Origin: Pseudalkalibacillus berkeleyi
GTDB lineage: Bacteria > Bacillota > Bacilli > Bacillales > Fictibacillaceae
DNA length: 64,000 bases
Assembly: GCF_021608225.1 (NCBI RefSeq)
Contig: NZ_JAKIJS010000001.1
Coordinates: forward strand, 2,604,001-2,668,000
Direction: 5' to 3'
In this document: piece after piece, positions 1 to 64,000 of the stretch
Position numbering within the stretch: position 1 is the first letter of the stretch
Layout of the letters: the number at the start of each line of letters is the position of its first letter
The notes under the pieces: generated by a model
Seen by the model: the letters and a program-made list of their open reading frames with translations, nothing else
Told to the model about the DNA's origin: nothing
Database searches by the model: none
Translations under genes and position numbers: made by a program

Positions 1-129
1 GTTAATAACTTCCCAAAGCATCCCTAAATAATTATTGTTATTAGCTGCTTTCACTTCGTACAATGATAAGCGCCCAATTAAATAGATACTATTCCATTGT
101 TCCTTGATAATCGTAAAGACAGACTTCAT
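1..129 (-). CDS. tagG: TagG-like teichoic acid ABC transporter permease, N-terminal fragment (cut by window edge)
   Basis: An open frame starts at ATG 129 behind an AGAAAGGATA ribosome site and continues off the left edge. Its 43 visible codons begin MKSVFTIIKEQWNSIYLIGR and continue with a LSLYEVK...NNNYLGMLWEVIN stretch. That is how TagG/TarG permeases begin: a cytosolic amphipathic segment followed by the conserved NxYLGxLWExxNP motif. In that family TagG pairs with the ATPase TagH to move undecaprenyl-PP-linked wall teichoic acid outward. The gene lies 42 nt after a CDP-glycerol polymerase gene with no terminator between them, so it is probably in the tag operon. Identity rests on this short stretch and the context. 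Confidence 0.8.
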   Translation of the reverse strand, partial: MKSVFTIIKEQWNSIYLIGRLSLYEVKAANNNNYLGMLWEVIN

Positions 130-171
130 AGAATATCCTTTCTAAGCTACCGATTACGAGAGAAACCACAA

Positions 172-2265
172 CTAGCTGTCTTTCCCTAAAAAGACTCTGT
201 CAACTACTCTTTTAGCAGATTCACCAGACTCTAAATAGCAGAACTTCTCATGAAATTGTTTGAAACGTTTATCTTCAGCTATATTGATTTGTGAGTCTTC
301 GCGAATACGATCAATAACTTCATCTGTTGTTTTAACTAACGGACCTGGTGCTTCCTGTTCAAAATCGAAATAAAATCCACGTAACTTATCACGATAATTT
401 TCGATATCATACACATAAAAAATCATTGGACGTTTTAAATTCCCGAAATCGAAAAACACTGAAGAATAATCTGTAATCAATAGGTCTGAAATAAGATAGA
501 GTTCACTTATGTCTCCATGTAAAGAAAAGTCAAAAGCAAAACCTTCATATGGTGATAAATCGAAGTTTTCAGCGACTAGATAATGCATCCTTAAAATGAT
601 GACATACTCTTCTCCTAATTCATCCCTTAATTTGTTTAGATCTAACGCAAGATCGAATTTATATCGACCTTTTCCATAAAATTGATCGTCTCTCCAAGTA
701 GGTGCATACAAAATGACCTTCTTTTCTATAGGGATTCCCATCTTACTTTTTAACTTACGGATATTTTCTTCATTATCATGATTGTGTAGAATGTCGTTCC
801 GCGGGTAACCAGACTCAATCATTTCCTTTTCAAAGTTGAATGCTCTACGGAAAATTTCTGTAGAATATCCATTTGGGGAAATCAAGTAATCCCAATTTCG
901 TGATTCTTTATGAAAGTTTTTCTTATATTTTTGTGTGTTCGTTCCAGGCATATGCACTTCTTCCATGTCAGCAGCTAATCGTTTGAGAGGCGTACCATGC
1001 CAAGTTTGAAGATAAACTGTATTTTTCGGTTTTGGAATCCACAATGGCATCCTGCTGTTCGTTACCCAATATTTAGCTCTAGCTGTAGCAAAAAGCCATT
1101 TAAGTGAGAAACGATTAATATGAGGTATACCCTCTTTCCGGAAAGTTTCAGCATACCGCTTGTCTACACTCCAGAACATCTTGTAAGTAGGATGATTTTG
1201 TTCCAAATATTCATAAATAGCTCGAGGATTGCAGCTATATTGTTTACCAAGAAAACTTTCAAACATAATTAACTTTTGATCAGCAGGAAGTTTTCCAATC
1301 CACTTAAAAGCTAGTTTGTATAGCTCTTTCGTCTTCTGGTGACGCTTTATTTCAATTAACTTATTTTTTATTTTTGAAACGACTCGTTTTTTTAATGAGT
1401 GGGAAGAGATTTTTATTCTAAGATTTTTAGTTTTCTTGTTGGCATCCACTTTCACTCTTCTTTTTCCTGAGTTCGATTGAATGACTGCTTCTTTACTAGC
1501 GATATGAGAATACGGAAGAAGCTTTAATATTGTACTACCTGTAAAGTCCTCTTCATTCTCATCTGTTATCGTATAAGATAACTTCATTAAGGAGTTATGG
1601 GCTACATTAAATAAAGCACCATAGTCTCTTAATTCTATTTGTAAACTGAAACTCCTCACTTTGTACCCATTGGCAACAACTTGTTTTGTCAGTTCGTCTT
1701 TGTCACCATCTTGCATGTTAATTTTTATTTCACCATTTGGATGCTGTATACTCAGCCTCATATTCGTAATAGAAACATTCGCTTCTGGATACATCGCATA
1801 ACCGAAAATATCCAACTTACCATTACGAGTAACTTGAATCTCTTCTACTTTGCTGACAACACTCTTTTCTTGAATTTTCAGCGATAAATTACCTTTGTTT
1901 GTAGTGTAAGGGAGCATCATTTTATCTTGACCAATCGAAATGGCCTTCAATTCTAAATACTGATCAAATGACTTCAGTCTACTTTTCTTATTAGTGTTAT
2001 GGTTAAACACATAGAAATCCCAAACAGCCCCAATTGCTTTCAGGGAATTCTCTGTTGGGATCGTACGAAAATATATGCTCATTTCTTCATCTGAAGATTC
2101 ATTTAACTCAAACTCTCGTTCTTCTTCGCTAATCCGATCCACAAGTATCAAACTCAAATCATCTTGATGCTCATTATTAGGATGGTTAATTTCAATATTT
2201 ATGTGATCTACTTGAAGCTCCAATAATTTAACTGATGGCTCCATAGTTGTACTTATGTTACTCAA
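172..2265 (-). CDS. CDP-glycerol glycerophosphotransferase (TagF/TagB family) with N-terminal extension
   Basis: A 697-residue protein. The C-terminal half (about 320-690) is a glycerophosphotransferase domain: WHGTPLKRL near residue 420, YAPTWRDD near 520, and ITDYSSVFFDFG near 603. The His and the DYSS motif belong to the CDP-glycerol binding and catalytic core. Family members transfer glycerol-3-phosphate from CDP-glycerol to the growing teichoic acid at the inner membrane face. Residues 1-310 have no recognised motif but look beta-rich, with a basic linker. The start is TTG 2265, eight bases after GAGAGGAG. It follows another transferase by 40 nt and precedes tagG. Length and position before tagG suggest the polymerase (TagF role), but TagF-like proteins also decorate capsules. 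Confidence 0.85.
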   Translation of the reverse strand: MSNISTTMEPSVKLLELQVDHINIEINHPNNEHQDDLSLILVDRISEEEREFELNESSDEEMSIYFRTIPTENSLKAIGAVWDFYVFNHNTNKKSRLKSFDQYLELKAISIGQDKMMLPYTTNKGNLSLKIQEKSVVSKVEEIQVTRNGKLDIFGYAMYPEANVSITNMRLSIQHPNGEIKINMQDGDKDELTKQVVANGYKVRSFSLQIELRDYGALFNVAHNSLMKLSYTITDENEEDFTGSTILKLLPYSHIASKEAVIQSNSGKRRVKVDANKKTKNLRIKISSHSLKKRVVSKIKNKLIEIKRHQKTKELYKLAFKWIGKLPADQKLIMFESFLGKQYSCNPRAIYEYLEQNHPTYKMFWSVDKRYAETFRKEGIPHINRFSLKWLFATARAKYWVTNSRMPLWIPKPKNTVYLQTWHGTPLKRLAADMEEVHMPGTNTQKYKKNFHKESRNWDYLISPNGYSTEIFRRAFNFEKEMIESGYPRNDILHNHDNEENIRKLKSKMGIPIEKKVILYAPTWRDDQFYGKGRYKFDLALDLNKLRDELGEEYVIILRMHYLVAENFDLSPYEGFAFDFSLHGDISELYLISDLLITDYSSVFFDFGNLKRPMIFYVYDIENYRDKLRGFYFDFEQEAPGPLVKTTDEVIDRIREDSQINIAEDKRFKQFHEKFCYLESGESAKRVVDRVFLGKDS

Positions 2266-2305
2266 TGACTATACTCCTCTCACACAACTAACATCTAATA
2301 TATAT

Positions 2306-3472
2306 TTACGAAAAAATTTGATTAACGAACTTTTTACTTGATTCGCCTCTTGAATAGCTATTCCACTTTTCCGAAAATGCTCGAACGAGTTCAAGGTCAA
2401 ATTGTTCATCCTTTATCAAGGATATGATCTCATGAGTAGAAAATACGATGGGTCCAGGAACCATCTGACCGTACCCTGACCAAACACCCCTTTCACCCTC
2501 ATATTCTTTCAAGTCATAAGGGAAAAATATCATAGGCTTTTCTAACAAGCTAAATTCGAATGGAATTGAAGAATAATCTGTAATCAAAACATCTGTAATC
2601 AGTAGCAACTCATTTACATTTGGATGTGCTGAGTAATCATAGACGAAATCGGAAAACATATTCCCAAACTCTTCAACCTGGTTAACTGCTGGGTGGAGTC
2701 TCACAATTAATACGTATTCATCGCCTAACTCTTTTTGCATCCGTTTTATATCTAATTTAATGTGATAATCATCAAGGTGGTTATCTCTAAAGGTTGGTGC
2801 ATAGAGAATCACTTTTTTGTTTTTTAATTTAGGATTTTCAGCGTATATTTTTTGGACCATCCGATTTTTTTGATGAGTATCATAAAAAAAGTCAGTTCTA
2901 GGGATACCCGTTTTCAACACCTTATCATCCTTGAGGTTGAACGCCTCTTTATAGACTTCGGTAAGGGCATCAGAACCAACAACGACCTTGTCAAATTTCG
3001 AATAAACTTTTTCAAACCTTAATTTAGCATTTTTACTCCTGTGGGAAATCGTTCGATCTTGTAAGGCAAATTTCTTCAATGCTCCCGCAGCATGCCAAAG
3101 TTGTATACACTTAACACCTTGCTTAAATTCAGTGACCGATAAGAATCCATAATAATTATCAATAATAATAAATTTAGAAGTTGCTATATGATAAATCGAC
3201 TTAATTGCTTCTATGGGATTTGCAGATTCAAATTCATATAAATCTATTTCAGGATATCGTTTTTGGAAATAGGGAAAAGTTCTCTTTGTACAAATAAAGA
3301 CAGACTTGTACTGTATATGTTGTCGCTTCATTTCTTCGTATATATATTCCGGATTTTGACTGAATGAAACGACAAAGGTTACCTTATTTTCTTTAAGCGG
3401 AAATAGATTGCAAACCCGGAAAATGGCTTTAAAAAATTCTAAATAAAGCCAAATTGCGAACTCTCTAGCCAT
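2306..3472 (-). CDS. CDP-glycerol glycerophosphotransferase family protein (TagB-like)
   Basis: About 388 residues if translation starts at ATG 3472, which overlaps the end of tagD by 8 nt; the frame is open to 3544 but that extension lies inside tagD. It has a hydrophobic amphipathic N-terminus (FAIWLYLEFFKAIFRVCNLF), typical of monotopic TagB/TagF proteins, then QLWHAAGALKKFA near residue 124, YAPTFRDN, RLHP and ITDYSSIPFEFSLL near 300. It is the right size for a primase-type enzyme (TagB) that adds the first glycerol-phosphate, whereas its neighbour is longer. Coupling to tagD, which makes the CDP-glycerol donor, supports a teichoic acid role. Primase versus polymerase cannot be settled by eye. 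Confidence 0.82.
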   Translation of the reverse strand: MAREFAIWLYLEFFKAIFRVCNLFPLKENKVTFVVSFSQNPEYIYEEMKRQHIQYKSVFICTKRTFPYFQKRYPEIDLYEFESANPIEAIKSIYHIATSKFIIIDNYYGFLSVTEFKQGVKCIQLWHAAGALKKFALQDRTISHRSKNAKLRFEKVYSKFDKVVVGSDALTEVYKEAFNLKDDKVLKTGIPRTDFFYDTHQKNRMVQKIYAENPKLKNKKVILYAPTFRDNHLDDYHIKLDIKRMQKELGDEYVLIVRLHPAVNQVEEFGNMFSDFVYDYSAHPNVNELLLITDVLITDYSSIPFEFSLLEKPMIFFPYDLKEYEGERGVWSGYGQMVPGPIVFSTHEIISLIKDEQFDLELVRAFSEKWNSYSRGESSKKFVNQIFS

Positions 3473-3860
3473 TAATTTCAAAGAGATCCTGCTTAATTTG
3501 TGAGGTGGAAATCCCCTCTGTACGAGGTAAATACACGACTTCACATTGATCTTTCAAAAAGTCAAATTTCCCTTTCCAATCATCGCCCATAACGAATATA
3601 TCAATATTATGATCTTCAACATCTGTAAACTTTTGATTCCAATTATTTTCAGGAATGACTGCATCTACATAACGAATAGACTCCAAAATCAACTTGCGAT
3701 TTTCATAACTATGGTACGCCTTCTTGTTTTTCACAGCGTTAAACTCGTCCGATGAAAGACAAACCGTTAAATGATCACCTAGTAGTTTCGCTCTTCTCAA
3801 CAAATTAATATGGCCCCAATGCAACAAATCAAAAGTCCCGTAAGTAATTACCTTTTTCAC
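3465..3860 (-). CDS. tagD: Glycerol-3-phosphate cytidylyltransferase TagD
   Basis: 131 residues, the usual length for TagD. It makes CDP-glycerol from CTP and glycerol-3-phosphate. The nucleotidyltransferase signature GTFDLLHWGH (HxGH) is near residue 9, and the second family motif RTEGISTSQIK is near residue 113. The start is GTG 3860, preceded by AAGGAG at eight bases; MKKVITYGTFDLLHWGH at the N-terminus matches the family. It is the first gene of the tag operon, overlaps the next gene by 8 nt, and has a promoter with WalR/PhoP-type boxes. I see no missing catalytic residue. Confidence 0.95.
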   Translation of the reverse strand: MKKVITYGTFDLLHWGHINLLRRAKLLGDHLTVCLSSDEFNAVKNKKAYHSYENRKLILESIRYVDAVIPENNWNQKFTDVEDHNIDIFVMGDDWKGKFDFLKDQCEVVYLPRTEGISTSQIKQDLFEING

Positions 3861-3937
3861 TGTACCTACTCCTTTTCATAAAATCCCCTAAATGACTTTA
3901 CCACAATAGTAAACTATCTACATTCAAGATTGGTTAA

Positions 3938-3970
3938 ATAATATATTTTGTAAAGTTAATGTAAAGTTAA
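3938..3970 (-). promoter_or_regulatory. tagD promoter with tandem WalR/PhoP-type boxes
   Basis: On the plus strand, 3949-3970 is an exact tandem of an 11-mer: TGTAAA-GTTAA-TGTAAA-GTTAA. Read towards tagD this is TTTACA-N5-TTTACA. It fits the WalR consensus TGTWAH-N5-TGTWAH and also the PhoP spacing of 6+5. The upstream TTTACA (3965-3960) can act as a -35 with TATTAT (3943-3938) as -10, spacer 16. Boxes over a -35 would suit repression. In B. subtilis the tag divergon is linked to both regulators. Confidence 0.6.
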
Positions 3971-4228
3971 AATGAACATTGTTACAATATGCAATCTAAA
4001 AGGACTAAACAATTGGAAAACTATTACCTCTTCATCACCATATAATACCACATATTCACCATAGTTACACCTTAAATAGTCATTTTTTAGACCTCTGAAA
4101 ATAATAAGATCTTTGGAGAAAGACACCACCAGACATGATTTATCTGAACCTAGGAGTTAATTAAAAATATTTTCCTTATAAAATTTAACTTCATTTTGAA
4201 CATTTAAAAACTATTCGATGACAATAAA

Positions 4229-4260
4229 AAAAGGACGACCATGAAGGGTCATCCTTTTTA
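4229..4260 (-). terminator. Terminator after the acyltransferase gene
   Basis: AAGGACGACC and GGGTCATCCTT pair around a short loop, with A-runs on the plus strand left side, i.e. a U-run for minus-strand RNA. It lies directly after the stop at 4267. Confidence 0.75.
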
Positions 4261-4266
4261 TGCCAA

Positions 4267-5484
4267 TTAATAGTTAGTCGTATAGGAAGGACTAGGTTTT
4301 GAACTGTAATCTTCCTTTGTTCGATTTTGTTTTAATGAAGGCAACTTACCAAAAATCACCCAATAATTATTCTCAAAATACTTCTGCGTCAACCTTACAA
4401 TCAACCAACTACCTATCGAAATTGTAATAAAGGTGAAGATTTGCCAGCCGTTATAAACAAGTGGAGAACCACCTTGAACAACTTTTCTCATCACCATTAA
4501 TAGTAATGGATGAATTAGATAGATACCAAACGATGTCGCACCGATTTCCATAAAAATAGACTTAGTCTTTGGTGAGAACCTCTTATTTGCCCAATGAGCT
4601 AATAGGAATAGACTTAACCCTGCAAAGAGAGCGTGTGTTGCCCATGTGAATTCTCCAATATATTGATTAATTAGTTGGGGAAGGTGTTGTGACACATCTC
4701 TGTATACACCGATTCTAACCAAATACATATAACCTGTGTATAGAACGACCATTCCTCCATACACGAAAAATACACTTGAGAAAACTTTAAACCTAAACGA
4801 TGATTCATTCATTTTTTCACGCAAATCATTGTAATAAATTCCTAAGAATGCCCCCACAAAATAAAATGAAAAATATGAAAGGGAAATGGATCCTTTCAAC
4901 GTGATGTGAAAGTATTCTTTATTCAAGTATACCCAAAGCCACTGTATCAATATTCCGATCCAAATAGAGTGTTTCCTCAAAAACGAAAACTTTTTAAATA
5001 AAAGGATGAAAAACGGAAACAATAGATACAACTGTACGCTAATAAACACAAAGTACAAGTGTGGATGAGCCTTGCCTAATGCAAACAAATATAAAAACTT
5101 CTGAATTGCAAACCCAATACTCGGATAATCATAATAAAAGAACCATTTCAATATGAAGTAAACAGCTGAAAAGAATAAATACGGAATTAGTATATACTTC
5201 AGTCTTTTTACATAGAAATTTTTTATTAATGTAAAGTCTGTTTTTTTAGGAAAATAATTATAAAACAATATAAAACTACTCAGGAATATAAATGTCGGAG
5301 TCCCAAGTTTTCCAGCAATATTAAAAAAATTATAAATTGGAAACAGAAGTGAATCTGTTGAAATAGTTGTCACGCCTGATGATGAAGAATGAACAAGTAG
5401 TACAGCAATGATAGCAAATGCTCTAGCTAATTGAATTTCATCTAAACTAACTCTTTTCTGCATACTCTTGCTAGCCCCTTCCAT
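4267..5484 (-). CDS. Membrane acyltransferase family 3 (OafA/YrhL-like)
   Basis: About 405 residues, almost all in hydrophobic segments (roughly ten), an integral membrane acyltransferase-3 fold. The family begins with a DxxRxxA-like motif and a catalytic His; here the N-terminus reads LDEIQLARAFAIIAVLLVHSSSSG, giving RAFAIIAVLLVH with the expected His. The family moves acyl groups, often acetyl, onto exported glycans, teichoic acids or peptidoglycan. It stands alone between the tag operon and the surface-protein cluster, with its own promoter and terminator, so the acceptor is unknown. ATG 5484 has no clear ribosome site; ATG 5463 follows GGAAGGGG and may be the true start. Confidence 0.85.
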   Translation of the reverse strand: MEGASKSMQKRVSLDEIQLARAFAIIAVLLVHSSSSGVTTISTDSLLFPIYNFFNIAGKLGTPTFIFLSSFILFYNYFPKKTDFTLIKNFYVKRLKYILIPYLFFSAVYFILKWFFYYDYPSIGFAIQKFLYLFALGKAHPHLYFVFISVQLYLLFPFFILLFKKFSFLRKHSIWIGILIQWLWVYLNKEYFHITLKGSISLSYFSFYFVGAFLGIYYNDLREKMNESSFRFKVFSSVFFVYGGMVVLYTGYMYLVRIGVYRDVSQHLPQLINQYIGEFTWATHALFAGLSLFLLAHWANKRFSPKTKSIFMEIGATSFGIYLIHPLLLMVMRKVVQGGSPLVYNGWQIFTFITISIGSWLIVRLTQKYFENNYWVIFGKLPSLKQNRTKEDYSSKPSPSYTTNY

Positions 5485-5511
5485 TCAAGTTAGTTTGTTT
5501 TAAACTCCACT

Positions 5512-5540
5512 ATCATAATAAGGTCTTACTATTGAGTCAA
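5512..5540 (-). promoter_or_regulatory. Sigma-A-type promoter of the acyltransferase gene
   Basis: On the minus strand TTGACT (5540-5535), a 17-nt spacer and TATGAT (5517-5512) form a near-consensus vegetative promoter about 30 nt before the gene. Confidence 0.7.
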
Positions 5541-5619
5541 GGATTATCCCGAGATCTTCACGAAACTTTAACTTTGTTTCTATTCCGTTACCTTTATGTA
5601 ATAACTATAAAAAGAAAAG

Positions 5620-5645
5620 AAGGCGGTCCTCATGAGGACCGCCTT
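5620..5645. terminator. Terminator between S8 protease and acyltransferase genes
   Basis: A perfect 26-nt palindrome, each arm AAGGCGGTCCTCA or its complement, with an A-rich stretch on its left, i.e. a U-run for transcripts leaving the protease gene (stop at 5661). Confidence 0.85.
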
Positions 5646-5660
5646 CCCGCACACATGCTT

Positions 5661-8600
5661 TTACTTAAATCGGTCGTCCAATGCTCTTACAAGAAGTGTT
5701 GCAAATTCAGATCTTGTAATACCTTTGTTCGGTTTAAATGATCCGTCTGGATATCCAGCTACCATATCATTTGCAACAAGTGTGTTGATATAGTCTGCTG
5801 CCCAATGTCCGACAGGAACATCGTTGAATCGGTCCTTACTAGAACCTTCAAGGTCATAAGCGCCTACAATAATTTTCGCCATTTCTGCACGAGTTAATGT
5901 AGCTTTAGGGTTGAATTTACCATTGTACCCTGTCATGATACCAGCATTTGCAATGGCTGCAACCTCTTCGTAACCTTTACCTTTGTAATCTTCTTTCTTC
6001 ACATCGCTGAACTTTGGATCTGATAGATTATCAGTTTCCAAACCTAATGCACGTACAATCATTTGTGCAGCTTGTAATCTAGTAACTTCGTCATTTACTC
6101 CAAAATCACCATTAGTATAACCATTGATTACACCCATTACGTTTAGTGTTTGAATTGCATCCTTAGCCCAGAAATTACTCTTAATATCTTTAAAATCTTT
6201 CGCTTTTTTATCAGACTGAACAATTGTGATTTTCTTAACAGTTGTGTTTCCAGCCATATCTACAAGCTTCAATTCAAAATGATTCTTTCCTTCTTCTAAT
6301 GAAACTTTTTCTGACAATGATTTAGTGTGAGCTCTCATTTCATACGGCTCTTTAAATTCATTGTAGTAAACTTCGCTTCCATCAATATAAAATCTCATAT
6401 AATCGAAGTTGTCAGTCAACTTAAGGTCCAGTGTTGCTTCTGTCTTATCTGTATAGTATGGACCTTCAACTTCTACGATCGGCTTAGTCGAGTCGATAAT
6501 CACTGTACGAAGGAATGATAATTCATTTCCTTTCGCATCTTTACCCATAAATCGAATTTGTTTTACACCGTCTGACTTGAACTCAACAGTTGTCTTGAAT
6601 GTGTAACGTTTCTTCTCGTCATCCCAAGCCAACGCTGTTTTCTTACCATTGATGTAAAGTTCTTCAACAGCTGAATCGTCGTTGATATATCCATCAACAT
6701 CAATTTCTCTTTCATTAAAGACACCTAGTGCTTCAGGCGATTTCGCTGTGATGAATGGAACTGTGTTATCCTCACCAGTTGAATCCATTCCAACGTTACC
6801 TGCCCAGTCAGTAGCTACAACCTTTACAGATTTTACATCTTTCATATCTTTCAACGTGTATTCCGTTTGATCGCCAGCTAAAGGTGATTCAAGAACACTT
6901 TTACCGTTTACAAGTACGTCGATGTATGAAATGCCAACACCTTCATCAGTTGCAGCCCATGTAACTTTTCCAGTTTCTGTATCATACGTAGTTTCCACTA
7001 CCGGATCCTTTGTATCAATATAGAAAGGAATTTGTTTCATTTGCCAATCTGCATCCTTGTAATCTACTACTGTCTTGACTTCATAGTAGTACATACCATC
7101 TTCCATAACTTTACCTTTATACTTTCCATCCCAATCTGCCGCAGTATAGATCGTATATTGAGACGCAGCACCTCTGTCATAATAGTGCTTACGTAACTCA
7201 TTTTCCGTACGAAGTGTTAAAATTTCATCCTTATTCTCATCTAAAATTGAGAACTTCGCTTTCTTCGCGTTTCTAAGTAGAGACAATACTGGTAGGATTG
7301 TTTCGTTGACATTATCACCGTTTGGAGAGAATGCAACTTTGTCACCGTGTGCGTCTTCACTTACAGGGTTTGTACCAAGGTAAGAGTACTCATCTTTAGA
7401 TGGTGAAACAAGACCTGTCATTCCGTAGAATGAGTTTTCTTCATAGATCGTTTCATCTACGATTGGCGCTTGATCCCAGTCACCTTTAAATCCTACATAT
7501 GGAACATTCAATTCAGGATGCGTATCGTTAATATCCATGAATGAGATGAACCCTTCTACAAAGTAACCATTTTCAAATACATCGTCTAAAGCAGCACCAG
7601 ACCACCAATCGACGGTATCTTTCAAGTCAACTGTCACTTCCACTTCAACAGAATCGTTTGCAGGAACAAGAATTTGGTACTCATCATCAACATCTGCACC
7701 ATTCACAGAGCTTATCTCAAGTGGATACTCTCCTAAGTAAGGTGCTGTTTCTGCAGTAGTTCCTGCTTTAAAGATACCTTGTGTTTCAATTTGGTTCAGA
7801 CCACTAGCTATGAGATCAGTTTGTACAGTTCCCATTGCTTTATAAACTTCATTTTTATCACTATAGTTTGTTAACTTAAGTTTGAAAGTTGTTTTTTCAT
7901 CCATTTCTTTAAGAGCAACTTTACCAATTCCGGATTCTACTTCTGTTACTACAACAGGTGTACTCATTGCAGCATGTAGATCCATTAAACCAGCACCTTG
8001 TCTTCTTGGAGAATACAACAAATCTGTATCTAATGCTGGGTGATCATTATAAAATCCTTTATCTTCTTTTGGTTGAGAAGTGTTCATTAAAATATTCTTT
8101 GTCATTTCAACGCGTTCAGAACCTGAAAGATTAAATTCCTCATCAACACGTTGCATAACAAGAGCAGATCCACCAGCTACGTGAGGTGCAGCCATGGAAG
8201 TACCACTCATCAAACCGTACTTGTCATCATTTAAAGTAGATAAAATGTTTCCACCCGGAGCTGTGATTTCAGGTTTGAAATCAAGGTTCGGAGTTACGCC
8301 CCAAGATGTAAAGCTAGAAAGCTTGTTGTTGTCTGGGTTTAATGCTGTTACTTTCTCACCCTTGAATGCAAGCTCAACTTTTTTACCTTCTTCTAAAGCA
8401 GCGTGTAATACATCGCCATCTTCTTTAAGGATGAAAAGTTGCGGGATTTCAATTGTGCTATCAGATGCCATGCTCACATATCCAGAAGAATGATTGAAGA
8501 TGATGACCCCAATTGCACCTTCTTCTTGAGCGTTTAAAGTCTTATCTACAAACGCCGCTTCTCCTCTTTTAATAAGAGCAATCTTTCCTTCTACATCTAC

Positions 8601-9995
8601 ATTTTCAAAGTCATTTGCATCAGGATTAGCAGTTGAATCTCCAGGCTTACGTCCTAATCCAGCATAAACAACTTCGTGATTTCCTTCACCTAACGTTGAT
8701 GGGTGAACATCACTTGCAGAAAGGTATGCGACTGGATCAGCAGATTCTCCATCAATCATTACATTGAAACCTTCAAGGTCCAAATATTGATTTTCAAAAG
8801 AAGCTACTTGTAAGGAATCATTAGATAGACCAGGTGAACCAACTACCCCTATGTCAGGGTTACTAGCAAATGGGTTGTTTTCAGCACCATTTCCGAAATA
8901 TGCAGAGTTACCTGCAGAAATGGCCATCATTACACCATTATTAACAGCTCTTTCAATTGCTTTTTGTTCAGGATCTTCTGGCAATACGAATGCAGCTGTA
9001 GAACCTAGGCTCATATTAATAACATCTGCACCTAAAATGATCGCATCGTCGATTGCTTTCACATAAATATCACTCCAAGTCGAAGGCATTTCAGGATCGT
9101 TTCCAAAGACTTTCATTCCCAAAATTTGCGCTTCTGGAGCAACACCTTTAAGTCCACCATTTTCTTCATCACCATTCGCACCAACCGTACCGGATACGTG
9201 CATACCATGCATACTCGCACCTGGACCTAGGTCTCGAACTTCATGGTTCTCATCTGCATAATTGTATGCATAAGGGACTTTTTCAGTATAATATTTACCT
9301 GATAAAGATTTTTCGGCAATATAATCATTCACTGCCTTTTCAGATAATTCTGGTGTCGTTTCATCACTTAACACCATATCTCTGTGATCAGGGTCGATTC
9401 CTGTATCGATTACTGCTACAGTCATCCCTTCACCTTTATAACCGTAATCTGCCCACGTTTGTTGAGCTTTTACCAACTCTTTACTATAAATCATGTCTGG
9501 CTTTTGCTCTTCAGGTCTCTCATACTTGTTTGAAATATGTACCTTTTCAACGTTAGAAAGACTTTCAATTACTTCAATAGATTTATATGTTACTTCTCCA
9601 CTAAAACCATTGACCACTGTTGTAAAGCTTTCCTTATATTCCATTGGAATAGCAGATGATTTCATTGCTTTCTTTACATCAGTTTGAGATTTCAAAACTT
9701 CTTGTCTAAGTTGCTTTTTGCTAGATTCAGAGAGATCTTGATAGTTCTTCCCTGAACTTTGCGCAGCGAGCATCGCAGGCTTACCCTTTAATTCTACGAT
9801 GACTCTGACTTTATCATTTGGCTTATATTTCTCAGATGCTTGATCTTTGTTGAGCGTCTTAACTAATTCTCGTTCCTTCTTTTGGCTTGCTTCTGCATTC
9901 AAATTCTTACTTGCTGGCCCATTGGCTGCAAGGGCGACATTGGAAAATGCCATTAAGAAAATGATGAGAAGCAAAAATGGTTTCCTCATTTTCAT
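5661..9995 (-). CDS. Secreted S8 serine peptidase (Vpr-like) with PA domain and C-terminal SLH repeats
   Basis: 1444 residues. Signal peptide 1-24 (hydrophobic core, ALAAN). Inhibitor I9-like propeptide about 60-160. Subtilisin domain with Asp197 (VAVIDTGIDPDH), His263 (HGMHVSGT), oxyanion Asn363 (ISAGNS) and Ser600 (GTSMAAPHVAGG). A PA-type insert (about 420-545) sits between His and Ser, as in Vpr and C5a-peptidase-type subtilases. Then Fn3/Ig-like segments (one with FSPNGDNVNE, typical of gliding/FlgD-like Ig modules). Three SLH repeats fill about 1263-1444 (ITRSEFATLLVRAL at the end), which bind pyruvylated wall polymer. All catalytic residues are present, so this is predicted to be an active wall-anchored protease. 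ATG 9995 follows AAGGA at a normal distance. Confidence 0.93.
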   Translation of the reverse strand: MKMRKPFLLLIIFLMAFSNVALAANGPASKNLNAEASQKKERELVKTLNKDQASEKYKPNDKVRVIVELKGKPAMLAAQSSGKNYQDLSESSKKQLRQEVLKSQTDVKKAMKSSAIPMEYKESFTTVVNGFSGEVTYKSIEVIESLSNVEKVHISNKYERPEEQKPDMIYSKELVKAQQTWADYGYKGEGMTVAVIDTGIDPDHRDMVLSDETTPELSEKAVNDYIAEKSLSGKYYTEKVPYAYNYADENHEVRDLGPGASMHGMHVSGTVGANGDEENGGLKGVAPEAQILGMKVFGNDPEMPSTWSDIYVKAIDDAIILGADVINMSLGSTAAFVLPEDPEQKAIERAVNNGVMMAISAGNSAYFGNGAENNPFASNPDIGVVGSPGLSNDSLQVASFENQYLDLEGFNVMIDGESADPVAYLSASDVHPSTLGEGNHEVVYAGLGRKPGDSTANPDANDFENVDVEGKIALIKRGEAAFVDKTLNAQEEGAIGVIIFNHSSGYVSMASDSTIEIPQLFILKEDGDVLHAALEEGKKVELAFKGEKVTALNPDNNKLSSFTSWGVTPNLDFKPEITAPGGNILSTLNDDKYGLMSGTSMAAPHVAGGSALVMQRVDEEFNLSGSERVEMTKNILMNTSQPKEDKGFYNDHPALDTDLLYSPRRQGAGLMDLHAAMSTPVVVTEVESGIGKVALKEMDEKTTFKLKLTNYSDKNEVYKAMGTVQTDLIASGLNQIETQGIFKAGTTAETAPYLGEYPLEISSVNGADVDDEYQILVPANDSVEVEVTVDLKDTVDWWSGAALDDVFENGYFVEGFISFMDINDTHPELNVPYVGFKGDWDQAPIVDETIYEENSFYGMTGLVSPSKDEYSYLGTNPVSEDAHGDKVAFSPNGDNVNETILPVLSLLRNAKKAKFSILDENKDEILTLRTENELRKHYYDRGAASQYTIYTAADWDGKYKGKVMEDGMYYYEVKTVVDYKDADWQMKQIPFYIDTKDPVVETTYDTETGKVTWAATDEGVGISYIDVLVNGKSVLESPLAGDQTEYTLKDMKDVKSVKVVATDWAGNVGMDSTGEDNTVPFITAKSPEALGVFNEREIDVDGYINDDSAVEELYINGKKTALAWDDEKKRYTFKTTVEFKSDGVKQIRFMGKDAKGNELSFLRTVIIDSTKPIVEVEGPYYTDKTEATLDLKLTDNFDYMRFYIDGSEVYYNEFKEPYEMRAHTKSLSEKVSLEEGKNHFELKLVDMAGNTTVKKITIVQSDKKAKDFKDIKSNFWAKDAIQTLNVMGVINGYTNGDFGVNDEVTRLQAAQMIVRALGLETDNLSDPKFSDVKKEDYKGKGYEEVAAIANAGIMTGYNGKFNPKATLTRAEMAKIIVGAYDLEGSSKDRFNDVPVGHWAADYINTLVANDMVAGYPDGSFKPNKGITRSEFATLLVRALDDRFK

Positions 9996-10240
9996 GTTTG
10001 TTCCTTACCCCCTATATAAGTTAGTTATAACCCTCGAAAAAGGAGGAACTTTTCCGAAAATTACATAAATTTAGTTTAATACAAAAGGACTAGATAAGTC
10101 AATTTCTGTTTTTAGTGGAATGTTCTTCTAATTGACCCTTATTTCGACATTGAAATTTGTCGCAATTACTTGATAATACTATTCTACTAAGCTTTTATAC
10201 CACAAATTAAGATTGAATTATTACTAATCTTGTAGAATAC

Positions 10241-10296
10241 TGTAATTTTATTGTTACATAACTGTAACTTAAGAGGTTATTTTTGTATGGTAGAAT
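10241..10296 (+). promoter_or_regulatory. Promoter with three WalR-type boxes upstream of the NlpC/P60 gene
   Basis: TGTAAT (10241-10246), N5, TGTTAC (10252-10257), N5, TGTAAC (10263-10268): three matches to TGTWAH with exact 11-nt periodicity. A -10-like TAGAAT sits at 10291-10296 with no good -35, as expected for an activated promoter. WalR is known to control NlpC/P60 autolysins in Bacillus. The divergent protease gene starts at 9995, so the 350-nt gap 9996-10348 serves both; I see nothing else in it. Confidence 0.65.
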
Positions 10297-10348
10297 AGTT
10301 TTTGTAAATGAAGGGGAGAATTTACACAACTTAGGGGGAGGAAATTAC

Positions 10349-11347
10349 GTGTTGAAAAGAACTTTAACAGTATTTACTGCGGTGATCATGGCATTCTTAC
10401 TCGTATCACCATCAGCTTTTGCCAGTAGTAAAGGGGATAAGGTTTCATCAATTGCACATCAATACATAGGTACACCTTACAAATATGGAGGAACGACACC
10501 GAGTGGGTTTGATTGTTCCGGATTTCTACAATACGTATACAATAAAATTGACGTATCCATACCTAGAACTTCTGCAGCTCAATCAGATTATGGTACTGCT
10601 GTTTCTAAATCAAATTTACAACCTGGAGATCTCGTTTATTTCTCTAATACATACAAGCCAGGCGTTTCACATTCAGGCGTTTATGTCGGCGATGGCAAAT
10701 TTATTCATGCATCATCAAGTGGTGTTAAGAAATCTTCTATAAACGATCCGTATTACTGGGGAGACAAGTATACAGGGGCAAGAAGGGTCATTAAAGAAGA
10801 GCGCTTACCTACACTACCAAAAGGACAATATCATGATGTCCCAGCTGATTACTGGGCAGAAACTTCAATATCTTATTTATCTATGAACGATATCATCAAT
10901 GGCTATGATCAAAGTCTATTCAAACCAAACAATACAATTACTCGAGCTGAAGTTGCAACGATGCTTGCTAAATCATTCAACCTTCCATTAGAGGATGGTG
11001 CATCGATGGCACCAGATGTTTCAAGCAAGCACTGGGCAAAGGAAGAAATTAATGCAGTAATGAAAAAGGGCTTCTTTGGCGGATATTCTGATGGAACATT
11101 CAGACCTGATCGACCAATTACTCGCAGTGAAATCGCTTCATTATTTACAAGAGCTTTTAACTTAAGTCAAGAAGGTTCAGGTATTGCTTTCTCAGACGTT
11201 TCAAAGAATTATTGGGCATATGGTTCCATACAAGTCGTAACTTCAAATGATATCGCTGGCGGTTATAGCGACAACACATTTAGACCTACAAAGAATGCAA
11301 CAAGAGCTGAGTTTTCGGTATTCTTGCATCGCGCATTACTAAACTAG
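10349..11347 (+). CDS. Secreted NlpC/P60 peptidoglycan endopeptidase with three SLH repeats
   Basis: 332 residues from GTG 10349, chosen because AGGGGGAGG lies seven bases upstream and a signal peptide follows immediately (hydrophobic 4-22, AFASS). An open frame runs further up to 10283 but is not signal-like. The NlpC/P60 domain (about 30-145) has the catalytic Cys56 (GFDCSGFLQYVY), His108 (VSHSGVYVGDG) and His120. Three SLH repeats follow (about 158-332; ITRAEVATML, ITRSEIASLF, ATRAEFSVFL). The family cuts D-Glu-diaminopimelate bonds in peptidoglycan. The order, enzyme first and anchor last, and the WalR-type promoter fit a growth-linked wall hydrolase. Confidence 0.93.
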   Translation: MLKRTLTVFTAVIMAFLLVSPSAFASSKGDKVSSIAHQYIGTPYKYGGTTPSGFDCSGFLQYVYNKIDVSIPRTSAAQSDYGTAVSKSNLQPGDLVYFSNTYKPGVSHSGVYVGDGKFIHASSSGVKKSSINDPYYWGDKYTGARRVIKEERLPTLPKGQYHDVPADYWAETSISYLSMNDIINGYDQSLFKPNNTITRAEVATMLAKSFNLPLEDGASMAPDVSSKHWAKEEINAVMKKGFFGGYSDGTFRPDRPITRSEIASLFTRAFNLSQEGSGIAFSDVSKNYWAYGSIQVVTSNDIAGGYSDNTFRPTKNATRAEFSVFLHRALLN

Positions 11348-11353
11348 TATCCT

Positions 11354-11395
11354 AACAAGACTAGTAGAGCATTGTTCTACTAGTCTTGTTTTTAT
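11354..11395. terminator. Bidirectional terminator between the NlpC/P60 gene and the small membrane protein gene
   Basis: A 15-bp perfect stem (AACAAGACTAGTAGA and its complement) with a 7-nt loop and TTTTTATTT on the right. It serves the plus-strand gene ending at 11347 and probably the minus-strand gene ending at 11396. Confidence 0.85.
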
Positions 11396-11668
11396 TTACT
11401 TAGAATGTTTTCCTTTCAAACCAAGGTAAATTAACATTGATGATAAGAATACTAAAGCATATACAGGTAATAAACTAATATGGTAAATAGATTCTGGGGA
11501 ATTTTGAACAATGTTCGTATTAATGTTTATGTATCGCCAATCCAGGCTAACTGGGTTATTTGCATGAATTGATATTTGATTTAAGTAAAGGCTTCTTTTT
11601 GTAACTTGAAAGATAACATAAAGTAAACTGGATAATAGTAATACATTTGCAACAACTAGTTTTTTCAT
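11396..11668 (-). CDS. Small hypothetical protein with two membrane segments
   Basis: 90 residues from ATG 11668, which follows a G-rich ribosome site (CAGGGGGGG) at a normal distance; the frame extends upstream to 11719 but without such a site. Hydrophobic segments lie at about 2-20 and 63-83, with a 40-residue polar loop between them (NQISIHANNPVSLDW...), and the tail is basic. I do not recognise the family. It sits between two wall-hydrolase genes and has its own terminator, so it is probably transcribed alone. No function is proposed. Confidence 0.55.
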   Translation of the reverse strand: MKKLVVANVLLLSSLLYVIFQVTKRSLYLNQISIHANNPVSLDWRYININTNIVQNSPESIYHISLLPVYALVFLSSMLIYLGLKGKHSK

Positions 11669-11774
11669 TTTTAACCCCCCCTGACATTTTAAGACGATAT
11701 TGAACATAAAAGGTTCCAAATACGATTGTTTTAATGTGCTCTATATCATCCATACTTGAAGAATGAAAGATAAG

Positions 11775-11803
11775 AAAAAGCGACCCTATGCGGTCGCTTT
11801 TTC
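11775..11803 (-). terminator. Terminator after the amidase gene
   Basis: AAAAAGCGACC and GGTCGCTTTTT pair around a 6-nt loop just after the amidase stop at 11808; U-runs on both strands make it bidirectional. Confidence 0.85.
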
Positions 11804-11807
11804 TCTA

Positions 11808-13187
11808 TTATTTATTTTTATAGTAATCTAGTATACCTAAGTAAATTGCTTCAGCAGCTTTTTCACGATATGCATTGGAGGCAAGTTTCCTCGCATCATT
11901 CGGGTTGGATAGAAATCCTAACTCTACCAAGACTCCAGGAACATAATTATCACGTATGACTTGGAAATTACCATGCTTCACGCCTCGGTTACTCGTATCG
12001 ATTGCCTTATACAAACGGTTTTGGATATATGTTGCTAGCTTTTTAGCTTCTGCTCCTTGAGGAGAATAGTAGTTGTAAAAAGTTTCCGTTCCATGAGCAG
12101 CATCACTATGAAATTTGTTTGCGTGTATACTGATGAAACTGTCTGAATTGCTTTTTTCCGCTATACCTACACGGTCACTTAGAGAGGGATATGAATCATC
12201 CGAACGAGTCATCACTACTTTTACCCCGGCTCGCTCTAAGTAAGTTCTCAATTTCTTCCCTACTGATAAAACAACTTCCTTTTCAACTAGACCATTTGCC
12301 GTCGCACCAGGATCTGTATCACCATGGCCTGGATCTACCGTTATTACTTTACCACTTAATGCAGAGACAGGAACACCTAAATACGTCGCGTAAACGAATC
12401 CCTCATACCCAGGAGCTTTTATGTATGCCCAGTTACCTGTTTTAAAATAAGAAGATACTAAAGTCCCTTCCTTAATTAACCCAGCAGAATCGTAACTTGT
12501 ACCTGGTCCTTTTCTTACATTCAGCCAATCCGCTTTAATTATACGTTTCTCAGGATTAGTTTGTTCTTTCATAATACGGAAGGAAGACTCAAGTGAACGT
12601 GATGTAAAGATTGCAAATTCCCCACGTGTAACGATCTTGTCTGGTCGAAATGTATCATCTGTGTAACCGATTGTAACTCCATTATTCGCTAACCTATTAA
12701 TCACATCATAATAGTGACTAAATGGATTTACATCAATAAAATAATAATTTTTGGAAGCCGAGAAATTAAATGCTTTTGATAATAAATATGACATTTCTCC
12801 TCTAGTCATGTATCTGTCAGGTTTGTATGTATCATTCCCGTAACCAGAGATAAAACCAGCTTCATGTGCGGATTGAATATATCCTGATGCATAATCACTT
12901 GATGCTACATCGCTAAATGAGGTTTTTCTTTGATTTCCATTTAGATTAAAAGCTTTGGCAATGACAATTGCAGCTTCCCTTCTCGTCACACTATTGTTCG
13001 GTCTGAATGTGCCATCTGGGTAACCTGAAATGATTTCCTTATTCACCAAAAATTCAACTTGCTCCTCAACCGGATGACCTGCAGGTATGTCACTAAGGAT
13101 TGTATTAGCAGATACCTCGTTACCCGTTACCCAAAATACAGAAACTAAAATCAATAACGACAAAGATATATTGACAAACTTTTTCAT
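11808..13187 (-). CDS. SLH-anchored N-acetylmuramoyl-L-alanine amidase (Amidase_3) with SH3b domain
   Basis: 459 residues. Signal peptide about 1-27 (ends EVSANT). Three SLH repeats about 28-205 (VTRREAAIVIAKAF, MTRGEMSYLLSKAF, VTRGEFAIFTSRSL). An SH3b wall-targeting domain about 213-270 (DWLNVRKGPGTSYDS). The catalytic Amidase_3 domain spans about 278-457, with the zinc ligands His in VDPGHGDTDPGA, Glu in GLVEKEVVLSV and His in SIHANKF, and the catalytic Glu in VLVELGFLSNPND. It would cleave the MurNAc-L-Ala bond, like CwlC/LytC-type enzymes. SLH repeats come first here, unlike the neighbouring hydrolase. The ATG follows GGGGAAAG. Confidence 0.94.
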   Translation of the reverse strand: MKKFVNISLSLLILVSVFWVTGNEVSANTILSDIPAGHPVEEQVEFLVNKEIISGYPDGTFRPNNSVTRREAAIVIAKAFNLNGNQRKTSFSDVASSDYASGYIQSAHEAGFISGYGNDTYKPDRYMTRGEMSYLLSKAFNFSASKNYYFIDVNPFSHYYDVINRLANNGVTIGYTDDTFRPDKIVTRGEFAIFTSRSLESSFRIMKEQTNPEKRIIKADWLNVRKGPGTSYDSAGLIKEGTLVSSYFKTGNWAYIKAPGYEGFVYATYLGVPVSALSGKVITVDPGHGDTDPGATANGLVEKEVVLSVGKKLRTYLERAGVKVVMTRSDDSYPSLSDRVGIAEKSNSDSFISIHANKFHSDAAHGTETFYNYYSPQGAEAKKLATYIQNRLYKAIDTSNRGVKHGNFQVIRDNYVPGVLVELGFLSNPNDARKLASNAYREKAAEAIYLGILDYYKNK

Positions 13188-13401
13188 CTTTCCCCAATTC
13201 CCCCTAATATTGTATTGATTTACGACAATATTAGCACAGAGAATGGAATTTATTGTTTCTTTTTGGTAATTTGAGTACTATGTTGGACACGATCACATCC
13301 ATATCCCTATAATAAATTTATTTTCAAAATAAGATAAATGCCTCTGAAAATTCCTCGAATTTAGCCGATAACGTCATTTTAGAACCCAACCTTTAGCTTC
13401 A

Positions 13402-13430
13402 TTGAATATTCAACTTCAATACATTATGAT
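13402..13430 (+). promoter_or_regulatory. Sigma-A-type promoter of the FG-GAP protein gene
   Basis: TTGAAT (13402-13407), a 17-nt spacer and TATGAT (13425-13430), about 40 nt upstream of the start codon. Confidence 0.6.
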
Positions 13431-13472
13431 AAATAGGTAATATCATACTTGGTATACGGAGAGTGCAATTAA

Positions 13473-16439
13473 ATGAAAAAAACTATAATCGCTTTTACGA
13501 TTGTCATATTACTAATAGATGTTTATTTCTTGATGGTTACAAACTCCCGACCTCAAGTCATCAATGTACTCATTGTATATGAAGAGGATTCAACTAATCA
13601 CTTAGATACATATCAGCATTACAAGCAGACACTTGTAGCCAATACAAAGGTTGAAACGATGCCAATCAACGTTTTAGATTCAGTGGATTTAAACAATTAC
13701 GAAATGATTTATTTAGACAAATCCATTATTGATACACCATCTTTCAAAAACGCGAAACAACCACTTCAAAATTTTGTATCAAAAGGTGGGCACTTGTTTC
13801 TTGAGAACCAATTCTATAACGCATTTCCAAAGTCATTTATTGGCGCAAAAGCGTTTGAACCTATTCATGAGTTACCTAACCACATCTCCTATCCATCTGT
13901 AAACAGAAATCTTACAGGGGTTCAAAATGTTATTAAACAAATCGATTCAGAACTAAAAAGTAAATCAAAAAGTAATGGAGACAATCCTTTGGAGCTTGGG
14001 TATGGCATACGTCCTTCAACAGCTGAAACAATAGCAGAATCAAATGGTGTGTCCTTATTTACAATAAATAATCATGGGGATGGGACTGTATTTTTTGCTA
14101 GCGAATTATTACCTAACGATCAATTCATCACATCTTTTGATTTCAGCAAACAGAATCCTCAACAAGAGGAATTCAACTATACATTTCTTACCGGAAATTA
14201 TTTATTTCGCAATGAATATCTATCCTTTGTTGCAAAAGATATGTACGGGTATTCTGTATCAAAGGTCATTGGCACACATGGAAGACCAGGCTTTGCTATG
14301 CAATATATAGTAGAGGATAAAAATGATTTTAAAGAAAACCGCCTCACCACCTTTATGAAACAATTACAAACTGAGAAATTGGTGCCTACGCTCTCACTTT
14401 CTAGTCATGTCTATGAACCTAATACATGGAAAGAAGCCATTTCTTATTACAAAAATGTCCAAAACCCTAATGAGCCTGTCTTTGAGAACGAAAAGAGACT
14501 CTTCTCTTCAGGCACGCCCGTCAAACTAAACAATAAGAATTTAACGATAAAAAGTTCACCTGAACAAAGTGGTTTTACAACAACAGGTAAAGACCTACCT
14601 GAGAGAGCGTATATAGATACTTACGACTTAACAAACGATGGGCAACCAGATTTAGTGGCTGGTAGTTTAGATGGAAAACTGTATTATTATGAAGGAACTG
14701 ACTCAAATAATGAGTGGAACGTAAAAGAAAAAGGATTATTAAAATTCAGGAACAATAAAGAAATCGACCTCGGCGGATATGCAGCACCCATTTTTTACGA
14801 TTATAATAAGGACGGTTTACAAGATATCGTATCAGGCAATCAAGCTGGAGAAATTTTTATACTCATCCAGTCTGAAGATGGAAATTATGAAAATCCACGA
14901 GTTTTATTTGGTGAAAATAAATCCCATACCTTCACTACACCTGAAATTGCTGACATCAATGAAGACGGAGTGGATGACCTTATTTACGGAACAGCATCCG
15001 GAGATCTGTTCTACCGTTTGGGGACTGAACAGAACGGAGGGTACGTCGAATTTTCTGATGAGGAAAAAAAGGTAGTTAGTACCTCAGGCATAATAAAAGT
15101 AGATGGGTTAGCATCCCCTAAGATCGTTGATTACAACAATGATAATCAACTCGATCTTTTAATCGGAATGAAATCTGGTTTTATCAAAAGGTATGAAATG
15201 GCTAAGTCCAAACAATGGGTGGATAAAGGTTATCTAGAAGGAACCTACGAGAATCCATTTAATAATAAGCGTTTGTGGAGTGGTAGAAATTCTGTACCTA
15301 CAATGGCGGATATAAATGGAGATAACAATCTGGATCTCCTAGTAGGTCACCTAACATACGGTGATCCAATTAACATAAGCGATGAACATTTTCCTTACCG
15401 GACACAACTGGAAAGATTCATTCAATCTTATAGGAAATACGCATCCAACATTAAGCCTCACATCTTTATGCAACAGGAATCAGGTGAGGTTGATTACAAG
15501 GAAGAGCTGAAAACTCAACGTGAAATATACAAAGAATATGGTATCGATTGGAGACCAACAGGGTTAATGTTTCACAAAGCGCCGATTAATGAGGAGGAAG
15601 ATAGTCAATCACATAACCTTCCGCCCATTGAAGGTGTATGGAACACAGTTGTACATGCTGATGATAAGAATGAAAATAATCAGTTAACCATCCCCTTTAT
15701 ACAAATGGATAATAAAATATTGAATTCAAAAGTGTATCATGAACCAAATGTGGGTGTAGACACACCTTTTAAGACTTATTTGCAATTCGATCTGCCATTC
15801 ACAGAACAAATCAGATCTTTAGATGACAAAATATGGCTTACACGTTTATCGAATTTCAAAAAGCAAATGGACTATAACAGTATGTCGGAACAACAGCTTT
15901 ATAAGTCTGTGTTAGCCACCCAACAATCTACTAGTACGTTAAATTACAATCCGATAGAGAAAGTATTCTCAGATTTCCAAAACCTCCTACGTAGAAAATT
16001 GCACCATACTGTTTATATCGAGAATAATGAGAATGACGAATTAGACCCTGAATTAATTGGACCCTATAATCAATCATTAGGATATAAAGTTGAACTTGGC
16101 GAGAAGTATAAAGGCTTTATTTTCAATACAGATGCACCCATTTATATGAACAATGGTTCAACTCTCTATTTTTCTGGTAAAGAAAAGATTCAATTAAAGC
16201 TAGCTACAGAATACAGGGATCAACCTCATATCATGCGAAGTAATATACCACTTGAGGTTGATGAATATAATGAAAATATTACACTCAAACTGTTAGATTC
16301 CGGTATGCAGCAAATCAAAGTATATGCTCCAAGTGGAATTACCTTGACAGATGAAGAATGGGAGGTTGAAAAGCGCGGCCATTCATACATTCTTACTCGA
16401 TATGGAGACGTGACTACATTGAACTTCTCATATAAGTAA
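13473..16439 (+). CDS. Large membrane-anchored or secreted protein with an FG-GAP/VCBS beta-propeller
   Basis: 988 residues with a single N-terminal hydrophobic segment (about 4-22) and no lipobox. Residues about 28-250 read like a Rossmann/ThuA-type domain (VINVLIVYEEDS, GGHLFLENQFY). Five calcium-binding Dx(D/N)xDGxxD repeats form a propeller: near 384 (DLTNDGQPDL), 442 (DYNKDGLQDI), 494 (DINEDGVDDL), 553 (DYNNDNQLDL) and 612 (DINGDNNLDL). Flanking segments, RPGFAMQYIVEDKNDF before it and REIYKEYGIDWRPTG after it, resemble deacetylase-type barrel strands; that is my inference. Start ATG 13473 follows CGGAGAG. It lies among SLH-protein genes, so an extracellular glycan or wall role is likely; the activity is unknown. 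Confidence 0.75.
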   Translation: MKKTIIAFTIVILLIDVYFLMVTNSRPQVINVLIVYEEDSTNHLDTYQHYKQTLVANTKVETMPINVLDSVDLNNYEMIYLDKSIIDTPSFKNAKQPLQNFVSKGGHLFLENQFYNAFPKSFIGAKAFEPIHELPNHISYPSVNRNLTGVQNVIKQIDSELKSKSKSNGDNPLELGYGIRPSTAETIAESNGVSLFTINNHGDGTVFFASELLPNDQFITSFDFSKQNPQQEEFNYTFLTGNYLFRNEYLSFVAKDMYGYSVSKVIGTHGRPGFAMQYIVEDKNDFKENRLTTFMKQLQTEKLVPTLSLSSHVYEPNTWKEAISYYKNVQNPNEPVFENEKRLFSSGTPVKLNNKNLTIKSSPEQSGFTTTGKDLPERAYIDTYDLTNDGQPDLVAGSLDGKLYYYEGTDSNNEWNVKEKGLLKFRNNKEIDLGGYAAPIFYDYNKDGLQDIVSGNQAGEIFILIQSEDGNYENPRVLFGENKSHTFTTPEIADINEDGVDDLIYGTASGDLFYRLGTEQNGGYVEFSDEEKKVVSTSGIIKVDGLASPKIVDYNNDNQLDLLIGMKSGFIKRYEMAKSKQWVDKGYLEGTYENPFNNKRLWSGRNSVPTMADINGDNNLDLLVGHLTYGDPINISDEHFPYRTQLERFIQSYRKYASNIKPHIFMQQESGEVDYKEELKTQREIYKEYGIDWRPTGLMFHKAPINEEEDSQSHNLPPIEGVWNTVVHADDKNENNQLTIPFIQMDNKILNSKVYHEPNVGVDTPFKTYLQFDLPFTEQIRSLDDKIWLTRLSNFKKQMDYNSMSEQQLYKSVLATQQSTSTLNYNPIEKVFSDFQNLLRRKLHHTVYIENNENDELDPELIGPYNQSLGYKVELGEKYKGFIFNTDAPIYMNNGSTLYFSGKEKIQLKLATEYRDQPHIMRSNIPLEVDEYNENITLKLLDSGMQQIKVYAPSGITLTDEEWEVEKRGHSYILTRYGDVTTLNFSYK

Positions 16440-16458
16440 ACGACAACTTATTCTGAAC

Positions 16459-16500
16459 AAAGGCATGATCTACTATCTCACTAGATCATGCCTTTTAATT
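16459..16500 (+). terminator. Terminator after the FG-GAP gene
   Basis: A 14-bp stem, AAAGGCATGATCTA with its complement, loop about 9 nt, followed by TTTTAATTTTAATTTT. Confidence 0.85.
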
Positions 16501-16586
16501 TTAATTTTGGGAGAATTACCCTAGTGACGTTTATGGAATAATCAGGTAATATATATTTTGTTGGGAAAATTTTAAGGGGGATAAAA

Positions 16587-17618
16587 ATGAAAAAATTTAT
16601 TGCAAGTCTTTCAGCTGTACTCTTAAGTGCAAGTATCCTGTCACCTCTTTCTGCAGAAGCATCATTAGATAATTATTATGCAGATGATTTGGATGAGCAC
16701 TGGGCAGCAGACACAATGTATCAATTAATTGATGCAGATATTATCAAAGGGTATATGAACGCTGGAGTTATGACAGCCAAGCCGAATCAAAATATTACAA
16801 GAGCCGAAGTGACAACCCTTCTCGTCCGTTCTCTTGATTTAAAGAAATCGGGATCTGGTAAGACTTTCTTAGATGTTAAGTCCGACAAGTGGTACTATGA
16901 TGCAATACAAATCGCAAGCTCTTTAGGGATCGTCAACGGAAAGACAAAGACAACATTCGAGCCAAACAAACATATTACACGTGAAGAATTAGCAACTATG
17001 ATTGTACGTGCTTTTGAGCAAGTTTCAACAATTGATTTCACAAATGGACAACCTATTAACTTTACTGATAAGAACACCTTTTCTACTTGGGCAGTTCCCT
17101 ATATTAATAAAGCAAGCGCAGTTGAATTGATTCAAGGTTATAACGGGAAATTCTCACCAAAGAATACTGCTACACGAGCAGAAACGTCAACTATGTTATT
17201 AAATGCCTTACATTCAGAAAGTACAGACCTACCAAGTGCAGATGCACTCTTCTCTGCAATTGAGCGTAACGAAAGTGAAATGTTAAATCTTTATAAAAAG
17301 AACGAATTTCAGTCTGCGTTTAGTATTATCGATAAGAATACAATCGGATTTTATAATGCACTTCTAACGTTTAGCAATGATTACTATATTGACGCGAAAG
17401 ATTTTGGAGTCACGTTTGATTTTGCAAAAGTAGGAGAAGCAAAATTCGAGTTGCTAGATCGTAATACACGATTGGCTGTAGTTGAGCTTAGTGGCTTAAG
17501 TTATTATGTTACAGAAACATACGAAGGTGAATCTGAAACAAAAAACAATGACACCACTAGCGGAACCTACTTCCTTCGCAAAATAGATGGTGATTGGAAA
17601 ATCTACGCACAATACTAA
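16587..17618 (+). CDS. Secreted protein with three SLH repeats and a C-terminal NTF2-like domain
   Basis: 343 residues. Signal peptide 1-25 (LSASILSPLSAEA). Three SLH repeats span about 30-210 (ITRAEVTTLLVRSL, ITREELATMIVRAF, ATRAETSTMLLNAL). The remaining 130 residues (from about SADALFSAIERNESEMLNLY to the C-terminal YFLRKIDGDWKIYAQY) have the look of a SnoaL/NTF2-type alpha+beta cone: a first helix with SAIERNE and a final strand with DGDWKI. That fold call is by eye only. No catalytic motif is visible. ATG 16587 follows AGGGGG. It is probably a surface-layer accessory protein; its ligand is unknown. Confidence 0.85.
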   Translation: MKKFIASLSAVLLSASILSPLSAEASLDNYYADDLDEHWAADTMYQLIDADIIKGYMNAGVMTAKPNQNITRAEVTTLLVRSLDLKKSGSGKTFLDVKSDKWYYDAIQIASSLGIVNGKTKTTFEPNKHITREELATMIVRAFEQVSTIDFTNGQPINFTDKNTFSTWAVPYINKASAVELIQGYNGKFSPKNTATRAETSTMLLNALHSESTDLPSADALFSAIERNESEMLNLYKKNEFQSAFSIIDKNTIGFYNALLTFSNDYYIDAKDFGVTFDFAKVGEAKFELLDRNTRLAVVELSGLSYYVTETYEGESETKNNDTTSGTYFLRKIDGDWKIYAQY

Positions 17619-17650
17619 GAATTAGAGTGAAAACCGCCTTATAAAATGAG

Positions 17651-17698
17651 AGAGGTTCCTTGTAGTTACGTAAATAACTACTTAGGAACCTCTTTTTC
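17651..17698 (+). terminator. Terminator after the SLH/NTF2-like gene
   Basis: AGAGGTTCCT pairs with AGGAACCTCT; an inner GTAGTTA/TAACTAC helix extends the hairpin, and TTTTTCCTTTT follows. Confidence 0.85.
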
Positions 17699-17843
17699 CT
17701 TTTAAAAACTAAAAATGAGTTGTCAGGAAGTAGAGTTTTGAACTCATTTCTGCAACTTTGGGTCATTTTCGCGGACATGTTCACTTTACTTGTGGAACTT
17801 TCCTCTTCACTTGTGGAACTCGGTACTATTTTACTATAATTCT

Positions 17844-17880
17844 AAAAAGGGTCAACCGACTCTTTAATCGGATGACCCTT
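17844..17880 (-). terminator. Terminator after the Rossmann-only dehydrogenase-like gene
   Basis: AAGGGTCA-ACCGA pairs with TCGG-ATGACCCTT, with an A-run at its left, i.e. a U-run for minus-strand RNA. It follows the stop at 17892. Confidence 0.8.
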
Positions 17881-17891
17881 TCCTCATTTCA

Positions 17892-18431
17892 TTAGTTAAT
17901 CGTTTTTATTACATTACTTTTCATTTCAGCTTCTTCTGGAGAAGTATACACAATTCGATCTTGATATGGTTCATATAAGTATTTAAGAACTTCTTCGGAT
18001 TCTCTACATCTTGTCCCAATTACTACTTCCTTATCTGACAAGCCACCAGGGTTTGTCACAATATCAAATAAAATGGGTAACGATCCAAACTTTTCTCTTA
18101 ATAAGTTGAGCGCCCACTTGTTCGTTCCAACTGGGACATCATTCGTAATCACAAGTAAGAAATCGTTTCTGACATGCTCAGCAATTTCAGACAAAATCAT
18201 TTCAAACTTAGAGGAATTAAAGTGACCAGCTTCATATATATCACCCGTATCAATAAAGATGATGGAAGCATTTTGATAAGCTTTCGCTTTATCGTCTGTA
18301 ACTGACATCCAATTTTGAGAAGGCTTATTTCCAGTATCAGATAACCAGGTAATCGGATAACCAATATCAATCAGTTCATTGCCTGTAGCTAGACCTTGCT
18401 CACCTGAACCAACTAAAGTAATTTGCTTCAT
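17892..18431 (-). CDS. Rossmann-domain protein resembling the N-terminal half of UDP-glucose/GDP-mannose dehydrogenases
   Basis: 179 residues from ATG 18431, nine bases after AGAGGAG. It starts with a dinucleotide-binding motif (ITLVGSGEQGLATGNEL). Later pieces track UDP-glucose dehydrogenase in order: LLVITNDVPVGTNKWAL (compare the STVPVGTN motif), DIVTNPGGLSDKEVVIGTR (compare NPEFLREG...RIVIGT) and EEAEMKSNVIKTIN (compare SAEMIKYASNAF). It stops where the family's central helix begins, so the domain holding the catalytic Cys and the UDP-binding domain are absent. The frame is clean and has its own terminator, so it looks like a maintained short protein rather than fresh decay. A binding or regulatory role is possible; catalysis is unlikely. 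Confidence 0.7.
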   Translation of the reverse strand: MKQITLVGSGEQGLATGNELIDIGYPITWLSDTGNKPSQNWMSVTDDKAKAYQNASIIFIDTGDIYEAGHFNSSKFEMILSEIAEHVRNDFLLVITNDVPVGTNKWALNLLREKFGSLPILFDIVTNPGGLSDKEVVIGTRCRESEEVLKYLYEPYQDRIVYTSPEEAEMKSNVIKTIN

Positions 18432-18499
18432 GTTCACCATCTCCTCTACTTACTCTTTTTATATGACTGCGTGAATAGTTATTTTTCTTACAACTAAAG

Positions 18500-18529
18500 T
18501 GTAACAGTGAATTGTAAATTTCATGTTAA
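18500..18529 (-). promoter_or_regulatory. WalR/PhoP-type box cluster upstream of the Rossmann-only gene
   Basis: Plus-strand reading: TGTAAC (18500-18505), seven bases, TGTAAA (18513-18518), N5, TGTTAA (18524-18529). On the gene's strand this is TTAACA-N5-TTTACA, matching the PhoP core repeat. No clear -10/-35 pair was assigned. Confidence 0.4.
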
Positions 18530-18548
18530 TTTTCTCTATCATTATTGC

Positions 18549-18588
18549 AAAAAAAGAAGAGCTTAACCTATTCACTCAGGTAAGCTCG
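18549..18588 (-). terminator. Terminator after the polysaccharide deacetylase gene
   Basis: GAGCTTAACCT pairs with AGGTAAGCTC with one bulge; an A-run on the left gives a U-run for minus-strand RNA. It directly follows the stop at 18596. Confidence 0.75.
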
Positions 18589-18595
18589 TAACTTT

Positions 18596-19537
18596 TTATT
18601 CCATTGATTCTTCTATTCTTGCTATTAAACGATCTCCATCCATTTGGTCAACCACATTAATCCGCATGAGTCGGAAAGGGTCAGTTTCTACTCCATTTAC
18701 GCCTCGCCTAACTGTATGTCCTAATTGATATCCAAGTTCTTTTGCCACTTTTATTACCTCATTACTATGTGCACCATATGGATAAGCCAGTGCAACAACT
18801 TCTTTATTCAGTTTCTCTTCTATAGTTTTTTTCGATTTTTCTAAGTCCAGTTTAATTCGTTCAATATATGCAGCTTTACTTTCATCTTTCATTCTATTCG
18901 TTAGTGCAGGACCTTTCCCATCATTTGTTTTTACATAGTAATGGCTATCGTATGTATGACTTTGTATATCTACAACACCGGATTCATACATCTCTCTAGT
19001 TTCATCCCAAGTAAGGTGGGGTATACTGCCAGGTGTTTTTTCTTGATCTGCAACTACAACATAAATGGTCGCTTTCATCTGTAATTCTTTAAGAATCGGA
19101 TAAGCAATTGTATAGTTACTTTGATATCCATCATCAATCGTTATTAATATTGGATTCTCTGGTATTGGTTCTCCATTTGAAAGGTAGTTAAGCAATTCTT
19201 CGTCAGTAATCGTATTATACCCCGCATCATGTAATGCCATCATTTGTTCCTTAAACCGATCCTTTGAAACAACGACTGAACTGTCAGATGTCTGATCAAA
19301 ATGGTGATACATGAGAATTGGTATATTCAAATTTTCATTATTAGTCAATCTTACTGAATTCTCTTTTTTAATAGATTCAGCTTTAACGCTAGGTGTTGGA
19401 GAATTTGATATATTTTCATGTTTTTCACTAGAATAAGTGACTTCTCCAACAGACTCATTAAATAATGATTGATAACTTACATACGCTAAAATAAGAATAC
19501 TTAAAACACAACCGATAAACATTAAGTTCTTCTTCAT
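18596..19537 (-). CDS. Membrane-anchored polysaccharide deacetylase (NodB family)
   Basis: 313 residues. A hydrophobic N-terminal segment (about 4-22) serves as a signal anchor, then a Ser/Lys-rich linker. The NodB domain starts with IPILMYHHFDQ near 72. ITIDDGYQSNYTIAYPIL near 130 carries the catalytic/metal Asp pair, IQSHTYDSHYYV supplies the HxxxH metal ligands, and ALAYPYGAHS is the later motif. It resembles the extracellular PgaB/IcaB/YxkH-type deacetylases that remove acetyl groups from GlcNAc polymers or peptidoglycan. The ATG follows GGAGGAAATTGT. It stands alone between terminators. Confidence 0.92.
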   Translation of the reverse strand: MKKNLMFIGCVLSILILAYVSYQSLFNESVGEVTYSSEKHENISNSPTPSVKAESIKKENSVRLTNNENLNIPILMYHHFDQTSDSSVVVSKDRFKEQMMALHDAGYNTITDEELLNYLSNGEPIPENPILITIDDGYQSNYTIAYPILKELQMKATIYVVVADQEKTPGSIPHLTWDETREMYESGVVDIQSHTYDSHYYVKTNDGKGPALTNRMKDESKAAYIERIKLDLEKSKKTIEEKLNKEVVALAYPYGAHSNEVIKVAKELGYQLGHTVRRGVNGVETDPFRLMRINVVDQMDGDRLIARIEESME

Positions 19538-19699
19538 ACAATTTCCTCCATAAAAGTAAGTCTTAAAGACTATTAGTTGGAAAAAATTATAACATACAGG
19601 TCATTAATTAAAACCTTAAATTATCAATTAAACTACTATATGGAAATTAACAACACCTTTAGCCCTTTCTATCTCTGTATGAAATATATTTTTACAAGC

Positions 19700-19733
19700 A
19701 AAAAAAACCTACCAATAGGTAATTGGTAGGTTA
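19700..19733 (-). terminator. Terminator after mnaA
   Basis: AACCTACCAAT and ATTGGTAGGTT form an 11-bp stem with a 5-nt loop; seven A's on the left give the U-run for the minus strand. It lies 14 nt past the mnaA stop. Confidence 0.85.
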
Positions 19734-19746
19734 ATTAGTGGGTCTA

Positions 19747-20895
19747 TTATTTAACTTTAAACGATTGTGGTCTCTCAGACTTTTTCTCAAAATAGTACAA
19801 GATAGCATCAACGATTCGTTTCGAAGCTTTCCCATCTCCATATGGGTTAGAAGCTTTCGCCATTGCATCATATGCTTTTTGATCTGTCAGCAATTCATTT
19901 GCCAAATTGTACACCTCGTCCTCATCTGTACCTGCAAGCTTCAATGTACCCGCTTCTATTCCTTCTGGTCGTTCTGTTGTATCTCGAAGAACAAGGACGG
20001 GAACACCTAGTGACGGCGCTTCCTCTTGTATACCACCAGAATCAGTCAAGATGAGATGAGATCTTGATGCAATGTTATGAAAATCAATTACGCCCAGTGG
20101 TTCAATAAGGTGGATGCGGTCATGTTCACCTAATATAGTATATGCTATGTCCCGTACTGCTGGATTCATATGAACAGGGTAGACAACTTGAATATCCTCA
20201 TGATCCTCTACTAATCGACGAATTGCAGTAAACATTTGCTTCATTGGCTCTCCAATGTTCTCTCTTCGATGTGCGGTTACAAGTACAAGTCGATCATCGC
20301 CAATTTGCTCAAGTACATCGTGGTGGTACTCATCTGATACAGTTGTACGTAAAGCATCAATTGCTGTATTACCTGTAATATGGATGTTATCCAGATTTTT
20401 GCTTTCTTTCACAAGGTTCTCAGCCGAATTATCAGTAGGTGCAAAATGAAGATCCGCTAGTACACCTGTCAATTGTCTGTTCATCTCTTCAGGGTATGGT
20501 GAAAATTTGTTACCCGTACGGAGTCCAGCTTCGACATGACCCACTGCAATTTTATTATAGAATGCAGCTAAACTTGCGACAAAAGTTGTAGTTGTATCTC
20601 CGTGAACGAGCACTATGTCTGGTTCCGCTTCTTTTAAAACTCGATCCAATCCTTCAAGCGCTCTGTTTGTCACTTCCATCAAACTTTGTCGCTCTTTCAT
20701 AATATTTAAATCAAAGTCGGGTTCAACACCGAAAATATCCAAAACTTGATCAAGCATCTCTCTATGTTGTGCTGTTACGGTAACGATTGACTCAATTTCT
20801 TCTGGGTGTTTTTGTAGCTCCAATACGAGCGGACACATTTTAATTGCTTCAGGTCTCGTACCGAAAATTGTCATTACTTTTACTTTCGAATTCAT
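19747..20895 (-). CDS. mnaA: UDP-N-acetylglucosamine 2-epimerase (MnaA), first copy
   Basis: 382 residues, non-hydrolysing epimerase that interconverts UDP-GlcNAc and UDP-ManNAc. Family motifs: FGTRPEAIKMCPLV at the N-terminus, VTAQHREMLDQVL, VLVHGDTTTTF, HVEAGLRTG, VTAHRRENIGEP and LTDSGGIQEEAPSLGVPVLVLRDTTERPE cut across the active site. UDP-ManNAc is needed for the linkage unit of wall teichoic acid, and this freestanding copy is probably the housekeeping enzyme. A second copy lies at 48750-49862 beside a ManNAc dehydrogenase. ATG 20895 follows AAAGGAGT. Confidence 0.95.
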   Translation of the reverse strand: MNSKVKVMTIFGTRPEAIKMCPLVLELQKHPEEIESIVTVTAQHREMLDQVLDIFGVEPDFDLNIMKERQSLMEVTNRALEGLDRVLKEAEPDIVLVHGDTTTTFVASLAAFYNKIAVGHVEAGLRTGNKFSPYPEEMNRQLTGVLADLHFAPTDNSAENLVKESKNLDNIHITGNTAIDALRTTVSDEYHHDVLEQIGDDRLVLVTAHRRENIGEPMKQMFTAIRRLVEDHEDIQVVYPVHMNPAVRDIAYTILGEHDRIHLIEPLGVIDFHNIASRSHLILTDSGGIQEEAPSLGVPVLVLRDTTERPEGIEAGTLKLAGTDEDEVYNLANELLTDQKAYDAMAKASNPYGDGKASKRIVDAILYYFEKKSERPQSFKVK

Positions 20896-20981
20896 AAAGG
20901 GACTCCTTTTTCATTAAATTCTCTTGTTTCCATTATACAGTTCGTACATTATACAAAAAAATGATGGTACGTCTGTATATT

Positions 20982-22268
20982 TCATACATGCGACTTTACA
21001 ATTTTAACATATTTTGTTAATAAATATCCTACCTGATAAATCGTAAATGCTGTCAAAATACAAAGCATAGGTATAATAAAAAATCCGTATCTCGGTATGG
21101 TAAGAAACATGTTAGATAGAAGAATATATCCTACGACAATCCAAGCAATTGTCCTCACGTTCAGCTTCTTCATATAGAAGATCGTAGAACCAATCCCCAC
21201 CACGACAACGAAATAATGAATCCATTTAAAATATTTTAACATCGCATAATTCATGTAATGGACCTGACTATCTACTTGATGGAATAAGTTGATCGTCTTA
21301 CCTACAGTGAACCATGCAAACCAGTAATCAAAATCATGCTTGAATCCTTGTTTAATTTTATACCAAGCATATTGCTCTTGGTCCCAGCCTTTAGCTTTCA
21401 TTTCTCTCCAGTATTCACTGAAATCATTTTTGAAGAAAGGGTTTGCACCTGCAAACAAGCTGTTTCCGGCATGGGATGAAAATATGTAAAGCTCACCGAA
21501 CGCGGCCAGGTTACGTATCACCCATGGCGCAATAACGACCACTGGTCCTATGACCCACAACAACCCTATTCTAACAGACTCTTTTATTGGATACTTCAAT
21601 AATATAGCAGCAATCGCTAATAATATCAGTGGAGCGGGTGTTGGTCTGAACATAACCGTTATACAAAAGAATATCCCAAATAGAACATGATCACGTGTTC
21701 TATGATCCTGATAAGCTTTCAGGAACAACAACAGCGTCAAACAAAACATAAAGATGGACGGGATTTCAGTTAAGGTCGTTCTAAAATAATGTAGAGGGCT
21801 GAGGTAAATTGAATATAAGAATGCCGCACTTAATGAAATCCAACGGGATTCAAATAGCCGATACGATATAAAATAAAGTAAAGCAACAGTTGAAACACTT
21901 AATGCCATGTTCACTAACTTTGCAAGTAAAAGTTGATCGACAAAAATCAAGTTAGCAATTGAAAAAATGACGACGAGATAAATCGGTTGACCTGGTGTAA
22001 CAAATGCATTTTGTACAACCTCCCCGGTATGATGTGTGTCATAACCATAAACACCTACATCAAGCAGTTGCCTTGCCATCTCTGCATATAACGTCGCATC
22101 TCGTCCACCATATTGACCTTGCTTTTCAGTAAATCCAATTTGACCTGGGTCGTTGAATATCATGCCAGGGTTTTTAATCAAAAAAAGAAGATGTACGATC
22201 AATGAAAATACGATGATCAATATAAGTGGATATCTAGAGTAAAGTAACCTGTTCATTTGGTTCAACAT
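20982..22268 (-). CDS. GT39-like integral membrane glycosyltransferase (PMT/ArnT type)
   Basis: 428 residues from ATG 22268, which has AGAGGTGG five bases upstream; a GTG nine bases earlier overlaps that site. About ten hydrophobic segments. The first periplasm-side loop has GGRDATLYAEMARQLLD, with the acidic residue expected in GT-C enzymes, and RTTLTEIPSIFMF resembles the family's second loop. GT-C enzymes use polyprenyl-phosphate sugars outside the membrane. It is the last gene of a four-gene set with a GT2, a DUF2304 protein and a small SMR/EamA-like protein, which fits a lipid-linked glycosylation pathway. The acceptor is unknown. Confidence 0.8.
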   Translation of the reverse strand: MLNQMNRLLYSRYPLILIIVFSLIVHLLFLIKNPGMIFNDPGQIGFTEKQGQYGGRDATLYAEMARQLLDVGVYGYDTHHTGEVVQNAFVTPGQPIYLVVIFSIANLIFVDQLLLAKLVNMALSVSTVALLYFISYRLFESRWISLSAAFLYSIYLSPLHYFRTTLTEIPSIFMFCLTLLLFLKAYQDHRTRDHVLFGIFFCITVMFRPTPAPLILLAIAAILLKYPIKESVRIGLLWVIGPVVVIAPWVIRNLAAFGELYIFSSHAGNSLFAGANPFFKNDFSEYWREMKAKGWDQEQYAWYKIKQGFKHDFDYWFAWFTVGKTINLFHQVDSQVHYMNYAMLKYFKWIHYFVVVVGIGSTIFYMKKLNVRTIAWIVVGYILLSNMFLTIPRYGFFIIPMLCILTAFTIYQVGYLLTKYVKIVKSHV

Positions 22269-22279
22269 TATGACCACCT

Positions 22280-22621
22280 CTACTTAGCGATTAAATAGAC
22301 TCCTATAACAATGACACAAACGCCTATCCATTGAGAAGCATCAACAGATTCCTTGAAATAAAAGTAAGCTGCTAGAACGCCGATGACATAACTTAAGCTT
22401 TGGAGCGGATAGGCAACACTGAACGGCAACTTCGTTATGATGTACATCCAAATAAAAGTAGCGACCACATATAAAAGACCGCCCCCAATAAAGAAGGGCG
22501 ACTTTAACAAGTAGATAATCGTTTCAAAATTCCACTGATCTATTTTCGCAGCTCCTACCTTCCAGAGCATTTGCCCTCCAACAAGTAGAAAAACATTGAC
22601 TAACAATAACAAATACGTCAT
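22280..22621 (-). CDS. Small EamA/SMR-type membrane protein (ArnE/ArnF-like, four segments)
   Basis: 113 residues with four hydrophobic segments, the size and pattern of SMR and ArnE/F proteins: LLLVNVFLLVGGQMLWKVGA at the start, then KLPFSVAYPLQSLSYVIGVLAAYFYFKESV, close to the xPLxxxSY...F.E motif of EamA half-transporters. ArnE/F-type proteins flip undecaprenyl-phosphate sugars. Its ATG overlaps the stop of the DUF2304 gene (ATGA), so the two are coupled, and the GT39-like gene follows within 12 nt. A flippase role in this gene set is inferred. Confidence 0.8.
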   Translation of the reverse strand: MTYLLLLVNVFLLVGGQMLWKVGAAKIDQWNFETIIYLLKSPFFIGGGLLYVVATFIWMYIITKLPFSVAYPLQSLSYVIGVLAAYFYFKESVDASQWIGVCVIVIGVYLIAK

Positions 22622-22980
22622 TTTTTACTTCCTTCTCTTATTTTTTCTTGCTCTTTTAATTCCTGTTTTAACAAAGTGAAGTCTTGCGTTAAGGTTATGA
22701 TTTTATGATTTAATTGAGAAATTCTTCGAGTTAAATCGAAGATAATAATTAAACTAAATAAAAGTCCAAATAAAAATAACAGAGACGGCGCATAGAATAT
22801 GCCTAATAGATTAGCCAACATTTCTAACAACGAAGTGCTAATACTTAATACTGCCAAAACAACACAAGTGAGAATCCACAATAAAGAATACTTTGTCTCA
22901 AGAATCCCTCTTCTGACAGATTCGAGCACGATAAAGAGAAACATAATTACTACACCAAATGAAACAACTGATATATTCAT
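22618..22980 (-). CDS. DUF2304 family membrane protein
   Basis: 120 residues: three hydrophobic segments (about 5-20, 32-56, 66-84) and a charged coiled-coil-like tail (ISQLNHKIITLTQDFTLLKQELKEQEKIREG). The pattern RRGILETKYSLLWILTCVVL is typical of DUF2304, found beside DPM1-type GT2 genes in many Firmicutes. Its exact job is not known to me; partnership with the GT2 next door, four nucleotides upstream, is likely. ATG 22980 follows AAAGGAATGATCC. Confidence 0.8.
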   Translation of the reverse strand: MNISVVSFGVVIMFLFIVLESVRRGILETKYSLLWILTCVVLAVLSISTSLLEMLANLLGIFYAPSLLFLFGLLFSLIIIFDLTRRISQLNHKIITLTQDFTLLKQELKEQEKIREGSKK

Positions 22981-22984
22981 CGGA

Positions 22985-23701
22985 TCATTCCTTTATAACT
23001 TTCTGCATTAATATAGAAAGAGTAACTTTCAGCATATAATACATGCTCTTAAATGGGGTAATAGAAGAAGATCCGCCTTGTCTTTGTTGCATTTGAACAG
23101 ATTTTTCTTGAATGACATAACCTTTCTTATGAATATAAATCAGAACTTCTGGCTCAGGATAATCTTTTGGGTACTTATGGGCAAATTCCTTAATAATGCG
23201 ATTATTAATTGCACGAAAACCCGAAGTGGGATCCGTGAATTTTTGTTTCGTTAATAAGTATAATAAATACATAAAATAAACAATGCCGAATCTTCTTAAA
23301 CTGCTGCCTTTATAATCAGTTGGCAAGACGAATCTGGAGCCTACAATCATATCAGCTTCGTTTGCATACAAGGGCTCTATAATCGTAGATAGGTCCTCAT
23401 TATTATGTTGTCCATCTGCGTCGAATTGAATAGCGATTTGATAATTGTTTTCATATGCATATCGATACCCTGTTTGCATTGCTCCACCGATTCCTAAGTT
23501 ATAAGGTAGGTCGAGGAGAATGACTTCAGGAAAGCTCTGGACTACATCAACAGTACGATCACTAGAACCATCATTCACAACACATATATCAATTCCATAT
23601 GGAGAATTTCGAGAGGTGTGAATTAATTTATGCAGTGTTTTACCTATAGATTCTTCCTCATTAAATGCAGGAACAATGATTAACACTTTATGTTCTTTCA
23701 T
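22985..23701 (-). CDS. GT2 glycosyltransferase, polyprenyl-phosphate sugar synthase type (DPM1-like)
   Basis: 238 residues. GT-A fold signature: VLIIVPAFNEEESIGKTLHKL, CVNDGSSDRT, LPYNLGIGGAMQTGYRYA, and the metal-binding AIQFDADGQHN; then GSRF and DPTSGFRAINNRII, characteristic of DPM1/GtrB-like enzymes. No C-terminal membrane segments are present, so it is of the soluble DPM1 type and would rely on a membrane partner. It would load a sugar onto undecaprenyl phosphate for the downstream GT39-like transferase. First gene of a tightly packed set; ATG follows AGAGGTGATTTT. Confidence 0.88.
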   Translation of the reverse strand: MKEHKVLIIVPAFNEEESIGKTLHKLIHTSRNSPYGIDICVVNDGSSDRTVDVVQSFPEVILLDLPYNLGIGGAMQTGYRYAYENNYQIAIQFDADGQHNNEDLSTIIEPLYANEADMIVGSRFVLPTDYKGSSLRRFGIVYFMYLLYLLTKQKFTDPTSGFRAINNRIIKEFAHKYPKDYPEPEVLIYIHKKGYVIQEKSVQMQQRQGGSSSITPFKSMYYMLKVTLSILMQKVIKE

Positions 23702-23793
23702 AAAATCACCTCTGAGCTATTAGAAGATTTTAGGGATATATGTCACTAACATTCCCCATAGTCTTCCAATTCAATCTTCATAAGATGAGTTAT

Positions 23794-24393
23794 TCAATTT
23801 TGTAATCGTTTCTTTACAAACAATAAGGATATAGCTGCAATTAGAAAATAGGTTTTAACATGTACGAAATGCATTTGATATGATGGCATTATTTCTAATA
23901 GTATCCACCCTGCTCCTCCAACAATGGCATACAATTTCAAATTGAATAAACGTACAATCTTATTATGTAAAAATATCGCCGTAACTACTGTGATTGGGAC
24001 AAAGATAAAAGTCACAAAACTAGTAGAGGCGTATAAATATTCTGCAATTCGGTTGTCTGGACTATTTTCTATAGAAAATGCAATCGATTTGTAAATAGTA
24101 GAAAATGTTTTTCCTATAAGCATACCTGCAACTACACTTAGAAAATGACCTGAATAATCTCCTTTAGAATAGTATCTTTTATATAGGAATATGGTCATTA
24201 CAAGCGTAATGATGAGGTTGACTAACAGAATGATTGGAATTGCTTTAAAGATCATCGCTCCTACAGATTGTTGTAAGGATGGGTCGCTAATCCAACCTAT
24301 AACAACCACGGTGACGATGACGAAACTTGTCACAAAGAAAGTGATAAACATCGACGTTATCAGACTTAATAACATATTCGGTAATTTTTTCAT
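23794..24393 (-). CDS. Hypothetical polytopic membrane protein
   Basis: 199 residues with about six hydrophobic segments: one near the N-terminus, VNLIITLVMTIFLYKRYYSKGDYSGHF in the middle, and two at the C-terminus. I do not recognise the family. It precedes the glycosylation set by about 90 nt without a visible terminator, so it may share its transcript. No catalytic motif is visible. The ATG has a weak GGTGAAAA ribosome site. Confidence 0.6.
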   Translation of the reverse strand: MKKLPNMLLSLITSMFITFFVTSFVIVTVVVIGWISDPSLQQSVGAMIFKAIPIILLVNLIITLVMTIFLYKRYYSKGDYSGHFLSVVAGMLIGKTFSTIYKSIAFSIENSPDNRIAEYLYASTSFVTFIFVPITVVTAIFLHNKIVRLFNLKLYAIVGGAGWILLEIMPSYQMHFVHVKTYFLIAAISLLFVKKRLQN

Positions 24394-24559
24394 TTTTCAC
24401 CAACTTTCATTAATTTGATGTAACTTATTTACAATACCACATCCATTCACCAACATTAAACGTTTTTGGTAATACCTTCAACTTTATCTTGAAACTTATT
24501 ATTGTTATAAACGTAAAGGAATATATAAAGTAAGAGATGAAGAAAAGGAGTGAATCATA

Positions 24560-24922
24560 ATGACTGAAGATTTAAATGCATTGTCTAAAGAAGAAAAGAA
24601 TTGGGGTATGTTTATACATTTAGCTGCTTTTGCAGGGTATTTGACAGTAGCACTTGGGTTTATCGTCGGCCCGTTAATCCTTTGGTTAATGAAGAAAGAT
24701 GAGTCTGAATATGCAAATTTTCACGGAAAAGAAGCACTTAACTTTCAAATTAGCTTTCTAATTTATGGAGCCATTTCAGGTCTACTTATCTTTGTGTTAA
24801 TCGGCTTCATTCTTCTACCGATAGTGGCATTGTTACAACTGATTTTCATGATTATCGGAACGATACGAGCAAGTGAAGGCACATATTATCGATACCCAAT
24901 GACGATTCGTTTCTTTAAGTAA
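24560..24922 (+). CDS. DUF4870 family membrane protein
   Basis: 120 residues with a charged N-terminus (LSKEEKNWGMFIHLAAFAGY), two central hydrophobic segments and the family motif GPLILWLMKKDESEYANFHGKEALNFQIS, which identifies DUF4870. The C-terminus carries a third segment (LLPIVALLQLIFMIIGTIRASEG). The function of this family is unknown. ATG 24560 follows AAAAGGAGTG. Transcribed alone. Confidence 0.88.
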   Translation: MTEDLNALSKEEKNWGMFIHLAAFAGYLTVALGFIVGPLILWLMKKDESEYANFHGKEALNFQISFLIYGAISGLLIFVLIGFILLPIVALLQLIFMIIGTIRASEGTYYRYPMTIRFFK

Positions 24923-24925
24923 CAT

Positions 24926-24973
24926 GCATAAGGGTGAATCACTAGTTAAGTTTTCCGTGATCACCCTTACGCA
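24926..24973. terminator. Bidirectional terminator between DUF4870 and a small gene
   Basis: GCATAAGGGTGAATCAC pairs with GTGATCACCCTTACGC. It sits between two converging genes that end at 24922 and 24976. Confidence 0.65.
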
Positions 24974-24975
24974 TT

Positions 24976-25272
24976 CTATTGTACAAGCGGGAGTTTGACT
25001 GTAACGGCATACAATCTTTCTTCTTCTTGATTCAAATAACGTCCCTCAACCCCTAACTTAATAGCTCCCTCATAGTATCCTAAATCATTAATGATTTTTT
25101 GGTTGTCCTTAATGATGATCTTGTAGTCTGGGTCCTGAAAGTCCATTGTCGCTGTTGAACTCTGTTCTGCATCCTCTAACTTTTCAATCAAACCAATAAT
25201 AAATGCCTGGTCGTTAATTGTGCTTAAATGGATACCCTCAGCATAAGTGTTTTTATTTACATAATTTTCCAC
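24976..25272 (-). CDS. Hypothetical small soluble protein
   Basis: About 98 residues from GTG 25272, though the ribosome site (AGAGGG) is too close and the real start is uncertain. The composition is acidic and soluble with no signal peptide. The C-terminal half alternates strands and turns (DPDYKIIIKDNQKIINDLGYYEGAIKLGVEGRYLN...YAVTVKLPL), resembling a substrate-free beta domain seen in small Bacillus lipoproteins. No family was recognised. It converges on the DUF4870 gene and shares its terminator. The 268-nt gap to 25541 shows no other gene. Confidence 0.5.
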   Translation of the reverse strand: MENYVNKNTYAEGIHLSTINDQAFIIGLIEKLEDAEQSSTATMDFQDPDYKIIIKDNQKIINDLGYYEGAIKLGVEGRYLNQEEERLYAVTVKLPLVQ

Positions 25273-25540
25273 CCCTCTAGTTCTAATGACGTATTAAAAC
25301 AGGATTATGTTACACATAATAGCCATCACCCTATTCGAGAAAAAAATAACATTTTAATTGAATAATATTTTTACAAATATGGTTGAATCCAAATATGGCA
25401 CGGTGTAGGATTAAGGAGTACGATTTTTACAAAGAATTTCCTTTATTATTTCAAATGTTACAGCCTTTTATATAGCTTGTTCGAATGAATTGTTTAGGAG
25501 ATTCATAATCTAATAGTACATATACAATAGGGGGATACTA

Positions 25541-27163
25541 ATGAATTACGGAAAAGATGAAACCGCTGCTACCATTGAACCATCCCAGCAGCCTAAGAAA
25601 AGCAAGAAACCATTGATCATCTCACTCGCTGTGATTGTTTTACTAGGAATCAGCGCAACTGTTTATGCACTCTTTTTCAATTTATCAGCGAAAGAAACGT
25701 ATTTTCTAGCTGAGAAAAAGACGATGGAACAAACATCTGAAGATTATATGGAGATGTTTGCAGTTAATGAAGACATCAACGAGAAAATGTTAGAAGAACC
25801 GTCCAAAACATCAATGAACCTTAGTCTAAATAGCATTAATGGATTAGAAGCCATTGATCCGAACGTCGCAATGTTTAGTTCATTTCTCAATCAAGTGAAA
25901 TTGAACTTCTCTACTCAACTTGATCCTGAGAATAATGAAGGACTTGTTGATATGAAAGTCGGAATAGGCGGAACAGAGCTTGTAAAAGCAGAAGCTTATC
26001 AATCTGAAACAGTAACAGGGCTTAGCGTCCCACTACTTTACAACCAATATCTTTACATGAAAAATGAAGAGTTTGGTAAAGTGATGCGTGAAATGGATCC
26101 GAATTATGTTGGACCAGATACGATCGATAACTTCGTAAAATTGCAGTTAGAATCAGTTGAAAACCAAGAGAAATTAGAAGAACATTTGAAGGAATACGGA
26201 AAGTTCATTTTAGATGAAATTAAAGATGAAGACGTCACTTCTAAAGACGGCGTTGAGTTTGAAGGAGAAAAATACGAGCAGTTAACCCTAGAGCTTTCAG
26301 AAAAAGAAACAAAAGATCTTCTCAAAGCGCTCATTACGAAAGTGAAAAATGACGATGAACTGTTAGATCAGTATATCGAAATGGGCGTGGGCTCTAATTT
26401 CACAACAATGAGCATGAATAAAGAAGACATGAAAAAAGAATTTATTTCTTTACTTGAAGAAGCTGAAAAAAATATGGACGATGTGAGCATGCCTGATGGA
26501 TTAAAGAGTGTCATTCTGATTGACAATGACAACTTGATTGTAAAACGTGACATGATGTTTAAGATTGGCGATCAAAGTGAGATCATAAATATGAATCTTT
26601 CTACACACGCGCTACGAAAAGATGACATCGTTACTGATGGAAAATGGGAATTAAACGCTTATCCAGAAGGTAGCAAGAACCAAGACTACTTGAAAATTCT
26701 TTTTGAACTGAAAGGCGAAAAGAAAGACGAGAAAATGAATCATGACCTCACAGGTACTGTCGCTATCGCTGAATCCGGAGAAGTAAACGGTGCAACGCTT
26801 AAGGCTGGATTAACAGGTAAGCCAGAAGACATGAAGATTAACTTTGAAATTTCAGTTGATGAAGCAACTCAACAGATTCCACCAATTAAAGGTCACTTTA
26901 CGAGAAAAGTAACAGATGATCTTGATAACGGACAATACTCGACTAAAGGTGAATTTGGTTTAGAAGCGGATCCTGGACTAGGCTCTCCAGTCGAAGTGGT
27001 TTTCGATTACGAATCCAAAACGGCATTTAAAGAAAAGCTTAAGTTTCCTAACGTCCAAGAAGACGGTGTAAACGTAGCTGAATTAAATGACCAAGAAAAA
27101 CAAGAGCTGATGACGGAAGTTCAGTCACGCATCCAAGGCTTGATGATGAACAGCCCATTCTAA
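25541..27163 (+). CDS. Membrane-anchored extracytoplasmic protein (possibly DUF6583 family)
   Basis: 540 residues. A 26-residue cytosolic Lys-rich head precedes one membrane segment (about 28-48, PLIISLAVIVLLGISATVYALFF), then a long acidic outside region rich in Lys/Glu/Asp (SAKETYFLAEKKTMEQTSEDYMEMF...). The head-TM-NLSxKxxYxLAEKxxxEQ layout resembles the Bacillaceae DUF6583 proteins; this is from memory and not certain. No enzyme motif is seen. ATG 25541 follows ATAGGGGGATACTA. A strong terminator separates it from the ABC transporter genes, so a link is not implied. Confidence 0.65.
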   Translation: MNYGKDETAATIEPSQQPKKSKKPLIISLAVIVLLGISATVYALFFNLSAKETYFLAEKKTMEQTSEDYMEMFAVNEDINEKMLEEPSKTSMNLSLNSINGLEAIDPNVAMFSSFLNQVKLNFSTQLDPENNEGLVDMKVGIGGTELVKAEAYQSETVTGLSVPLLYNQYLYMKNEEFGKVMREMDPNYVGPDTIDNFVKLQLESVENQEKLEEHLKEYGKFILDEIKDEDVTSKDGVEFEGEKYEQLTLELSEKETKDLLKALITKVKNDDELLDQYIEMGVGSNFTTMSMNKEDMKKEFISLLEEAEKNMDDVSMPDGLKSVILIDNDNLIVKRDMMFKIGDQSEIINMNLSTHALRKDDIVTDGKWELNAYPEGSKNQDYLKILFELKGEKKDEKMNHDLTGTVAIAESGEVNGATLKAGLTGKPEDMKINFEISVDEATQQIPPIKGHFTRKVTDDLDNGQYSTKGEFGLEADPGLGSPVEVVFDYESKTAFKEKLKFPNVQEDGVNVAELNDQEKQELMTEVQSRIQGLMMNSPF

Positions 27164-27185
27164 GAAAAAGCAGTACATTAAATAT

Positions 27186-27225
27186 AAGGCAAGTGTCCGA
27201 GTCTACTCTGCACTTGCCTTTTTTA
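27186..27225 (+). terminator. Terminator after the anchored protein gene
   Basis: AAGGCAAGTG pairs with CACTTGCCTT around a 15-nt loop, followed by TTTTT. Confidence 0.85.
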
Positions 27226-27250
27226 TACATAACGGTATAGGAGAACGATT

Positions 27251-28450
27251 ATGAGGGCGATGACACTAGCTAAGACACAACTGAAAGAAGTATTCAACCA
27301 ACCAATAGCATGGATAGTATTATTTGTAATGCCTATTGCACTTATCGGATTTTTACTCTACGGTCTTGAACATGTAATCAAATCCAAGTCCCTCCTCCCT
27401 CCTTTTGATGTTGCAATTGTTGACGCAGACGATACAGAAGGAACAAGACAACTCATTCAGCAGTTTAAAGACAATGGAGAATTGATTTCGTTTCGTGTTG
27501 TAGATGAAGTTAAAGCGAATACATTAATAGAGGAAAATAAAATAGCTGCCATTCTGAAGGTCCCTGAAGGTTTTACAGATGGGATCAGAGATGGGGACAA
27601 TAAGCAGGTAACGGTCATTGGTAATAATCAGCGCCCCTTTCAATCTGCTTTATTTAACGAAATGATGAATAGTTCCGCTGATCTCGTTAGTGCCGCACAA
27701 AGTGGCGTTAACACGATTTATGATTATATGGTCGAGGTCGGACATGAGGGTGAATACTTACAGAGGGTTGCTGACATAAAGATTTTGGAATTCACTTCCT
27801 TTGCATTCAACCGGAAGTCAATGTTTGATAAAAGTGAAGTCAACGCTTTTGAGGGCGTTACGCCATTAAAATACTATAGTACATCAGGAATCATCTTCCT
27901 TCTATTATTAACAGGACTTCTAACCATGAGCTTAACGTCATCAACGAAAGATAAAATCGATGAAAGGCTCCGAACATTCGGGGTATCCACGATCTCTCAT
28001 GTTTCAAGTGCATTCATAACAACATTTGTCATTTTGTTCATGCAGGCAATGCTACTCTTAAGTGGTTTATTCCTATTGACTGAAGTGAGCGTCACCGGTC
28101 ACTGGGGCTGGAGTATTGTTGCAATCATCACAATGATCATTGCCATCAGCGTTTGGTACACATTTTTGTCTAATCTGCCCATCCCTAGTGGCATTCAATT
28201 TTTCGTAGGATTAATCGGGATCATGGTTTTCACAGCAAGCGGAAGCTTACTTTTTCCTGAAGCGTACTATACTGGATTCCTAGAGTGGGTCAATTTATCG
28301 ACCCTCACACATTGGATTCACACGATGTTCATCCATGCTTTATTTGTATACAATAAAGAGATTATATTAGCTAGTATAGGTGTATTAGGCGGCATGACAG
28401 GCTTGCTGTTCTCCTCTTCTCTCCTATTAAGGCAGGTGAGGCGCATATGA
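27251..28450 (+). CDS. ABC-2 type transporter permease, first subunit
   Basis: 399 residues. One N-terminal membrane segment (AWIVLFVMPIALIGFLLYGL), a roughly 170-residue outside domain (VAIVDADDTEGTRQLI..., typical of YhgE/YfiM-like ABC-2 permeases), then a block of five to six segments from about 215. Together with the next two genes it forms an exporter of the two-permeases-plus-ATPase type, like LnrLMN or drug/lipid exporters. The substrate is unknown. ATG follows TAGGAGAACGATT. Its stop overlaps the next start (ATGA). Confidence 0.87.
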   Translation: MRAMTLAKTQLKEVFNQPIAWIVLFVMPIALIGFLLYGLEHVIKSKSLLPPFDVAIVDADDTEGTRQLIQQFKDNGELISFRVVDEVKANTLIEENKIAAILKVPEGFTDGIRDGDNKQVTVIGNNQRPFQSALFNEMMNSSADLVSAAQSGVNTIYDYMVEVGHEGEYLQRVADIKILEFTSFAFNRKSMFDKSEVNAFEGVTPLKYYSTSGIIFLLLLTGLLTMSLTSSTKDKIDERLRTFGVSTISHVSSAFITTFVILFMQAMLLLSGLFLLTEVSVTGHWGWSIVAIITMIIAISVWYTFLSNLPIPSGIQFFVGLIGIMVFTASGSLLFPEAYYTGFLEWVNLSTLTHWIHTMFIHALFVYNKEIILASIGVLGGMTGLLFSSSLLLRQVRRI

Positions 28451-29592
28451 GAACGTGGCACTTTATAAGGAATAGATGGAAGATAACGTTAAACCATCGC
28501 TGGAAATTCATCTTCATGCTGCTCTTACCTTTACTATTCTTTTGGACGACAGAACAATTGCTCTCTAAAGGATCAGAACAGTTAAAAATTCCTCTCATCA
28601 TAGTGGATGAGGAAAGCAGCCAGATGACAGAAAAAATAATTAATCGCATAAAAGAGAACGAAACCTTGCACATCACCGAGCAATCAAAATATGAAGCCTT
28701 ACAAATGTTGAAGAGAAACGAAGCTGAAGCAGCTGTTGTTTTTACAAAGGGCCTTACTGAACAACTCGGAAAAGGTGAAATTAAAGATGTCATTCAACTT
28801 TATACAGCTCCAAATGCTATTTCAACAAATCTCATTGAAGAATATGTAGCAAGTGAAGTGATCCGAATTGCGAGTAATGGTCGGGCGGCTACCTATTTAA
28901 ATGAAGAATTCAACGGCTCAAAGCTCTATGAGTATGCTTGGGAATACGCAGACAATCAATGGGAGCCTGAACCGCTCATGACTGTGAACTACGAAACAAC
29001 CGGTCAAAGTAAAACGAGTGTGGTGGAAAAAGATCATTCTCCGATTCTATTTGGATTATTAAGTGTTTATATTCTTCTCTTAAGTTTCTACCTACAGACA
29101 TGGGTCATTCATGATAGAAAGAGCGGAATCGCATCTAGGACAGGAATGTTTGGCGTTAGCGTATTGAATCGTAAACTCTCCAATTTGTTCGGTGTTTTTA
29201 CACTCATTACAATCACGATGCTACCATCCGTCTTCTATTTACTTAAAGATTCTGACCACCTTTTGACCGATGGTGCACTTCTTTTAGGATACATGGCTGT
29301 TTGTACCACGATCAGCTTTTTGATAGCCAGTCTGTTTAATAGCTATAAACTATACCATTTGATGGGTATTACGATAACGGTAGTATCAGGAATTCTAGGT
29401 GGCAGCTTCATTAAGCTTGAAGCATTTTCTGAACGTTTCTTATTTGCTTCAAAATTCACACCACAATATTGGTTATTAAGCGGAATTTCGCATGCCGATA
29501 ATAACTTGAATTTATTCATATTTGGGATCACCGGAATGAGTCTGATCATTTTAGGATTTGGGATAGGAGTTATTCGTCATGATCGAACTTAA
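28447..29592 (+). CDS. ABC-2 type transporter permease, second subunit
   Basis: 381 residues with the same architecture as the gene before it: one N-terminal segment (KFIFMLLLPLLFFWTTEQLL), an outside domain (PLIIVDEESSQMTEKIINRIKEN), and five to six C-terminal segments from about 198. The two are distant paralogs and probably pair as a heterodimer. It overlaps the upstream gene by 4 nt and the downstream ATPase gene by 14 nt, strong evidence for coupled translation. Confidence 0.87.
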   Translation: MRTWHFIRNRWKITLNHRWKFIFMLLLPLLFFWTTEQLLSKGSEQLKIPLIIVDEESSQMTEKIINRIKENETLHITEQSKYEALQMLKRNEAEAAVVFTKGLTEQLGKGEIKDVIQLYTAPNAISTNLIEEYVASEVIRIASNGRAATYLNEEFNGSKLYEYAWEYADNQWEPEPLMTVNYETTGQSKTSVVEKDHSPILFGLLSVYILLLSFYLQTWVIHDRKSGIASRTGMFGVSVLNRKLSNLFGVFTLITITMLPSVFYLLKDSDHLLTDGALLLGYMAVCTTISFLIASLFNSYKLYHLMGITITVVSGILGGSFIKLEAFSERFLFASKFTPQYWLLSGISHADNNLNLFIFGITGMSLIILGFGIGVIRHDRT

Positions 29593-30286
29593 ACATGTTC
29601 ATAAGCAATATAAAAAAAGAGACGTAGTAAAGGATATTGACTTGTTGATTCCACAAGGCGCACGAGTAGGGTTGGTAGGTCCTAATGGCGCTGGTAAATC
29701 AACCTTAATGAAAATGATCGCAACCCTCGTAAAGCCTTCTAGCGGAGAAATTTACGTGGGTGGACAATCGGTTACGAGAAAAAAGAACCAACTTAGAAAA
29801 AGAATTGGGTATGTTCCACAAGACATTGCCCTACATTCAACTTTGTCAGTAAGAGACAACCTTACTTTCTGGTCAGGCATGGCACCTGGATCAGTTTCAG
29901 ATGAGTGGGTCTCCCACCTATTAAGCATGGTTGGCTTAAGACAACATGTTGATAAACGCGTTGATCAATTATCAGGTGGTATGCAGCGAAAGCTCAATAT
30001 TATCGTTGCTCTCCTCCATAATCCTGAACTCCTTATTATGGATGAGCCGACTGTCGGAATTGACCTTCCGTCTAAAACGGACATTATCGCTTTTTTGAAA
30101 GCACTAGGGTCAGACAAGACGATTTTATTTTCATCTCATGATCTTCAGGAAATTGAGATGCTCTGTCACTATGTTTTAGTGTTAGAAGAAGGCACACTAA
30201 GACATTTTAGTTCATTAAACGACCTTCCTCACGCCCAAAATCCGACACATGAACTGCTTAAACACCTGAAAATCATCCGCCATTGA
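29579..30286 (+). CDS. ABC transporter ATP-binding protein
   Basis: 235 residues with a complete ATPase set: Walker A GPNGAGKSTL near residue 37, Q-loop YVPQDIALH, signature LSGGMQRKLNI, Walker B LLIMDEPTVGID and switch His in SSHDLQEIE. It energises the two permeases encoded just upstream. ATG 29579 follows TAGGAGTTATTCGTC inside the previous gene. After its stop at 30286 come two palindromes and a terminator but no regulator gene. Confidence 0.93.
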   Translation: MIELKHVHKQYKKRDVVKDIDLLIPQGARVGLVGPNGAGKSTLMKMIATLVKPSSGEIYVGGQSVTRKKNQLRKRIGYVPQDIALHSTLSVRDNLTFWSGMAPGSVSDEWVSHLLSMVGLRQHVDKRVDQLSGGMQRKLNIIVALLHNPELLIMDEPTVGIDLPSKTDIIAFLKALGSDKTILFSSHDLQEIEMLCHYVLVLEEGTLRHFSSLNDLPHAQNPTHELLKHLKIIRH

Positions 30287-30294
30287 TGCGTTAA

Positions 30295-30310
30295 TCAAAT
30301 GTTTGTTTGA
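30295..30310. repeat. Operator-like palindrome, copy 1 (TCAAATGTTTGTTTGA)
   Basis: TCAAATGTTTGTTTGA, an imperfect inverted repeat 9 nt after the ABC ATPase stop. Related to copies at 30357-30372 and 34798-34817. TetR-type operators look like this; no such regulator is encoded in the window. Confidence 0.4.
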
Positions 30311-30356
30311 AATTAAAGCCTTATTGGCCAAGGGCTCGCAGTACTTGTGCAGTCAA

Positions 30357-30372
30357 TCAAACGTTTGTTTGA
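30357..30372. repeat. Operator-like palindrome, copy 2 (TCAAACGTTTGTTTGA)
   Basis: TCAAACGTTTGTTTGA contains the perfect 10-nt palindrome CAAACGTTTG and lies 62 nt after copy 1 in the same orientation. Confidence 0.45.
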
Positions 30373-30436
30373 CACCTTCTGTTCTTTTTCATAGAAAAAA
30401 TAGTTGAAAGTGAAATAAGCACAAAAGAGATCATAT

Positions 30437-30476
30437 GACCTGAATGTATCGAATTGATATATCTTAGGTCTTTTTT
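30437..30476 (+). terminator. Terminator downstream of the ABC transporter operon
   Basis: GACCTGAATGTATC pairs with GATATATCTTAGGTC (one bulge, one G-U), loop GAATT, then TTTTTT. The rest of the 430-nt gap 30287-30716 holds only the two palindromes and AT-rich DNA. Confidence 0.75.
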
Positions 30477-30716
30477 AATTTGTATATAAAATTGTTAATG
30501 ATCTTTCAATCCACACTAACCCCCTTATTCATACGAAAACTATAACAATATTGATTACCAAAAGAACTATCACTAATAGTTCTTATTGACTAATTAAGCA
30601 TTTCTTCTAAGAGGTATATTTACCCACCTATATTCTACAATGCTTTTGTTATATATTAATTTACATTTAGAAAATTACCCATTACAATAAGATAAAGAGG
30701 GAAGGTGGGCCTAAAG

Positions 30717-31049
30717 ATGGATAACGGTGATATCACAGTTGTTTTAGTAAAGCCTGGACAAATTCCACAGACTACACATATTAAAAATGATTTAAAAGCT
30801 TTTGAAGAGCTTGCGGACGGACCTGTCAGTGTAGAACGTTTTTTCATTAGTGGCTTCCGATTAGTTTGCAACATCGATGAAGGTTTTGGTTACGATGATC
30901 GAAGCTTACCCAAAGGTACATATTTCGTCGCTAGATATCATACAGAGTTTGAAAATATGTCTGTACATGAAGCAGAAGAGGTTAAGAAAGTAATTAAAGA
31001 ACAAAGCAAAAAGCGTAAAAAGGGATTATTCTCTATTTTCACACGATAA
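30717..31049 (+). CDS. Small DUF3846-like protein with basic C-terminal tail, paralog 1
   Basis: 110 residues from ATG 30717, placed after AGAGGGAAGG; a GTG 12 nt earlier lacks room for a ribosome site. It begins with a short beta segment (ITVVLVKPGQIPQTTHIKNDLKAFEELADG), then FFISGFRLVCNIDEGFGYDDRSLPKGTYFVARY, and ends in a highly basic tail KKRKKGLFSIFTR. The first half matches how DUF3846 proteins read (VxVEPG...I.N.L..LQ..VDG...), but that family call is tentative. A close paralog lies at 32992-33330 with the same tail. No signal peptide. Function unknown; the tail could bind membrane or nucleic acid. Confidence 0.7.
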   Translation: MDNGDITVVLVKPGQIPQTTHIKNDLKAFEELADGPVSVERFFISGFRLVCNIDEGFGYDDRSLPKGTYFVARYHTEFENMSVHEAEEVKKVIKEQSKKRKKGLFSIFTR

Positions 31050-31076
31050 AAAGCTATCAAAATCGATAGCTTTTTA
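31048..31076. terminator. Terminator overlapping the stop of DUF3846-like paralog 1
   Basis: AAAAAGCTATC and GATAGCTTTTT form the stem; the first A's are within the TAA stop codon. Confidence 0.8.
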
Positions 31077-31121
31077 TCTTTCTATGACTTTGTACCTGTA
31101 TTTTATTATTGGAATAATTTT

Positions 31122-31802
31122 TTAATCTAATCTGCTTTTTGGTATTGGAATCTCACCGATCACTTTTTTGGGAATCCCATAGGCCCCTAAATCCTTTGCG
31201 TCATCAAATACGACCATAGCTTCCCCGAGATTATAGCGAATATTAAAATCCGCATCCGATATAGAGCGTTTATAGTTGTACATATGGTGAGAAATGGCTT
31301 CCACCTTTATTTCCGAAGTTTCACTACTATCGTTTACATCCATGATGAACTCTAATTCTTGCAAGAGTTTCGTTACTTTAAAATCGCCTTCATCATCTTT
31401 TAGGTTTTGCAAATGCCCAACACCCTCGGCTTTAGTAAAGTATTGTTGTCCGTCATTAAACGAGTATGTAATCGTCTCTGACTTTTTTTCTTTACCATTG
31501 CTTAATGTATAATGTTGTTTGCCCATAATCGTATTTAGCAAGATCGTAAAATCATTATTTGTATCTTGTAAACCAATTGCTAAAATATCCTTTTCTCTAA
31601 TCTCAGGAATCTTCTTCCAATCTACCCTCATAGTGACTAGGTATTTATCATTTCCTAAGTCCTTCAACTCAACCGTGACATCCTTGTAGTTAAGATCAAC
31701 ATTCTTTTCCTCTTTCAATAGCATGCTGTTACTAAGTGCAACGCCCCCAATTGATAGGAAAATGGCCATAAAATAAAACAATATCATGAGTCTTTTCTTC
31801 AA
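31122..31802 (-). CDS. Hypothetical membrane-anchored protein
   Basis: 226 residues if it starts at TTG 31802, which follows AGGAGG by nine bases; the frame is open further up to 31892 but that part is not signal-like. One N-terminal hydrophobic segment (RLMILFYFMAIFLSIGGVAL) is followed by an extracytoplasmic region rich in beta pattern and acidic residues (VDLNYKDVTVELKDLGNDKYLVTMRVDW). No recognised domain. It sits between the two DUF3846-like genes and tandem with an SGNH protein gene on the same strand. Confidence 0.6.
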   Translation of the reverse strand: MKKRLMILFYFMAIFLSIGGVALSNSMLLKEEKNVDLNYKDVTVELKDLGNDKYLVTMRVDWKKIPEIREKDILAIGLQDTNNDFTILLNTIMGKQHYTLSNGKEKKSETITYSFNDGQQYFTKAEGVGHLQNLKDDEGDFKVTKLLQELEFIMDVNDSSETSEIKVEAISHHMYNYKRSISDADFNIRYNLGEAMVVFDDAKDLGAYGIPKKVIGEIPIPKSRLD

Positions 31803-31889
31803 TTCACACAACCTCCTCCATCTCTCATTATTATACTTTAGTCTGAATATTTTTACTATAATTTCCATATTAAACAATTTAAAAAGAAC

Positions 31890-31925
31890 CACCTATTTTA
31901 ACAGGTGGCCCCTTCCAATATTCGT
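31890..31925 (-). terminator. Probable terminator after the SGNH protein gene
   Basis: AACCACCT pairs with AGGTGGCC (two mismatched ends), A-run on the left for the minus strand; a weak-to-moderate hairpin just after the stop at 31927. Confidence 0.45.
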
Positions 31926-31926
31926 G

Positions 31927-32730
31927 TTAACTTCCAGTAAAGTAGTTTACGATATATTCAGCCCAAAGTTTATTCCCTTCATCATTTGGTCCAGAAATAT
32001 CTTCTAATATATACTGCTTAATTTCTTCATCTGTAACATCTGGCCAGTTATCCCAGTGGTTAAGGTAAGTCGTATCTGTTTCTTCAGCATATTCTTTCAA
32101 GGCATTTATTTGTGTCGCATAGAGTCCTGGTTCATGAATCGGATGCGGCGGTTGTACCATAAAAATAACTTCCTCATTCTCTTCTACCATTCTTCTTTTT
32201 ATGATTCGAATACTATCAATCGTATGATTAATATTCACTTCACCGTTATCATTCAAAAGAAATGGTTCAAGAATGACTATATCAGGCTGATCATTAATAA
32301 TCGAATCCATATCGTCTGTTCGAATCGCCCGAATGGAAAACTCATCACCGAAATTATAATTATGTACTGTGAATAGTTCAGGCCCGTAAGCTTCTTTTAA
32401 GCCCTCTTCAACTAGTTCTGGCCAAGGTGTAGACCCTTTCGTTTGAGCCTCTGAACCTATGAATGCGAGATCCAATTGCTCACCCTTGTTAAATGAATCT
32501 ATTATGATGGACGCTGCCTCTTTTGGTAGATTTTGAGTAAGCGTTTCTAAATTTCGTTTACTTTCTGTTTCTTCAACTTCTGACTCATTTACGTTAGCAT
32601 CGGAGTCTTCTGTTATGTCATCATTTGCAGAGACACTTGCAGTACTTATTTTCGATTTCCAATGTAAGTGCCCAAAGACAATTACGCTGATCGACAAAAG
32701 AATTGTTGTTATGTATAAAAATTTCTTCAT
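31927..32730 (-). CDS. Membrane-anchored SGNH-fold protein
   Basis: 267 residues. N-terminal signal anchor (about 4-22), acidic linker (NDDITEDSDANVNESEVEE), then an SGNH-like domain: LDLAFIGSEAQTKG in place of the GDSL block, PDIVILEPFLLNDNG, VIFMVQPPHPIHE, and GPNDEGNKLWAEYI at the end. The usual block V His (HPN) reads GPN, although S in IGSEA is present, so activity is doubtful unless another residue serves. Bacillaceae have a family of such proteins with xPNEKG at this spot. Likely acts on an extracellular ester or binds a glycan; not determined. Confidence 0.75.
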   Translation of the reverse strand: MKKFLYITTILLSISVIVFGHLHWKSKISTASVSANDDITEDSDANVNESEVEETESKRNLETLTQNLPKEAASIIIDSFNKGEQLDLAFIGSEAQTKGSTPWPELVEEGLKEAYGPELFTVHNYNFGDEFSIRAIRTDDMDSIINDQPDIVILEPFLLNDNGEVNINHTIDSIRIIKRRMVEENEEVIFMVQPPHPIHEPGLYATQINALKEYAEETDTTYLNHWDNWPDVTDEEIKQYILEDISGPNDEGNKLWAEYIVNYFTGS

Positions 32731-32868
32731 CTCTTCCCCCTTATATTCGACAAAATCCTACCCTAATTATTTTTCATTATATATCATATTTTGTCAAATA
32801 ACACCACTACATTTTGTCATAACCCATCATACCATGTAATAATAGGAAATTTAGCCTATTTTCCTTTA

Positions 32869-32897
32869 TTGACAAACCATTAGACTTACTCTATCAT
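32869..32897 (+). promoter_or_regulatory. Sigma-A-type promoter for DUF3846-like paralog 2
   Basis: TTGACA (32869-32874), a 17-nt spacer and TATCAT (32892-32897), about 95 nt upstream of the start codon. Nothing else stands out in the gap 32731-32991. Confidence 0.6.
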
Positions 32898-32991
32898 CCG
32901 CTCTCTTTCGACATAACTAGTCATTTACACCTAGATAGCTATCGCGTATACTTTTTATAAATAGAAAATATTGGGAGAGGCGGAGCGGATA

Positions 32992-33330
32992 ATGAATAGT
33001 CAGAAAATTACGATTGTTCTTGTGGAGCCAGGTCAAAGTCCTCAAATTACTACGGTCCCGAACGATTTAAATTATTTTGAGGAATTAGTTGATGGACCCG
33101 CAAGTGTAGAACAATTTTTTATAAGCGGTTATCGAATTGTATGTAGTGTGGATGAAGGACTCGGTTATGAAACTGGACGGAGCCTACCAAATGGTACATA
33201 TTTCATTGCGAGATACCACACTAGCTTTGAAGATATGACAGTCGAAGAAGCGGGAGAAGTAAAGAAAATATTGAGGGATCGAGCAAAAAAACGCAAAAAG
33301 AAAGGAATCTTCTCAATTTTCTCAAGATAA
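32992..33330 (+). CDS. Small DUF3846-like protein with basic C-terminal tail, paralog 2
   Basis: 112 residues from ATG 32992, six bases after GGAG. It aligns along its whole length with the protein at 30717-31049: ITIVLVEPGQSPQITTVPNDLNYFEELVDGPASVEQFFISGYRIVCSVDEGLGYE, then GRSLPNGTYFIARYHTSFEDMTVEEAGEVKK, and the basic tail KKRKKKGIFSIFSR. Both tails end (F/I)FSIF(T/S)R. Family call DUF3846 is tentative. A REP-like palindrome begins 5 nt after its stop codon. Confidence 0.72.
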   Translation: MNSQKITIVLVEPGQSPQITTVPNDLNYFEELVDGPASVEQFFISGYRIVCSVDEGLGYETGRSLPNGTYFIARYHTSFEDMTVEEAGEVKKILRDRAKKRKKKGIFSIFSR

Positions 33331-33334
33331 ATGA

Positions 33335-33365
33335 GTGGGTCGAGGGGACAGGTACCTCGACCCAT
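33335..33365 (+). repeat. REP-like palindrome 1
   Basis: Arms TGGGTCGAGG / CCTCGACCCA around GGACAGGTA. It starts 5 nt after the stop of DUF3846-like paralog 2. Orientation is called plus for copies reading GGGACAGGT on the plus strand. Confidence 0.85.
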
Positions 33366-33371
33366 TATAGA

Positions 33372-33397
33372 AGAGCTGCCTATTAGGTAGCTTTTTT
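33372..33397 (+). terminator. Terminator after DUF3846-like paralog 2 and REP 1
   Basis: AGCTGCCT and AGGTAGCT with a 3-nt loop, followed by TTTTTT. Confidence 0.75.
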
Positions 33398-33492
33398 AAT
33401 TGTTTAAAAGAATGGAATATACATTTCAATCTGTCGATAAAATTAATAGAGCGGTACTGAAAAGACTAAAGAGGATTTGGGAGAGAGATCTT

Positions 33493-33696
33493 ATGCTTAA
33501 ATTATTTATATACTTACTAACATCCTACCTATTTGTGCAATTCTTCTTCAGCATAGGTTATGCAGTAGCTTTTATGGTTAAAGAAACAGACCCAAATAAA
33601 AAAATTGATAAGATATTTAAACATTTTGTTATTGCTATATTATGTGGTGCATTATCCTTATATCTTTTAATCGATTTTGTCCAGATTGGCGTATAA
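33493..33696 (+). CDS. Small hypothetical membrane protein
   Basis: 67 residues from ATG 33493, chosen because GGGAGAGAG lies just upstream; longer starts at 33412 or 33400 lack a ribosome site and overlap a terminator. Two hydrophobic segments (LFIYLLTSYLFVQFFFSIGYAVAFMV and FVIAILCGALSLYLLIDFVQIGV) flank a short polar loop with ETDPNKKIDKIFK. Not recognised. It converges on the metallo-hydrolase gene, sharing a terminator. Confidence 0.5.
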   Translation: MLKLFIYLLTSYLFVQFFFSIGYAVAFMVKETDPNKKIDKIFKHFVIAILCGALSLYLLIDFVQIGV

Positions 33697-33709
33697 GATG
33701 AATAAATGT

Positions 33710-33744
33710 AAAAAACGCCACGAACAGGATTCTTTAGGCGTTTT
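33710..33744. terminator. Bidirectional terminator between small membrane protein and metallo-hydrolase genes
   Basis: AAAAACGCC and GGCGTTTTG pair around an 18-nt loop between converging genes ending at 33696 and 33753. Confidence 0.65.
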
Positions 33745-33752
33745 GCTTACGT

Positions 33753-34712
33753 TTACTGTTGGGTTCGTAGTTTCCTGTAAACCCATACTCCACCACTCAG
33801 TTCTTTCGTGACTTTTCCATTGGCTTCTAAATAATCCAAATGACCGATTATTTCTGACATAACGAGTGAAAACTGCTCATAGTACCTATCCTTATAAAAT
33901 GTAAGGGCAATATCACTCGCGGTTCGCGGTTCTTGCTCAAGCTCACTTTCTATTTTACTTGCCTTCCTACTAATGCCTCTTAACCTCTTTTCAACTAGCA
34001 TCCTATGGTCATAGATGATATCCCCATGACCTGGATACAAAACGTTAGCATGAATAGAAGCACATTTCTTAAGTGATTGCTCATGTTCTAAAACAGTTTT
34101 TATTCGATTTCCACTTTCATCAGGCTCTACTAGAGCATTGCTCGAGATATGATTAAGAAGAAGATCGCCTCCAAAGATCACCTTTTGACCATGATCATAA
34201 TAAATCATGTGATCTGGAGAATGACCAGGTGTTTCTAATGGTTCCAGCGAAGTGAAAGTTTGCTTACCTATAGGAATGACATCTGATTTGAGCCTCTTCT
34301 CCTCATGCGATGCCATAGCCGCTCCCAACTTCTTGATTTGAACATCCCCTTCTACCCCACAACCCATCTCTTTATATAGTTTGTTGAAGAACTCCATTCT
34401 CATTTCAAAAAAATCACGATCCCGCTTCAGACGACAAATCGCCTTTTCAGGCACATATACCGGAATATTGCGACTGGAAACAATCCGATCAACTAATCCT
34501 ACATGGTCTTCATGATTATGGGTAATGATAATTTGATCTAGATCTTCTAAACTAAAGCCATGATGATGCAATGCCTCGTTTAAATAATCCCAACACTTTG
34601 ATGAATTCACACCAGCATCTATTAACGATAATGATCCCTCATCTTTCATTATATAAAAATTAAATGACTTCAAACTCGAACGCGTCGGTACGATAATCGG
34701 AAAAACTTCCAT
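33753..34712 (-). CDS. MBL-fold metallo-hydrolase
   Basis: 319 residues. Metallo-beta-lactamase fold: LIDAGVN near 32, the metal motif THNHEDHVG (HxHxDH), ETPGHSPDHMIYY (third ligand His), GGDLLL with the bridging Asp, and YPGHG with the last His. A C-terminal winged-helix-like part (TASDIALTFYKDRYYEQFSLVMSEIIGHLDYLEANGKV) is typical of the large hydroxyacylglutathione hydrolase-like clade. Cytosolic; the substrate cannot be told from the sequence. ATG follows ATGGAGTG. Confidence 0.9.
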   Translation of the reverse strand: MEVFPIIVPTRSSLKSFNFYIMKDEGSLSLIDAGVNSSKCWDYLNEALHHHGFSLEDLDQIIITHNHEDHVGLVDRIVSSRNIPVYVPEKAICRLKRDRDFFEMRMEFFNKLYKEMGCGVEGDVQIKKLGAAMASHEEKRLKSDVIPIGKQTFTSLEPLETPGHSPDHMIYYDHGQKVIFGGDLLLNHISSNALVEPDESGNRIKTVLEHEQSLKKCASIHANVLYPGHGDIIYDHRMLVEKRLRGISRKASKIESELEQEPRTASDIALTFYKDRYYEQFSLVMSEIIGHLDYLEANGKVTKELSGGVWVYRKLRTQQ

Positions 34713-34735
34713 TAAAATTCACTCCATAATTCTTG

Positions 34736-34766
34736 GTGGGTCGAAGGGACAGGTACCTCGACCCAC
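34736..34766 (+). repeat. REP-like palindrome 2
   Basis: Arms GTGGGTCG / CGACCCAC around AAGGGACAGGTACCT. It lies 23 nt upstream of the metallo-hydrolase start, the only copy not at a gene 3' end, apart from the upstream RAYT copy. Confidence 0.85.
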
Positions 34767-34797
34767 TTAATAACAACACGACAGTTTTCGCAGCTTA

Positions 34798-34817
34798 TCA
34801 AACAAGCGTTTGTTTGA
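34798..34817. repeat. Operator-like palindrome, copy 3
   Basis: TCAAACAAGCGTTTGTTTGA, nine of ten base pairs in a 20-nt inverted repeat. The same core GTTTGTTTGA occurs at 30301-30310 and 30363-30372. It may also fold with the terminator DNA next door. Confidence 0.5.
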
Positions 34818-34845
34818 CCCACTAACTTCATGATACACAAGGAAA

Positions 34846-34877
34846 AACCCCTCAATCAAACGATTGATTGAGGGGTT
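34846..34877 (-). terminator. Terminator after the vanZ-like gene
   Basis: AACCCCTCAATCAA and TTGATTGAGGGGTT pair around ACGA (14-bp stem); AAAAA on the left gives the U-run for the minus strand. Confidence 0.85.
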
Positions 34878-34932
34878 GTCGAATCATGTTCTGTAGTCGA
34901 ATGTCCCCTTTGATCTCCAGCTATAAATAGTT

Positions 34933-35382
34933 TTATATGTTCGTGTTTGGATGTCTAATTTTATGAACGAAAGTATACAAACTAACGCCAACAATTGCCC
35001 CAGAACTATCTATTAGCACATCATTTATTTGTGCACCTCGACCAGGAACGAATAGCTGATGAACTTCATCTGAAGAAGCGTACAAAACACAGATCAGTAA
35101 GGCGAATCCAATCTCCTTTTTACGAATCCGATTCTTTCTTAAAGCATTCAATACGAGTAAACCGAGAATGAAATAAGCAAAGAAATGAGCGTTCTTTCTA
35201 ACAATGTGATTAAAGGCTTCCAGGTCAAAATCTTGCACAGGAGTGACACCTTCAATGAATTGAACAATCATTTCTGTTAATCCAGTACTCATAGCATTAG
35301 AGGCTGTTGCTGGTTGGTGTGATAGGTAGAAGATTAATGACATCCAAAGAAACACAAACGACCAGGAAAGTATTTTGTTCAT
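34933..35382 (-). CDS. VanZ family membrane protein
   Basis: 149 residues, four hydrophobic segments. VanZ family signatures: FLYSHQPATAS-like loop (FYLSHQPATASN), RKNAHFFAYFILG, and YASSDEVHQLFVPGRGAQINDVLIDSSGAIVG. VanZ proteins are small membrane proteins; the founding member raises teicoplanin resistance by an unclear mechanism, but most Bacillus relatives have no assigned job. ATG follows AAAAGGACC. It is a single-gene unit in the REP-rich stretch. Confidence 0.9.
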   Translation of the reverse strand: MNKILSWSFVFLWMSLIFYLSHQPATASNAMSTGLTEMIVQFIEGVTPVQDFDLEAFNHIVRKNAHFFAYFILGLLVLNALRKNRIRKKEIGFALLICVLYASSDEVHQLFVPGRGAQINDVLIDSSGAIVGVSLYTFVHKIRHPNTNI

Positions 35383-35535
35383 TTATTTGGTCCTTTTCTC
35401 TTCATATTATTGTCTCGTTCATTATATCAGTAAGCACCCAATAAAGGATAGAGAGCTAACATGAATTGAAAGCTCCCCCTAGTATCCACTTCATGAATGC
35501 TCGTTGTTGATGAATATAAAGGAACCTACCGTAAA

Positions 35536-35565
35536 TGGGTCAAGGGACCTGTCCCCCCGACCCAC
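35536..35565 (-). repeat. REP-like palindrome 3, contains the RAYT stop codon
   Basis: Minus-strand reading: GTGGGTCG, then GGGGGACAGGTCCCT, then TGACCCA. It encodes the last residues of the transposase (SGGQVP) and its TGA stop at 35540-35542. Confidence 0.88.
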
Positions 35566-36331
35566 TCCTTCGAATTCGCTGAATCACGCTTTTCGATATT
35601 CCACTCACCCGAGATAGTTGCCCATTCGTGACTCCCTCCAATTCCTTCAACTCAGCCAATACTGCGTTCCTATCCACCCTGTCCATTTGCTGCAATGAAC
35701 TCACATTCTTAACACCCAACTCGCTCAAATATTTTCTAACTACATGATCATCCACTCTTACATTCACATATGAATCATCCATACATTGATCATCATTTGA
35801 TTGTTTCATGTGCTCAATAAACAGCTTCATCGATTCCTCACGATTTACCGAATAAAAACCAATTGCTTTATCGACATCTACTATATTCGTCTCATGAAGA
35901 TACTCCCCCATACTCGTCCACTCACATTCAAATACATCTTTCTCGATGCCAGCCTTCACGGGGTTCTGGTGGATATATCGAAGTACAGTTAAAAAATAAG
36001 CAGAATCCTCTACACATTCACTTTTATACCTAGCCTGGAAAAGGTGCCCGCACCGATCATACTTCATGTTGTACCAATAAACGTAGCTAGAGCTGATCCG
36101 CTTAATGGTATCTGAAATAGGCTCCTCCATCTCTTTCAACAGCAAATGAATATGGTTATTCATCAAACAATAGCTATATAGCTTAAAGTGACAAATGTCT
36201 TTATATTTTTTGAGCGTTTTGACAAACCTCTTCTTATCCTCTGCATCCTCAAAAATGGTTTGCCTATTAATCCCTCTTAAAATAACATGATAAATTCCGC
36301 TACTACTCTTTCGTCTGGCCCTTCTTGGCAT
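35540..36331 (-). mobile_element. REP-associated tyrosine transposase (RAYT) gene, Y1/HUH family
   Basis: 263 residues. It opens with MPRRARRKSSSGIYHVILRGINRQTIFEDAED, a RAYT/IS200-like start. The HUH motif is NNHIHLLLKE near residue 58, and a Tyr-rich helix (SSYVYWYNMKYDRCGHLFQARYKSE) holds the candidate nucleophile; RYIHQNPVKAGI follows, as in RAYTs. The C-terminal helix-turn-helix (TNGQLSRVSGISKSVIQRIRR) is common in Firmicute members. RAYTs cut and join single-stranded REP palindromes. REP copies at 35536-35565 and 36538-36568 flank the gene as direct repeats in the gene's orientation. The frame is intact; ATG follows GAGGTGATAT. Confidence 0.93.
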
Positions 36332-36537
36332 TCATATATCACCTCAAAACTGTACATAGTTAACTTCTTGAATAAGGGGGTTCTTTCGATAAAATGGAGC
36401 TTTAAAATTTGATGGGTTTTTGATGTGAAAGGTTATTAATGTGGATTGAATGTAGGGAAAAGTTAAAGTTGAAAAGATTCGTGGTATAACTATGTATTCT
36501 ACAAAAAGAAAAAAATCCTTTAAAAAGTTTCGTGTAA

Positions 36538-36568
36538 GTGGGTCGAGGGACCTGTCCCCCTGACCCAG
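36538..36568 (-). repeat. REP-like palindrome 4, upstream end of the RAYT unit
   Basis: Minus-strand reading: CTGGGTCA, GGGGGACAGGTCCCT, CGACCCAC. It lies 207 nt before the RAYT start codon. With REP 3 it bounds a candidate unit of about 1.03 kb. The 205 nt between REP and start are AT-rich with no ORF. Confidence 0.88.
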
Positions 36569-36633
36569 TAATAATATGGAGCAATTAGGCAAAGATATTT
36601 ATTAAAACCATGTATATAAAGGAGCGATGGATT

Positions 36634-37092
36634 TTGAATATCAGACATATCATTGCTATTTCTTCTAAGTTCTTAATTGCATTCTGTTTATGTTTAGCAA
36701 CTTTAACACCTTTCTTTGGCGTTTCCATAATCAATGCACTTTGGGTGTCTATATTGATTACAGCAATCGGCTATCCGATTGGAGATTTATATGTTTTGAA
36801 GAAGCTCGGTAATTTCTTTGCGACAGCGATTGATTTTGGATTTGTTTTCATCGTCCTATGGCTATTTGCTGAACCTATTGTAGATACGCCATACAATCGG
36901 TTGCTTGGAGCTGGCATTGCATCTTTAGTAATTGCTGTTTCCGAATTCGTCTATCACATGTTTATCGAAATTACCAATCCATTACATCCTTCGAAAGCCG
37001 ATATCAAGGGACATGGATATGCAGTTGAAGTTGGAGAGGAATTTGCACCAGCGGGTGATAAGTTGATTAATGAAAGCGATGAGGATAAATAA
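36634..37092 (+). CDS. DUF2512 family membrane protein (YndM-like)
   Basis: 152 residues from TTG 36634, nine bases after AAGGAG; an upstream ATG (36610) overlaps that site and is unlikely. Four hydrophobic segments; the order FLIAFCLCLATLTPFF, GYPIGDLYVLKKLGNFFATAIDFGFVF and LGAGIASLVIAVSEFVYHMFIE is diagnostic of DUF2512. The C-terminus is cytosolic and acidic. Found throughout Bacillus, where it is often linked to sporulation; its function is unknown. Confidence 0.88.
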   Translation: MNIRHIIAISSKFLIAFCLCLATLTPFFGVSIINALWVSILITAIGYPIGDLYVLKKLGNFFATAIDFGFVFIVLWLFAEPIVDTPYNRLLGAGIASLVIAVSEFVYHMFIEITNPLHPSKADIKGHGYAVEVGEEFAPAGDKLINESDEDK

Positions 37093-37138
37093 CAGCCCCC
37101 TCCCTCCATACGTTAGTGACTCTTACCATCTTCTCATC

Positions 37139-37169
37139 GTGGGTCGAGGGACCTGTCCCCACGACCCAC
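37139..37169 (-). repeat. REP-like palindrome 5
   Basis: Minus-strand reading: GTGGGTCG, TGGGGACAGGTCCCT, CGACCCAC. It starts 46 nt after the DUF2512 stop. Confidence 0.85.
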
Positions 37170-37255
37170 TTTAAAGTTTTTTGGTTTGTTCCGATATAAT
37201 AAAGGTTGGGACGAACAGTTTTTTACATAGAGAACAATTTGTGAGGGGATTATGC

Positions 37256-37492
37256 ATGGATAAAGTGTTACAAGAAAGGTTGTTATCTTCTGAAGATAGG
37301 GTTATTTGTAAACTTCTGAAGATCTCAAAGGCTAAAATGTATGAAATGATGGACTCGGGGGAATTTCTACCTTATGCAATTGAAGTCTACAATCAATTAG
37401 ATCAATCAAAGCAATCATCGTGGGCAAGAAAACTATTGAAGGAAAATAAAGAAAAACAAGTAGGAAGCACATTACATAGAATTGAAGTTTAA
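37256..37492 (+). CDS. Small hypothetical cytosolic protein
   Basis: 78 residues from ATG 37256, after GAGGGGATT; the upstream extension to 37181 lacks a ribosome site. Predicted mostly helical and hydrophilic (LLSSEDRVICKLLKISKAKMYEMMDSGEFLPYAIEVYNQLDQSKQSSWARKLLKENK). The CKLLKISKAKMYEMMDSG segment could be a helix-turn-helix with a MerR/excisionase-like lilt, but this is weak. Not recognised. A hairpin-like CCACGGAAAAACTTTTCCGTGG after it (37531-37552) may be its terminator. Confidence 0.5.
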   Translation: MDKVLQERLLSSEDRVICKLLKISKAKMYEMMDSGEFLPYAIEVYNQLDQSKQSSWARKLLKENKEKQVGSTLHRIEV

Positions 37493-37530
37493 TTTAAAAC
37501 TTGAGGGTAAAAGCACTCTATTCAATAATC

Positions 37531-37556
37531 CACGGAAAAACTTTTCCGTGGATTTC
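37531..37556 (+). terminator. Possible terminator after the small helical protein gene
   Basis: CCACGGAAAA and TTTTCCGTGG form a nearly perfect 10-bp inverted repeat with a 2-nt centre; the following sequence ATTTCCC is a poor U-run, so function is uncertain. Confidence 0.45.
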
Positions 37557-37637
37557 CCATTCCATTTTACAGGTAATTACAATTTGATGTCGAATTTACT
37601 TTAGGTATATATATAAATTGGAAGGAATGGTAAATGG

Positions 37638-38969
37638 ATGGTGTTGAGTAAACTACGGTTTGGAATATTGATGATGTTAGTACTTTTAATCGCGGTATCC
37701 CCGCTTTCACCCACTGTTAATGCACAGTCGGTAGAAGTAACCAAGCTTGACTATGTTGCGTTAGGTGATTCTTTAGCTGCTGGAGTTAACCATCAAGATC
37801 AATTAGGGATGGGGTACAGTGATTTTCTTGCTTTGCAAATGAAACAGACATTGGTTCTCGGTGATTACTCTAAGCAATATGCATATCCTGGTTACACGTC
37901 GGCAGAAGTCTTAGCTGACCTCAAAAATAATGTATTTAAACCTAACATGGATGGAAGTCCAGACACAGATGGCATTCAAAAACAAATAATGGAAGCCGAA
38001 GTTGTCACCTTGAATGCTGGAGCAAATGATCTTTTGGCTGTCATAGACATTGATCCAAAAACTGGTGTCGTATCATATGATGAAGTTGCATTTGCAAAAG
38101 CGATTTCACAAGTCGGAGTAAACATCGGCTCAACAGTCGGTCTTATCAAAACCTTGAATCCAAATGCAGATGTATATGTGATGGGGTATTATAACTCATT
38201 CCCCTATCTACCAGACACGGAACAACCGAAGCTATTAGCAGCTTTAGACAATTTGAACAAATCGATTCAAACAGCTGCAGTTTCAACTGGTGCAACATAC
38301 GTTCCGACAGCCGATGCATTTAATCCAAACGGGAAAACCTACTTGCCAAATCCAAAAAACATCCATCCAAATGAAGCGGGTTATCTCGTCCTAGCAAATG
38401 CCTTCTGGCGTGCGATGGAAGTAAAGGATTCACAAGATTTCTCTGATGTAAATGATCAAATGTATTCTTACGATGCCATTCAAACCCTTGTCCAAAAAGG
38501 AATCATTATTGGGTATGGTAATGGTAAATTCGGTCCAGAAGATTCCGTTCGACGGGATCATGCAGCACAAATGTTAACGAGAAGTATCGTATACAATCCT
38601 AATGTACCACCAGCGTCATTTAGTGATTTGTTACCTACCAATCCAGCGTTTGCAGAGATATCTGTCCTCTCGCATTACAAAGTATTAAATGGTTACCATA
38701 ATGGCACTTTCCGCCCTACTATAGAGTTGAACCGTGCAGAGATGGCAAAAATCATCGTGACAGCATTCAATTTGAAAGGAACCGGAAAACAATACTTCGA
38801 TGACAATACGGTTGAAGAATACTGGGCATATGATTACATTAACATTTTAGCTGAAAATGGCATTACAATTGGAGTAGGTAACAATCGCTATCATCCTGAA
38901 TATCAGGTACAACGTGAAGAATTCGCTACCTTTATCTACCGAGCTCTGCAAAAGCAAACGACAAACTAA
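37638..38969 (+). CDS. Secreted SGNH/GDSL esterase with three SLH repeats
   Basis: 443 residues. Signal peptide about 1-29 (ends VNAQ). The SGNH domain (about 37-258) has YVALGDSLAAG with Ser45, NAGANDLL with Gly128/Asn130, and NIHPNEAGYL with His243. The Asp normally three residues before that His is Lys/Asn here (PNPKNIHPN), so the triad may be a dyad. SLH repeats fill about 262-443 (VRRDHAAQML, LNRAEMAKII, VQREEFATFI). It probably de-esterifies wall or capsule glycans at the surface. ATG 37638 follows GGAAGGA. It is the only SLH gene outside the 5.6-17.6 kb cluster. Confidence 0.92.
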   Translation: MVLSKLRFGILMMLVLLIAVSPLSPTVNAQSVEVTKLDYVALGDSLAAGVNHQDQLGMGYSDFLALQMKQTLVLGDYSKQYAYPGYTSAEVLADLKNNVFKPNMDGSPDTDGIQKQIMEAEVVTLNAGANDLLAVIDIDPKTGVVSYDEVAFAKAISQVGVNIGSTVGLIKTLNPNADVYVMGYYNSFPYLPDTEQPKLLAALDNLNKSIQTAAVSTGATYVPTADAFNPNGKTYLPNPKNIHPNEAGYLVLANAFWRAMEVKDSQDFSDVNDQMYSYDAIQTLVQKGIIIGYGNGKFGPEDSVRRDHAAQMLTRSIVYNPNVPPASFSDLLPTNPAFAEISVLSHYKVLNGYHNGTFRPTIELNRAEMAKIIVTAFNLKGTGKQYFDDNTVEEYWAYDYINILAENGITIGVGNNRYHPEYQVQREEFATFIYRALQKQTTN

Positions 38970-38983
38970 ACGGGTCCTTCTGT

Positions 38984-39025
38984 AGCTGATAAACCGGGAG
39001 CCTTTCCGATTTATCAGCTTTTTTA
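38984..39025 (+). terminator. Terminator after the SLH esterase gene
   Basis: AGCTGATAAACCGG pairs with CCGATTTATCAGCT (one mismatch), then TTTTTT. Confidence 0.85.
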
Positions 39026-39049
39026 TCATAAGAAAATGGAGGAAAAAAA

Positions 39050-39640
39050 TTGACGAAACGAAAGAAAATACTTATCCCGACAATTATTTTAATTACAACA
39101 TTTATAATACTAATTAATTGGTTTTACCCTTACTCAGCTCTGAGTATGACTAAATCTATACCGTTTACACCTAATTCTATTGTAGTCGAGCATTATAAAG
39201 AAGAGCTAACCACTTTTAAGAAAAAGTATGAAGAACAAGTTCAATCTGACGACGACGTAAACGTAAACCGTACGACTGACAGGATCCAATATCTGCTCCA
39301 AATGTTTGAGCAAGATTGGCTATTAAAAAAAGAATCGACAAAAATGACCAAATCAAAATTAGAAACCATTCACTTTGAGGTGAAAGAAGCAAAACAAATT
39401 TTAATTGAATTGGCATTTAAAGAATCTTACGATCAAGACTCCAAAACGTTACTCAGAACACTCTTAGAAAGTACATTGTACATAGAAGAAAACATCCTTT
39501 ACATCATTAATAGTGATAATCACTCAAGAGCAGAAAGCAAGAACCTACTCGGAAATCTCCATATGAGTTTCGTTGCTAATTTCGATCACCTTACAACCTT
39601 CTATGATCGATATTTAGAACATGATCAAAATAACAATTAG
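39050..39640 (+). CDS. Hypothetical membrane-anchored helical protein
   Basis: 196 residues from TTG 39050, which follows GGAGG by seven bases. A basic N-terminus precedes one membrane segment (ILIPTIILITTFIILINWFYPY), then an extracytoplasmic, mostly helical region with heptad-like charge (YKEELTTFKKKYEEQVQSDDDV...). No motif or family recognised. The broken gene at 39668 follows 27 nt later and is also a short anchored protein, so both may belong to one transcript. Confidence 0.6.
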   Translation: MTKRKKILIPTIILITTFIILINWFYPYSALSMTKSIPFTPNSIVVEHYKEELTTFKKKYEEQVQSDDDVNVNRTTDRIQYLLQMFEQDWLLKKESTKMTKSKLETIHFEVKEAKQILIELAFKESYDQDSKTLLRTLLESTLYIEENILYIINSDNHSRAESKNLLGNLHMSFVANFDHLTTFYDRYLEHDQNNN

Positions 39641-39667
39641 CATAAGAAAGGATATGAACAGATAAAT

Positions 39668-40119
39668 ATGAAATTAAAGATTATCCTCATCATTACTTTA
39701 CTTTTCTCTAACTTAATAACCGCATACTTATGGTTGAACGATAAAGATGAAGTTGCCTTTATTAATGTCTTACTAGAAGGTGAGTCTGAACATTGGACAA
39801 TTGAGGATTACCACGTAATCTATTCCCCTGATTTGATGAGTAAAGGAGATGGAACACTTACATATAAAAATGAAGAAAAAATGTATGGATACTAGACTAC
39901 ACACTTGAATTGTATGATCATAACGGTAGAAATTATAGTACAGTCACAGGATCTACGTTTCGGATGAAAGGTACGATTGGTGCTATTGGCTCAAAAGTGG
40001 CAGGTGGTAAAAAGATTACCGTACCGACTATTAATGACGTAGAAGCATCTTATGCACTCGTTAGATGGGGTAAAAAGGAAGAGCGAATAGATCTGAAATT
40101 GAAGAATTCACGAAAGTAA
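39668..40119 (+). pseudogene. Frameshifted small anchored protein gene
   Basis: The first frame (39668-39895, 75 codons) has a signal-anchor (IILIITLLFSNLITAYLWL) and a domain start, and ends ...GTLTYKNEEKMYGY. A one-base backward shift in the A6 run (39876-39881) opens a frame that reads NVWILDYTLELYDHNGRNYSTVTGST and continues to 40119, where it ends with KLKNSRK. Together they give about 150 residues. The joined text reads like one beta-rich domain. This is either a real single-base loss, programmed slippage, or an assembly error at the A-run. The family is not recognised. Confidence 0.6.
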
Positions 40120-40136
40120 TGAGTGGCCAACTACTA

Positions 40137-40176
40137 AAAAAAAATGACCCCAGAACGAATTTGGGGTCAATCTTTG
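40137..40176. terminator. Terminator between the frameshifted gene and a small anchored protein gene
   Basis: TGACCCCA and TGGGGTCA pair around a 9-nt loop, with A-run left and TCTTT right; likely works for both converging genes. Confidence 0.7.
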
Positions 40177-40199
40177 GGCTTTGAGTTTTCAGTTTAAGT

Positions 40200-40667
40200 T
40201 TAATCATAATACCCTGTATTATTGGAAGCAAAATACCAGTTTTCTTCCCCTTCTATTTTTTCAAAGTGGCAACTATCCAAATAACTAAATTCTCTATTGG
40301 TTGGTGGCTCTCCTGTAGAGGTATACAAAAACCCTTCAATTAATCCAGGACCAAAAACAGGTGAATCAACCCATTGGAAAAATACAAAGTGCCTTTCTTC
40401 ACTATACATCCTTGCATGAAGAATATCGTCAACATTTGCTTTACTAAATTGTGGAGGTGTATGGTAAAATGCAAAACCACCTTCACCCTCCTTCTTAATT
40501 TCCCCTTCATTCAACATCCTGACGACCTCTTCACGATCCTCTTTATACAATTTAAAATTAGCAGTTTCATTGTTCGGGTTTAAATAAACACCGTATAAAA
40601 ACAGAGAGACAATCACAAAAATAGAAAGAATGGATAGAATGATTGCGGTACGTTTCTTCAAATACAT
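40200..40667 (-). CDS. Hypothetical small membrane-anchored protein
   Basis: 155 residues. N-terminal membrane segment (ILSILSIFVIVSLFLYGVYL) with a positive start (MYLKKRT), then an outside domain of about 125 residues with mixed character (FAFYHTPPQFSKANVDDILHARMYSEERHFVFFQWVDSPVFGPGLIEGFLYTS). One Cys and no lipobox. Unrecognised. Start ATG 40667 follows GGGGGTAT; a TTG two codons later (40661) is equally placed. Confidence 0.55.
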   Translation of the reverse strand: MYLKKRTAIILSILSIFVIVSLFLYGVYLNPNNETANFKLYKEDREEVVRMLNEGEIKKEGEGGFAFYHTPPQFSKANVDDILHARMYSEERHFVFFQWVDSPVFGPGLIEGFLYTSTGEPPTNREFSYLDSCHFEKIEGEENWYFASNNTGYYD

Positions 40668-40729
40668 ATACCCCCACTATATATTTTTCCTTCAACTTAC
40701 ATTTAGTTCAACTATAGTGTTCGTCAAAA

Positions 40730-40759
40730 TGGGTCGAGGGACCTGTCCCTTCGACCCAC
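40730..40759 (-). repeat. REP-like palindrome 6, abutting the LtaS-like stop codon
   Basis: Minus-strand reading: GTGGGTCG, AAGGGACAGGTCCCT, CGACCCA. It begins with the base after the TAA stop at 40760-40762. Confidence 0.85.
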
Positions 40760-42721
40760 TTATTTAAATTTCTTAATCAGGTTTCCGAAAATGATGTCAT
40801 CTGAGATTCTGTATTGCTGTTGGGCTTCTTCGTAGATTGAGCTGCACTCCTTGATGTCGATCTTCTTGCCAGTTTCAAACTCATAGCATGTTCCGTTACT
40901 GAAGATGCCATCCTTAGCTTGTTGGTACCATACCTTGCCATTCGTGACACTTCCTGTTCTCAGTGCAACCAAACGATTTCCTTCCAGGAATAGGTCCTTA
41001 CCCATAAAATATTTATCGTTCGTTTCATGCCCTAACATATGCAGAAGTGTTGGGGCTAAATGAAGCTGTCCTCCAGTCTTCTCATACGTACCTGCTAGCT
41101 GATCTTCAGGTAAGTGGATGACAAGTGGAACCTGATCGTATTCTTTATATAATTCAAATTCATTCTTATCACCGGTAACGAATGTTTCTGAATTCGTCCC
41201 CTGTTCCATCACTTTTGCGTCATGATCACCATAGAACACGACTACGGAGTTCTCCCACAAACCTTTTTGTTTCAGTTCCTCGACAAAGACTTTAATCGAC
41301 TGATCCACATAATGCACCGAGTGAAGATAGTTTTCAAGAAGTTCGTTTTCCACATTGTCTAAATTAAGTACCTTATGTTTTTTTGGCATAGGATACGGAT
41401 GATGGCTCGTTAACGAAATCATGAATGAATAAAAGGGCTTGTCTGCTGGCATCATATCAACCGTTTGACGGAAAAAGTCTTCATCTGAAGCGCCCCATCC
41501 AATCGTCTCCTCAGGCTGATAATCTTCCTTCGAGTAAAATTGATCGTATTCTAGTGAACTGTACATGGAATTCCGGTTCCAAAAGCTCCCTTTAAATGCA
41601 TGATGGGCTGTAGCTTGATATCCATCATCCTTTAGCACTTTTGAAATACTGTCATATTCATTCGCACTGTATCGAATAAAGGCTGAACCAGTAGCTAAAG
41701 GATATAGTGATGTATTCACAAGTAGGTCCGCATCAGACGTCCTTCCTTGTGCAGCTTGATGATAAAAGTTTGGAAAATACGCACTATCTTTAATCAGCTC
41801 ATTTAAATAAGGCGTGATCTCTTGTCCTTCTACTTCACGATTGATGACGAAATCCTGAATGGCTTCCAGCTGTACAACAATCAGATTTTTCCCTTCTGCT
41901 ATACCAAATGTTTCTGGACTCGTTTTCCCGGTATTGGTTGAGAACCACTCGTCAATTTCATTTGCCCGTTCTTTTGAGACTCTTTTTTTATGTAGAACAT
42001 AGTCTTCGAAATTTCGCTTCATATCAAAGAAATGATAGCCGTAAATGCCCGTAAACTTATAAATACTTTCACTTGCGATCATCTTCTCAAGAATCTTCTT
42101 CCCACCATATTGGTAGAAGACGTGTAAAGGCTGCTGGACACAGAACCAGCCAATCACGAAGGCGAGAATCCCAGCAACAATTGCCCGCTTTTTCTCAGCA
42201 AACCACTTCTTCTTCCATATGAAAATGAAGAGAGGAATCGTTAGGAATACATCCACCCAAAATAAGATGTCTTTCAACTGTATAAGGCTGATGATGCTGT
42301 CTGTCAGATTTCCGACTTGCCCTGCTTGTAAAAGTAAAGCAACGGATATGAAGCCATCGAAGTATCGGTAATGGATGACATCGGCAAACAAGACAAATGA
42401 AACCAATGCATTTAAAATAATTAAAATATAAATTCGTTTCCGCCTTGTAAAGAAGAGTGTCCAAAACGAAAGTAATAATATGTATCCTAGACTAATCATC
42501 AACAATCCACTACGGATGGTGTTAAAGCTACCTCCACCAAAGATAAATGCAAATAGGTTCTTTATGTACCCCCATACGCCATACTCATAAAAGACTGTAC
42601 CTGTAAGATCGGCTAACAGATACGTCTTGAACATCAGCAATAGGACGAATAAGAAATAGTCAGAGTAAAAAAACAACCTTTCTCTGAACCAATTTATTTT
42701 AAAAATCCATCTATCTCTCAT
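40760..42721 (-). CDS. LTA synthase family protein (sulfatase-fold phosphoglycerol transferase)
   Basis: 653 residues. About five membrane segments within 18-200, then a linker helix region and an extracellular sulfatase domain. The nucleophile motif QGRTSDAD places Thr328, with upstream metal ligand Glu286 (VVQLEAIQD); YGDHDAKV supplies the later metal ligands. LtaS-type enzymes polymerise or prime polyglycerol phosphate lipoteichoic acid using phosphatidylglycerol. Complete set of catalytic residues. Preceded on its strand by a decayed gene region. Whether it is the primary LtaS or a YqgS/YfnI/YvgJ-type paralog cannot be decided by eye. Confidence 0.93.
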   Translation of the reverse strand: MRDRWIFKINWFRERLFFYSDYFLFVLLLMFKTYLLADLTGTVFYEYGVWGYIKNLFAFIFGGGSFNTIRSGLLMISLGYILLLSFWTLFFTRRKRIYILIILNALVSFVLFADVIHYRYFDGFISVALLLQAGQVGNLTDSIISLIQLKDILFWVDVFLTIPLFIFIWKKKWFAEKKRAIVAGILAFVIGWFCVQQPLHVFYQYGGKKILEKMIASESIYKFTGIYGYHFFDMKRNFEDYVLHKKRVSKERANEIDEWFSTNTGKTSPETFGIAEGKNLIVVQLEAIQDFVINREVEGQEITPYLNELIKDSAYFPNFYHQAAQGRTSDADLLVNTSLYPLATGSAFIRYSANEYDSISKVLKDDGYQATAHHAFKGSFWNRNSMYSSLEYDQFYSKEDYQPEETIGWGASDEDFFRQTVDMMPADKPFYSFMISLTSHHPYPMPKKHKVLNLDNVENELLENYLHSVHYVDQSIKVFVEELKQKGLWENSVVVFYGDHDAKVMEQGTNSETFVTGDKNEFELYKEYDQVPLVIHLPEDQLAGTYEKTGGQLHLAPTLLHMLGHETNDKYFMGKDLFLEGNRLVALRTGSVTNGKVWYQQAKDGIFSNGTCYEFETGKKIDIKECSSIYEEAQQQYRISDDIIFGNLIKKFK

Positions 42722-42856
42722 GAACCCACGTTCCCCTTATGTTAAAATTTACAAACTCTTAGTAAACTTAGCATAAAATTTATAATAGTAAAACCATACA
42801 AAAAGCCTACAATCCAAATAGACCAAGATTCATAGGGATAGTTCTCTTGGTACGAC

Positions 42857-42879
42857 GACAAGGTACCTGTCCCCTTGTC
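42857..42879 (-). repeat. REP-like palindrome 7 (divergent copy)
   Basis: Minus-strand reading: GACAAGG, GGACAGGTA, CCTTGTC. The central GGGGACAGGTACC is kept while the outer arms differ (GGACAAGG instead of GTGGGTCG). It lies 3 nt after the stop of the ComM-like remnant. Confidence 0.65.
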
Positions 42880-42881
42880 CC

Positions 42882-43105
42882 TTAGTTCTGCTTCAATGAG
42901 AGGATTGAATTGTTCGTCGTTTTCACTTCTCGCCTCAATGTTAATGCCTCCCACAAATCGGCATCGTCAATAGATGAAAACTCGTTTAAATCAGCGATCG
43001 TCCTTACTAACTGTATAAGCTTAATCTGCACTCGATTATTTAGCCCGACTATTACAATTCCTCTAGGTATTAAGAAAGATGGCCCCTGAACAATTCCGAA
43101 GTCAT
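42882..43105 (-). pseudogene. Remnant of a Mg-chelatase/ComM (YifB)-type AAA protein, C-terminal fragment
   Basis: One minus-strand frame, open from about 43105 to the TAA at 42882-42884, reads LNNRVQIKLIQLVRTIADLN then EFSSIDDADLWEALTLRRE. The V(A/R)RTIADL...I...L.EA...R pattern is the C-terminal Mg_chelatase_C helix bundle of ComM/YifB and related ATPases. There is no start codon with a ribosome site and no ATPase domain upstream, where only a flippase gene and about 340 nt of noncoding DNA lie. I infer a decayed gene end. A GTG-started ORF in another frame (42742-42954) is discounted. Confidence 0.55.
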
Positions 43106-43395
43106 CTTATAGCTGCCTATTTCTTTTATTTAACTGTTTATTTTCAAGGGTACAGTTCACTAACCAATAACACGTCTTATAATACTTCAAATAGTTTTCC
43201 GAAAACTTCCAAACGATTAATTAACAATATCCCTTATTCTCCCTCACTATGAGATTGGGTATAAGTCACTCTTATTAGTTTAGGTTTTTTTTGATCGGAT
43301 ACATCAGTACCGTTCGGAATTGCTGATCAAGGTCATCTATTTTAAAGTGATGTTAAAAGAAAAATGAGCTTCTAGAATCGCTTCTAAAAAACATT

Positions 43396-43432
43396 TGTTA
43401 TACGGGAAAACATTTACGTTCTCCCGTAAAGA
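43396..43432 (-). terminator. Probable terminator after the wzx-like gene
   Basis: TACGGGAAAAC and GTTCTCCCGTA pair around ATTTAC, with TAACAAATG then an A-run on the left (U-rich for the minus strand). The gap 43106-43395 holds no recognisable gene. Confidence 0.5.
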
Positions 43433-43448
43433 GCGTTTTTGAAAATAA

Positions 43449-44759
43449 CTACTTTTTCACTGGTCTCATACCATCCCCATGCTTTACATAGTTTCTACTT
43501 GAATTGATCACCCAAATGCTTAAATATAGATACGCAATAACTCCAGTTAGTGAGTATAATGCGATTGCGAGAACATCGTTATCAAATAAATAAAACCCAA
43601 TGGCTAAACCTAAAATATTTAAGATCATACTAATAATTTCAAATAACAAAAAACGCCCCTGCAAATTCATCACAGGTATTGCAACAGAGCTTGGGAGATT
43701 TATAAACATAAAAAATAGCCATAAAGCTAACCATCTTGCATATTCTCCTGCTACCACCCACTCTGTTCCAAACACAAACCCGAAAAGCTGAGGTCCATAG
43801 GCCACGACGATTCCAAATGGTATGATGCCGACAACTGCAATAAGTAAGGTAGATTTACAAATCAAACGAGTTAGATTTTCCCCATTATTCGCTGCCTCTG
43901 CAATTCGAGGATAAAACACATCAGTTACTGATTTACCTATAAGTCTTATTGGCATATCGAGTACAGTTTTTCCTATATTATAAAATCCTGCTGAGGCAGG
44001 ACCAAAGAAAACTGATAACAATAAAACAGGTAAGCTCCTAGAAACAGCATTAATTAATACTTGTGGTGCTCTATAAAGTGGAAAGTCTTTGTATTTTTTT
44101 GCTAATTTCTTAAGTTCTTTTGATTCTAATGAGTCAGAAACTTCTTTCTTTAGAAAAATAGTTGTACCTCTGATTAACATAAATGTGTGCAAAGCGTTAC
44201 CAATTGTTGAAATAAATACAAGTACTGTCACTACAGGAGCAAACCATCCTATACCGACCTTTGCACTGTTTAAAATTAAAGCATTAAAGAATGCTACTTT
44301 GGCAGTAATTCTAAATTGTTTGGTGCGAAATAACCATTGTTGCGCAATTTGTAGGAAGGCTGAGAACAACATTACCAAAGGTATTAGATATAAAAATGGT
44401 GCTATTACTTCTATTTGAAGAAATTTAACTATTGGGTTATTAAAAACGAATAATACTATGGCTGTAAATAGCGCAAAAAACACAGAAATAAATAGTGAGA
44501 TGCGAATTAATCCTTTTGCATCACCTTCACTTTTAGGTAGTACAATAGCAATTGGGTAGGTCAATGCTGCTATAGGCGAAACAATGCCCACCAAGGCCAT
44601 AAACACACCTAGTACCCCAAATGCTTCCGCACCATAAAGACGAGTTAAAACGGGTGCAAAAGCCATAGTGACAACTTGGGCCGCAGCTGTGCCAGTAGCA
44701 ACTATCACTACATTGCGTACTAATGGTCTTTTACTTAGTTTTTTAAGTTTACTTTTCAT
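43449..44759 (-). CDS. Wzx-type polysaccharide flippase
   Basis: 436 residues, 12 or so membrane segments evenly spread, MATE/PST fold. It opens with a basic stretch (KLKKLSKRPLVRNVVIVATGTAAAQVVTMAFAPVLTRLYGAEAFG), the classical polysaccharide-flippase start with LTRLYGPEAFG. It would flip undecaprenyl-PP-linked repeat units made by the genes upstream in the locus. It is the last gene of the capsule/EPS locus in transcription order and has its own AAGGAG ribosome site. The 205-nt gap 44760-44965 is very AT-rich with no clear signal. Confidence 0.9.
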   Translation of the reverse strand: MKSKLKKLSKRPLVRNVVIVATGTAAAQVVTMAFAPVLTRLYGAEAFGVLGVFMALVGIVSPIAALTYPIAIVLPKSEGDAKGLIRISLFISVFFALFTAIVLFVFNNPIVKFLQIEVIAPFLYLIPLVMLFSAFLQIAQQWLFRTKQFRITAKVAFFNALILNSAKVGIGWFAPVVTVLVFISTIGNALHTFMLIRGTTIFLKKEVSDSLESKELKKLAKKYKDFPLYRAPQVLINAVSRSLPVLLLSVFFGPASAGFYNIGKTVLDMPIRLIGKSVTDVFYPRIAEAANNGENLTRLICKSTLLIAVVGIIPFGIVVAYGPQLFGFVFGTEWVVAGEYARWLALWLFFMFINLPSSVAIPVMNLQGRFLLFEIISMILNILGLAIGFYLFDNDVLAIALYSLTGVIAYLYLSIWVINSSRNYVKHGDGMRPVKK

Positions 44760-44965
44760 TCCATGCTCCTTATTGCAACTCTCACAAAAAAATATTTGAA
44801 ATAAAGACTATATTAACGATAAATCTAATATTAATTTGGTTACAACTAAGTTGAATTGTCAAACAAAATACTATTATAATTATCTGATTAATCAGCAGTG
44901 TTTTTTATTCTTTTAAGTGTTGCCTAACAACTCTTTCCATATATATATTTCTAATATATATTCGT

Positions 44966-46192
44966 CTATAATATTTTTTTCACCATATACTCTGGTGTTA
45001 ATAGTTCAGAAATTCCATAATCTACAGTTTTTAGTTGGTTTCTTGCTTTTACGATAGCATCTTTAATTGATTTTTCCTCATTTTCACATAATATAAATCT
45101 ATTGAATTTCTTAAAATATTCTCTTAACTCGTCTTTAAACTCACTGTCCAAAATAACTATAATCGGTTTCTGATAGCTGGTACAATAATAGATCTTACCA
45201 GGAATCTGAGTGCCATTTCTATTACAAATACAAACTAATATATCAGAGTTTTCTTCCATTTCAACAACTTCCTTATAAGATACCATCCCATCAACAGATA
45301 TATTTTTTGTGTTGCTTAATGTTAGATCCGATGATCCACAAATATTTAATTTAATATCATTACATTCTCTTACAGTGTTATATAAGGGAATGATGTTACG
45401 TATTCTTGAGTGGAATGCCCCAAAATATCCCATGGTAATATGCTGATCCTTTTTTATAACTTTATTTTTATTTAAAAGCTGCTGCTCATTGGCATATGCT
45501 TGAGAAGCATATGTCATTTTATAAGCCTGTTTTGGAAATGTTTCTTTTTGCGTATTTAATGTTATAGGTGATGCATACACCACTTTATTGGCTTTTACGA
45601 TTAATCTATTTTCATAATATTTTACTAAACTGTTTCTCCAGTCACTTTTTCTAGTTATATCATTTAAAAATGGGTCGCCCCAATATTGAATCCATTTAGC
45701 TTTACAGCCCTTATTTTCCGTGAAGATTCTTTCAACTAACAGGTGCGATGACTTAGGGTCTGAAGCAGAAATAATAATATCATACTCATTATAATCAATA
45801 TTAACTTTTGAAACTTGTTTAACATTAACTTTTTGGGCATCAAAAATAAATGTATTGTCATATACAGCTTTTATTATACTTCTGCCCTTTTTTAATATGT
45901 AAATTAGTGGATTTTTATTTTCATTTAGTTTTGGAGACGTTCCACTAGATTTATTTTTTTTGGCCATGAGCATCTCATATTTAGAATCCATATCTATATA
46001 ATATCTGTTTTTAATTAAAAAATTTATATCGTTCATCGTATTATCGTAGCTAATTGTACTTTGATTTGGTGTTAAAGTCATAATATCCACATCATGCCCT
46101 AAGGCAAATAACCCTTTTACAATTCCTTTATTTTGAATAGTTGCAGATGTATTGTTTTCAAATGCAACCATTGACACAAATAGTACTTTCAT
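44966..46192 (-). CDS. Glycosyltransferase, GT4-like
   Basis: 408 residues. Starts KVLFVSMVAFENNTSATIQNKGIVKGLFALGHDVDIMTL, a GT-B N-terminal domain with a sugar-acceptor glycine-rich loop; the C-terminal domain has HITMGYFGAFHSRIRNIIPLYNTV and SVDGMVSYKEVVEMEENSDILVCICN..IPGKIYYCTSYQKPIIVI, the pattern of GT4 donor-binding domains. The EX7E motif is not clear, so the donor is unknown. The region is strongly AT-rich. It follows the Wzy candidate by 14 nt on the same strand. ATG follows TTAGGGTGTT. Confidence 0.75.
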   Translation of the reverse strand: MKVLFVSMVAFENNTSATIQNKGIVKGLFALGHDVDIMTLTPNQSTISYDNTMNDINFLIKNRYYIDMDSKYEMLMAKKNKSSGTSPKLNENKNPLIYILKKGRSIIKAVYDNTFIFDAQKVNVKQVSKVNIDYNEYDIIISASDPKSSHLLVERIFTENKGCKAKWIQYWGDPFLNDITRKSDWRNSLVKYYENRLIVKANKVVYASPITLNTQKETFPKQAYKMTYASQAYANEQQLLNKNKVIKKDQHITMGYFGAFHSRIRNIIPLYNTVRECNDIKLNICGSSDLTLSNTKNISVDGMVSYKEVVEMEENSDILVCICNRNGTQIPGKIYYCTSYQKPIIVILDSEFKDELREYFKKFNRFILCENEEKSIKDAIVKARNQLKTVDYGISELLTPEYMVKKIL

Positions 46193-46206
46193 ATCAACAC
46201 CCTAAC

Positions 46207-47571
46207 TTAAGATAATAATTTCATAGATATATATATTAATGCTAATGAAAAACCAATAAATCCCCCAACATACAAAACTCCGATTTTTCTCCTTTTACTT
46301 GTTTCGATATATGCATCTATCGCTAAAGCAACCATAAACGGGTAATATAGCATGATATGCCTAAACGTAAAGGTTGTAGCTATTACACCCATAAACAAAG
46401 TCAAAAAGCATATTGCTAGCCAATCAAACTTAAATATTCTCTTAATAATGAAAGGTATCGCTAAAATTTGAAATAATACCCCGATATAAATTAACAAAAA
46501 AACAAAATCATATAGAACACTGCTTGTATTATTAAATAATCCTAAAAAGTTGGGAAAAGGAGTTATAAATGCATATACCGTTCTTAAAAAAATTCCAAAC
46601 GGTAATAATGTTTGCTCGAATATAAATGCACTTAATCCATTTTCTGCTTGGTTAAGAATATAGTTGCTATATCCTTCAATAAAACGATCAAGCTTTATGA
46701 ATTCATGAAAATTACTTAACAATATTATTGGCAAACCAATTAATATGAGATAGCTCTTTTTAAACCTAAATTTCTCTACAAAAATAAATAAGCAAATTGC
46801 TCCTGCAAAAACTAGAGCATTTGTCCTTGTGAAATACGTTGTATAAACTAAGAGAGCTAAAATCAAAACGAAAAATATTTTTCTTATATAATTCTTATTA
46901 CTTAAAATTTTGTCAACCAAGAAAATTATCAGGAATATTTGCAATAGGTTAAAGGAATCCCTGAAAACATGTGAGTTAATATACTGAATATTAGGAGTAA
47001 GAGCAAACGCAGCAATCGATAGATTCGTTTTTAAATCAGAAAATTTAGCATACTTTCTAATAAAATACTCAAATAACATAGTTATCCATAATAAAAAATA
47101 TACATTTATCATTAAGGGTAAAAATGTTGTATAATCGCCAAATAAATTAGAAAATTTAATTAAAACTGCAATATATACTACAAAAAAAGATGAATTATGC
47201 CAATTAGGTAATATATTTAATTCTAAAATTTTAAATGGGTTGTAAATACCTGCATTATGGACATCTAATCCCTCTTGCTCGAACATCAAGTCATCTGATC
47301 CACCTATATAATATGGTGAACCATAATTCATTTGATTAGCTAAATAAACTAAGAATACAAAAAAAATAGATACTACAAATATAATTGTATATATCCTTGC
47401 AGTTTTATAATTTTTTTTCATTATTAAAGGTATAGTTATAAATCCCAGTATAATTTGCATTATGAATACCGAAAAAGAGAACGTTAGAATAGAAGACATC
47501 ATTATAAAAAATACTATTAATAAAGCAAATACTTGTTTCGTTTCATGTTTTTCGAATGTTTCATTATTCAT
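46207..47571 (-). CDS. Polytopic membrane protein, candidate Wzy polymerase or GT-C enzyme
   Basis: 454 residues from ATG 47571, which follows AAAGGAAGA; an earlier start at 47604 lacks one. Twelve or so membrane segments. After the second to third, an outside loop reads YGSPYYIGGSDDLMFEQEGLDVHNAGIYNPF, with an acidic pair like those of GT-C glycosyltransferases, so it could be either a Wzy-type polymerase or a GT-C. It is the only polytopic protein in the locus that could polymerise repeat units, next to two GTs and the flippase. The DNA is highly AT-rich. Confidence 0.7.
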   Translation of the reverse strand: MNNETFEKHETKQVFALLIVFFIMMSSILTFSFSVFIMQIILGFITIPLIMKKNYKTARIYTIIFVVSIFFVFLVYLANQMNYGSPYYIGGSDDLMFEQEGLDVHNAGIYNPFKILELNILPNWHNSSFFVVYIAVLIKFSNLFGDYTTFLPLMINVYFLLWITMLFEYFIRKYAKFSDLKTNLSIAAFALTPNIQYINSHVFRDSFNLLQIFLIIFLVDKILSNKNYIRKIFFVLILALLVYTTYFTRTNALVFAGAICLFIFVEKFRFKKSYLILIGLPIILLSNFHEFIKLDRFIEGYSNYILNQAENGLSAFIFEQTLLPFGIFLRTVYAFITPFPNFLGLFNNTSSVLYDFVFLLIYIGVLFQILAIPFIIKRIFKFDWLAICFLTLFMGVIATTFTFRHIMLYYPFMVALAIDAYIETSKRRKIGVLYVGGFIGFSLALIYISMKLLS

Positions 47572-47611
47572 AAAATGGTCTTCCTTTGTTAGTTTCAGTT
47601 TCATAATTAAA

Positions 47612-48667
47612 TTATTTCTTCCCTATGAATTTATTTAATTTAGCAATGAAATACTCGTTATCTTTTATAACATTTTCAAAAAAAGAGACTCTTCCTTTTT
47701 CGTACTCAATTTTACTAAACTCTTTTAAATATCTATTTATCTCACCTGCTACATCATCTAGAGAGTTCAACACTAATCCTAAATTATATTTTTGGATTTG
47801 CTCTGCCAAGTAGGTACCCTTCAAAGATAGCATTGGCTTGCCATATAAAGCTGAGTTATATAATCTATTCGTTAAAAGACTTTTACAGTTTATATGATTA
47901 TCATACAGAAGTGTATTTATAATTGTTGCCTTTTTATACAAATGTTCTTCTTCTTCCTTTTTATAACGCCCATAAATTTTTACATTATTTATTTTATTTT
48001 GTTCTACATAATTTTTAAGTTTTTCATTTATTGTTCCTTCTCCGTGAAAAATGACATTAAACTCATTCAAATTGTTTAGTTTATTAACTAAACAAACATT
48101 AACATCCCAATGTCTAATCACACCAATAGTAGATATATTAATTTTCCGTATTTCTTTTTCAATATTTAACGGCCTTAAACTATTTAAGTTACTTACTGAA
48201 CTATTGTGATTTACGACATACTTTGCACTTTCAGGTAGCCAATTTTGTTGATAGCCAGGAGATGATATTACAGTAAATGCTGAATAATCAATAAGTTTTT
48301 TGAAATTAGAAAATTTAAAAATTTTATTGTAGTCTCTAATATCTAAAATATATTTTCCTTCATAATTCTTTATCAAGTAATTTTTAAGAAAATAGCCTAA
48401 TTGCAAAGTAAATACTATAACTTTATCATAATTTGTTTCTTTTAATTTCGCTTTAACAAAGTTTTTGTATTTAAAATAATCCAAGTAATTTCTTTGATGT
48501 CCTAATTTTTTATCTTTGTATATGAGCCCATCTACATGTTCTTCTATATTAAACCTATTCCAACTAATAATAGTATAGTCAACATTTAATTTTTTTAATA
48601 TTTTTTCATAATTGGTTACATAAGGCATATATAGCATATTTGATGGACAAATCAGTGCTATTTTCAT
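47612..48667 (-). CDS. Glycosyltransferase (GT-B, capsule type)
   Basis: 351 residues, GT-B fold: KIALICPSNMLYMPYVTNYEKILKKLNVDYTIISW at the start, a Rossmann-like domain with YDKVIVFTLQLGYFLKNYL, and a C-terminal domain with INISTIGVIRHWDVN, VIFHGEG, NNVKIYGRYKKEEEEHLYKKATI and NRLYNSALYGKPMLSLKGTY. It looks like a CapH/CpsF-style transferase; the donor is not evident. It lies in the AT-rich block. ATG 48667 follows GAAAGGTAAGTGATG. Confidence 0.72.
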   Translation of the reverse strand: MKIALICPSNMLYMPYVTNYEKILKKLNVDYTIISWNRFNIEEHVDGLIYKDKKLGHQRNYLDYFKYKNFVKAKLKETNYDKVIVFTLQLGYFLKNYLIKNYEGKYILDIRDYNKIFKFSNFKKLIDYSAFTVISSPGYQQNWLPESAKYVVNHNSSVSNLNSLRPLNIEKEIRKINISTIGVIRHWDVNVCLVNKLNNLNEFNVIFHGEGTINEKLKNYVEQNKINNVKIYGRYKKEEEEHLYKKATIINTLLYDNHINCKSLLTNRLYNSALYGKPMLSLKGTYLAEQIQKYNLGLVLNSLDDVAGEINRYLKEFSKIEYEKGRVSFFENVIKDNEYFIAKLNKFIGKK

Positions 48668-48749
48668 AGTGCATCACTTACCTTTCACTTCATAATTAAC
48701 AATATCCAAACGAAACATTTAGCAACCCTAAATGCCCTCAAAATCAACA

Positions 48750-49862
48750 TTATCTCTCCAATACATCTGCTATCCGTTTACTTGCAGAACCATCACCATA
48801 TGGATTACTTGCCTGACTCATCTTCACATATTCTTCTTTATCTTCTAGTAGCATTTTAAAAGTCTTGTAAATTACTTCTTCATCCGTTCCTACTAATTTT
48901 AATGTACCAGCTGTTACACCTTCAGGACGCTCGGTTGTATCACGCATAACTAATACAGGCTTACCTAGGCTTGGTGCTTCTTCTTGAATACCTCCACTGT
49001 CGGTCAAGATTAAATGAGACCTTGAGAGAAAGTTATGAAAATCCAAGACTTCCAAAGGCTCAATTATTTTTACCCTTTCACAATCACCTAAAATTTCGTT
49101 AGCAGCTTCTCTAACTACCGGATTCATATGAATTGGATATATTGCCTTGATATCAGGCTGCTCATCGACAATTCTTTTGATAGCTCTAAACATATTTCTC
49201 ATTTGTTCACCAAGATTTTCTCTTCTATGAGCTGTAATCATAATTAGTCTGCTATCCGCTGCCCAATCTAGATGCTCATGAAAATAGTCTTTTCGAACTG
49301 TCGTATTTAAAGCATCAATAGCAGTATTACCAGTAACATAAATATTATCTGAATTTTTACCTTCATTAATTAAGTTGTTTTTTGACATCTCTGTTGGAGC
49401 AAAATGGTAAGCTGCGACAATCCCAACTGCTTGCCGATTGAATTTTTCTGGATATGGCGAATAAATATTATATGTTCTTAGTCCAGCCTCAACATGCCCA
49501 ACAGGAATTTGGAAGTATAAACAAGCTAAAGATGTTACAAATGTTGTGGAAGTGTCACCATGAACTAGGACTACATCTGGTTTAACTTCTTCTAATACAC
49601 TTTTCATTTTTTCTAAAATATGTATAGTAACATCAAACAATGTCTGTTTCGGTTTCATAATTGAAAGATCAATATCTGGAACAACCTTAAAAGCACCCAA
49701 TACCTGATCTAACATTTCTCTATGCTGACCTGTAACACAAACAATAGTTTCTATGTTTTTTCTTGTTTTTAGCTCTTTAACCAATGGACACATTTTTATT
49801 GCCTCTGGTCTAGTTCCAAAAACGACCATTACTTTCCTGCCCAATTTACCCACCATCTTCAT
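48750..49862 (-). CDS. UDP-N-acetylglucosamine 2-epimerase, second copy
   Basis: 370 residues; about 60% identical by eye to the copy at 19747-20895, with the same motifs: VFGTRPEAIKMCPLV, VTGQHREMLDQVL, VLVHGDTSTTF, HVEAGLRTY, ITAHRRENLGEQ and DSGGIQEEAPSLGKPVLVMRDTTERPE. It would supply UDP-ManNAc to the dehydrogenase encoded just upstream. The two genes overlap by one base (TAATG). An internal ATG (49829) behind AGGA is an alternative start. Its pairing with a ManNAc dehydrogenase indicates capsule use rather than teichoic acid linkage. Confidence 0.93.
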   Translation of the reverse strand: MKMVGKLGRKVMVVFGTRPEAIKMCPLVKELKTRKNIETIVCVTGQHREMLDQVLGAFKVVPDIDLSIMKPKQTLFDVTIHILEKMKSVLEEVKPDVVLVHGDTSTTFVTSLACLYFQIPVGHVEAGLRTYNIYSPYPEKFNRQAVGIVAAYHFAPTEMSKNNLINEGKNSDNIYVTGNTAIDALNTTVRKDYFHEHLDWAADSRLIMITAHRRENLGEQMRNMFRAIKRIVDEQPDIKAIYPIHMNPVVREAANEILGDCERVKIIEPLEVLDFHNFLSRSHLILTDSGGIQEEAPSLGKPVLVMRDTTERPEGVTAGTLKLVGTDEEVIYKTFKMLLEDKEEYVKMSQASNPYGDGSASKRIADVLER

Positions 49863-51082
49863 TATAATTTATAGGAGCCATCAAATATACAAATATTCTT
49901 AGTATCTAGGACTAGCTTATCCTTTATAAGATCCATGTTGTTTTTGATATGCTCGTGTCCTACCATAACAACAAGAACCTCTATCTCATTTAAAAAGTCT
50001 TCAAAGTTCATAAATTGATGGTCTACAATTCTTTCTTTAACAAATGGATCAAAAACCTTAACTCCAAATGCTAAATGTTCATCCATTCGTTCTAATAGCT
50101 GAAGTGTTGGACTCTCTCTTGTATCGTCAACATTCTCTTTATAAGCTAATCCGTAAAGACCAACTTTAGATATATCTTTAATCCTATGCTCCCTCATAAT
50201 ATCTCTAATACGTCCTAAAACATGTCTTGGCATAGAATCGTTTATCTTACGTGCTGTTAAAATCAAGTTTGTTAAGTCTGGATAATCACCAACTAAAAAC
50301 CACGGATCTACTGAAATACAATGCCCACCGACACCTGGACCAGGTTGTAGGATATTAACCCGTGGATGCATATTAGCAATTCTAATAATCTCATAAACAT
50401 CCATATTATCAGTGCGACAAATCTTAGCTAACTCATTAGCAAATGCTATATTGATATCACGATATGTGTTCTCCACAACCTTAGACATTTCAGCTGATCT
50501 AATATCAGTAACAACAATCTCTGCCTTACATAAACTTGAATACAGGCCTTTAACTTTCTCACCAATTTCAAGGTTATCCGCTCCAATAGTTCTAGAATTG
50601 TGTTCAAGTTCATAAATCATATTACCTGGAATAATTCTTTCGGGAGCATGTACTAGATGTATGTCATCGCCAATTACAAAACCCCTTTTTTCTATCTCAG
50701 GGCGTATATATTTATCTATTGTTCCAGGAGAAATAGTTGATTCTATAATTACTATTGCACCTTTTTCACAAACATCAAGGGTACTATTCACGGCTGAGAT
50801 TACATATTTAGGATCAAGCTTTTTGCTTTCTTTAATATAAGGGGTTGGAACTGCAAGAATATAAGTATGTGTATTTTGATATTCCGTAGTAAATTTAATT
50901 CCATTTGAAAGTGCCTCTTGAAACAGTTCTTCTAACCCCTCTTCTTCAAAAGTAAGCATACCTTCTGTTAATGAATTTACTAATTTAGTATTGTTATCGG
51001 TTCCTACTACCTTAACCCCACTTTTAGCAAACATAAGAGCTGTAGGTAAGCCTATATAACCAAGACCAATAATATTAATCAT
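49862..51082 (-). CDS. UDP-N-acetyl-D-mannosamine dehydrogenase (WecC/EpsD type)
   Basis: 406 residues, NAD-dependent nucleotide-sugar dehydrogenase. N-terminal NAD motif INIIGLGYIGLPTALMFA, VIIESTISPGT, the linker SAEMSKVVENTYRDINIAFANELA, the catalytic Cys in GPGVGGHCISVDPWFLVG, and the C-terminal KVGLYGLAYKENVDDTRESPTLQLLE. The sequence GGHCIxVDPWFL marks the UDP-ManNAc branch, as in WecC, over UDP-glucose enzymes (GGSCFPKD). With the adjacent 2-epimerase it would make UDP-ManNAcA. ATG follows GAAGGGGCG. Confidence 0.93.
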   Translation of the reverse strand: MINIIGLGYIGLPTALMFAKSGVKVVGTDNNTKLVNSLTEGMLTFEEEGLEELFQEALSNGIKFTTEYQNTHTYILAVPTPYIKESKKLDPKYVISAVNSTLDVCEKGAIVIIESTISPGTIDKYIRPEIEKRGFVIGDDIHLVHAPERIIPGNMIYELEHNSRTIGADNLEIGEKVKGLYSSLCKAEIVVTDIRSAEMSKVVENTYRDINIAFANELAKICRTDNMDVYEIIRIANMHPRVNILQPGPGVGGHCISVDPWFLVGDYPDLTNLILTARKINDSMPRHVLGRIRDIMREHRIKDISKVGLYGLAYKENVDDTRESPTLQLLERMDEHLAFGVKVFDPFVKERIVDHQFMNFEDFLNEIEVLVVMVGHEHIKNNMDLIKDKLVLDTKNICIFDGSYKL

Positions 51083-51110
51083 TTAGAATTCGCCCCTTCT
51101 AATATTGCCT

Positions 51111-52979
51111 TCAATTTTTCAAACTAATGTTAAACTGCATATTGCATTTCTTTTCATTTAGTGGACTACTAATAATCACACAATTTATTTCTTCTATTTT
51201 AAGGTAAAATAGACTTCTATAGGATTTTTTCAACTCTATTTCCACACCTACATACTCACTAATTGTAACGGTACAATTCAACTTACCTTTATCATAAAGT
51301 TCAAATCCACCTTCAATTATTTTCACTTCACAAGGGGTATGGAACAGAAATTTACAATATTCTCCTTTACCGATTACTTCATCCAATATCATAAACCCTT
51401 GCTCGTTCTTTTCAATATGCCTCAAGTGTTCATAGCCGTTTTTGGATACCATTCTTCCCTTAAATAAATTATCATTTACAATGATATTTCTGGGTTTAGT
51501 CCATTCGTAAATAAGAAATGGACCGCGCTTTTTCATTTGGTCCTTTCCATCAACCTTAACTGTATTGTGAGCAGCTGTTAAAGCCATTTCTTTTCCAATA
51601 TCTGTTGCATAGGAGTATGTCCCACTATCGCAAAAGATATTTATGCCTTTATGCCAAAGGTCTATATGGAACTGATCCATCTGTGCTGGTCGAGTTTTAA
51701 AATTTTGTAGGACTGTCATTATATTGCCAGTATCTGTACGTAACGAATAAAATCCTGATTCATTAAATGCGGAGGATTTCTTTTCAATTATGGATATCGG
51801 TATTTCATCTAATTTTTTATCACCAAACCAGAGTAGTTCTTCATCATAATCTCCCGGTTTATAAACTCTCTTACCATCAATCAGACTAAAAATCGTATTA
51901 ATTACCGCCCTAAAATCTCTATACCCACAAGTAGTTACTGGGAATATCAATGCCCCATCATTTGAGCCATAATTAGGTACATCACCTGAATTATCTTGCA
52001 TTTGATACATCAATGTTACACTTTTCTTTATTAAACTTTTACTTCTATCTGAAATAGTTAATTTCGTTTTCTCGCTAATTTTCATCACTAGCTCTATAAT
52101 TTGAAGGGCAAACCTTTGGTAATTAAATGAATATTGAATATAACCACCATCAGGAAGAAACTGTATTTGAATCTCTTTATCTAGTAATTCGTAAGCTTTT
52201 TTTAATCGTTTTTGATCATTGCAACTCCAGGCTCCAATTATTAAACCTACTATTTCTGAAAGAGTATGATTGTTTTTTATGCATTTATGAGCATAGAAGA
52301 AATTAGATAAGACTTTTTTATAACTACCCTCTATAAGCTTCTTTATGTTTAACTCATCTTTTTTCGTTGTTAATTTATTAGACTTGAAAATTTCAAAAGC
52401 TATTAATGCATTTATCATCCGCAATGTCGCCTCTTGACCACATTTGAAATGTGATCCAAACGGATATCTATTGTTCTGTAACCAATTGTTAAGCTGTTGG
52501 GAAAACCCTTCATAATACTTTGTATCCTTAGTTAACATAAAAGCTCTAGCAAAATAGAAAAAATGTGTGAAACGTGACGCTTCCCAAATCACTTTAATAT
52601 CTCCACGCAGAGGGTCAAAGTCAGGGATTTGATACCATTTTAACTTTTTACTGACCTCAACTTTCGTTATTGGGTTTATATGCCAATTTATAGGGTTTCC
52701 ATAGTCAAGTTCCATGGAAGAAAACCCCATAACTTTACCTACTAAAGCATTATCAGCTATCGTTACAATACCTTTTTTCTTTTCATTTGATACTTTATCT
52801 AAAAACTCATCGATCGCTCTTACATTCAGGTCAAGTATATCAACTCTTTTAACATTGACTTCTTTTTCAAACAACTTATCACTGTTTGGTATTGCCCTCA
52901 TCATTTTCAACTTCGCTGAATAGAGTGAACGATTAAAAAGCCATGGCAATCCGTATTCAGTTATTAGTGATTTGATCAT
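51111..52979 (-). CDS. Heparinase II/III family protein
   Basis: 622 residues, no signal peptide. N-terminal alpha/alpha toroid (about 70-350; YFARAFMLTKDTKYYEGFSQQLNNWLQNN) with NHTLSEIVGL, then a beta-rich C-terminal domain with the family motif FHIDLWHKGINIFCDSGTYSY and LTAAHNTVKVDGKDQMKKRGPF. Members in capsule clusters are lyases or related enzymes that cut uronic acid-containing glycans; a cytosolic form here suggests processing of the same ManNAcA-type polymer or its intermediates. His and Tyr candidates are present, but the substrate is inferred only from context. Confidence 0.87.
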   Translation of the reverse strand: MIKSLITEYGLPWLFNRSLYSAKLKMMRAIPNSDKLFEKEVNVKRVDILDLNVRAIDEFLDKVSNEKKKGIVTIADNALVGKVMGFSSMELDYGNPINWHINPITKVEVSKKLKWYQIPDFDPLRGDIKVIWEASRFTHFFYFARAFMLTKDTKYYEGFSQQLNNWLQNNRYPFGSHFKCGQEATLRMINALIAFEIFKSNKLTTKKDELNIKKLIEGSYKKVLSNFFYAHKCIKNNHTLSEIVGLIIGAWSCNDQKRLKKAYELLDKEIQIQFLPDGGYIQYSFNYQRFALQIIELVMKISEKTKLTISDRSKSLIKKSVTLMYQMQDNSGDVPNYGSNDGALIFPVTTCGYRDFRAVINTIFSLIDGKRVYKPGDYDEELLWFGDKKLDEIPISIIEKKSSAFNESGFYSLRTDTGNIMTVLQNFKTRPAQMDQFHIDLWHKGINIFCDSGTYSYATDIGKEMALTAAHNTVKVDGKDQMKKRGPFLIYEWTKPRNIIVNDNLFKGRMVSKNGYEHLRHIEKNEQGFMILDEVIGKGEYCKFLFHTPCEVKIIEGGFELYDKGKLNCTVTISEYVGVEIELKKSYRSLFYLKIEEINCVIISSPLNEKKCNMQFNISLKN

Positions 52980-53000
52980 TGCAATACCTCATTTATTTGA

Positions 53001-54263
53001 TTATTTAACACTTTCAATAACATTAATCAACTTACTAGTTAAATATTTAAAATCAAAATCTTCTGCACCTTTTCTGGCATTTTGCGCCAATGAATTATAC
53101 TGCTCTTCCGAACTCTGTTTAATTTGTAAAATTGCGCCAGCCAACTCTTCAGGTGTACTATTTTCAAGTTCAATTCCACATTTATATTTATCTAAAATTG
53201 AATAACCCATCTTAACTGTGGAAATAATCGGCTTACCTGATGCCATGTACTCAAACAATTTATTTGAACTATTTCCCCTAGCCCAATTATACCGAGTCTG
53301 TGAATAATTAAGGATATTAACCGATGATTTACTGAGGATATTCGGTATTAAACGTTTATTCACAAAACCTTTCAACTTCACATTAGTCAAATTTTCCTCA
53401 ACAACTCTTTTTTCTAGCATCTCCCTTTGATTACCATCACCATAAATTAAAAATTGGAGATCTTCTTTTTCTTTTAATATTGATGCGGCATCAAGAAGAT
53501 TACCTACGTTATTTACTGGTCTTATAGCTCCGACATAAATTACGTTAAATTTTTCCGAGTTTAAATCTGTGTCATCAACTTCATTATTAGAAGCTAGTAA
53601 TTTGAAGCTTCCTAGGTCAACGCCATTATTAATATAGTGACATTTATCAAGGTTAATATCTCCACCTTGTTCTACATCCCATTTCTTTTCTTTAATATAG
53701 TCAGTGTCACCCTCTTTAGTAAAAATTAGGGCATCTGCTTTTTTATAAATCCATTGTTCGCCAGCAGTGAGCCCTCTCCCTAAAAGACTGTTTTCTTTTG
53801 CTTTATTAAATGAAAATATAGCTTCTGGCCAAAGGTCGCGAATCTCACAAATGCAAGGAACACCAAACTTTTTAGCTATCTGTATTCCAGCAACCAAAGT
53901 TAATGGATGAACACTAGAAGCAAGGATGACATCTGGTTTTCCATTTAATTTTGCGTACTCTTTTGCTACTGAAAATAAATTGAAATAAAAGTAGCTCATG
54001 TTTTTAACTCTATCAATTCCATTCCCTATAGCGGTGAAAGTCTTTACAAACACAAAAGGAATATCATCAATAATGTCAGTAGAATATTTGTTCCTTTCCG
54101 TATCTATACTTTCTAGTTTATTATGAAATGTATTGGCACAAAACACGGTGACGTTATATCCTTGTTTAATTAAGTTTTCCGCAAACCAATAATGACGTCC
54201 TCCACGATTTTTATACATTTCTGTTGCATAGTGATTCCATAACCATATATTTTTCTTTTTCAA
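53001..54263 (-). CDS. Glycosyltransferase family 4
   Basis: 420 residues from TTG 54263, ten bases after GGAG; a GTG seven codons earlier has no such site. GT-B fold: KNIWLWNHYATEMYKNRGGRHYWFAENLIKQGYNVTVFCANTFH (WcaI/WbuB-like start with Asn-rich acceptor site), FGVPCICEIRDLWPEAIFSF, FNVIYVGAIRPVNNVGNLLDAASIL, and ARGNSSNKLFEYMASGKPIISTV with the EX7E-like Glu residues. It resembles WbuB/FnlA-type enzymes acting early in repeat-unit assembly. It lies after the sugar-synthesis genes and before the lyase. Confidence 0.88.
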   Translation of the reverse strand: MKKKNIWLWNHYATEMYKNRGGRHYWFAENLIKQGYNVTVFCANTFHNKLESIDTERNKYSTDIIDDIPFVFVKTFTAIGNGIDRVKNMSYFYFNLFSVAKEYAKLNGKPDVILASSVHPLTLVAGIQIAKKFGVPCICEIRDLWPEAIFSFNKAKENSLLGRGLTAGEQWIYKKADALIFTKEGDTDYIKEKKWDVEQGGDINLDKCHYINNGVDLGSFKLLASNNEVDDTDLNSEKFNVIYVGAIRPVNNVGNLLDAASILKEKEDLQFLIYGDGNQREMLEKRVVEENLTNVKLKGFVNKRLIPNILSKSSVNILNYSQTRYNWARGNSSNKLFEYMASGKPIISTVKMGYSILDKYKCGIELENSTPEELAGAILQIKQSSEEQYNSLAQNARKGAEDFDFKYLTSKLINVIESVK

Positions 54264-54410
54264 ACTTAGTCCACTCCAATGCACATCACACTTATTTGTA
54301 TATTATCCCTGCTTTATAAAATAAGTTCCAAATACAATTAACCGTAACTCTATAATGAAAATGATTTTCCCAAACAGTATCCGAACTCTTTTGAAGTTTG
54401 TACTGGAATA

Positions 54411-55049
54411 CTATTCATGAAACTTTATAGGGTTTGCCGGAGCCCCTACAGCTGTACAATTAGCTGGTAATTCCTTCACTACTACTGCCCCTGCTCCTAC
54501 AACGGTATTCTCACCAATGGTTACCCCCTGAATGATTGCCGAACCTGTTCCAACACTTACACATTCTTTGGTAACTACATTCCCAGATACATTAACACTT
54601 GGTAGTATTGTTGTATAATTACCTAAAGTAGCATCATGTCCTATAGTACAATCTAAATTAATGATTACATGGTTTCCAATCTGAATATCAGTAGTTAAAA
54701 TATTAGCCGCGCATATGATTGAACCTGCTCCAAACCCTACTCTATCAGAGTAAATCACACTAGGATGTATTAAAACAGGAAAAGAGATTTTACTACCATT
54801 TAAACTTTCAATAGTTTTCTTTTTAGTAATAGGGTCTCCAATTGCACAAGCAACATTAACTTTTTGTTCCTTTAACCATTCAATGTCCCCAACAACTTTA
54901 TATCCGCTAACTTCAGTACCTTGTATTTTCTCATTATCATCAACGAATCCAACTATATTCCATTCCTTATTTACTCTATTTATTTCTTCAATTAACCATG
55001 CAACTTCTCTTCCGAATCCACCTGCTCCAATAATAACTATATCTTTCAT
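54411..55049 (-). CDS. NeuD/PglD-like sugar O/N-acetyltransferase
   Basis: 212 residues. N-terminal Rossmann-like domain (DIVIIGAGGFGREVAWLIEEINR), then a left-handed beta-helix of hexapeptide repeats (about 95-205: VGFGAGSIICAANILTTDIQIGNHVIINLDCTIGHDATLGNYTTILP, TIGENTVVGAGAVVV). The active-site His of PglD is in the IGHDATLG segment. PglD N-acetylates the 4-amino group of UDP-2-acetamido-4-amino-2,4,6-trideoxyglucose with acetyl-CoA. Adjacent PglF-, PglE- and PglC-like genes support UDP-diNAc-bacillosamine synthesis. ATG follows GGGGGAC, 2 nt before the sugar transferase end. Confidence 0.9.
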   Translation of the reverse strand: MKDIVIIGAGGFGREVAWLIEEINRVNKEWNIVGFVDDNEKIQGTEVSGYKVVGDIEWLKEQKVNVACAIGDPITKKKTIESLNGSKISFPVLIHPSVIYSDRVGFGAGSIICAANILTTDIQIGNHVIINLDCTIGHDATLGNYTTILPSVNVSGNVVTKECVSVGTGSAIIQGVTIGENTVVGAGAVVVKELPANCTAVGAPANPIKFHE

Positions 55050-55051
55050 AA

Positions 55052-55699
55052 TTAATTGTCCCCCAATCTTTTACTTCCTCTAAATGGTTCCATTGTTGCT
55101 GCACTTTCAGAATTGATACCTTCCCTAACAAATACCTTTTTTATTGTTAGAAAGATAATTTCCCAGTCTCCTATAAAACTAACGCTATCAACATATTTCA
55201 CATCAAGATTAAATTTATCTTCCCAACTGATTGCATTTCTACCATTCACCTGTGATAACCCTGATAAACCAGGCCTCACTTCATGGCGACGCTTTTGATG
55301 TTCATTATAAAGAGGCAGGTACTGTACCAATAATGGTCTAGGACCAATAATAGACATATCACCTTTTAAGATGTTGAAGAGCTCAGGTAGTTCATCAAGA
55401 GATGTAGAACGAAGTAATCTACCAAACTTTGTTAATCTTACACTGTCCGGTAATAATCCCCCTTTCTCATCCCTTTCATCTGTCATCGTTCTAAACTTGT
55501 ACATCATAAAGACTTTTTCATTCAGACCAGGTCGTTCCTGCTTAAATAATACAGGACTCCCTAACTTAACTCTCACGAGAATAGCAACTATTGGTAGAAC
55601 GGGAATGATAGTTAGAGTGATAATTGCGACCAAAGAGAGAAGGAAGTCCATTGGTCTTTTTATAAACCTTTTATAAATACCACCCTTAGAATGTCTCAT
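55052..55699 (-). CDS. Undecaprenyl-phosphate sugar-1-phosphate transferase (PglC/WcaJ family)
   Basis: 215 residues from ATG 55699, which overlaps the stop of the aminotransferase gene (TAATG); a GTG at 55711 is the alternative. A reentrant hydrophobic segment (FLLSLVAIITLTIIPVLPIVAILVRVKLGSPVLFKQERPG), KFRTMTDERDEKGGLLPDSVRLTKFGRLLR with the catalytic DE pair, ELPELFNILKGDMSIIGPRPL, and HEVRPGLSGLSQVNGRNAI. It is the short PglC type without an extra membrane domain. It starts the lipid-linked repeat unit, probably with diNAcBac-1-P. Confidence 0.93.
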   Translation of the reverse strand: MRHSKGGIYKRFIKRPMDFLLSLVAIITLTIIPVLPIVAILVRVKLGSPVLFKQERPGLNEKVFMMYKFRTMTDERDEKGGLLPDSVRLTKFGRLLRSTSLDELPELFNILKGDMSIIGPRPLLVQYLPLYNEHQKRRHEVRPGLSGLSQVNGRNAISWEDKFNLDVKYVDSVSFIGDWEIIFLTIKKVFVREGINSESAATMEPFRGSKRLGDN

Positions 55700-56829
55700 T
55701 ACTTTAACCACAACCCTTTAATAGTCTTCACAACTCTTTCCAAATCCTTATCCGTCATCTTAGTATCAGACGGCAAACAAACACCATTCTCAAATAAACT
55801 TTCAGATACATCTGTTCCTATAAAATCATACTTCTCAAAGAATGGCTGCAAATGCATTGGCTTCCAAACTGGCCTTGACTCAATGTTTTCTTTTTCAAGA
55901 GCCGCCATAATATCAATCGGCCTAACCTTTCCTTTTAAAGTCATTGAACTTAACCAGTAATTTGGCTTATCCCAATCATTAATAGGCATGAACTCAACAC
56001 CATCAAGCTCTCCAAGCTCGCGCTTATAAAACTCAAAAATATATTTTTTCTTTTCTACTCTCTGATCTAAAACCTTAAGTTGTCCCCGACCAATCCCAGC
56101 AACAACATTGCTCATTCGATAGTTAAATCCCAGTTCACTATGCTGATAGTGCCTTGCTTGATCTCTAGACTGAGTTGCCCAGAACCTCACTTTTGCAACT
56201 TTCTCTTCATTATTAGAAACTAGCATTCCACCACCAGAGGTAGTAATTATTTTGTTCCCATTAAAGGAGAAGATGCCATAATCACCAAATGTCCCTGTGT
56301 GTTGGCCTTTATAATAACCACCTAGTGACTCTGCTGCATCTTCTATAACCGTTACTTCATGTTTTTTACAAATCTCCATAATCTTATCCATATCAGCAGA
56401 AAGACCATAAAGGTGAACAACAATAACTGCTTTTACTTCTGGATACTTCTCGAAGGCTTTTGCCAAAGCATTAGGGCACATGTTCCAAGTCTCATAATCA
56501 CTATCAATAAAAACAGGTAGCGCATTTTGGTAGATAATTGGATTAGCCGTTGCCGAGAAAGTAAATGTTGGACAAAAAACAATATCCCCCTCACCAACAC
56601 CAGCAGCTCTTAATGCCAAATGAATAGCTCCAGTACCAGAAGATAAAGCAGCAGCCTCTTTCGAACCAACTTTAGCAGCTAGTTCCTTTTCAAATTCATT
56701 TACATTTTCTCCAAGAGGTGCAATCCAATTAGTATCAAAAGCTTCTTGTACAAATTTCAATTCATAACCTTCTACACTCATATGTGGTGATGAAAGAAAT
56801 ATTCTTTCGTTTACTTTTGTTGGCTTCAT
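55699..56829 (-). CDS. DegT/DnrJ/EryC1 aminotransferase (PglE-like)
   Basis: 376 residues, PLP-dependent. Starts RIFLSSPHMSVEGYELKFVQEAFDTNWIAPLGENVNEFEKELAA (typical of PglE/PseC/LegC), VIEDAAESLGGYYKGQHTG, and FSFNGNKIITTSGGGMLV with the PLP-binding Lys near residue 189. It would transfer an amino group to C4 of the keto-sugar made by the dehydratase gene upstream. A strong terminator at 56946-56985 separates it from that gene, so it may have its own promoter. ATG follows GGAAGGAAG. Confidence 0.93.
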   Translation of the reverse strand: MKPTKVNERIFLSSPHMSVEGYELKFVQEAFDTNWIAPLGENVNEFEKELAAKVGSKEAAALSSGTGAIHLALRAAGVGEGDIVFCPTFTFSATANPIIYQNALPVFIDSDYETWNMCPNALAKAFEKYPEVKAVIVVHLYGLSADMDKIMEICKKHEVTVIEDAAESLGGYYKGQHTGTFGDYGIFSFNGNKIITTSGGGMLVSNNEEKVAKVRFWATQSRDQARHYQHSELGFNYRMSNVVAGIGRGQLKVLDQRVEKKKYIFEFYKRELGELDGVEFMPINDWDKPNYWLSSMTLKGKVRPIDIMAALEKENIESRPVWKPMHLQPFFEKYDFIGTDVSESLFENGVCLPSDTKMTDKDLERVVKTIKGLWLK

Positions 56830-56945
56830 CTTTACGTCTTCCTTCCATTGATAGACTTAGGGTTTAGTAGTTTAGTACTTACCAGGAATATTTAATTGTA
56901 TTTCCATATCAACTACTAAATTACTAAGTGTATTTATTCACACAA

Positions 56946-56985
56946 AAACAACCCCCACCAACCTTCGTTCTGGTGGGGGTTGTTT
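56946..56985 (-). terminator. Strong terminator between the dehydratase and aminotransferase genes
   Basis: AAACAACCCCCACCA pairs perfectly with TGGTGGGGGTTGTTT around ACCTTCGTTC (15 bp). An A-run to the left serves minus-strand RNA. Confidence 0.85.
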
Positions 56986-56987
56986 CA

Positions 56988-58805
56988 TTAATTCGCATTA
57001 CTTACTGCTAGAAACTCTTTCTCATTTGCCAAATCCAACACATATTCCGCTATTTCTTCCTGATTAAGGTTAAAGTGATTTTCTACCAAGTAAGATACTT
57101 TATCATAGTCCACATCAACCGATTTTCCAATAAAGATTTTCGGGAAAACCGCTTTTGGATGTACTTCCCCTTCTCCGAGTAACTCTTCGTACATCTTTTC
57201 ACCTGGTCGAATACCTGAATAATTCAATCCTATCTCATTCACTGAATATCCTGAAAGTTGGATCAAATTTTTAGCAAGATCGACAATTTTAACGGATTCA
57301 CCCATATCCAACACGAAGATTTCTCCTCCACGAGCAAGTGCCCCAGCTTGGATAACAAGGCGAGATGCTTCTGGTATCGTCATAAAGTATCTTGTCATAT
57401 CCGGATGGGTTACCGTAACCGGTCCACCTGCTTGGATTTGTTTCTTAAATAATGGAATGACACTTCCACGACTACCTAATACGTTTCCAAATCGGACTGC
57501 TACAAAGTTCGTTTGACTCTTTTTATCTAACTCTTGAATAATCATTTCAGCAATCCGTTTCGTTGACCCCATTACGTTCGTAGGGTTAACAGCCTTATCA
57601 GAAGAGACGAGCACAAACGTTTTTACTCTGAATTCGTCCGCAGCTTCGGCTACATTTTTAGTACCTAGCACATTATTTTTTACAGCTTCTTTCGGATTAT
57701 ATTCCATTAATGGAACGTGCTTATGGGCAGCTGCATGATAAATGACATCTGGTTGATGTACATTCATCACCTCAAAAATTCTATCACGATCCTGAATATC
57801 CGCAATAATTGGGATGATTTTAATTTGCTCACCGTACTTTTGTCGCAACTCCATATCGATTTGATAAATGGAGTTTTCCCCATGACCAAGTAATAGGACC
57901 TTTTTCGGTGTGAACTTACAAACTTGGCGACAAATCTCAGATCCAATCGAACCACCAGCTCCCGTCACAAGGATCGTTTGACCTGTCAATTCTTTGGAGA
58001 TGCTTTGAATGTCCAGTTCTACCGGATCACGTCCTAATAGATCTTCCACTTTCACATCTCGGAATTGGTTAATTGAAACATTCCCAAGCATGAGGTCTTC
58101 AATTTTAGGTAGTATTTGTGTCTTTATGTTCGTCTTCAAACATTCCTGATAAATGCGATTCAATTCAGATTTCTTTAATGATGGGATAGCGATAATAATA
58201 TGATCTACTTCTAATTGTTCAACGATATCCTTTATATTTACTGTTGTTCCAGCAACCGGTACACCTAATATTTCAAGTTGTTGTTTTCTTACATCGTCAT
58301 CTACAAATGCAACTGGGTATAGTTCTGTCAGGTTATTTTGCTTTAATTGACGTAACACCATCGTACCGGCAGAACCCGCGCCAATGATTAACGTTCGGTT
58401 TTGTTTATTGTTTGGATTCATGTATGTATCTCTATATACGCGCCAAATAAATCTTGACCCGCCCATTAAGAGCATATGTAACATCCAGGTAATGACCAGC
58501 GCTCTAAAATAAATGTCTTGAATAAAGATCATTTGGGCAAGTCCTGCTCCTAGCACAGAGAATGTAACCGTCTTAAAGATAATAATCAGTTCTCCGATAC
58601 TCGCATACTGCCATACTCGCTTATACAACTTGTAATAGTAGGAAAAAATATGATGTCCAATTAATAAAATGAATGAACTAGCTAGTATAGAGGTGGAAAG
58701 TAGGATTTGATGGTAGTTTAAGAGGTAACTACTAGCGTAAATCGCTGTTAAGACAATAATAGAATCGATAAAGATTAAGAATGAAATCCTTTTCTTATAC
58801 GTCAC
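56988..58805 (-). CDS. Membrane NDP-sugar 4,6-dehydratase (PglF/CapD/EpsC family)
   Basis: 605 residues. Four or five N-terminal membrane segments (1-115), a first Rossmann domain (LIIGAGSAGTMVLRQL near 142) and a second SDR domain (TILVTGAGGSIGSEICRQ near 282). VLVSSDKAVNPTNVMGSTKRIAE shows the Thr/Ser and Lys with Met in place of the usual Tyr, as in PglF/FlaA1-type dehydratases; FGNVLGSRGSVIPLF and PDMTRYFMTIPEAS follow. The full-length membrane form fits PglF: UDP-GlcNAc to the 4-keto-6-deoxy sugar. GTG 58805 follows GAGGTGGA. It is named epsC in Bacillus EPS operons, consistent with the EAR-like RNA upstream. Confidence 0.93.
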   Translation of the reverse strand: MTYKKRISFLIFIDSIIVLTAIYASSYLLNYHQILLSTSILASSFILLIGHHIFSYYYKLYKRVWQYASIGELIIIFKTVTFSVLGAGLAQMIFIQDIYFRALVITWMLHMLLMGGSRFIWRVYRDTYMNPNNKQNRTLIIGAGSAGTMVLRQLKQNNLTELYPVAFVDDDVRKQQLEILGVPVAGTTVNIKDIVEQLEVDHIIIAIPSLKKSELNRIYQECLKTNIKTQILPKIEDLMLGNVSINQFRDVKVEDLLGRDPVELDIQSISKELTGQTILVTGAGGSIGSEICRQVCKFTPKKVLLLGHGENSIYQIDMELRQKYGEQIKIIPIIADIQDRDRIFEVMNVHQPDVIYHAAAHKHVPLMEYNPKEAVKNNVLGTKNVAEAADEFRVKTFVLVSSDKAVNPTNVMGSTKRIAEMIIQELDKKSQTNFVAVRFGNVLGSRGSVIPLFKKQIQAGGPVTVTHPDMTRYFMTIPEASRLVIQAGALARGGEIFVLDMGESVKIVDLAKNLIQLSGYSVNEIGLNYSGIRPGEKMYEELLGEGEVHPKAVFPKIFIGKSVDVDYDKVSYLVENHFNLNQEEIAEYVLDLANEKEFLAVSNAN

Positions 58806-58816
58806 TCATTTCCACC

Positions 58817-59704
58817 TCACCCTCTAGTATTAATCTTTTCTCTTTCAATTAGTTGATCCAACTCAGTTAATACACTGTTTCTTAACTCTGGGTTGTTTAT
58901 CGCAAATTGAATGGTCGTCATAATAAATCCTAGTTTTTCCCCGACATCATAACGTATACCTTCAAAGTCATATGCAAATACGTTTTGTAGTTGATTTAAA
59001 CCTTGGATCGCATCGGTGAGTTGAATTTCCCCACCGGCACCTAGTTCTTGTTTTTCCAAGAAATCGAATATTTCCGGTGTTAAAATATAACGTCCCATAA
59101 TTGCTAGGTTAGACGGTGGGTTTTCTTTAGGCTTTTCAACAAAATTGTTGACCTTGTACCGTCTTCCTTCCTTATTATTAGGATCAATAATTCCGTACCG
59201 ATTCGTATGTTCTGACGGAACGGTTTGTACCCCAATCACTGATGAAGCCGTTTCTTCATATTGATTGATTAATTGCTTTAAGCACGGCTCGTCCGCTTGG
59301 ACGATGTCATCCCCCAATAACACCGCAAATGGCTCATCTCCAATAAACTTCCTTGCACACCAAACCGCATGTCCTAAACCCTTTGGTTCCTTCTGTCTTA
59401 TGTAATGGATATCTGCCATCCTTGAAGATTCTTGTACTTTTTCAAGTAACTCAAGTTTTCCTTTTTGAAATAGGTTGTGCTCTAATTCAAATGAATGGTC
59501 GAAATGATCTTCAATCGCTCTTTTGCCCTTACCAGTAACGATGATGATATCCTCTATGCCCGATGCAATTGCTTCTTCAACGATGTATTGGATTGTCGGT
59601 TTATCGACAATTGGTAGCATTTCTTTCGGCATTGCTTTTGTTGCTGGTAAGAACCTTGTCCCAAGACCCGCTGCCGGAATGATGGCTTTTTTAACTTTTT
59701 TCAT
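58817..59704 (-). CDS. gtaB: UTP-glucose-1-phosphate uridylyltransferase (GtaB/GalU)
   Basis: 295 residues from ATG 59704; the ATG at 59716 touches the AAGGGG site. Nucleotidyltransferase motifs [27 protein letters not shown] (substrate-binding Lys and GxGTR), [54 protein letters not shown] and [10 protein letters not shown]. It makes UDP-glucose, the substrate of the TuaD enzyme at the far end of this locus and a precursor for glycolipids and teichoic acid decoration. It sits between the structured RNA and the dehydratase gene. Confidence 0.94.
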
Positions 59705-59731
59705 ATGAAAACACATCCCCTTTAAAACTGA

Positions 59732-59791
59732 CTACCTTCTATATACATCCCTTACACTAAATAAGAAGCGTAAGCCTAATCTCTTATTCAT
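59732..59791 (-). CDS. Nineteen-residue ORF with strong ribosome site upstream of gtaB (putative leader peptide or small protein)
   Basis: ATG 59791 is placed nine bases after TAGGAGGA, the best ribosome site in this gap. The predicted peptide is MNKRLGLRFLFSVRDVYRR, ending at TAG 59732-59734, 28 nt before the gtaB start. It is strongly basic (six Arg/Lys) and could form an amphipathic helix. It follows the structured RNA. It may act through translation coupling or as a small membrane-associated peptide; nothing about its function is known to me. Conservation has not been tested. Confidence 0.5.
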   Translation of the reverse strand: MNKRLGLRFLFSVRDVYRR

Positions 59792-59839
59792 TGTAAGAAA
59801 TCCTCCTATAAATTCATCATTTATATATAAATTTAGTTA

Positions 59840-59962
59840 TAACATGATGGGGCATTGAACCCCACCTCACACCAAACCAATGACAACAAGTGTCTAAGGT
59901 GTCAAAAAACACCCACAGCCTAGCCGAGTGCCTCCGTTGATAGTGGTTAGGAGGCATTACCA
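59840..59962 (-). ncRNA. Structured leader resembling the EAR (epsC) RNA element
   Basis: In the 268-nt gap between the PHP phosphatase gene and gtaB, the minus strand holds several hairpins: TGCCTCC/GGAGGCA (59956-59950 with 59935-59929), GGTGT/ACACC (59913-59898) and GGTGGGG/CCCCATC around TTCAATG (59866-59846). Rich in G and C against an AT background. The EAR/epsC motif of Bacillales lies in EPS operons upstream of epsC and antagonises termination within the operon; position and multi-helix form fit. I cannot check the consensus, so the name is a proposal. Confidence 0.55.
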
Positions 59963-59984
59963 GTGAAAACATTAAAAATTTTTA

Positions 59985-60749
59985 TTAAAATAGTCCAAGT
60001 ATTTTCCGTCGTTTAATTGGTTCTGGTGTACTAGCTGTTATTGATTCGCCATTTATTAAAAGTGCTGGGTTCTCTTGCAATTCATAACGTTTTTTAATAC
60101 CAAATTTCTTTTCAATCGCTTCATATGCCCCCCGCAAATGAAAGGATCGGTTCGAAATATTATGTGCGTCACTTGCGATGAAGTGACTTAGATTATGCTC
60201 AATAATCTGATATGAGAACTTTTGTATGTTTTTCCCGAAGTTCCCTACTACACTAGCAGCTGTCACTTGTGTTAGTGCACCTTCATTGACGAGCTCAAAT
60301 AGTAAGTCTGGATTCTCTGTTAATTTCGTATTCCGTTCAGGGTGCACAATAATTGGTGTAATCCCCATTAGTTGTAATTCAAAAATAATAGACTTAGTGT
60401 GTCTTGGAACTTGGTTCGAGGGCAATTCAATATGTACATACTTTCTTTGATTACCTAATGTTAAGATTTCCCCCCGGTTTAACTCTTCAATAAAGTCCGC
60501 TGTAATTCTAGGTTCTTGTCCTTGAATCACTTCTATTTCTATATGGTTTTCCTTCAATTTTTCATTTAATCTAGCTACATGATTCTCAATTTCTAATCCG
60601 TGGTTTGGGAAATGATGATTGTGGTGAGGGGTGGCAATAATGGTCGTTATACCTTCTTCTATAGCTTTTTTAGCCATGTTCATACTATCTTCATATTGGC
60701 TTGCCCCATCATCAATTCCAGGCAAGATATGACAATGTATATCAATCAT
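59985..60749 (-). CDS. ywqE: PHP-family protein-tyrosine phosphatase (YwqE/CpsB)
   Basis: 254 residues. Metal-binding PHP motifs: IDIHCHILPGIDDGAS at the start (HxH), TIIATPHHNHHFPN, VQGQEPRI, VHPERNT, and FIASDAHNISNRSFH near 200. Manganese-dependent CpsB/YwqE proteins dephosphorylate the partner tyrosine kinase encoded upstream and thereby tune polymer assembly. ATG follows TAGGGGTG. The third gene of the chain-length/kinase/phosphatase module; the gap to the kinase is 110 nt with a small 7-bp inverted repeat (60812-60832). Confidence 0.93.
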   Translation of the reverse strand: MIDIHCHILPGIDDGASQYEDSMNMAKKAIEEGITTIIATPHHNHHFPNHGLEIENHVARLNEKLKENHIEIEVIQGQEPRITADFIEELNRGEILTLGNQRKYVHIELPSNQVPRHTKSIIFELQLMGITPIIVHPERNTKLTENPDLLFELVNEGALTQVTAASVVGNFGKNIQKFSYQIIEHNLSHFIASDAHNISNRSFHLRGAYEAIEKKFGIKKRYELQENPALLINGESITASTPEPIKRRKILGLF

Positions 60750-60859
60750 TTTTTACACCCCTAAACAAATACAGACTATTATCCTATTTAATCAATCTTG
60801 CATATATTATCTTACCATAACTATAATGGTAATCAATGGTATATCGTGTCTAATTTTGT

Positions 60860-61558
60860 CTAATTTCCATAATAATAGTAATAATTTTTATCGCTCATCT
60901 TTTTACGGTTTAATACAACACCTAGTAATTTCGCTTTTGCTGAAACGAGTAACTCTTTAGATTTCTGAGCTGCCTCATTTTCCGTTACACCACTTCCAAC
61001 TACCAAGACGACACCATCGCATGTATTGGCGAGTATTTGCGCATCTGTAACCGCTAGTACTGGAGGTGTGTCGAATATGATTAGATCAAAATCATTTAAT
61101 GCTTCTTTCGTCATTTCTTGCATCATTCTAGATCCTAGTAATTCAGCAGGATTTGGTGGTACTGGACCACTTGGCAAAATGTGTAAGCGTTCTACTTCCG
61201 TTTGTGTAACTGTTTCAAGTAAGGTCGTTTGTTTCGTCAATACATTCGTAAGACCTTTAGCATTACTCACCCTGAATGTATAGTGTGCTGTAGGTTTTCT
61301 TAAATCTGCGTCAATTAACAATACGCGTTTTCCTTGCTGCGCCATAACGACGGCAAGGTTTGCTGTTGTAGTGGATTTGCCTTCTCCTGGACCTGAGGAT
61401 GTCACCATCAGTGTTCGATACTCCTCATCAATTGATGAAAAGTGAATATTGGAACGGATTGTACGATATTGTTCTGAGATCGGGGACTTTGAATTATAGT
61501 GTGTAATTAAGCTACGCTCTTTAAAATCTCTTACCGCTCTTTTCTGTTTACGCTTCAA
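60860..61558 (-). CDS. ywqD: Capsular tyrosine autokinase (YwqD/CpsD family)
   Basis: 232 residues from TTG 61558, seven bases after GGGAG; GTG 61567 sits too close to that site. BY-kinase ATPase: SSGPGEGKSTTTAN (Walker A), VLLIDADLRKPT (Walker A'), and DLIIFDTPPVLAVTDAQ (Walker B). The C-terminus is a Tyr cluster NYYYYYGN, the autophosphorylation tail. It has no membrane domain, so it needs the Wzz-like protein encoded just upstream; the two genes overlap. Together they regulate polymer length and export. Confidence 0.93.
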   Translation of the reverse strand: MKRKQKRAVRDFKERSLITHYNSKSPISEQYRTIRSNIHFSSIDEEYRTLMVTSSGPGEGKSTTTANLAVVMAQQGKRVLLIDADLRKPTAHYTFRVSNAKGLTNVLTKQTTLLETVTQTEVERLHILPSGPVPPNPAELLGSRMMQEMTKEALNDFDLIIFDTPPVLAVTDAQILANTCDGVVLVVGSGVTENEAAQKSKELLVSAKAKLLGVVLNRKKMSDKNYYYYYGN

Positions 61559-62282
61559 AACGTTCACTCCCTACCCTAGCTTTACTCATTCGGTTAGATT
61601 GTTGTATTTGCTTTTCGTTCATCTCTGCTATGACACCGAGTACCGGTAGGTCTAACTGCTTTTCAATATCTTGTTCATTTTTAATCGTGTTATCAATGTA
61701 TTCGAGTAAGAATGCAAGGCCGACACCAGCCATTAATCCAACAACTAACGCAATTGCCATGTTTAGCATTGGGCTCGGTTTTATTGGACTTATTGGGACT
61801 TCTGCTTTCGATAAAATTTTCACATTATCTACATTCATAATTGTCTTGATTTCAGATTCAAATGTACTTGCTACAGAATTTGCGATTTCTGCTACCATTT
61901 CAGGTTCAGCATGTTGAACCGATACAGTGAAAACTTGAGAGTTTTGTTCACTGTTTACTGTAACGACATTATTCAATTGGCTCGTAGACTCTTCTAGTCC
62001 AAGATCTTGTTGGACTTTCTCTAAAATTGTCGGGCTCTTAATAATGACTCGGTATGTATTAATCATTTCGACATTTGTTCTAACTTGATTGATGTCATAA
62101 TTTTGTTGTCCCTCGTTTGATTGGTTGACGAGTATTTGTGTTGAAGATTGATAGATTGGTGTTAAGAACATATAACTGATAATCCCACTGATTGCTATTG
62201 CAATAACTGTAATTAATAGAATCATTGCGAAACGCTTTTTCAACGTGTCGAATAACTCCTTCAAACTAATCGTTTCTTCCAT
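61548..62282 (-). CDS. ywqC: Chain-length regulator/kinase activator (YwqC/Wzz family)
   Basis: 244 residues. A first membrane segment (about 15-38, FAMILLITVIAIAISGIISYMFLTP) and a second (about 172-195, AIALVVGLMAGVGLAFLLEYIDNTIK) flank an extracellular domain (YQSSTQILVNQSNEGQQNYDINQVRTN) with the Wzz proline-rich stretch (EVPISPIKPSPMLNMA). The cytosolic tail activates the adjacent kinase. First gene of the EPS operon; a TATAAT with upstream TG lies about 50 nt before it. ATG follows AAAGGGGATAGGAG. Confidence 0.92.
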   Translation of the reverse strand: MEETISLKELFDTLKKRFAMILLITVIAIAISGIISYMFLTPIYQSSTQILVNQSNEGQQNYDINQVRTNVEMINTYRVIIKSPTILEKVQQDLGLEESTSQLNNVVTVNSEQNSQVFTVSVQHAEPEMVAEIANSVASTFESEIKTIMNVDNVKILSKAEVPISPIKPSPMLNMAIALVVGLMAGVGLAFLLEYIDNTIKNEQDIEKQLDLPVLGVIAEMNEKQIQQSNRMSKARVGSERFEA

Positions 62283-62329
62283 GTTTTCTCCTATCCCCTT
62301 TTACTTAATCTCTCTAGTCATCTTGTTGA

Positions 62330-62394
62330 ATTATAGCATAGTACGTTGGAATTTTTAGCTATAATTATCAAACTTTATGTAAAAACTATGTAAA
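62330..62394 (-). promoter_or_regulatory. EPS operon promoter with WalR/PhoP-type tandem box
   Basis: Extended -10 TGcTATAAT on the minus strand (TATAAT 62335-62330) without a good -35. Upstream, TGTAAA (62378-62383)-N5-TGTAAA (62389-62394) on the plus strand, i.e. TTTACA-N5-TTTACA towards the gene, about 55-70 nt before the expected start of transcription. The gap 62283-62568 holds nothing else except the tuaD terminator at its right. Confidence 0.5.
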
Positions 62395-62550
62395 AATAGG
62401 TATTTCACCATACGAAATCATACAAATGTATTACATACTATATATCGTTCCTATTTAGAAATTCTTTATGGTTATTTACTCCTAATGTTTGTTTTTCTAT
62501 TATCCTAAACAAAATAAGAGGATTGGAATTAAATTGAAAAAATATTCTAA

Positions 62551-62586
62551 AAAAACTTCTAGCGCTGTTTACATGCTAGAAGTTCT
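62551..62586 (-). terminator. tuaD terminator overlapping its stop codon
   Basis: AACTTCTAGC and GCTAGAAGTT form a 10-bp stem with the UAA stop (62571-62569) in the loop; the plus-strand A-run to the left (62549-62555) is a strong U-run for minus-strand RNA. Confidence 0.85.
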
Positions 62587-63894
62587 AGTTTCATTAATGA
62601 TGGGGCGGCCAATGGAATGGTACTCTAATTCAGCAACTTTTGCTGACTCTAATGCATAACAATTACGTCCATCAAATATAAGTGGATAACTCATTTCTTC
62701 CTGATAATGTTGTAATGGAAATTTGATGATTTCTTTCCAGTCAGTGAGAATCAAAGCACAATCAGCATTAATTATTGCATCACTAATTGATTCAGCAAAA
62801 ATTGTTGATGGCGGAAGTAATTCTTTCGCATTTTCATTTGCAATCGGGTCGTAAGCAACCACAGAAGCATCTTGAGATATGAGCTCATTAACAACATGAA
62901 TGGACGCAGACTCTCTAACATCGTCCGTGTTTGGTTTAAAGGAAAGTCCCAAGACAGCTATTTTCTTTCCTTTTAAAGAACCGAGCCGTTTCATGGCTTT
63001 TTCAACGAGTAATTTTTGTTGATAGTTGTTTACCTTGATGACAGATTTCAGAAGTTCAAAATTATGCTCGACGTTACCGGCTAGTTGAACGAGCGCTTTT
63101 GTATCTTTTGGAAAGCAGGAGCCCCCATAACCAATTCCGGCTTGTAAGAACTGATTACCGATTCGTTGGTCCATCCCCATACCTTTCGCAACATCTTCCA
63201 CATTTGCCCCAGTTTTCTCACATATGTTTGATATTTCATTTATAAAACTGATCTTTGTAGCCAAAAAAGCATTAGAAGCATATTTAATCATTTCAGCACT
63301 TCTCATGTCCGTTTTGTATATCGGAATGTTAAATGGTCGATTGACTTCCTCCATTAATTCAGCTGCTTTCTTTGAATCCGTTCCGATTACGATGCGGTCT
63401 CCTTCGAACGTATCTCTAACAGCTGATCCTTCTCTCAGGAACTCTGGATTGGAAACAACCTCTACTTTCACATCTTCTTTTAAGTGTTTTTTTACATATT
63501 GCTTCATATAATTGTTTGTTCCTACTGGTACTGTGCTTTTAATAACAAGGAAAATCGATTGTGTTATTTGAGTTGCAACTGATTTAACTGCTTCCTCCAA
63601 GTAAGTGAGATTAGCTGAGCCGTCTTCATTTTGAGGTGTTCCTACAGCAATATAAACAACTTCAGCAGATTTTACACCTCTACTGTAATTAGAGGTAAAC
63701 GTTAATCGACCAGCTTCGATATTCCTTTGCATCATTTCTTCTAATCCTGGCTCATAAATCGGTGAGATTCCCGCTTTCATTTTTTTAACTTTTTCATGGT
63801 CAATATCGATACATGTCACTTGATGCCCAATTTCCGCCAAGCTAACACCAGTGACAAGACCTACGTATCCTGTTCCAACTACCGCAATTTTCAT
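62569..63894 (-). CDS. tuaD: UDP-glucose 6-dehydrogenase (TuaD/Ugd)
   Basis: 441 residues from ATG 63894; a GTG at 63906 lies inside the AGAAGG ribosome site. NAD motif IAVVGTGYVGLVTGVSLAEIGH, then IKSTVPVGTNNYM, VSNPEFLREGSAV, RSAEMIKYASNAFLATKISFINEISNIC, the catalytic Cys in GYGGSCFPKDTKAL, and KIAVLGLSFKPNTDDVRESASI. GGSCFPKD is specific for the UDP-glucose branch. It makes UDP-glucuronate, used for teichuronic acid and acidic capsules. It has its own terminator and no clear promoter within 63907-64000, which shows only AT-rich sequence. Confidence 0.95.
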   Translation of the reverse strand: MKIAVVGTGYVGLVTGVSLAEIGHQVTCIDIDHEKVKKMKAGISPIYEPGLEEMMQRNIEAGRLTFTSNYSRGVKSAEVVYIAVGTPQNEDGSANLTYLEEAVKSVATQITQSIFLVIKSTVPVGTNNYMKQYVKKHLKEDVKVEVVSNPEFLREGSAVRDTFEGDRIVIGTDSKKAAELMEEVNRPFNIPIYKTDMRSAEMIKYASNAFLATKISFINEISNICEKTGANVEDVAKGMGMDQRIGNQFLQAGIGYGGSCFPKDTKALVQLAGNVEHNFELLKSVIKVNNYQQKLLVEKAMKRLGSLKGKKIAVLGLSFKPNTDDVRESASIHVVNELISQDASVVAYDPIANENAKELLPPSTIFAESISDAIINADCALILTDWKEIIKFPLQHYQEEMSYPLIFDGRNCYALESAKVAELEYHSIGRPIINETRTSSM

Positions 63895-64000
63895 CTGTTT
63901 TTTCACCTTCTATAGCATGAGTGTAAGTATTTTATAAAAGTATTTCGTATTATGCGCTTGCCCGAAATAGTACTTTAGTATTATTTATAATTAGTCATAT

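Follow-up and report, generated by a model that had tools for sequence, protein, structure and literature searches.

Transposase and hairpin systems described to date

How REP-like hairpins spread is an unsolved problem, and the HTH-bearing group of Y1 transposases has been reported without REP-like sequences. In RAYT/REP pairs, transposase and hairpin co-evolve, and helix alpha-3 (K82) touches a base in the unpaired bulge (Nunvar 2010, PMC2817692; Corneloup 2021, PMC8266576). As these accounts present the pairs of enterics and pseudomonads, a GTAG guide stands at the hairpin foot, a C-terminal HTH of the kind discussed below is lacking and dispersal is usually genome-wide; Thauera and three marine gammaproteobacteria have REPs piled up close to the rayt gene (2010, PMC2817692). 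TIRYTs are Y1 transposases with flanking repeats (TIRtrons), many of which share GGGGWSAS; in the description of these elements the TIR families are moderately abundant, some self-complementary and some dimeric or grouped, and are presented as long repeats in inverted orientation that for the most part have no relation to REPs (Di Nocera 2013, PMC3733652). TnpAY1 subclass 2.1 combines an HUH/Y1 core with a C-terminal HTH-like extension, subclass 2.1.2 is taxonomically patchy, and the survey of this subclass reports that automatic and manual searches alike turned up no REP-like sequences near its genes (Quentin 2018, PMC6006769).

The locus studied here lies in a 64-kb stretch of the Pseudalkalibacillus berkeleyi genome (the window), in which seven hairpins of about 31 nt, with GGGGACAGGT in common, are found at 33335-42883 around one intact Y1 transposase gene; we found no report of GGGGACAGGT hairpins in Bacillota in the open-licence literature. 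The initial annotation took the locus for a RAYT/REP pair. This holds for a Y1 tyrosine transposase with multi-copy hairpins in a Gram-positive bacterium, and the HUH/Y1 fold is common to GTAG-type RAYTs and the window protein; however, membership of the GTAG type was rejected because the protein has a C-terminal HTH, the hairpins have no conserved foot tetranucleotide and their invariant part is the apical core, which matches GGGGWSAS. GTAG-type REPs also occur in many copies throughout a genome, whereas the family described here occupies 22 clustered places in 3.5 Mb, and IS200/IS605 elements, in which gene and ends move as a multi-copy unit, differ from the single Y1 copy found here. The little-studied TIRYT group (TnpAY1 subclass 2.1) fits better, the assignment to subclass 2.1 being made by features and not by published subclass profiles. 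As in the TIRtrons described, repeats flank the Y1 gene, and GGGGWSAS is matched by GGGGACAG, present in both hairpins flanking the window gene; as in subclass 2.1, a C-terminal HTH-like extension is predicted. Unlike the TIRtrons described, the repeats are short Bacillota hairpins whose two main core classes exclude one another and which form local clusters, and unlike in the account given by the survey, one or the other of two repeat cores lies within 500 bp at 74 of 97 related loci.

The locus is, in our judgement, probably TIRtron-like, that is, a single-copy HUH/Y1 transposase of the TIRYT, subclass 2.1 type accompanied by moderate-copy, non-autonomous hairpins that this enzyme most likely mobilises. 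The repeat family is real and comes with a testable recognition hypothesis, and we infer that its hairpins are mobile. The hairpin would fold at a replication fork or in another single-stranded stretch, and the transposase would bind it via the apical GGGGACAGGT, partly through helix 71-89 (residue 79 and its neighbours). Y118 would then cut and rejoin single strands near the hairpin foot, and re-insertion, mostly within some kilobases of existing copies, would give rise to clusters at the gene and to older outposts. A family of this kind from Bacillota, in which the hairpins are short and of several core types and the transposase has a candidate residue for specificity, could serve as a compact in vitro system, and the recurrent pairing in Gram-positive bacteria offers a route to study how enzymes disperse short repeats.

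The seven hairpins and the transposase

A search of the whole 64 kb for GGGGACAGGT with up to one mismatch gave seven sites, all at 33344-42874 and none in the rest of the window, while none of 100 dinucleotide shuffles reached seven (maximum 4); seven palindromes with a shared core, found nowhere else in the window, are thereby confirmed (Table 1). Folded singly as DNA, the hairpins reach -5.9 to -12.6 kcal/mol (z -2.4 to -5.0). The two core variants first noted, GGTACC and GGTCCC, were borne out with three and four copies, respectively. Common arms had been ascribed to six of the seven, which is correct for GGGTC/GACCC, whereas exact GTGGGTCG together with CGACCCAC occurs in two hairpins only (34736 and 37139). 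The palindromes had also been called non-coding, which is not wholly true of hairpin 3, since it overlaps the transposase stop codon.

All seven hairpins lie between genes or at gene ends and one of them has a terminator-like score, as might be expected of regulatory sites or RNA elements (operators, terminators or mRNA stabilisers) to which the transposase is incidental. The terminator-like hairpin lies, however, on the other strand from the sulfatase gene beside it, and terminator-like sites in the region are near chance (8 against 6.5 expected); with the strand wrong and the frequency near chance, a terminator role was rejected. Against any regulatory role, the core accompanies the transposase and changes with its lineage, and we regard such a role as very improbable.

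Table 1. Positions of the transposase gene and the hairpins in the window
Feature	Position	Strand	Remarks
HUH/Y1 transposase	35540..36331	-	263 codons, C-terminal HTH; H59-x-H61, Y118, S79 (numbering without initiator Met)
S79 codon	36092..36094	-	in helix 71-89; may read base 9 of the core; coordinates from reading frame
Hairpin 1	33335..33365	+	GGGTC arms, GGTACC core; 4 nt past stop of 119-aa ORF
Hairpin 2	34736..34766	+	GGGTC arms, GGTACC core; metallo-hydrolase gene downstream
Hairpin 3	35535..35565	-	GGGTC arms, GGTCCC core; covers transposase stop and last codons
Hairpin 4	36538..36568	-	GGGTC arms, GGTCCC core; transposase start 206 bp downstream
Hairpin 5	37139..37169	-	GGGTC arms, GGTCCC core; DUF2512 gene ends 46 bp before
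Hairpin 6	40729..40759	-	GGGTC arms, GGTCCC core; adjoins stop of sulfatase-domain gene (40760-42721)
Hairpin 7	42853..42883	-	GGGAC arms, 3' arm damaged, GGTACC core; upstream of sulfatase-domain gene

The transposase matches Pfam Y1_Tnp at 2.8e-16 and is the sole match to this family in the genome at E<=0.001. H59, H61 and Y118 are invariant in the transposase alignment, and Y118 is aligned to Y115 of E. coli TnpAREP, presumably the catalytic residue of that enzyme. The best fold match of the structure model (pLDDT 90.9) is 4er8, TnpAREP bound to a REP hairpin. Three C-terminal helices (217-228, 235-242 and 246-251) are predicted by the model to form the HTH-like extension; matches to HTH-family profiles are weak and below cut-off. 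The IS200 model scores 16, far under its cut-off of 55.

A classic RAYT/REP system with a GTAG/GTGG foot (subclass 2.2/2.5) and a double-foot REP would agree with the bulged hairpin stem, which is like that of E. coli REPs, and with the ends of the 18 aligned copies from this genome, nine of which start with GTGG and nine of which finish with CCAC, the four with both resembling the double-foot REPs described for subclass 2.4. Yet conservation of the foot columns is poor across 225 sites (G 44%, T 42%, G 81%, G 71%), and GTGG, where present, lies within the stem and not as a GT[AG]G 5' foot. Beyond the hairpin, every position of the 18 copies stays at or below 0.8 bit, which leaves no conserved outside motif, and the HTH extension together with an NCBIfam REP_Tyr_transpos score of 66.7, under the cut-off of 80, likewise makes this reading improbable. 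In the same 18 copies the covariation score and the cells paired beat all but one of 500 shuffles, and pairs changed on both sides were not above chance (203 of 500 shuffles as high).

Copies elsewhere and their clustering

A genome-wide census, as had been proposed, gave 12 places for a 29-base pattern with up to three mismatches (reversed control 0), 17 for exact GGGACAGGTNCC (control 1) and 22 for a covariance model at E<0.05, where E-values are rough and 18 places are the model's own training copies. The covariance-model census contradicts the claim that copies occur only around the transposase gene: a second cluster of four copies lies just beyond the window end (contig C1, 2681-2687 kb) and a third, of five copies and without a transposase, at 59-75 kb of contig C2. 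Among the 18 aligned copies, the GGGTC-arm subtype has ten within 50 kb and one far, and the GGGAC-arm subtype one near and five far (Fisher p=0.005, with one mixed copy omitted and the 50-kb cut picked after the data were viewed). G003 and G004, which of the congeners match the locus most closely and have related neighbour genes, contain no exact GGGACAGGTNCC. Of the active or recent spread suggested initially, a recent local spread is thus plausible.

The cluster could instead mark a block gained by horizontal transfer or by rearrangement, the hairpins having come with it, and not be a product of local hopping. In G003 the 119-aa gene homologue and the GDSL gene are about 0.1 kb apart, while their counterparts in the window are separated by the metallo-hydrolase, VanZ, transposase and DUF2512 genes and a 103-aa ORF, with hairpins 1 and 5 near the block ends; gene order is also shuffled among relatives. 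However, the sulfatase-domain gene between hairpins 6 and 7 has 82-83% identical homologues in both congeners without the exact core, and clustering is seen again in other genomes, copies being clustered no more than 25 kb from a long-type transposase in five of five genomes tested (p 1e-3 to 6e-11). We therefore consider arrival as a block unlikely. At base resolution no insertion was seen in a comparison set that has one genome per species and whose closest relatives have intergenic sequences that diverge too far, which counts against mobilisation by the transposase.

At least seven cores are found in eight of nine genomes with a homologue of at least 50% identity as against four of 91 others (Fisher 2e-8, threshold picked after the data were viewed). 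Strong lineage-specific association of hairpin and transposase, some arm covariation and clustering are observed. Counting against a TIRtron-like system mobilised by its transposase are the direct pair of hairpins flanking the window gene, which run in the same direction and are not inverted, the orphan clusters, to which a cluster without a transposase at 1265-1277 kb of G069 belongs, and the cores in G050 (14) and G051 (8). Presence of the repeat in species without a RAYT had been named as evidence against the pairing and was found in part, as these two genomes have only short transposases and no long-type one. No transposase relics were detected in the orphan clusters by tblastn, 12 rows against 16 stretches giving known genes or chance matches.

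Strand-preserving hopping would predict neighbours that point the same way. In the genome lists the ratio was 28:10 at 2-5 kb (p=0.005) and not significant in other distance bins, and we did not accept it as a sign of such hopping; the 60-locus set has no clear same-way excess (24:15, 13:10, 7:5; 13:10 at 2-5 kb), which counts against it there. Seeming one-way runs in G071 resolve into inverted doublets, of which they take one half each, with a spacing that is mostly 60-100 bp. Isolated copies more than 300 bp from the gene have an inward bias (83:42, p=3e-4; by loci 22:9, p=0.03), which is exploratory only because several bins were inspected and copies are not independent.

Core types, transposase lineages and residue 79

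Different transposase lineages pair with different hairpin tips across many Gram-positive bacteria. Within 500 bp, 40 of the 97 related loci have GGGACAGGT, 34 have GGGACGGTT and none has both; GGGACAGGT occurs 61 times and GGGACGGTT never near 34 A-type loci, and GGGACGGTT 58 times and GGGACAGGT never near 26 G-type loci, a result that is partly by construction because loci were sorted by the core within this distance. Independent of the sorting are the absence of loci with both cores, the agreement with the tree and the farther bins, core counts near both types dropping with distance. Core type tracks the transposase tree with five changes on 72 rows, and three labels together require 18 changes, the shuffled mean being 43.7. 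Neither core is found within 500 bp at 20 of 80 contig loci. A plus copy upstream and a minus copy downstream within 500 bp are present at 16 of 34 A loci and 14 of 21 G loci (five further G loci are truncated by contig ends). When each site was set against 50 single-base shuffles, 157 of the 225 A sites and 47 of the 92 G sites folded better than 95% of them, with the register unchanged from site to site. In the 225 A sites, picked without regard to pairing, stem pairs 4-28, 5-27 and 6-26 are paired in 75-79% (shuffled maximum 60-64%) and the outer pair 1-31 and pair 9-23 do no better than shuffles, pairing and covariation counts being inflated by the relatedness of sites.

The helix that carries S79 appears to correspond to the one with which E. 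coli TnpAREP contacts the REP, with S79 aligned to K81 of 4er8, not K82. In the discovery set, core base 9 can be predicted from residue 79: 66 loci fit, five of them with a doubtful core call (AAG in two, CTG in two, AAA in one); the CTG call may represent the core's own complement. The rule fixed beforehand failed on the hold-out set, S/C/N going with G9 in only 14 of 27 loci (Asn in one of 12), while G/A went with T/A9 in 53 of 56 and other residues always with T9 (n=9); a Ser/Cys rule framed post hoc agrees with 86 of 92 hold-out loci. Counterexamples come from loci without the two main cores, namely L097 and L103 (Ser79) with GGGGACTGCCCC and GGGGACTGACCCC, and L110 (Ala79) with GGGACAGGA copies. 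An independent-pairs test on 158 rows, with six starred pairs, gave about 2.9 concordant, 0 contrary and 3.1 without difference, which is not significant. We tentatively suggest, as a possibility somewhat short of even, a recognition code in which residue 79 and its neighbours read base 9 of GGGGACNGX (Ser/Cys for G, small or other residues for T/A), combined with fork-range re-insertion that builds local clusters. Under such a code, few substitutions would shift a transposase between hairpin families across Bacillota. Core-switching lineages would allow hairpin recognition and movement by single-strand transposases to be tested. Alkaliphilus serpentinus and one Syntrophomonas bin each have at least one transposase per type, with the matching core present.

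Hairpins in the window and across the genome

The seven hairpins described in the initial annotation are genuine and, within the window, are limited to 33335-42883 (seven sites; at least seven in 0 of 100 shuffles). Each is about 31 nt long, with a GTGGGWCnn/nnGWCCCAC outer stem, an additional G and then an apical GGGGACAGGTMCC, and folds as a DNA single strand. Their description as non-coding holds for most of them, which are intergenic, but not wholly for the one that runs over a stop codon. Hairpins 6 and 7 bracket a sulfatase-domain gene, which we take to be perhaps lipoteichoic-acid-synthase-like. The window also holds TCAATCAAACGTTTGTTTGAC-like palindromes of 21 nt, two of them upstream of a metallo-hydrolase gene; in the congener G003 the homologue of this gene is likewise preceded by similar palindromes. 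These are perhaps the operator of a regulator.

A covariance model built from 18 copies found 22 places in the genome at E<0.05, the 18 being among them by construction, and the GGGACAGGTNCC core occurs 17 times, against once for the reversed control. The proposed grouping around the transposase gene was borne out for the seven window copies, but further copies lie elsewhere. The window transposase is the only Y1_Tnp match found in the 3.5-Mb genome, and no Y1 gene was found beside the five-copy cluster on contig C2.

Locations of the hairpin copies and other features
Feature	Location	Number	Source or strand
Hairpin over stop codon of transposase gene	gene 35540-36331		(-)
Hairpin upstream of transposase gene	206 bp upstream		
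Hairpin adjoining stop codon of sulfatase-domain gene	gene 40760-42721		
Remaining window hairpins	intergenic		
TCAATCAAACGTTTGTTTGAC-like palindromes	window 30291-30373 and 34798-34872	four	
Hairpin copies	window	seven	covariance model
Hairpin copies	C1 2681-2687 kb	four	covariance model
Hairpin copy	2733 kb	one	covariance model
Hairpin copies	33-34 kb	two	covariance model
Single hairpin copies	255, 355, 434 kb	three	covariance model
Hairpin copies	C2 59208-74815	five in 16 kb	covariance model

Among the 18 aligned copies (one mixed copy being excluded and three other model-found copies lying outside the count), GGGTC arms occur in ten that lie no more than 50 kb from the transposase and in one that is far from it, whereas for GGGAC arms one is near and five are far (Fisher p=0.005; 0.0025 when one further C2 GGGAC copy is added). 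This is read most simply as two sets of different age, the GGGAC copies being older and dispersed and the GGGTC copies younger and local.

In 5/5 genomes tested, a set that excludes G071, G097, G096 and G065, cores lying at most 25 kb from a long-type transposase are more numerous than expected: 5/15 copies in the own genome (0.21 expected), 11/30 in G069 (0.72), 6/15 in G043 (0.18), 3/22 in G061 (0.22) and 12/55 in G060 (1.22), where one of two transposases is only 44% identical. The test used copies away from gene ends and scored those on other contigs as far; copies in these counts are non-independent (doublets). Hairpin clusters without a transposase, at 1265-1277 kb in G069 and on the own C2, suggest that proximity to existing copies may be just as important as proximity to the gene. 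Nunvar 2010 (PMC2817692) had described REPs accumulating close to the rayt genes of four proteobacteria, and the clustering seen here is therefore an extension rather than new in kind.

Core types and transposase residue 79

A scan of genome contigs gave at least 579 relatives, of which the best 80 were retained (78 titled or classed as Bacillota; L107 and L130 are from Thermodesulfobacteriota bins). Together with 17 from related genomes they make up 97 loci, including one duplicate. No more than 500 bp from the transposase, a GGGACAGGT core (A-type) was found at 40 of these loci, GGGACGGTT (G-type) at 34, neither at 23 and both at 0. On the transposase tree (95 rows, leaving out the duplicate L035 and L137, which has 27 X), the two labels change five times over 72 rows. 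Both types, each with its matching core, are represented by one or more transposases in Alkaliphilus serpentinus and again in one Syntrophomonas bin, which speaks against an effect of host or composition. At 0.5-10 kb from A-type loci, GGGACAGGT occurs at 0.23-0.36 per kb versus 0-0.025 for GGGACGGTT; around G-type loci, GGGACGGTT drops outward from 0.30 to 0.02 per kb. Both kinds of site share the same pairing register, and 157/225 A and 47/92 G sites fold better than 95% of 50 single-base shuffles. At 16 of the 23 loci lacking a main core, flank variants judged by eye include GGGGACAGGC, GGGACAGGA, GGGGACGGGG, GGGGACAGGG, GGGGACGGAT and GGGGACAGTT.

A scan of alignment columns showed that residue 79 splits the core types fully in the 72 labelled rows (A-type: S 32, C 6, N 1; G-type: G 32, A 1). 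In the discovery set, where 66 of 95 rows were scorable (61 with a plain NGG, GGT or GGA core, 5 doubtful), core base 9 is G in 37/37 rows with S/C/N79 and T or A in 29/29 rows with G/A79. This rule was written down before the hold-out flanks were obtained. The hold-out comprised 29 loci and 100 further places from a longer list, whose remainder includes many fragments; nine of the 129 were removed as at least 95% identical to training, 115 were left after 90% collapsing and 92 were scorable. On these 92 the pre-set S/C/N79 rule fell short (G9 in 14/27), because Asn acts like Gly, with G9 in 1/12 Asn79 loci; G/A79 went with T/A9 in 53/56, and nine loci with other residues all had T9. A revised post hoc rule, S/C against all others, fits 86/92 (S/C 13/15). 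In a joint tree, residue and core are concordant in 151 of the 158 rows and change nine times each, and independent pairs are about three concordant, none contrary and three without difference; L097, L103 and L110 count against the rule. Residue 79 is a candidate reader of core base 9, on evidence that is suggestive, not proof. It sits in a predicted helix (71-89), and its aligned counterpart in E. coli TnpAREP is K81, adjacent to K82, which according to Corneloup 2021 (PMC8266576) contacts a REP-bulge base.

Related genomes and known systems

The system had been read as REP/RAYT. TIRYT/TIRtron and TnpAY1 subclass 2.1 are favoured over the GTAG-type RAYT/REP group, because the GGGGWSAS core is shared with TIRYT/TIRtron and the HTH extension with subclass 2.1, and no foot is conserved. 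The confident structure model of the transposase (mean pLDDT 90.9) has as its nearest solved fold 4er8, a REP-associated transposase with a bound REP hairpin, and places an HTH-like bundle at the C-terminus, after the catalytic core; HTH-family sequence profiles match this bundle only weakly. In the subclass 2.1 survey (Quentin 2018, PMC6006769) REP-like sequences are given as absent, and the Bacillota loci would depart from this, provided that they belong to 2.1, as their features suggest. We infer hairpin mobility, cut sites and target choice.

Among 100 related genomes, own included, at least seven cores occur in 8/9 with a homologue of at least 50% identity versus 4/91 others, the threshold having been picked after the counts were seen. 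In the exception among the nine, G065, the transposase is accompanied by a GGGACAGGA core. Of the four others, G094 keeps a 57-aa C-terminal transposase remnant, G063 has two distant long homologues, and G050 and G051 (L188, L189) carry GGGACAGGTNCC copies and no long-type transposase. The latter copies lie on one strand of the contigs (13/14 and 8/8, respectively), and the few inspected in G050 seem one-sided, with the 3' arm only.

Among the congeners, G003 and G004 match the locus DNA most closely, with sulfatase homologues of 83 and 82% and GDSL homologues of 82 and 72% amino acid identity, respectively; the relative orientation of the two genes is reversed in G004. The exact core is absent genome-wide from both, and clean empty sites are not visible in this comparison, the intergenic DNA being overly diverged. 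A partly syntenic region of G003 (L171, G003:C1:1126000-1142000) holds a different Y1 gene (43-44% identity) flanked by GGGACGGTTC repeats, so one region hosts different family members in sister species.

At L187 (G071:C15:58001-78000), hairpins form REPIN-like inverted doublets, most with a spacing of about 60-100 bp and most in the same orientation across 20 kb, and several G071 contigs terminate about 100 bp from a copy. Five hairpins at L184 (G043:C2:342472-345655) have an additional conserved 3' tail of about 20 nt beyond the stem, so that a longer mobile unit is possible at this locus.
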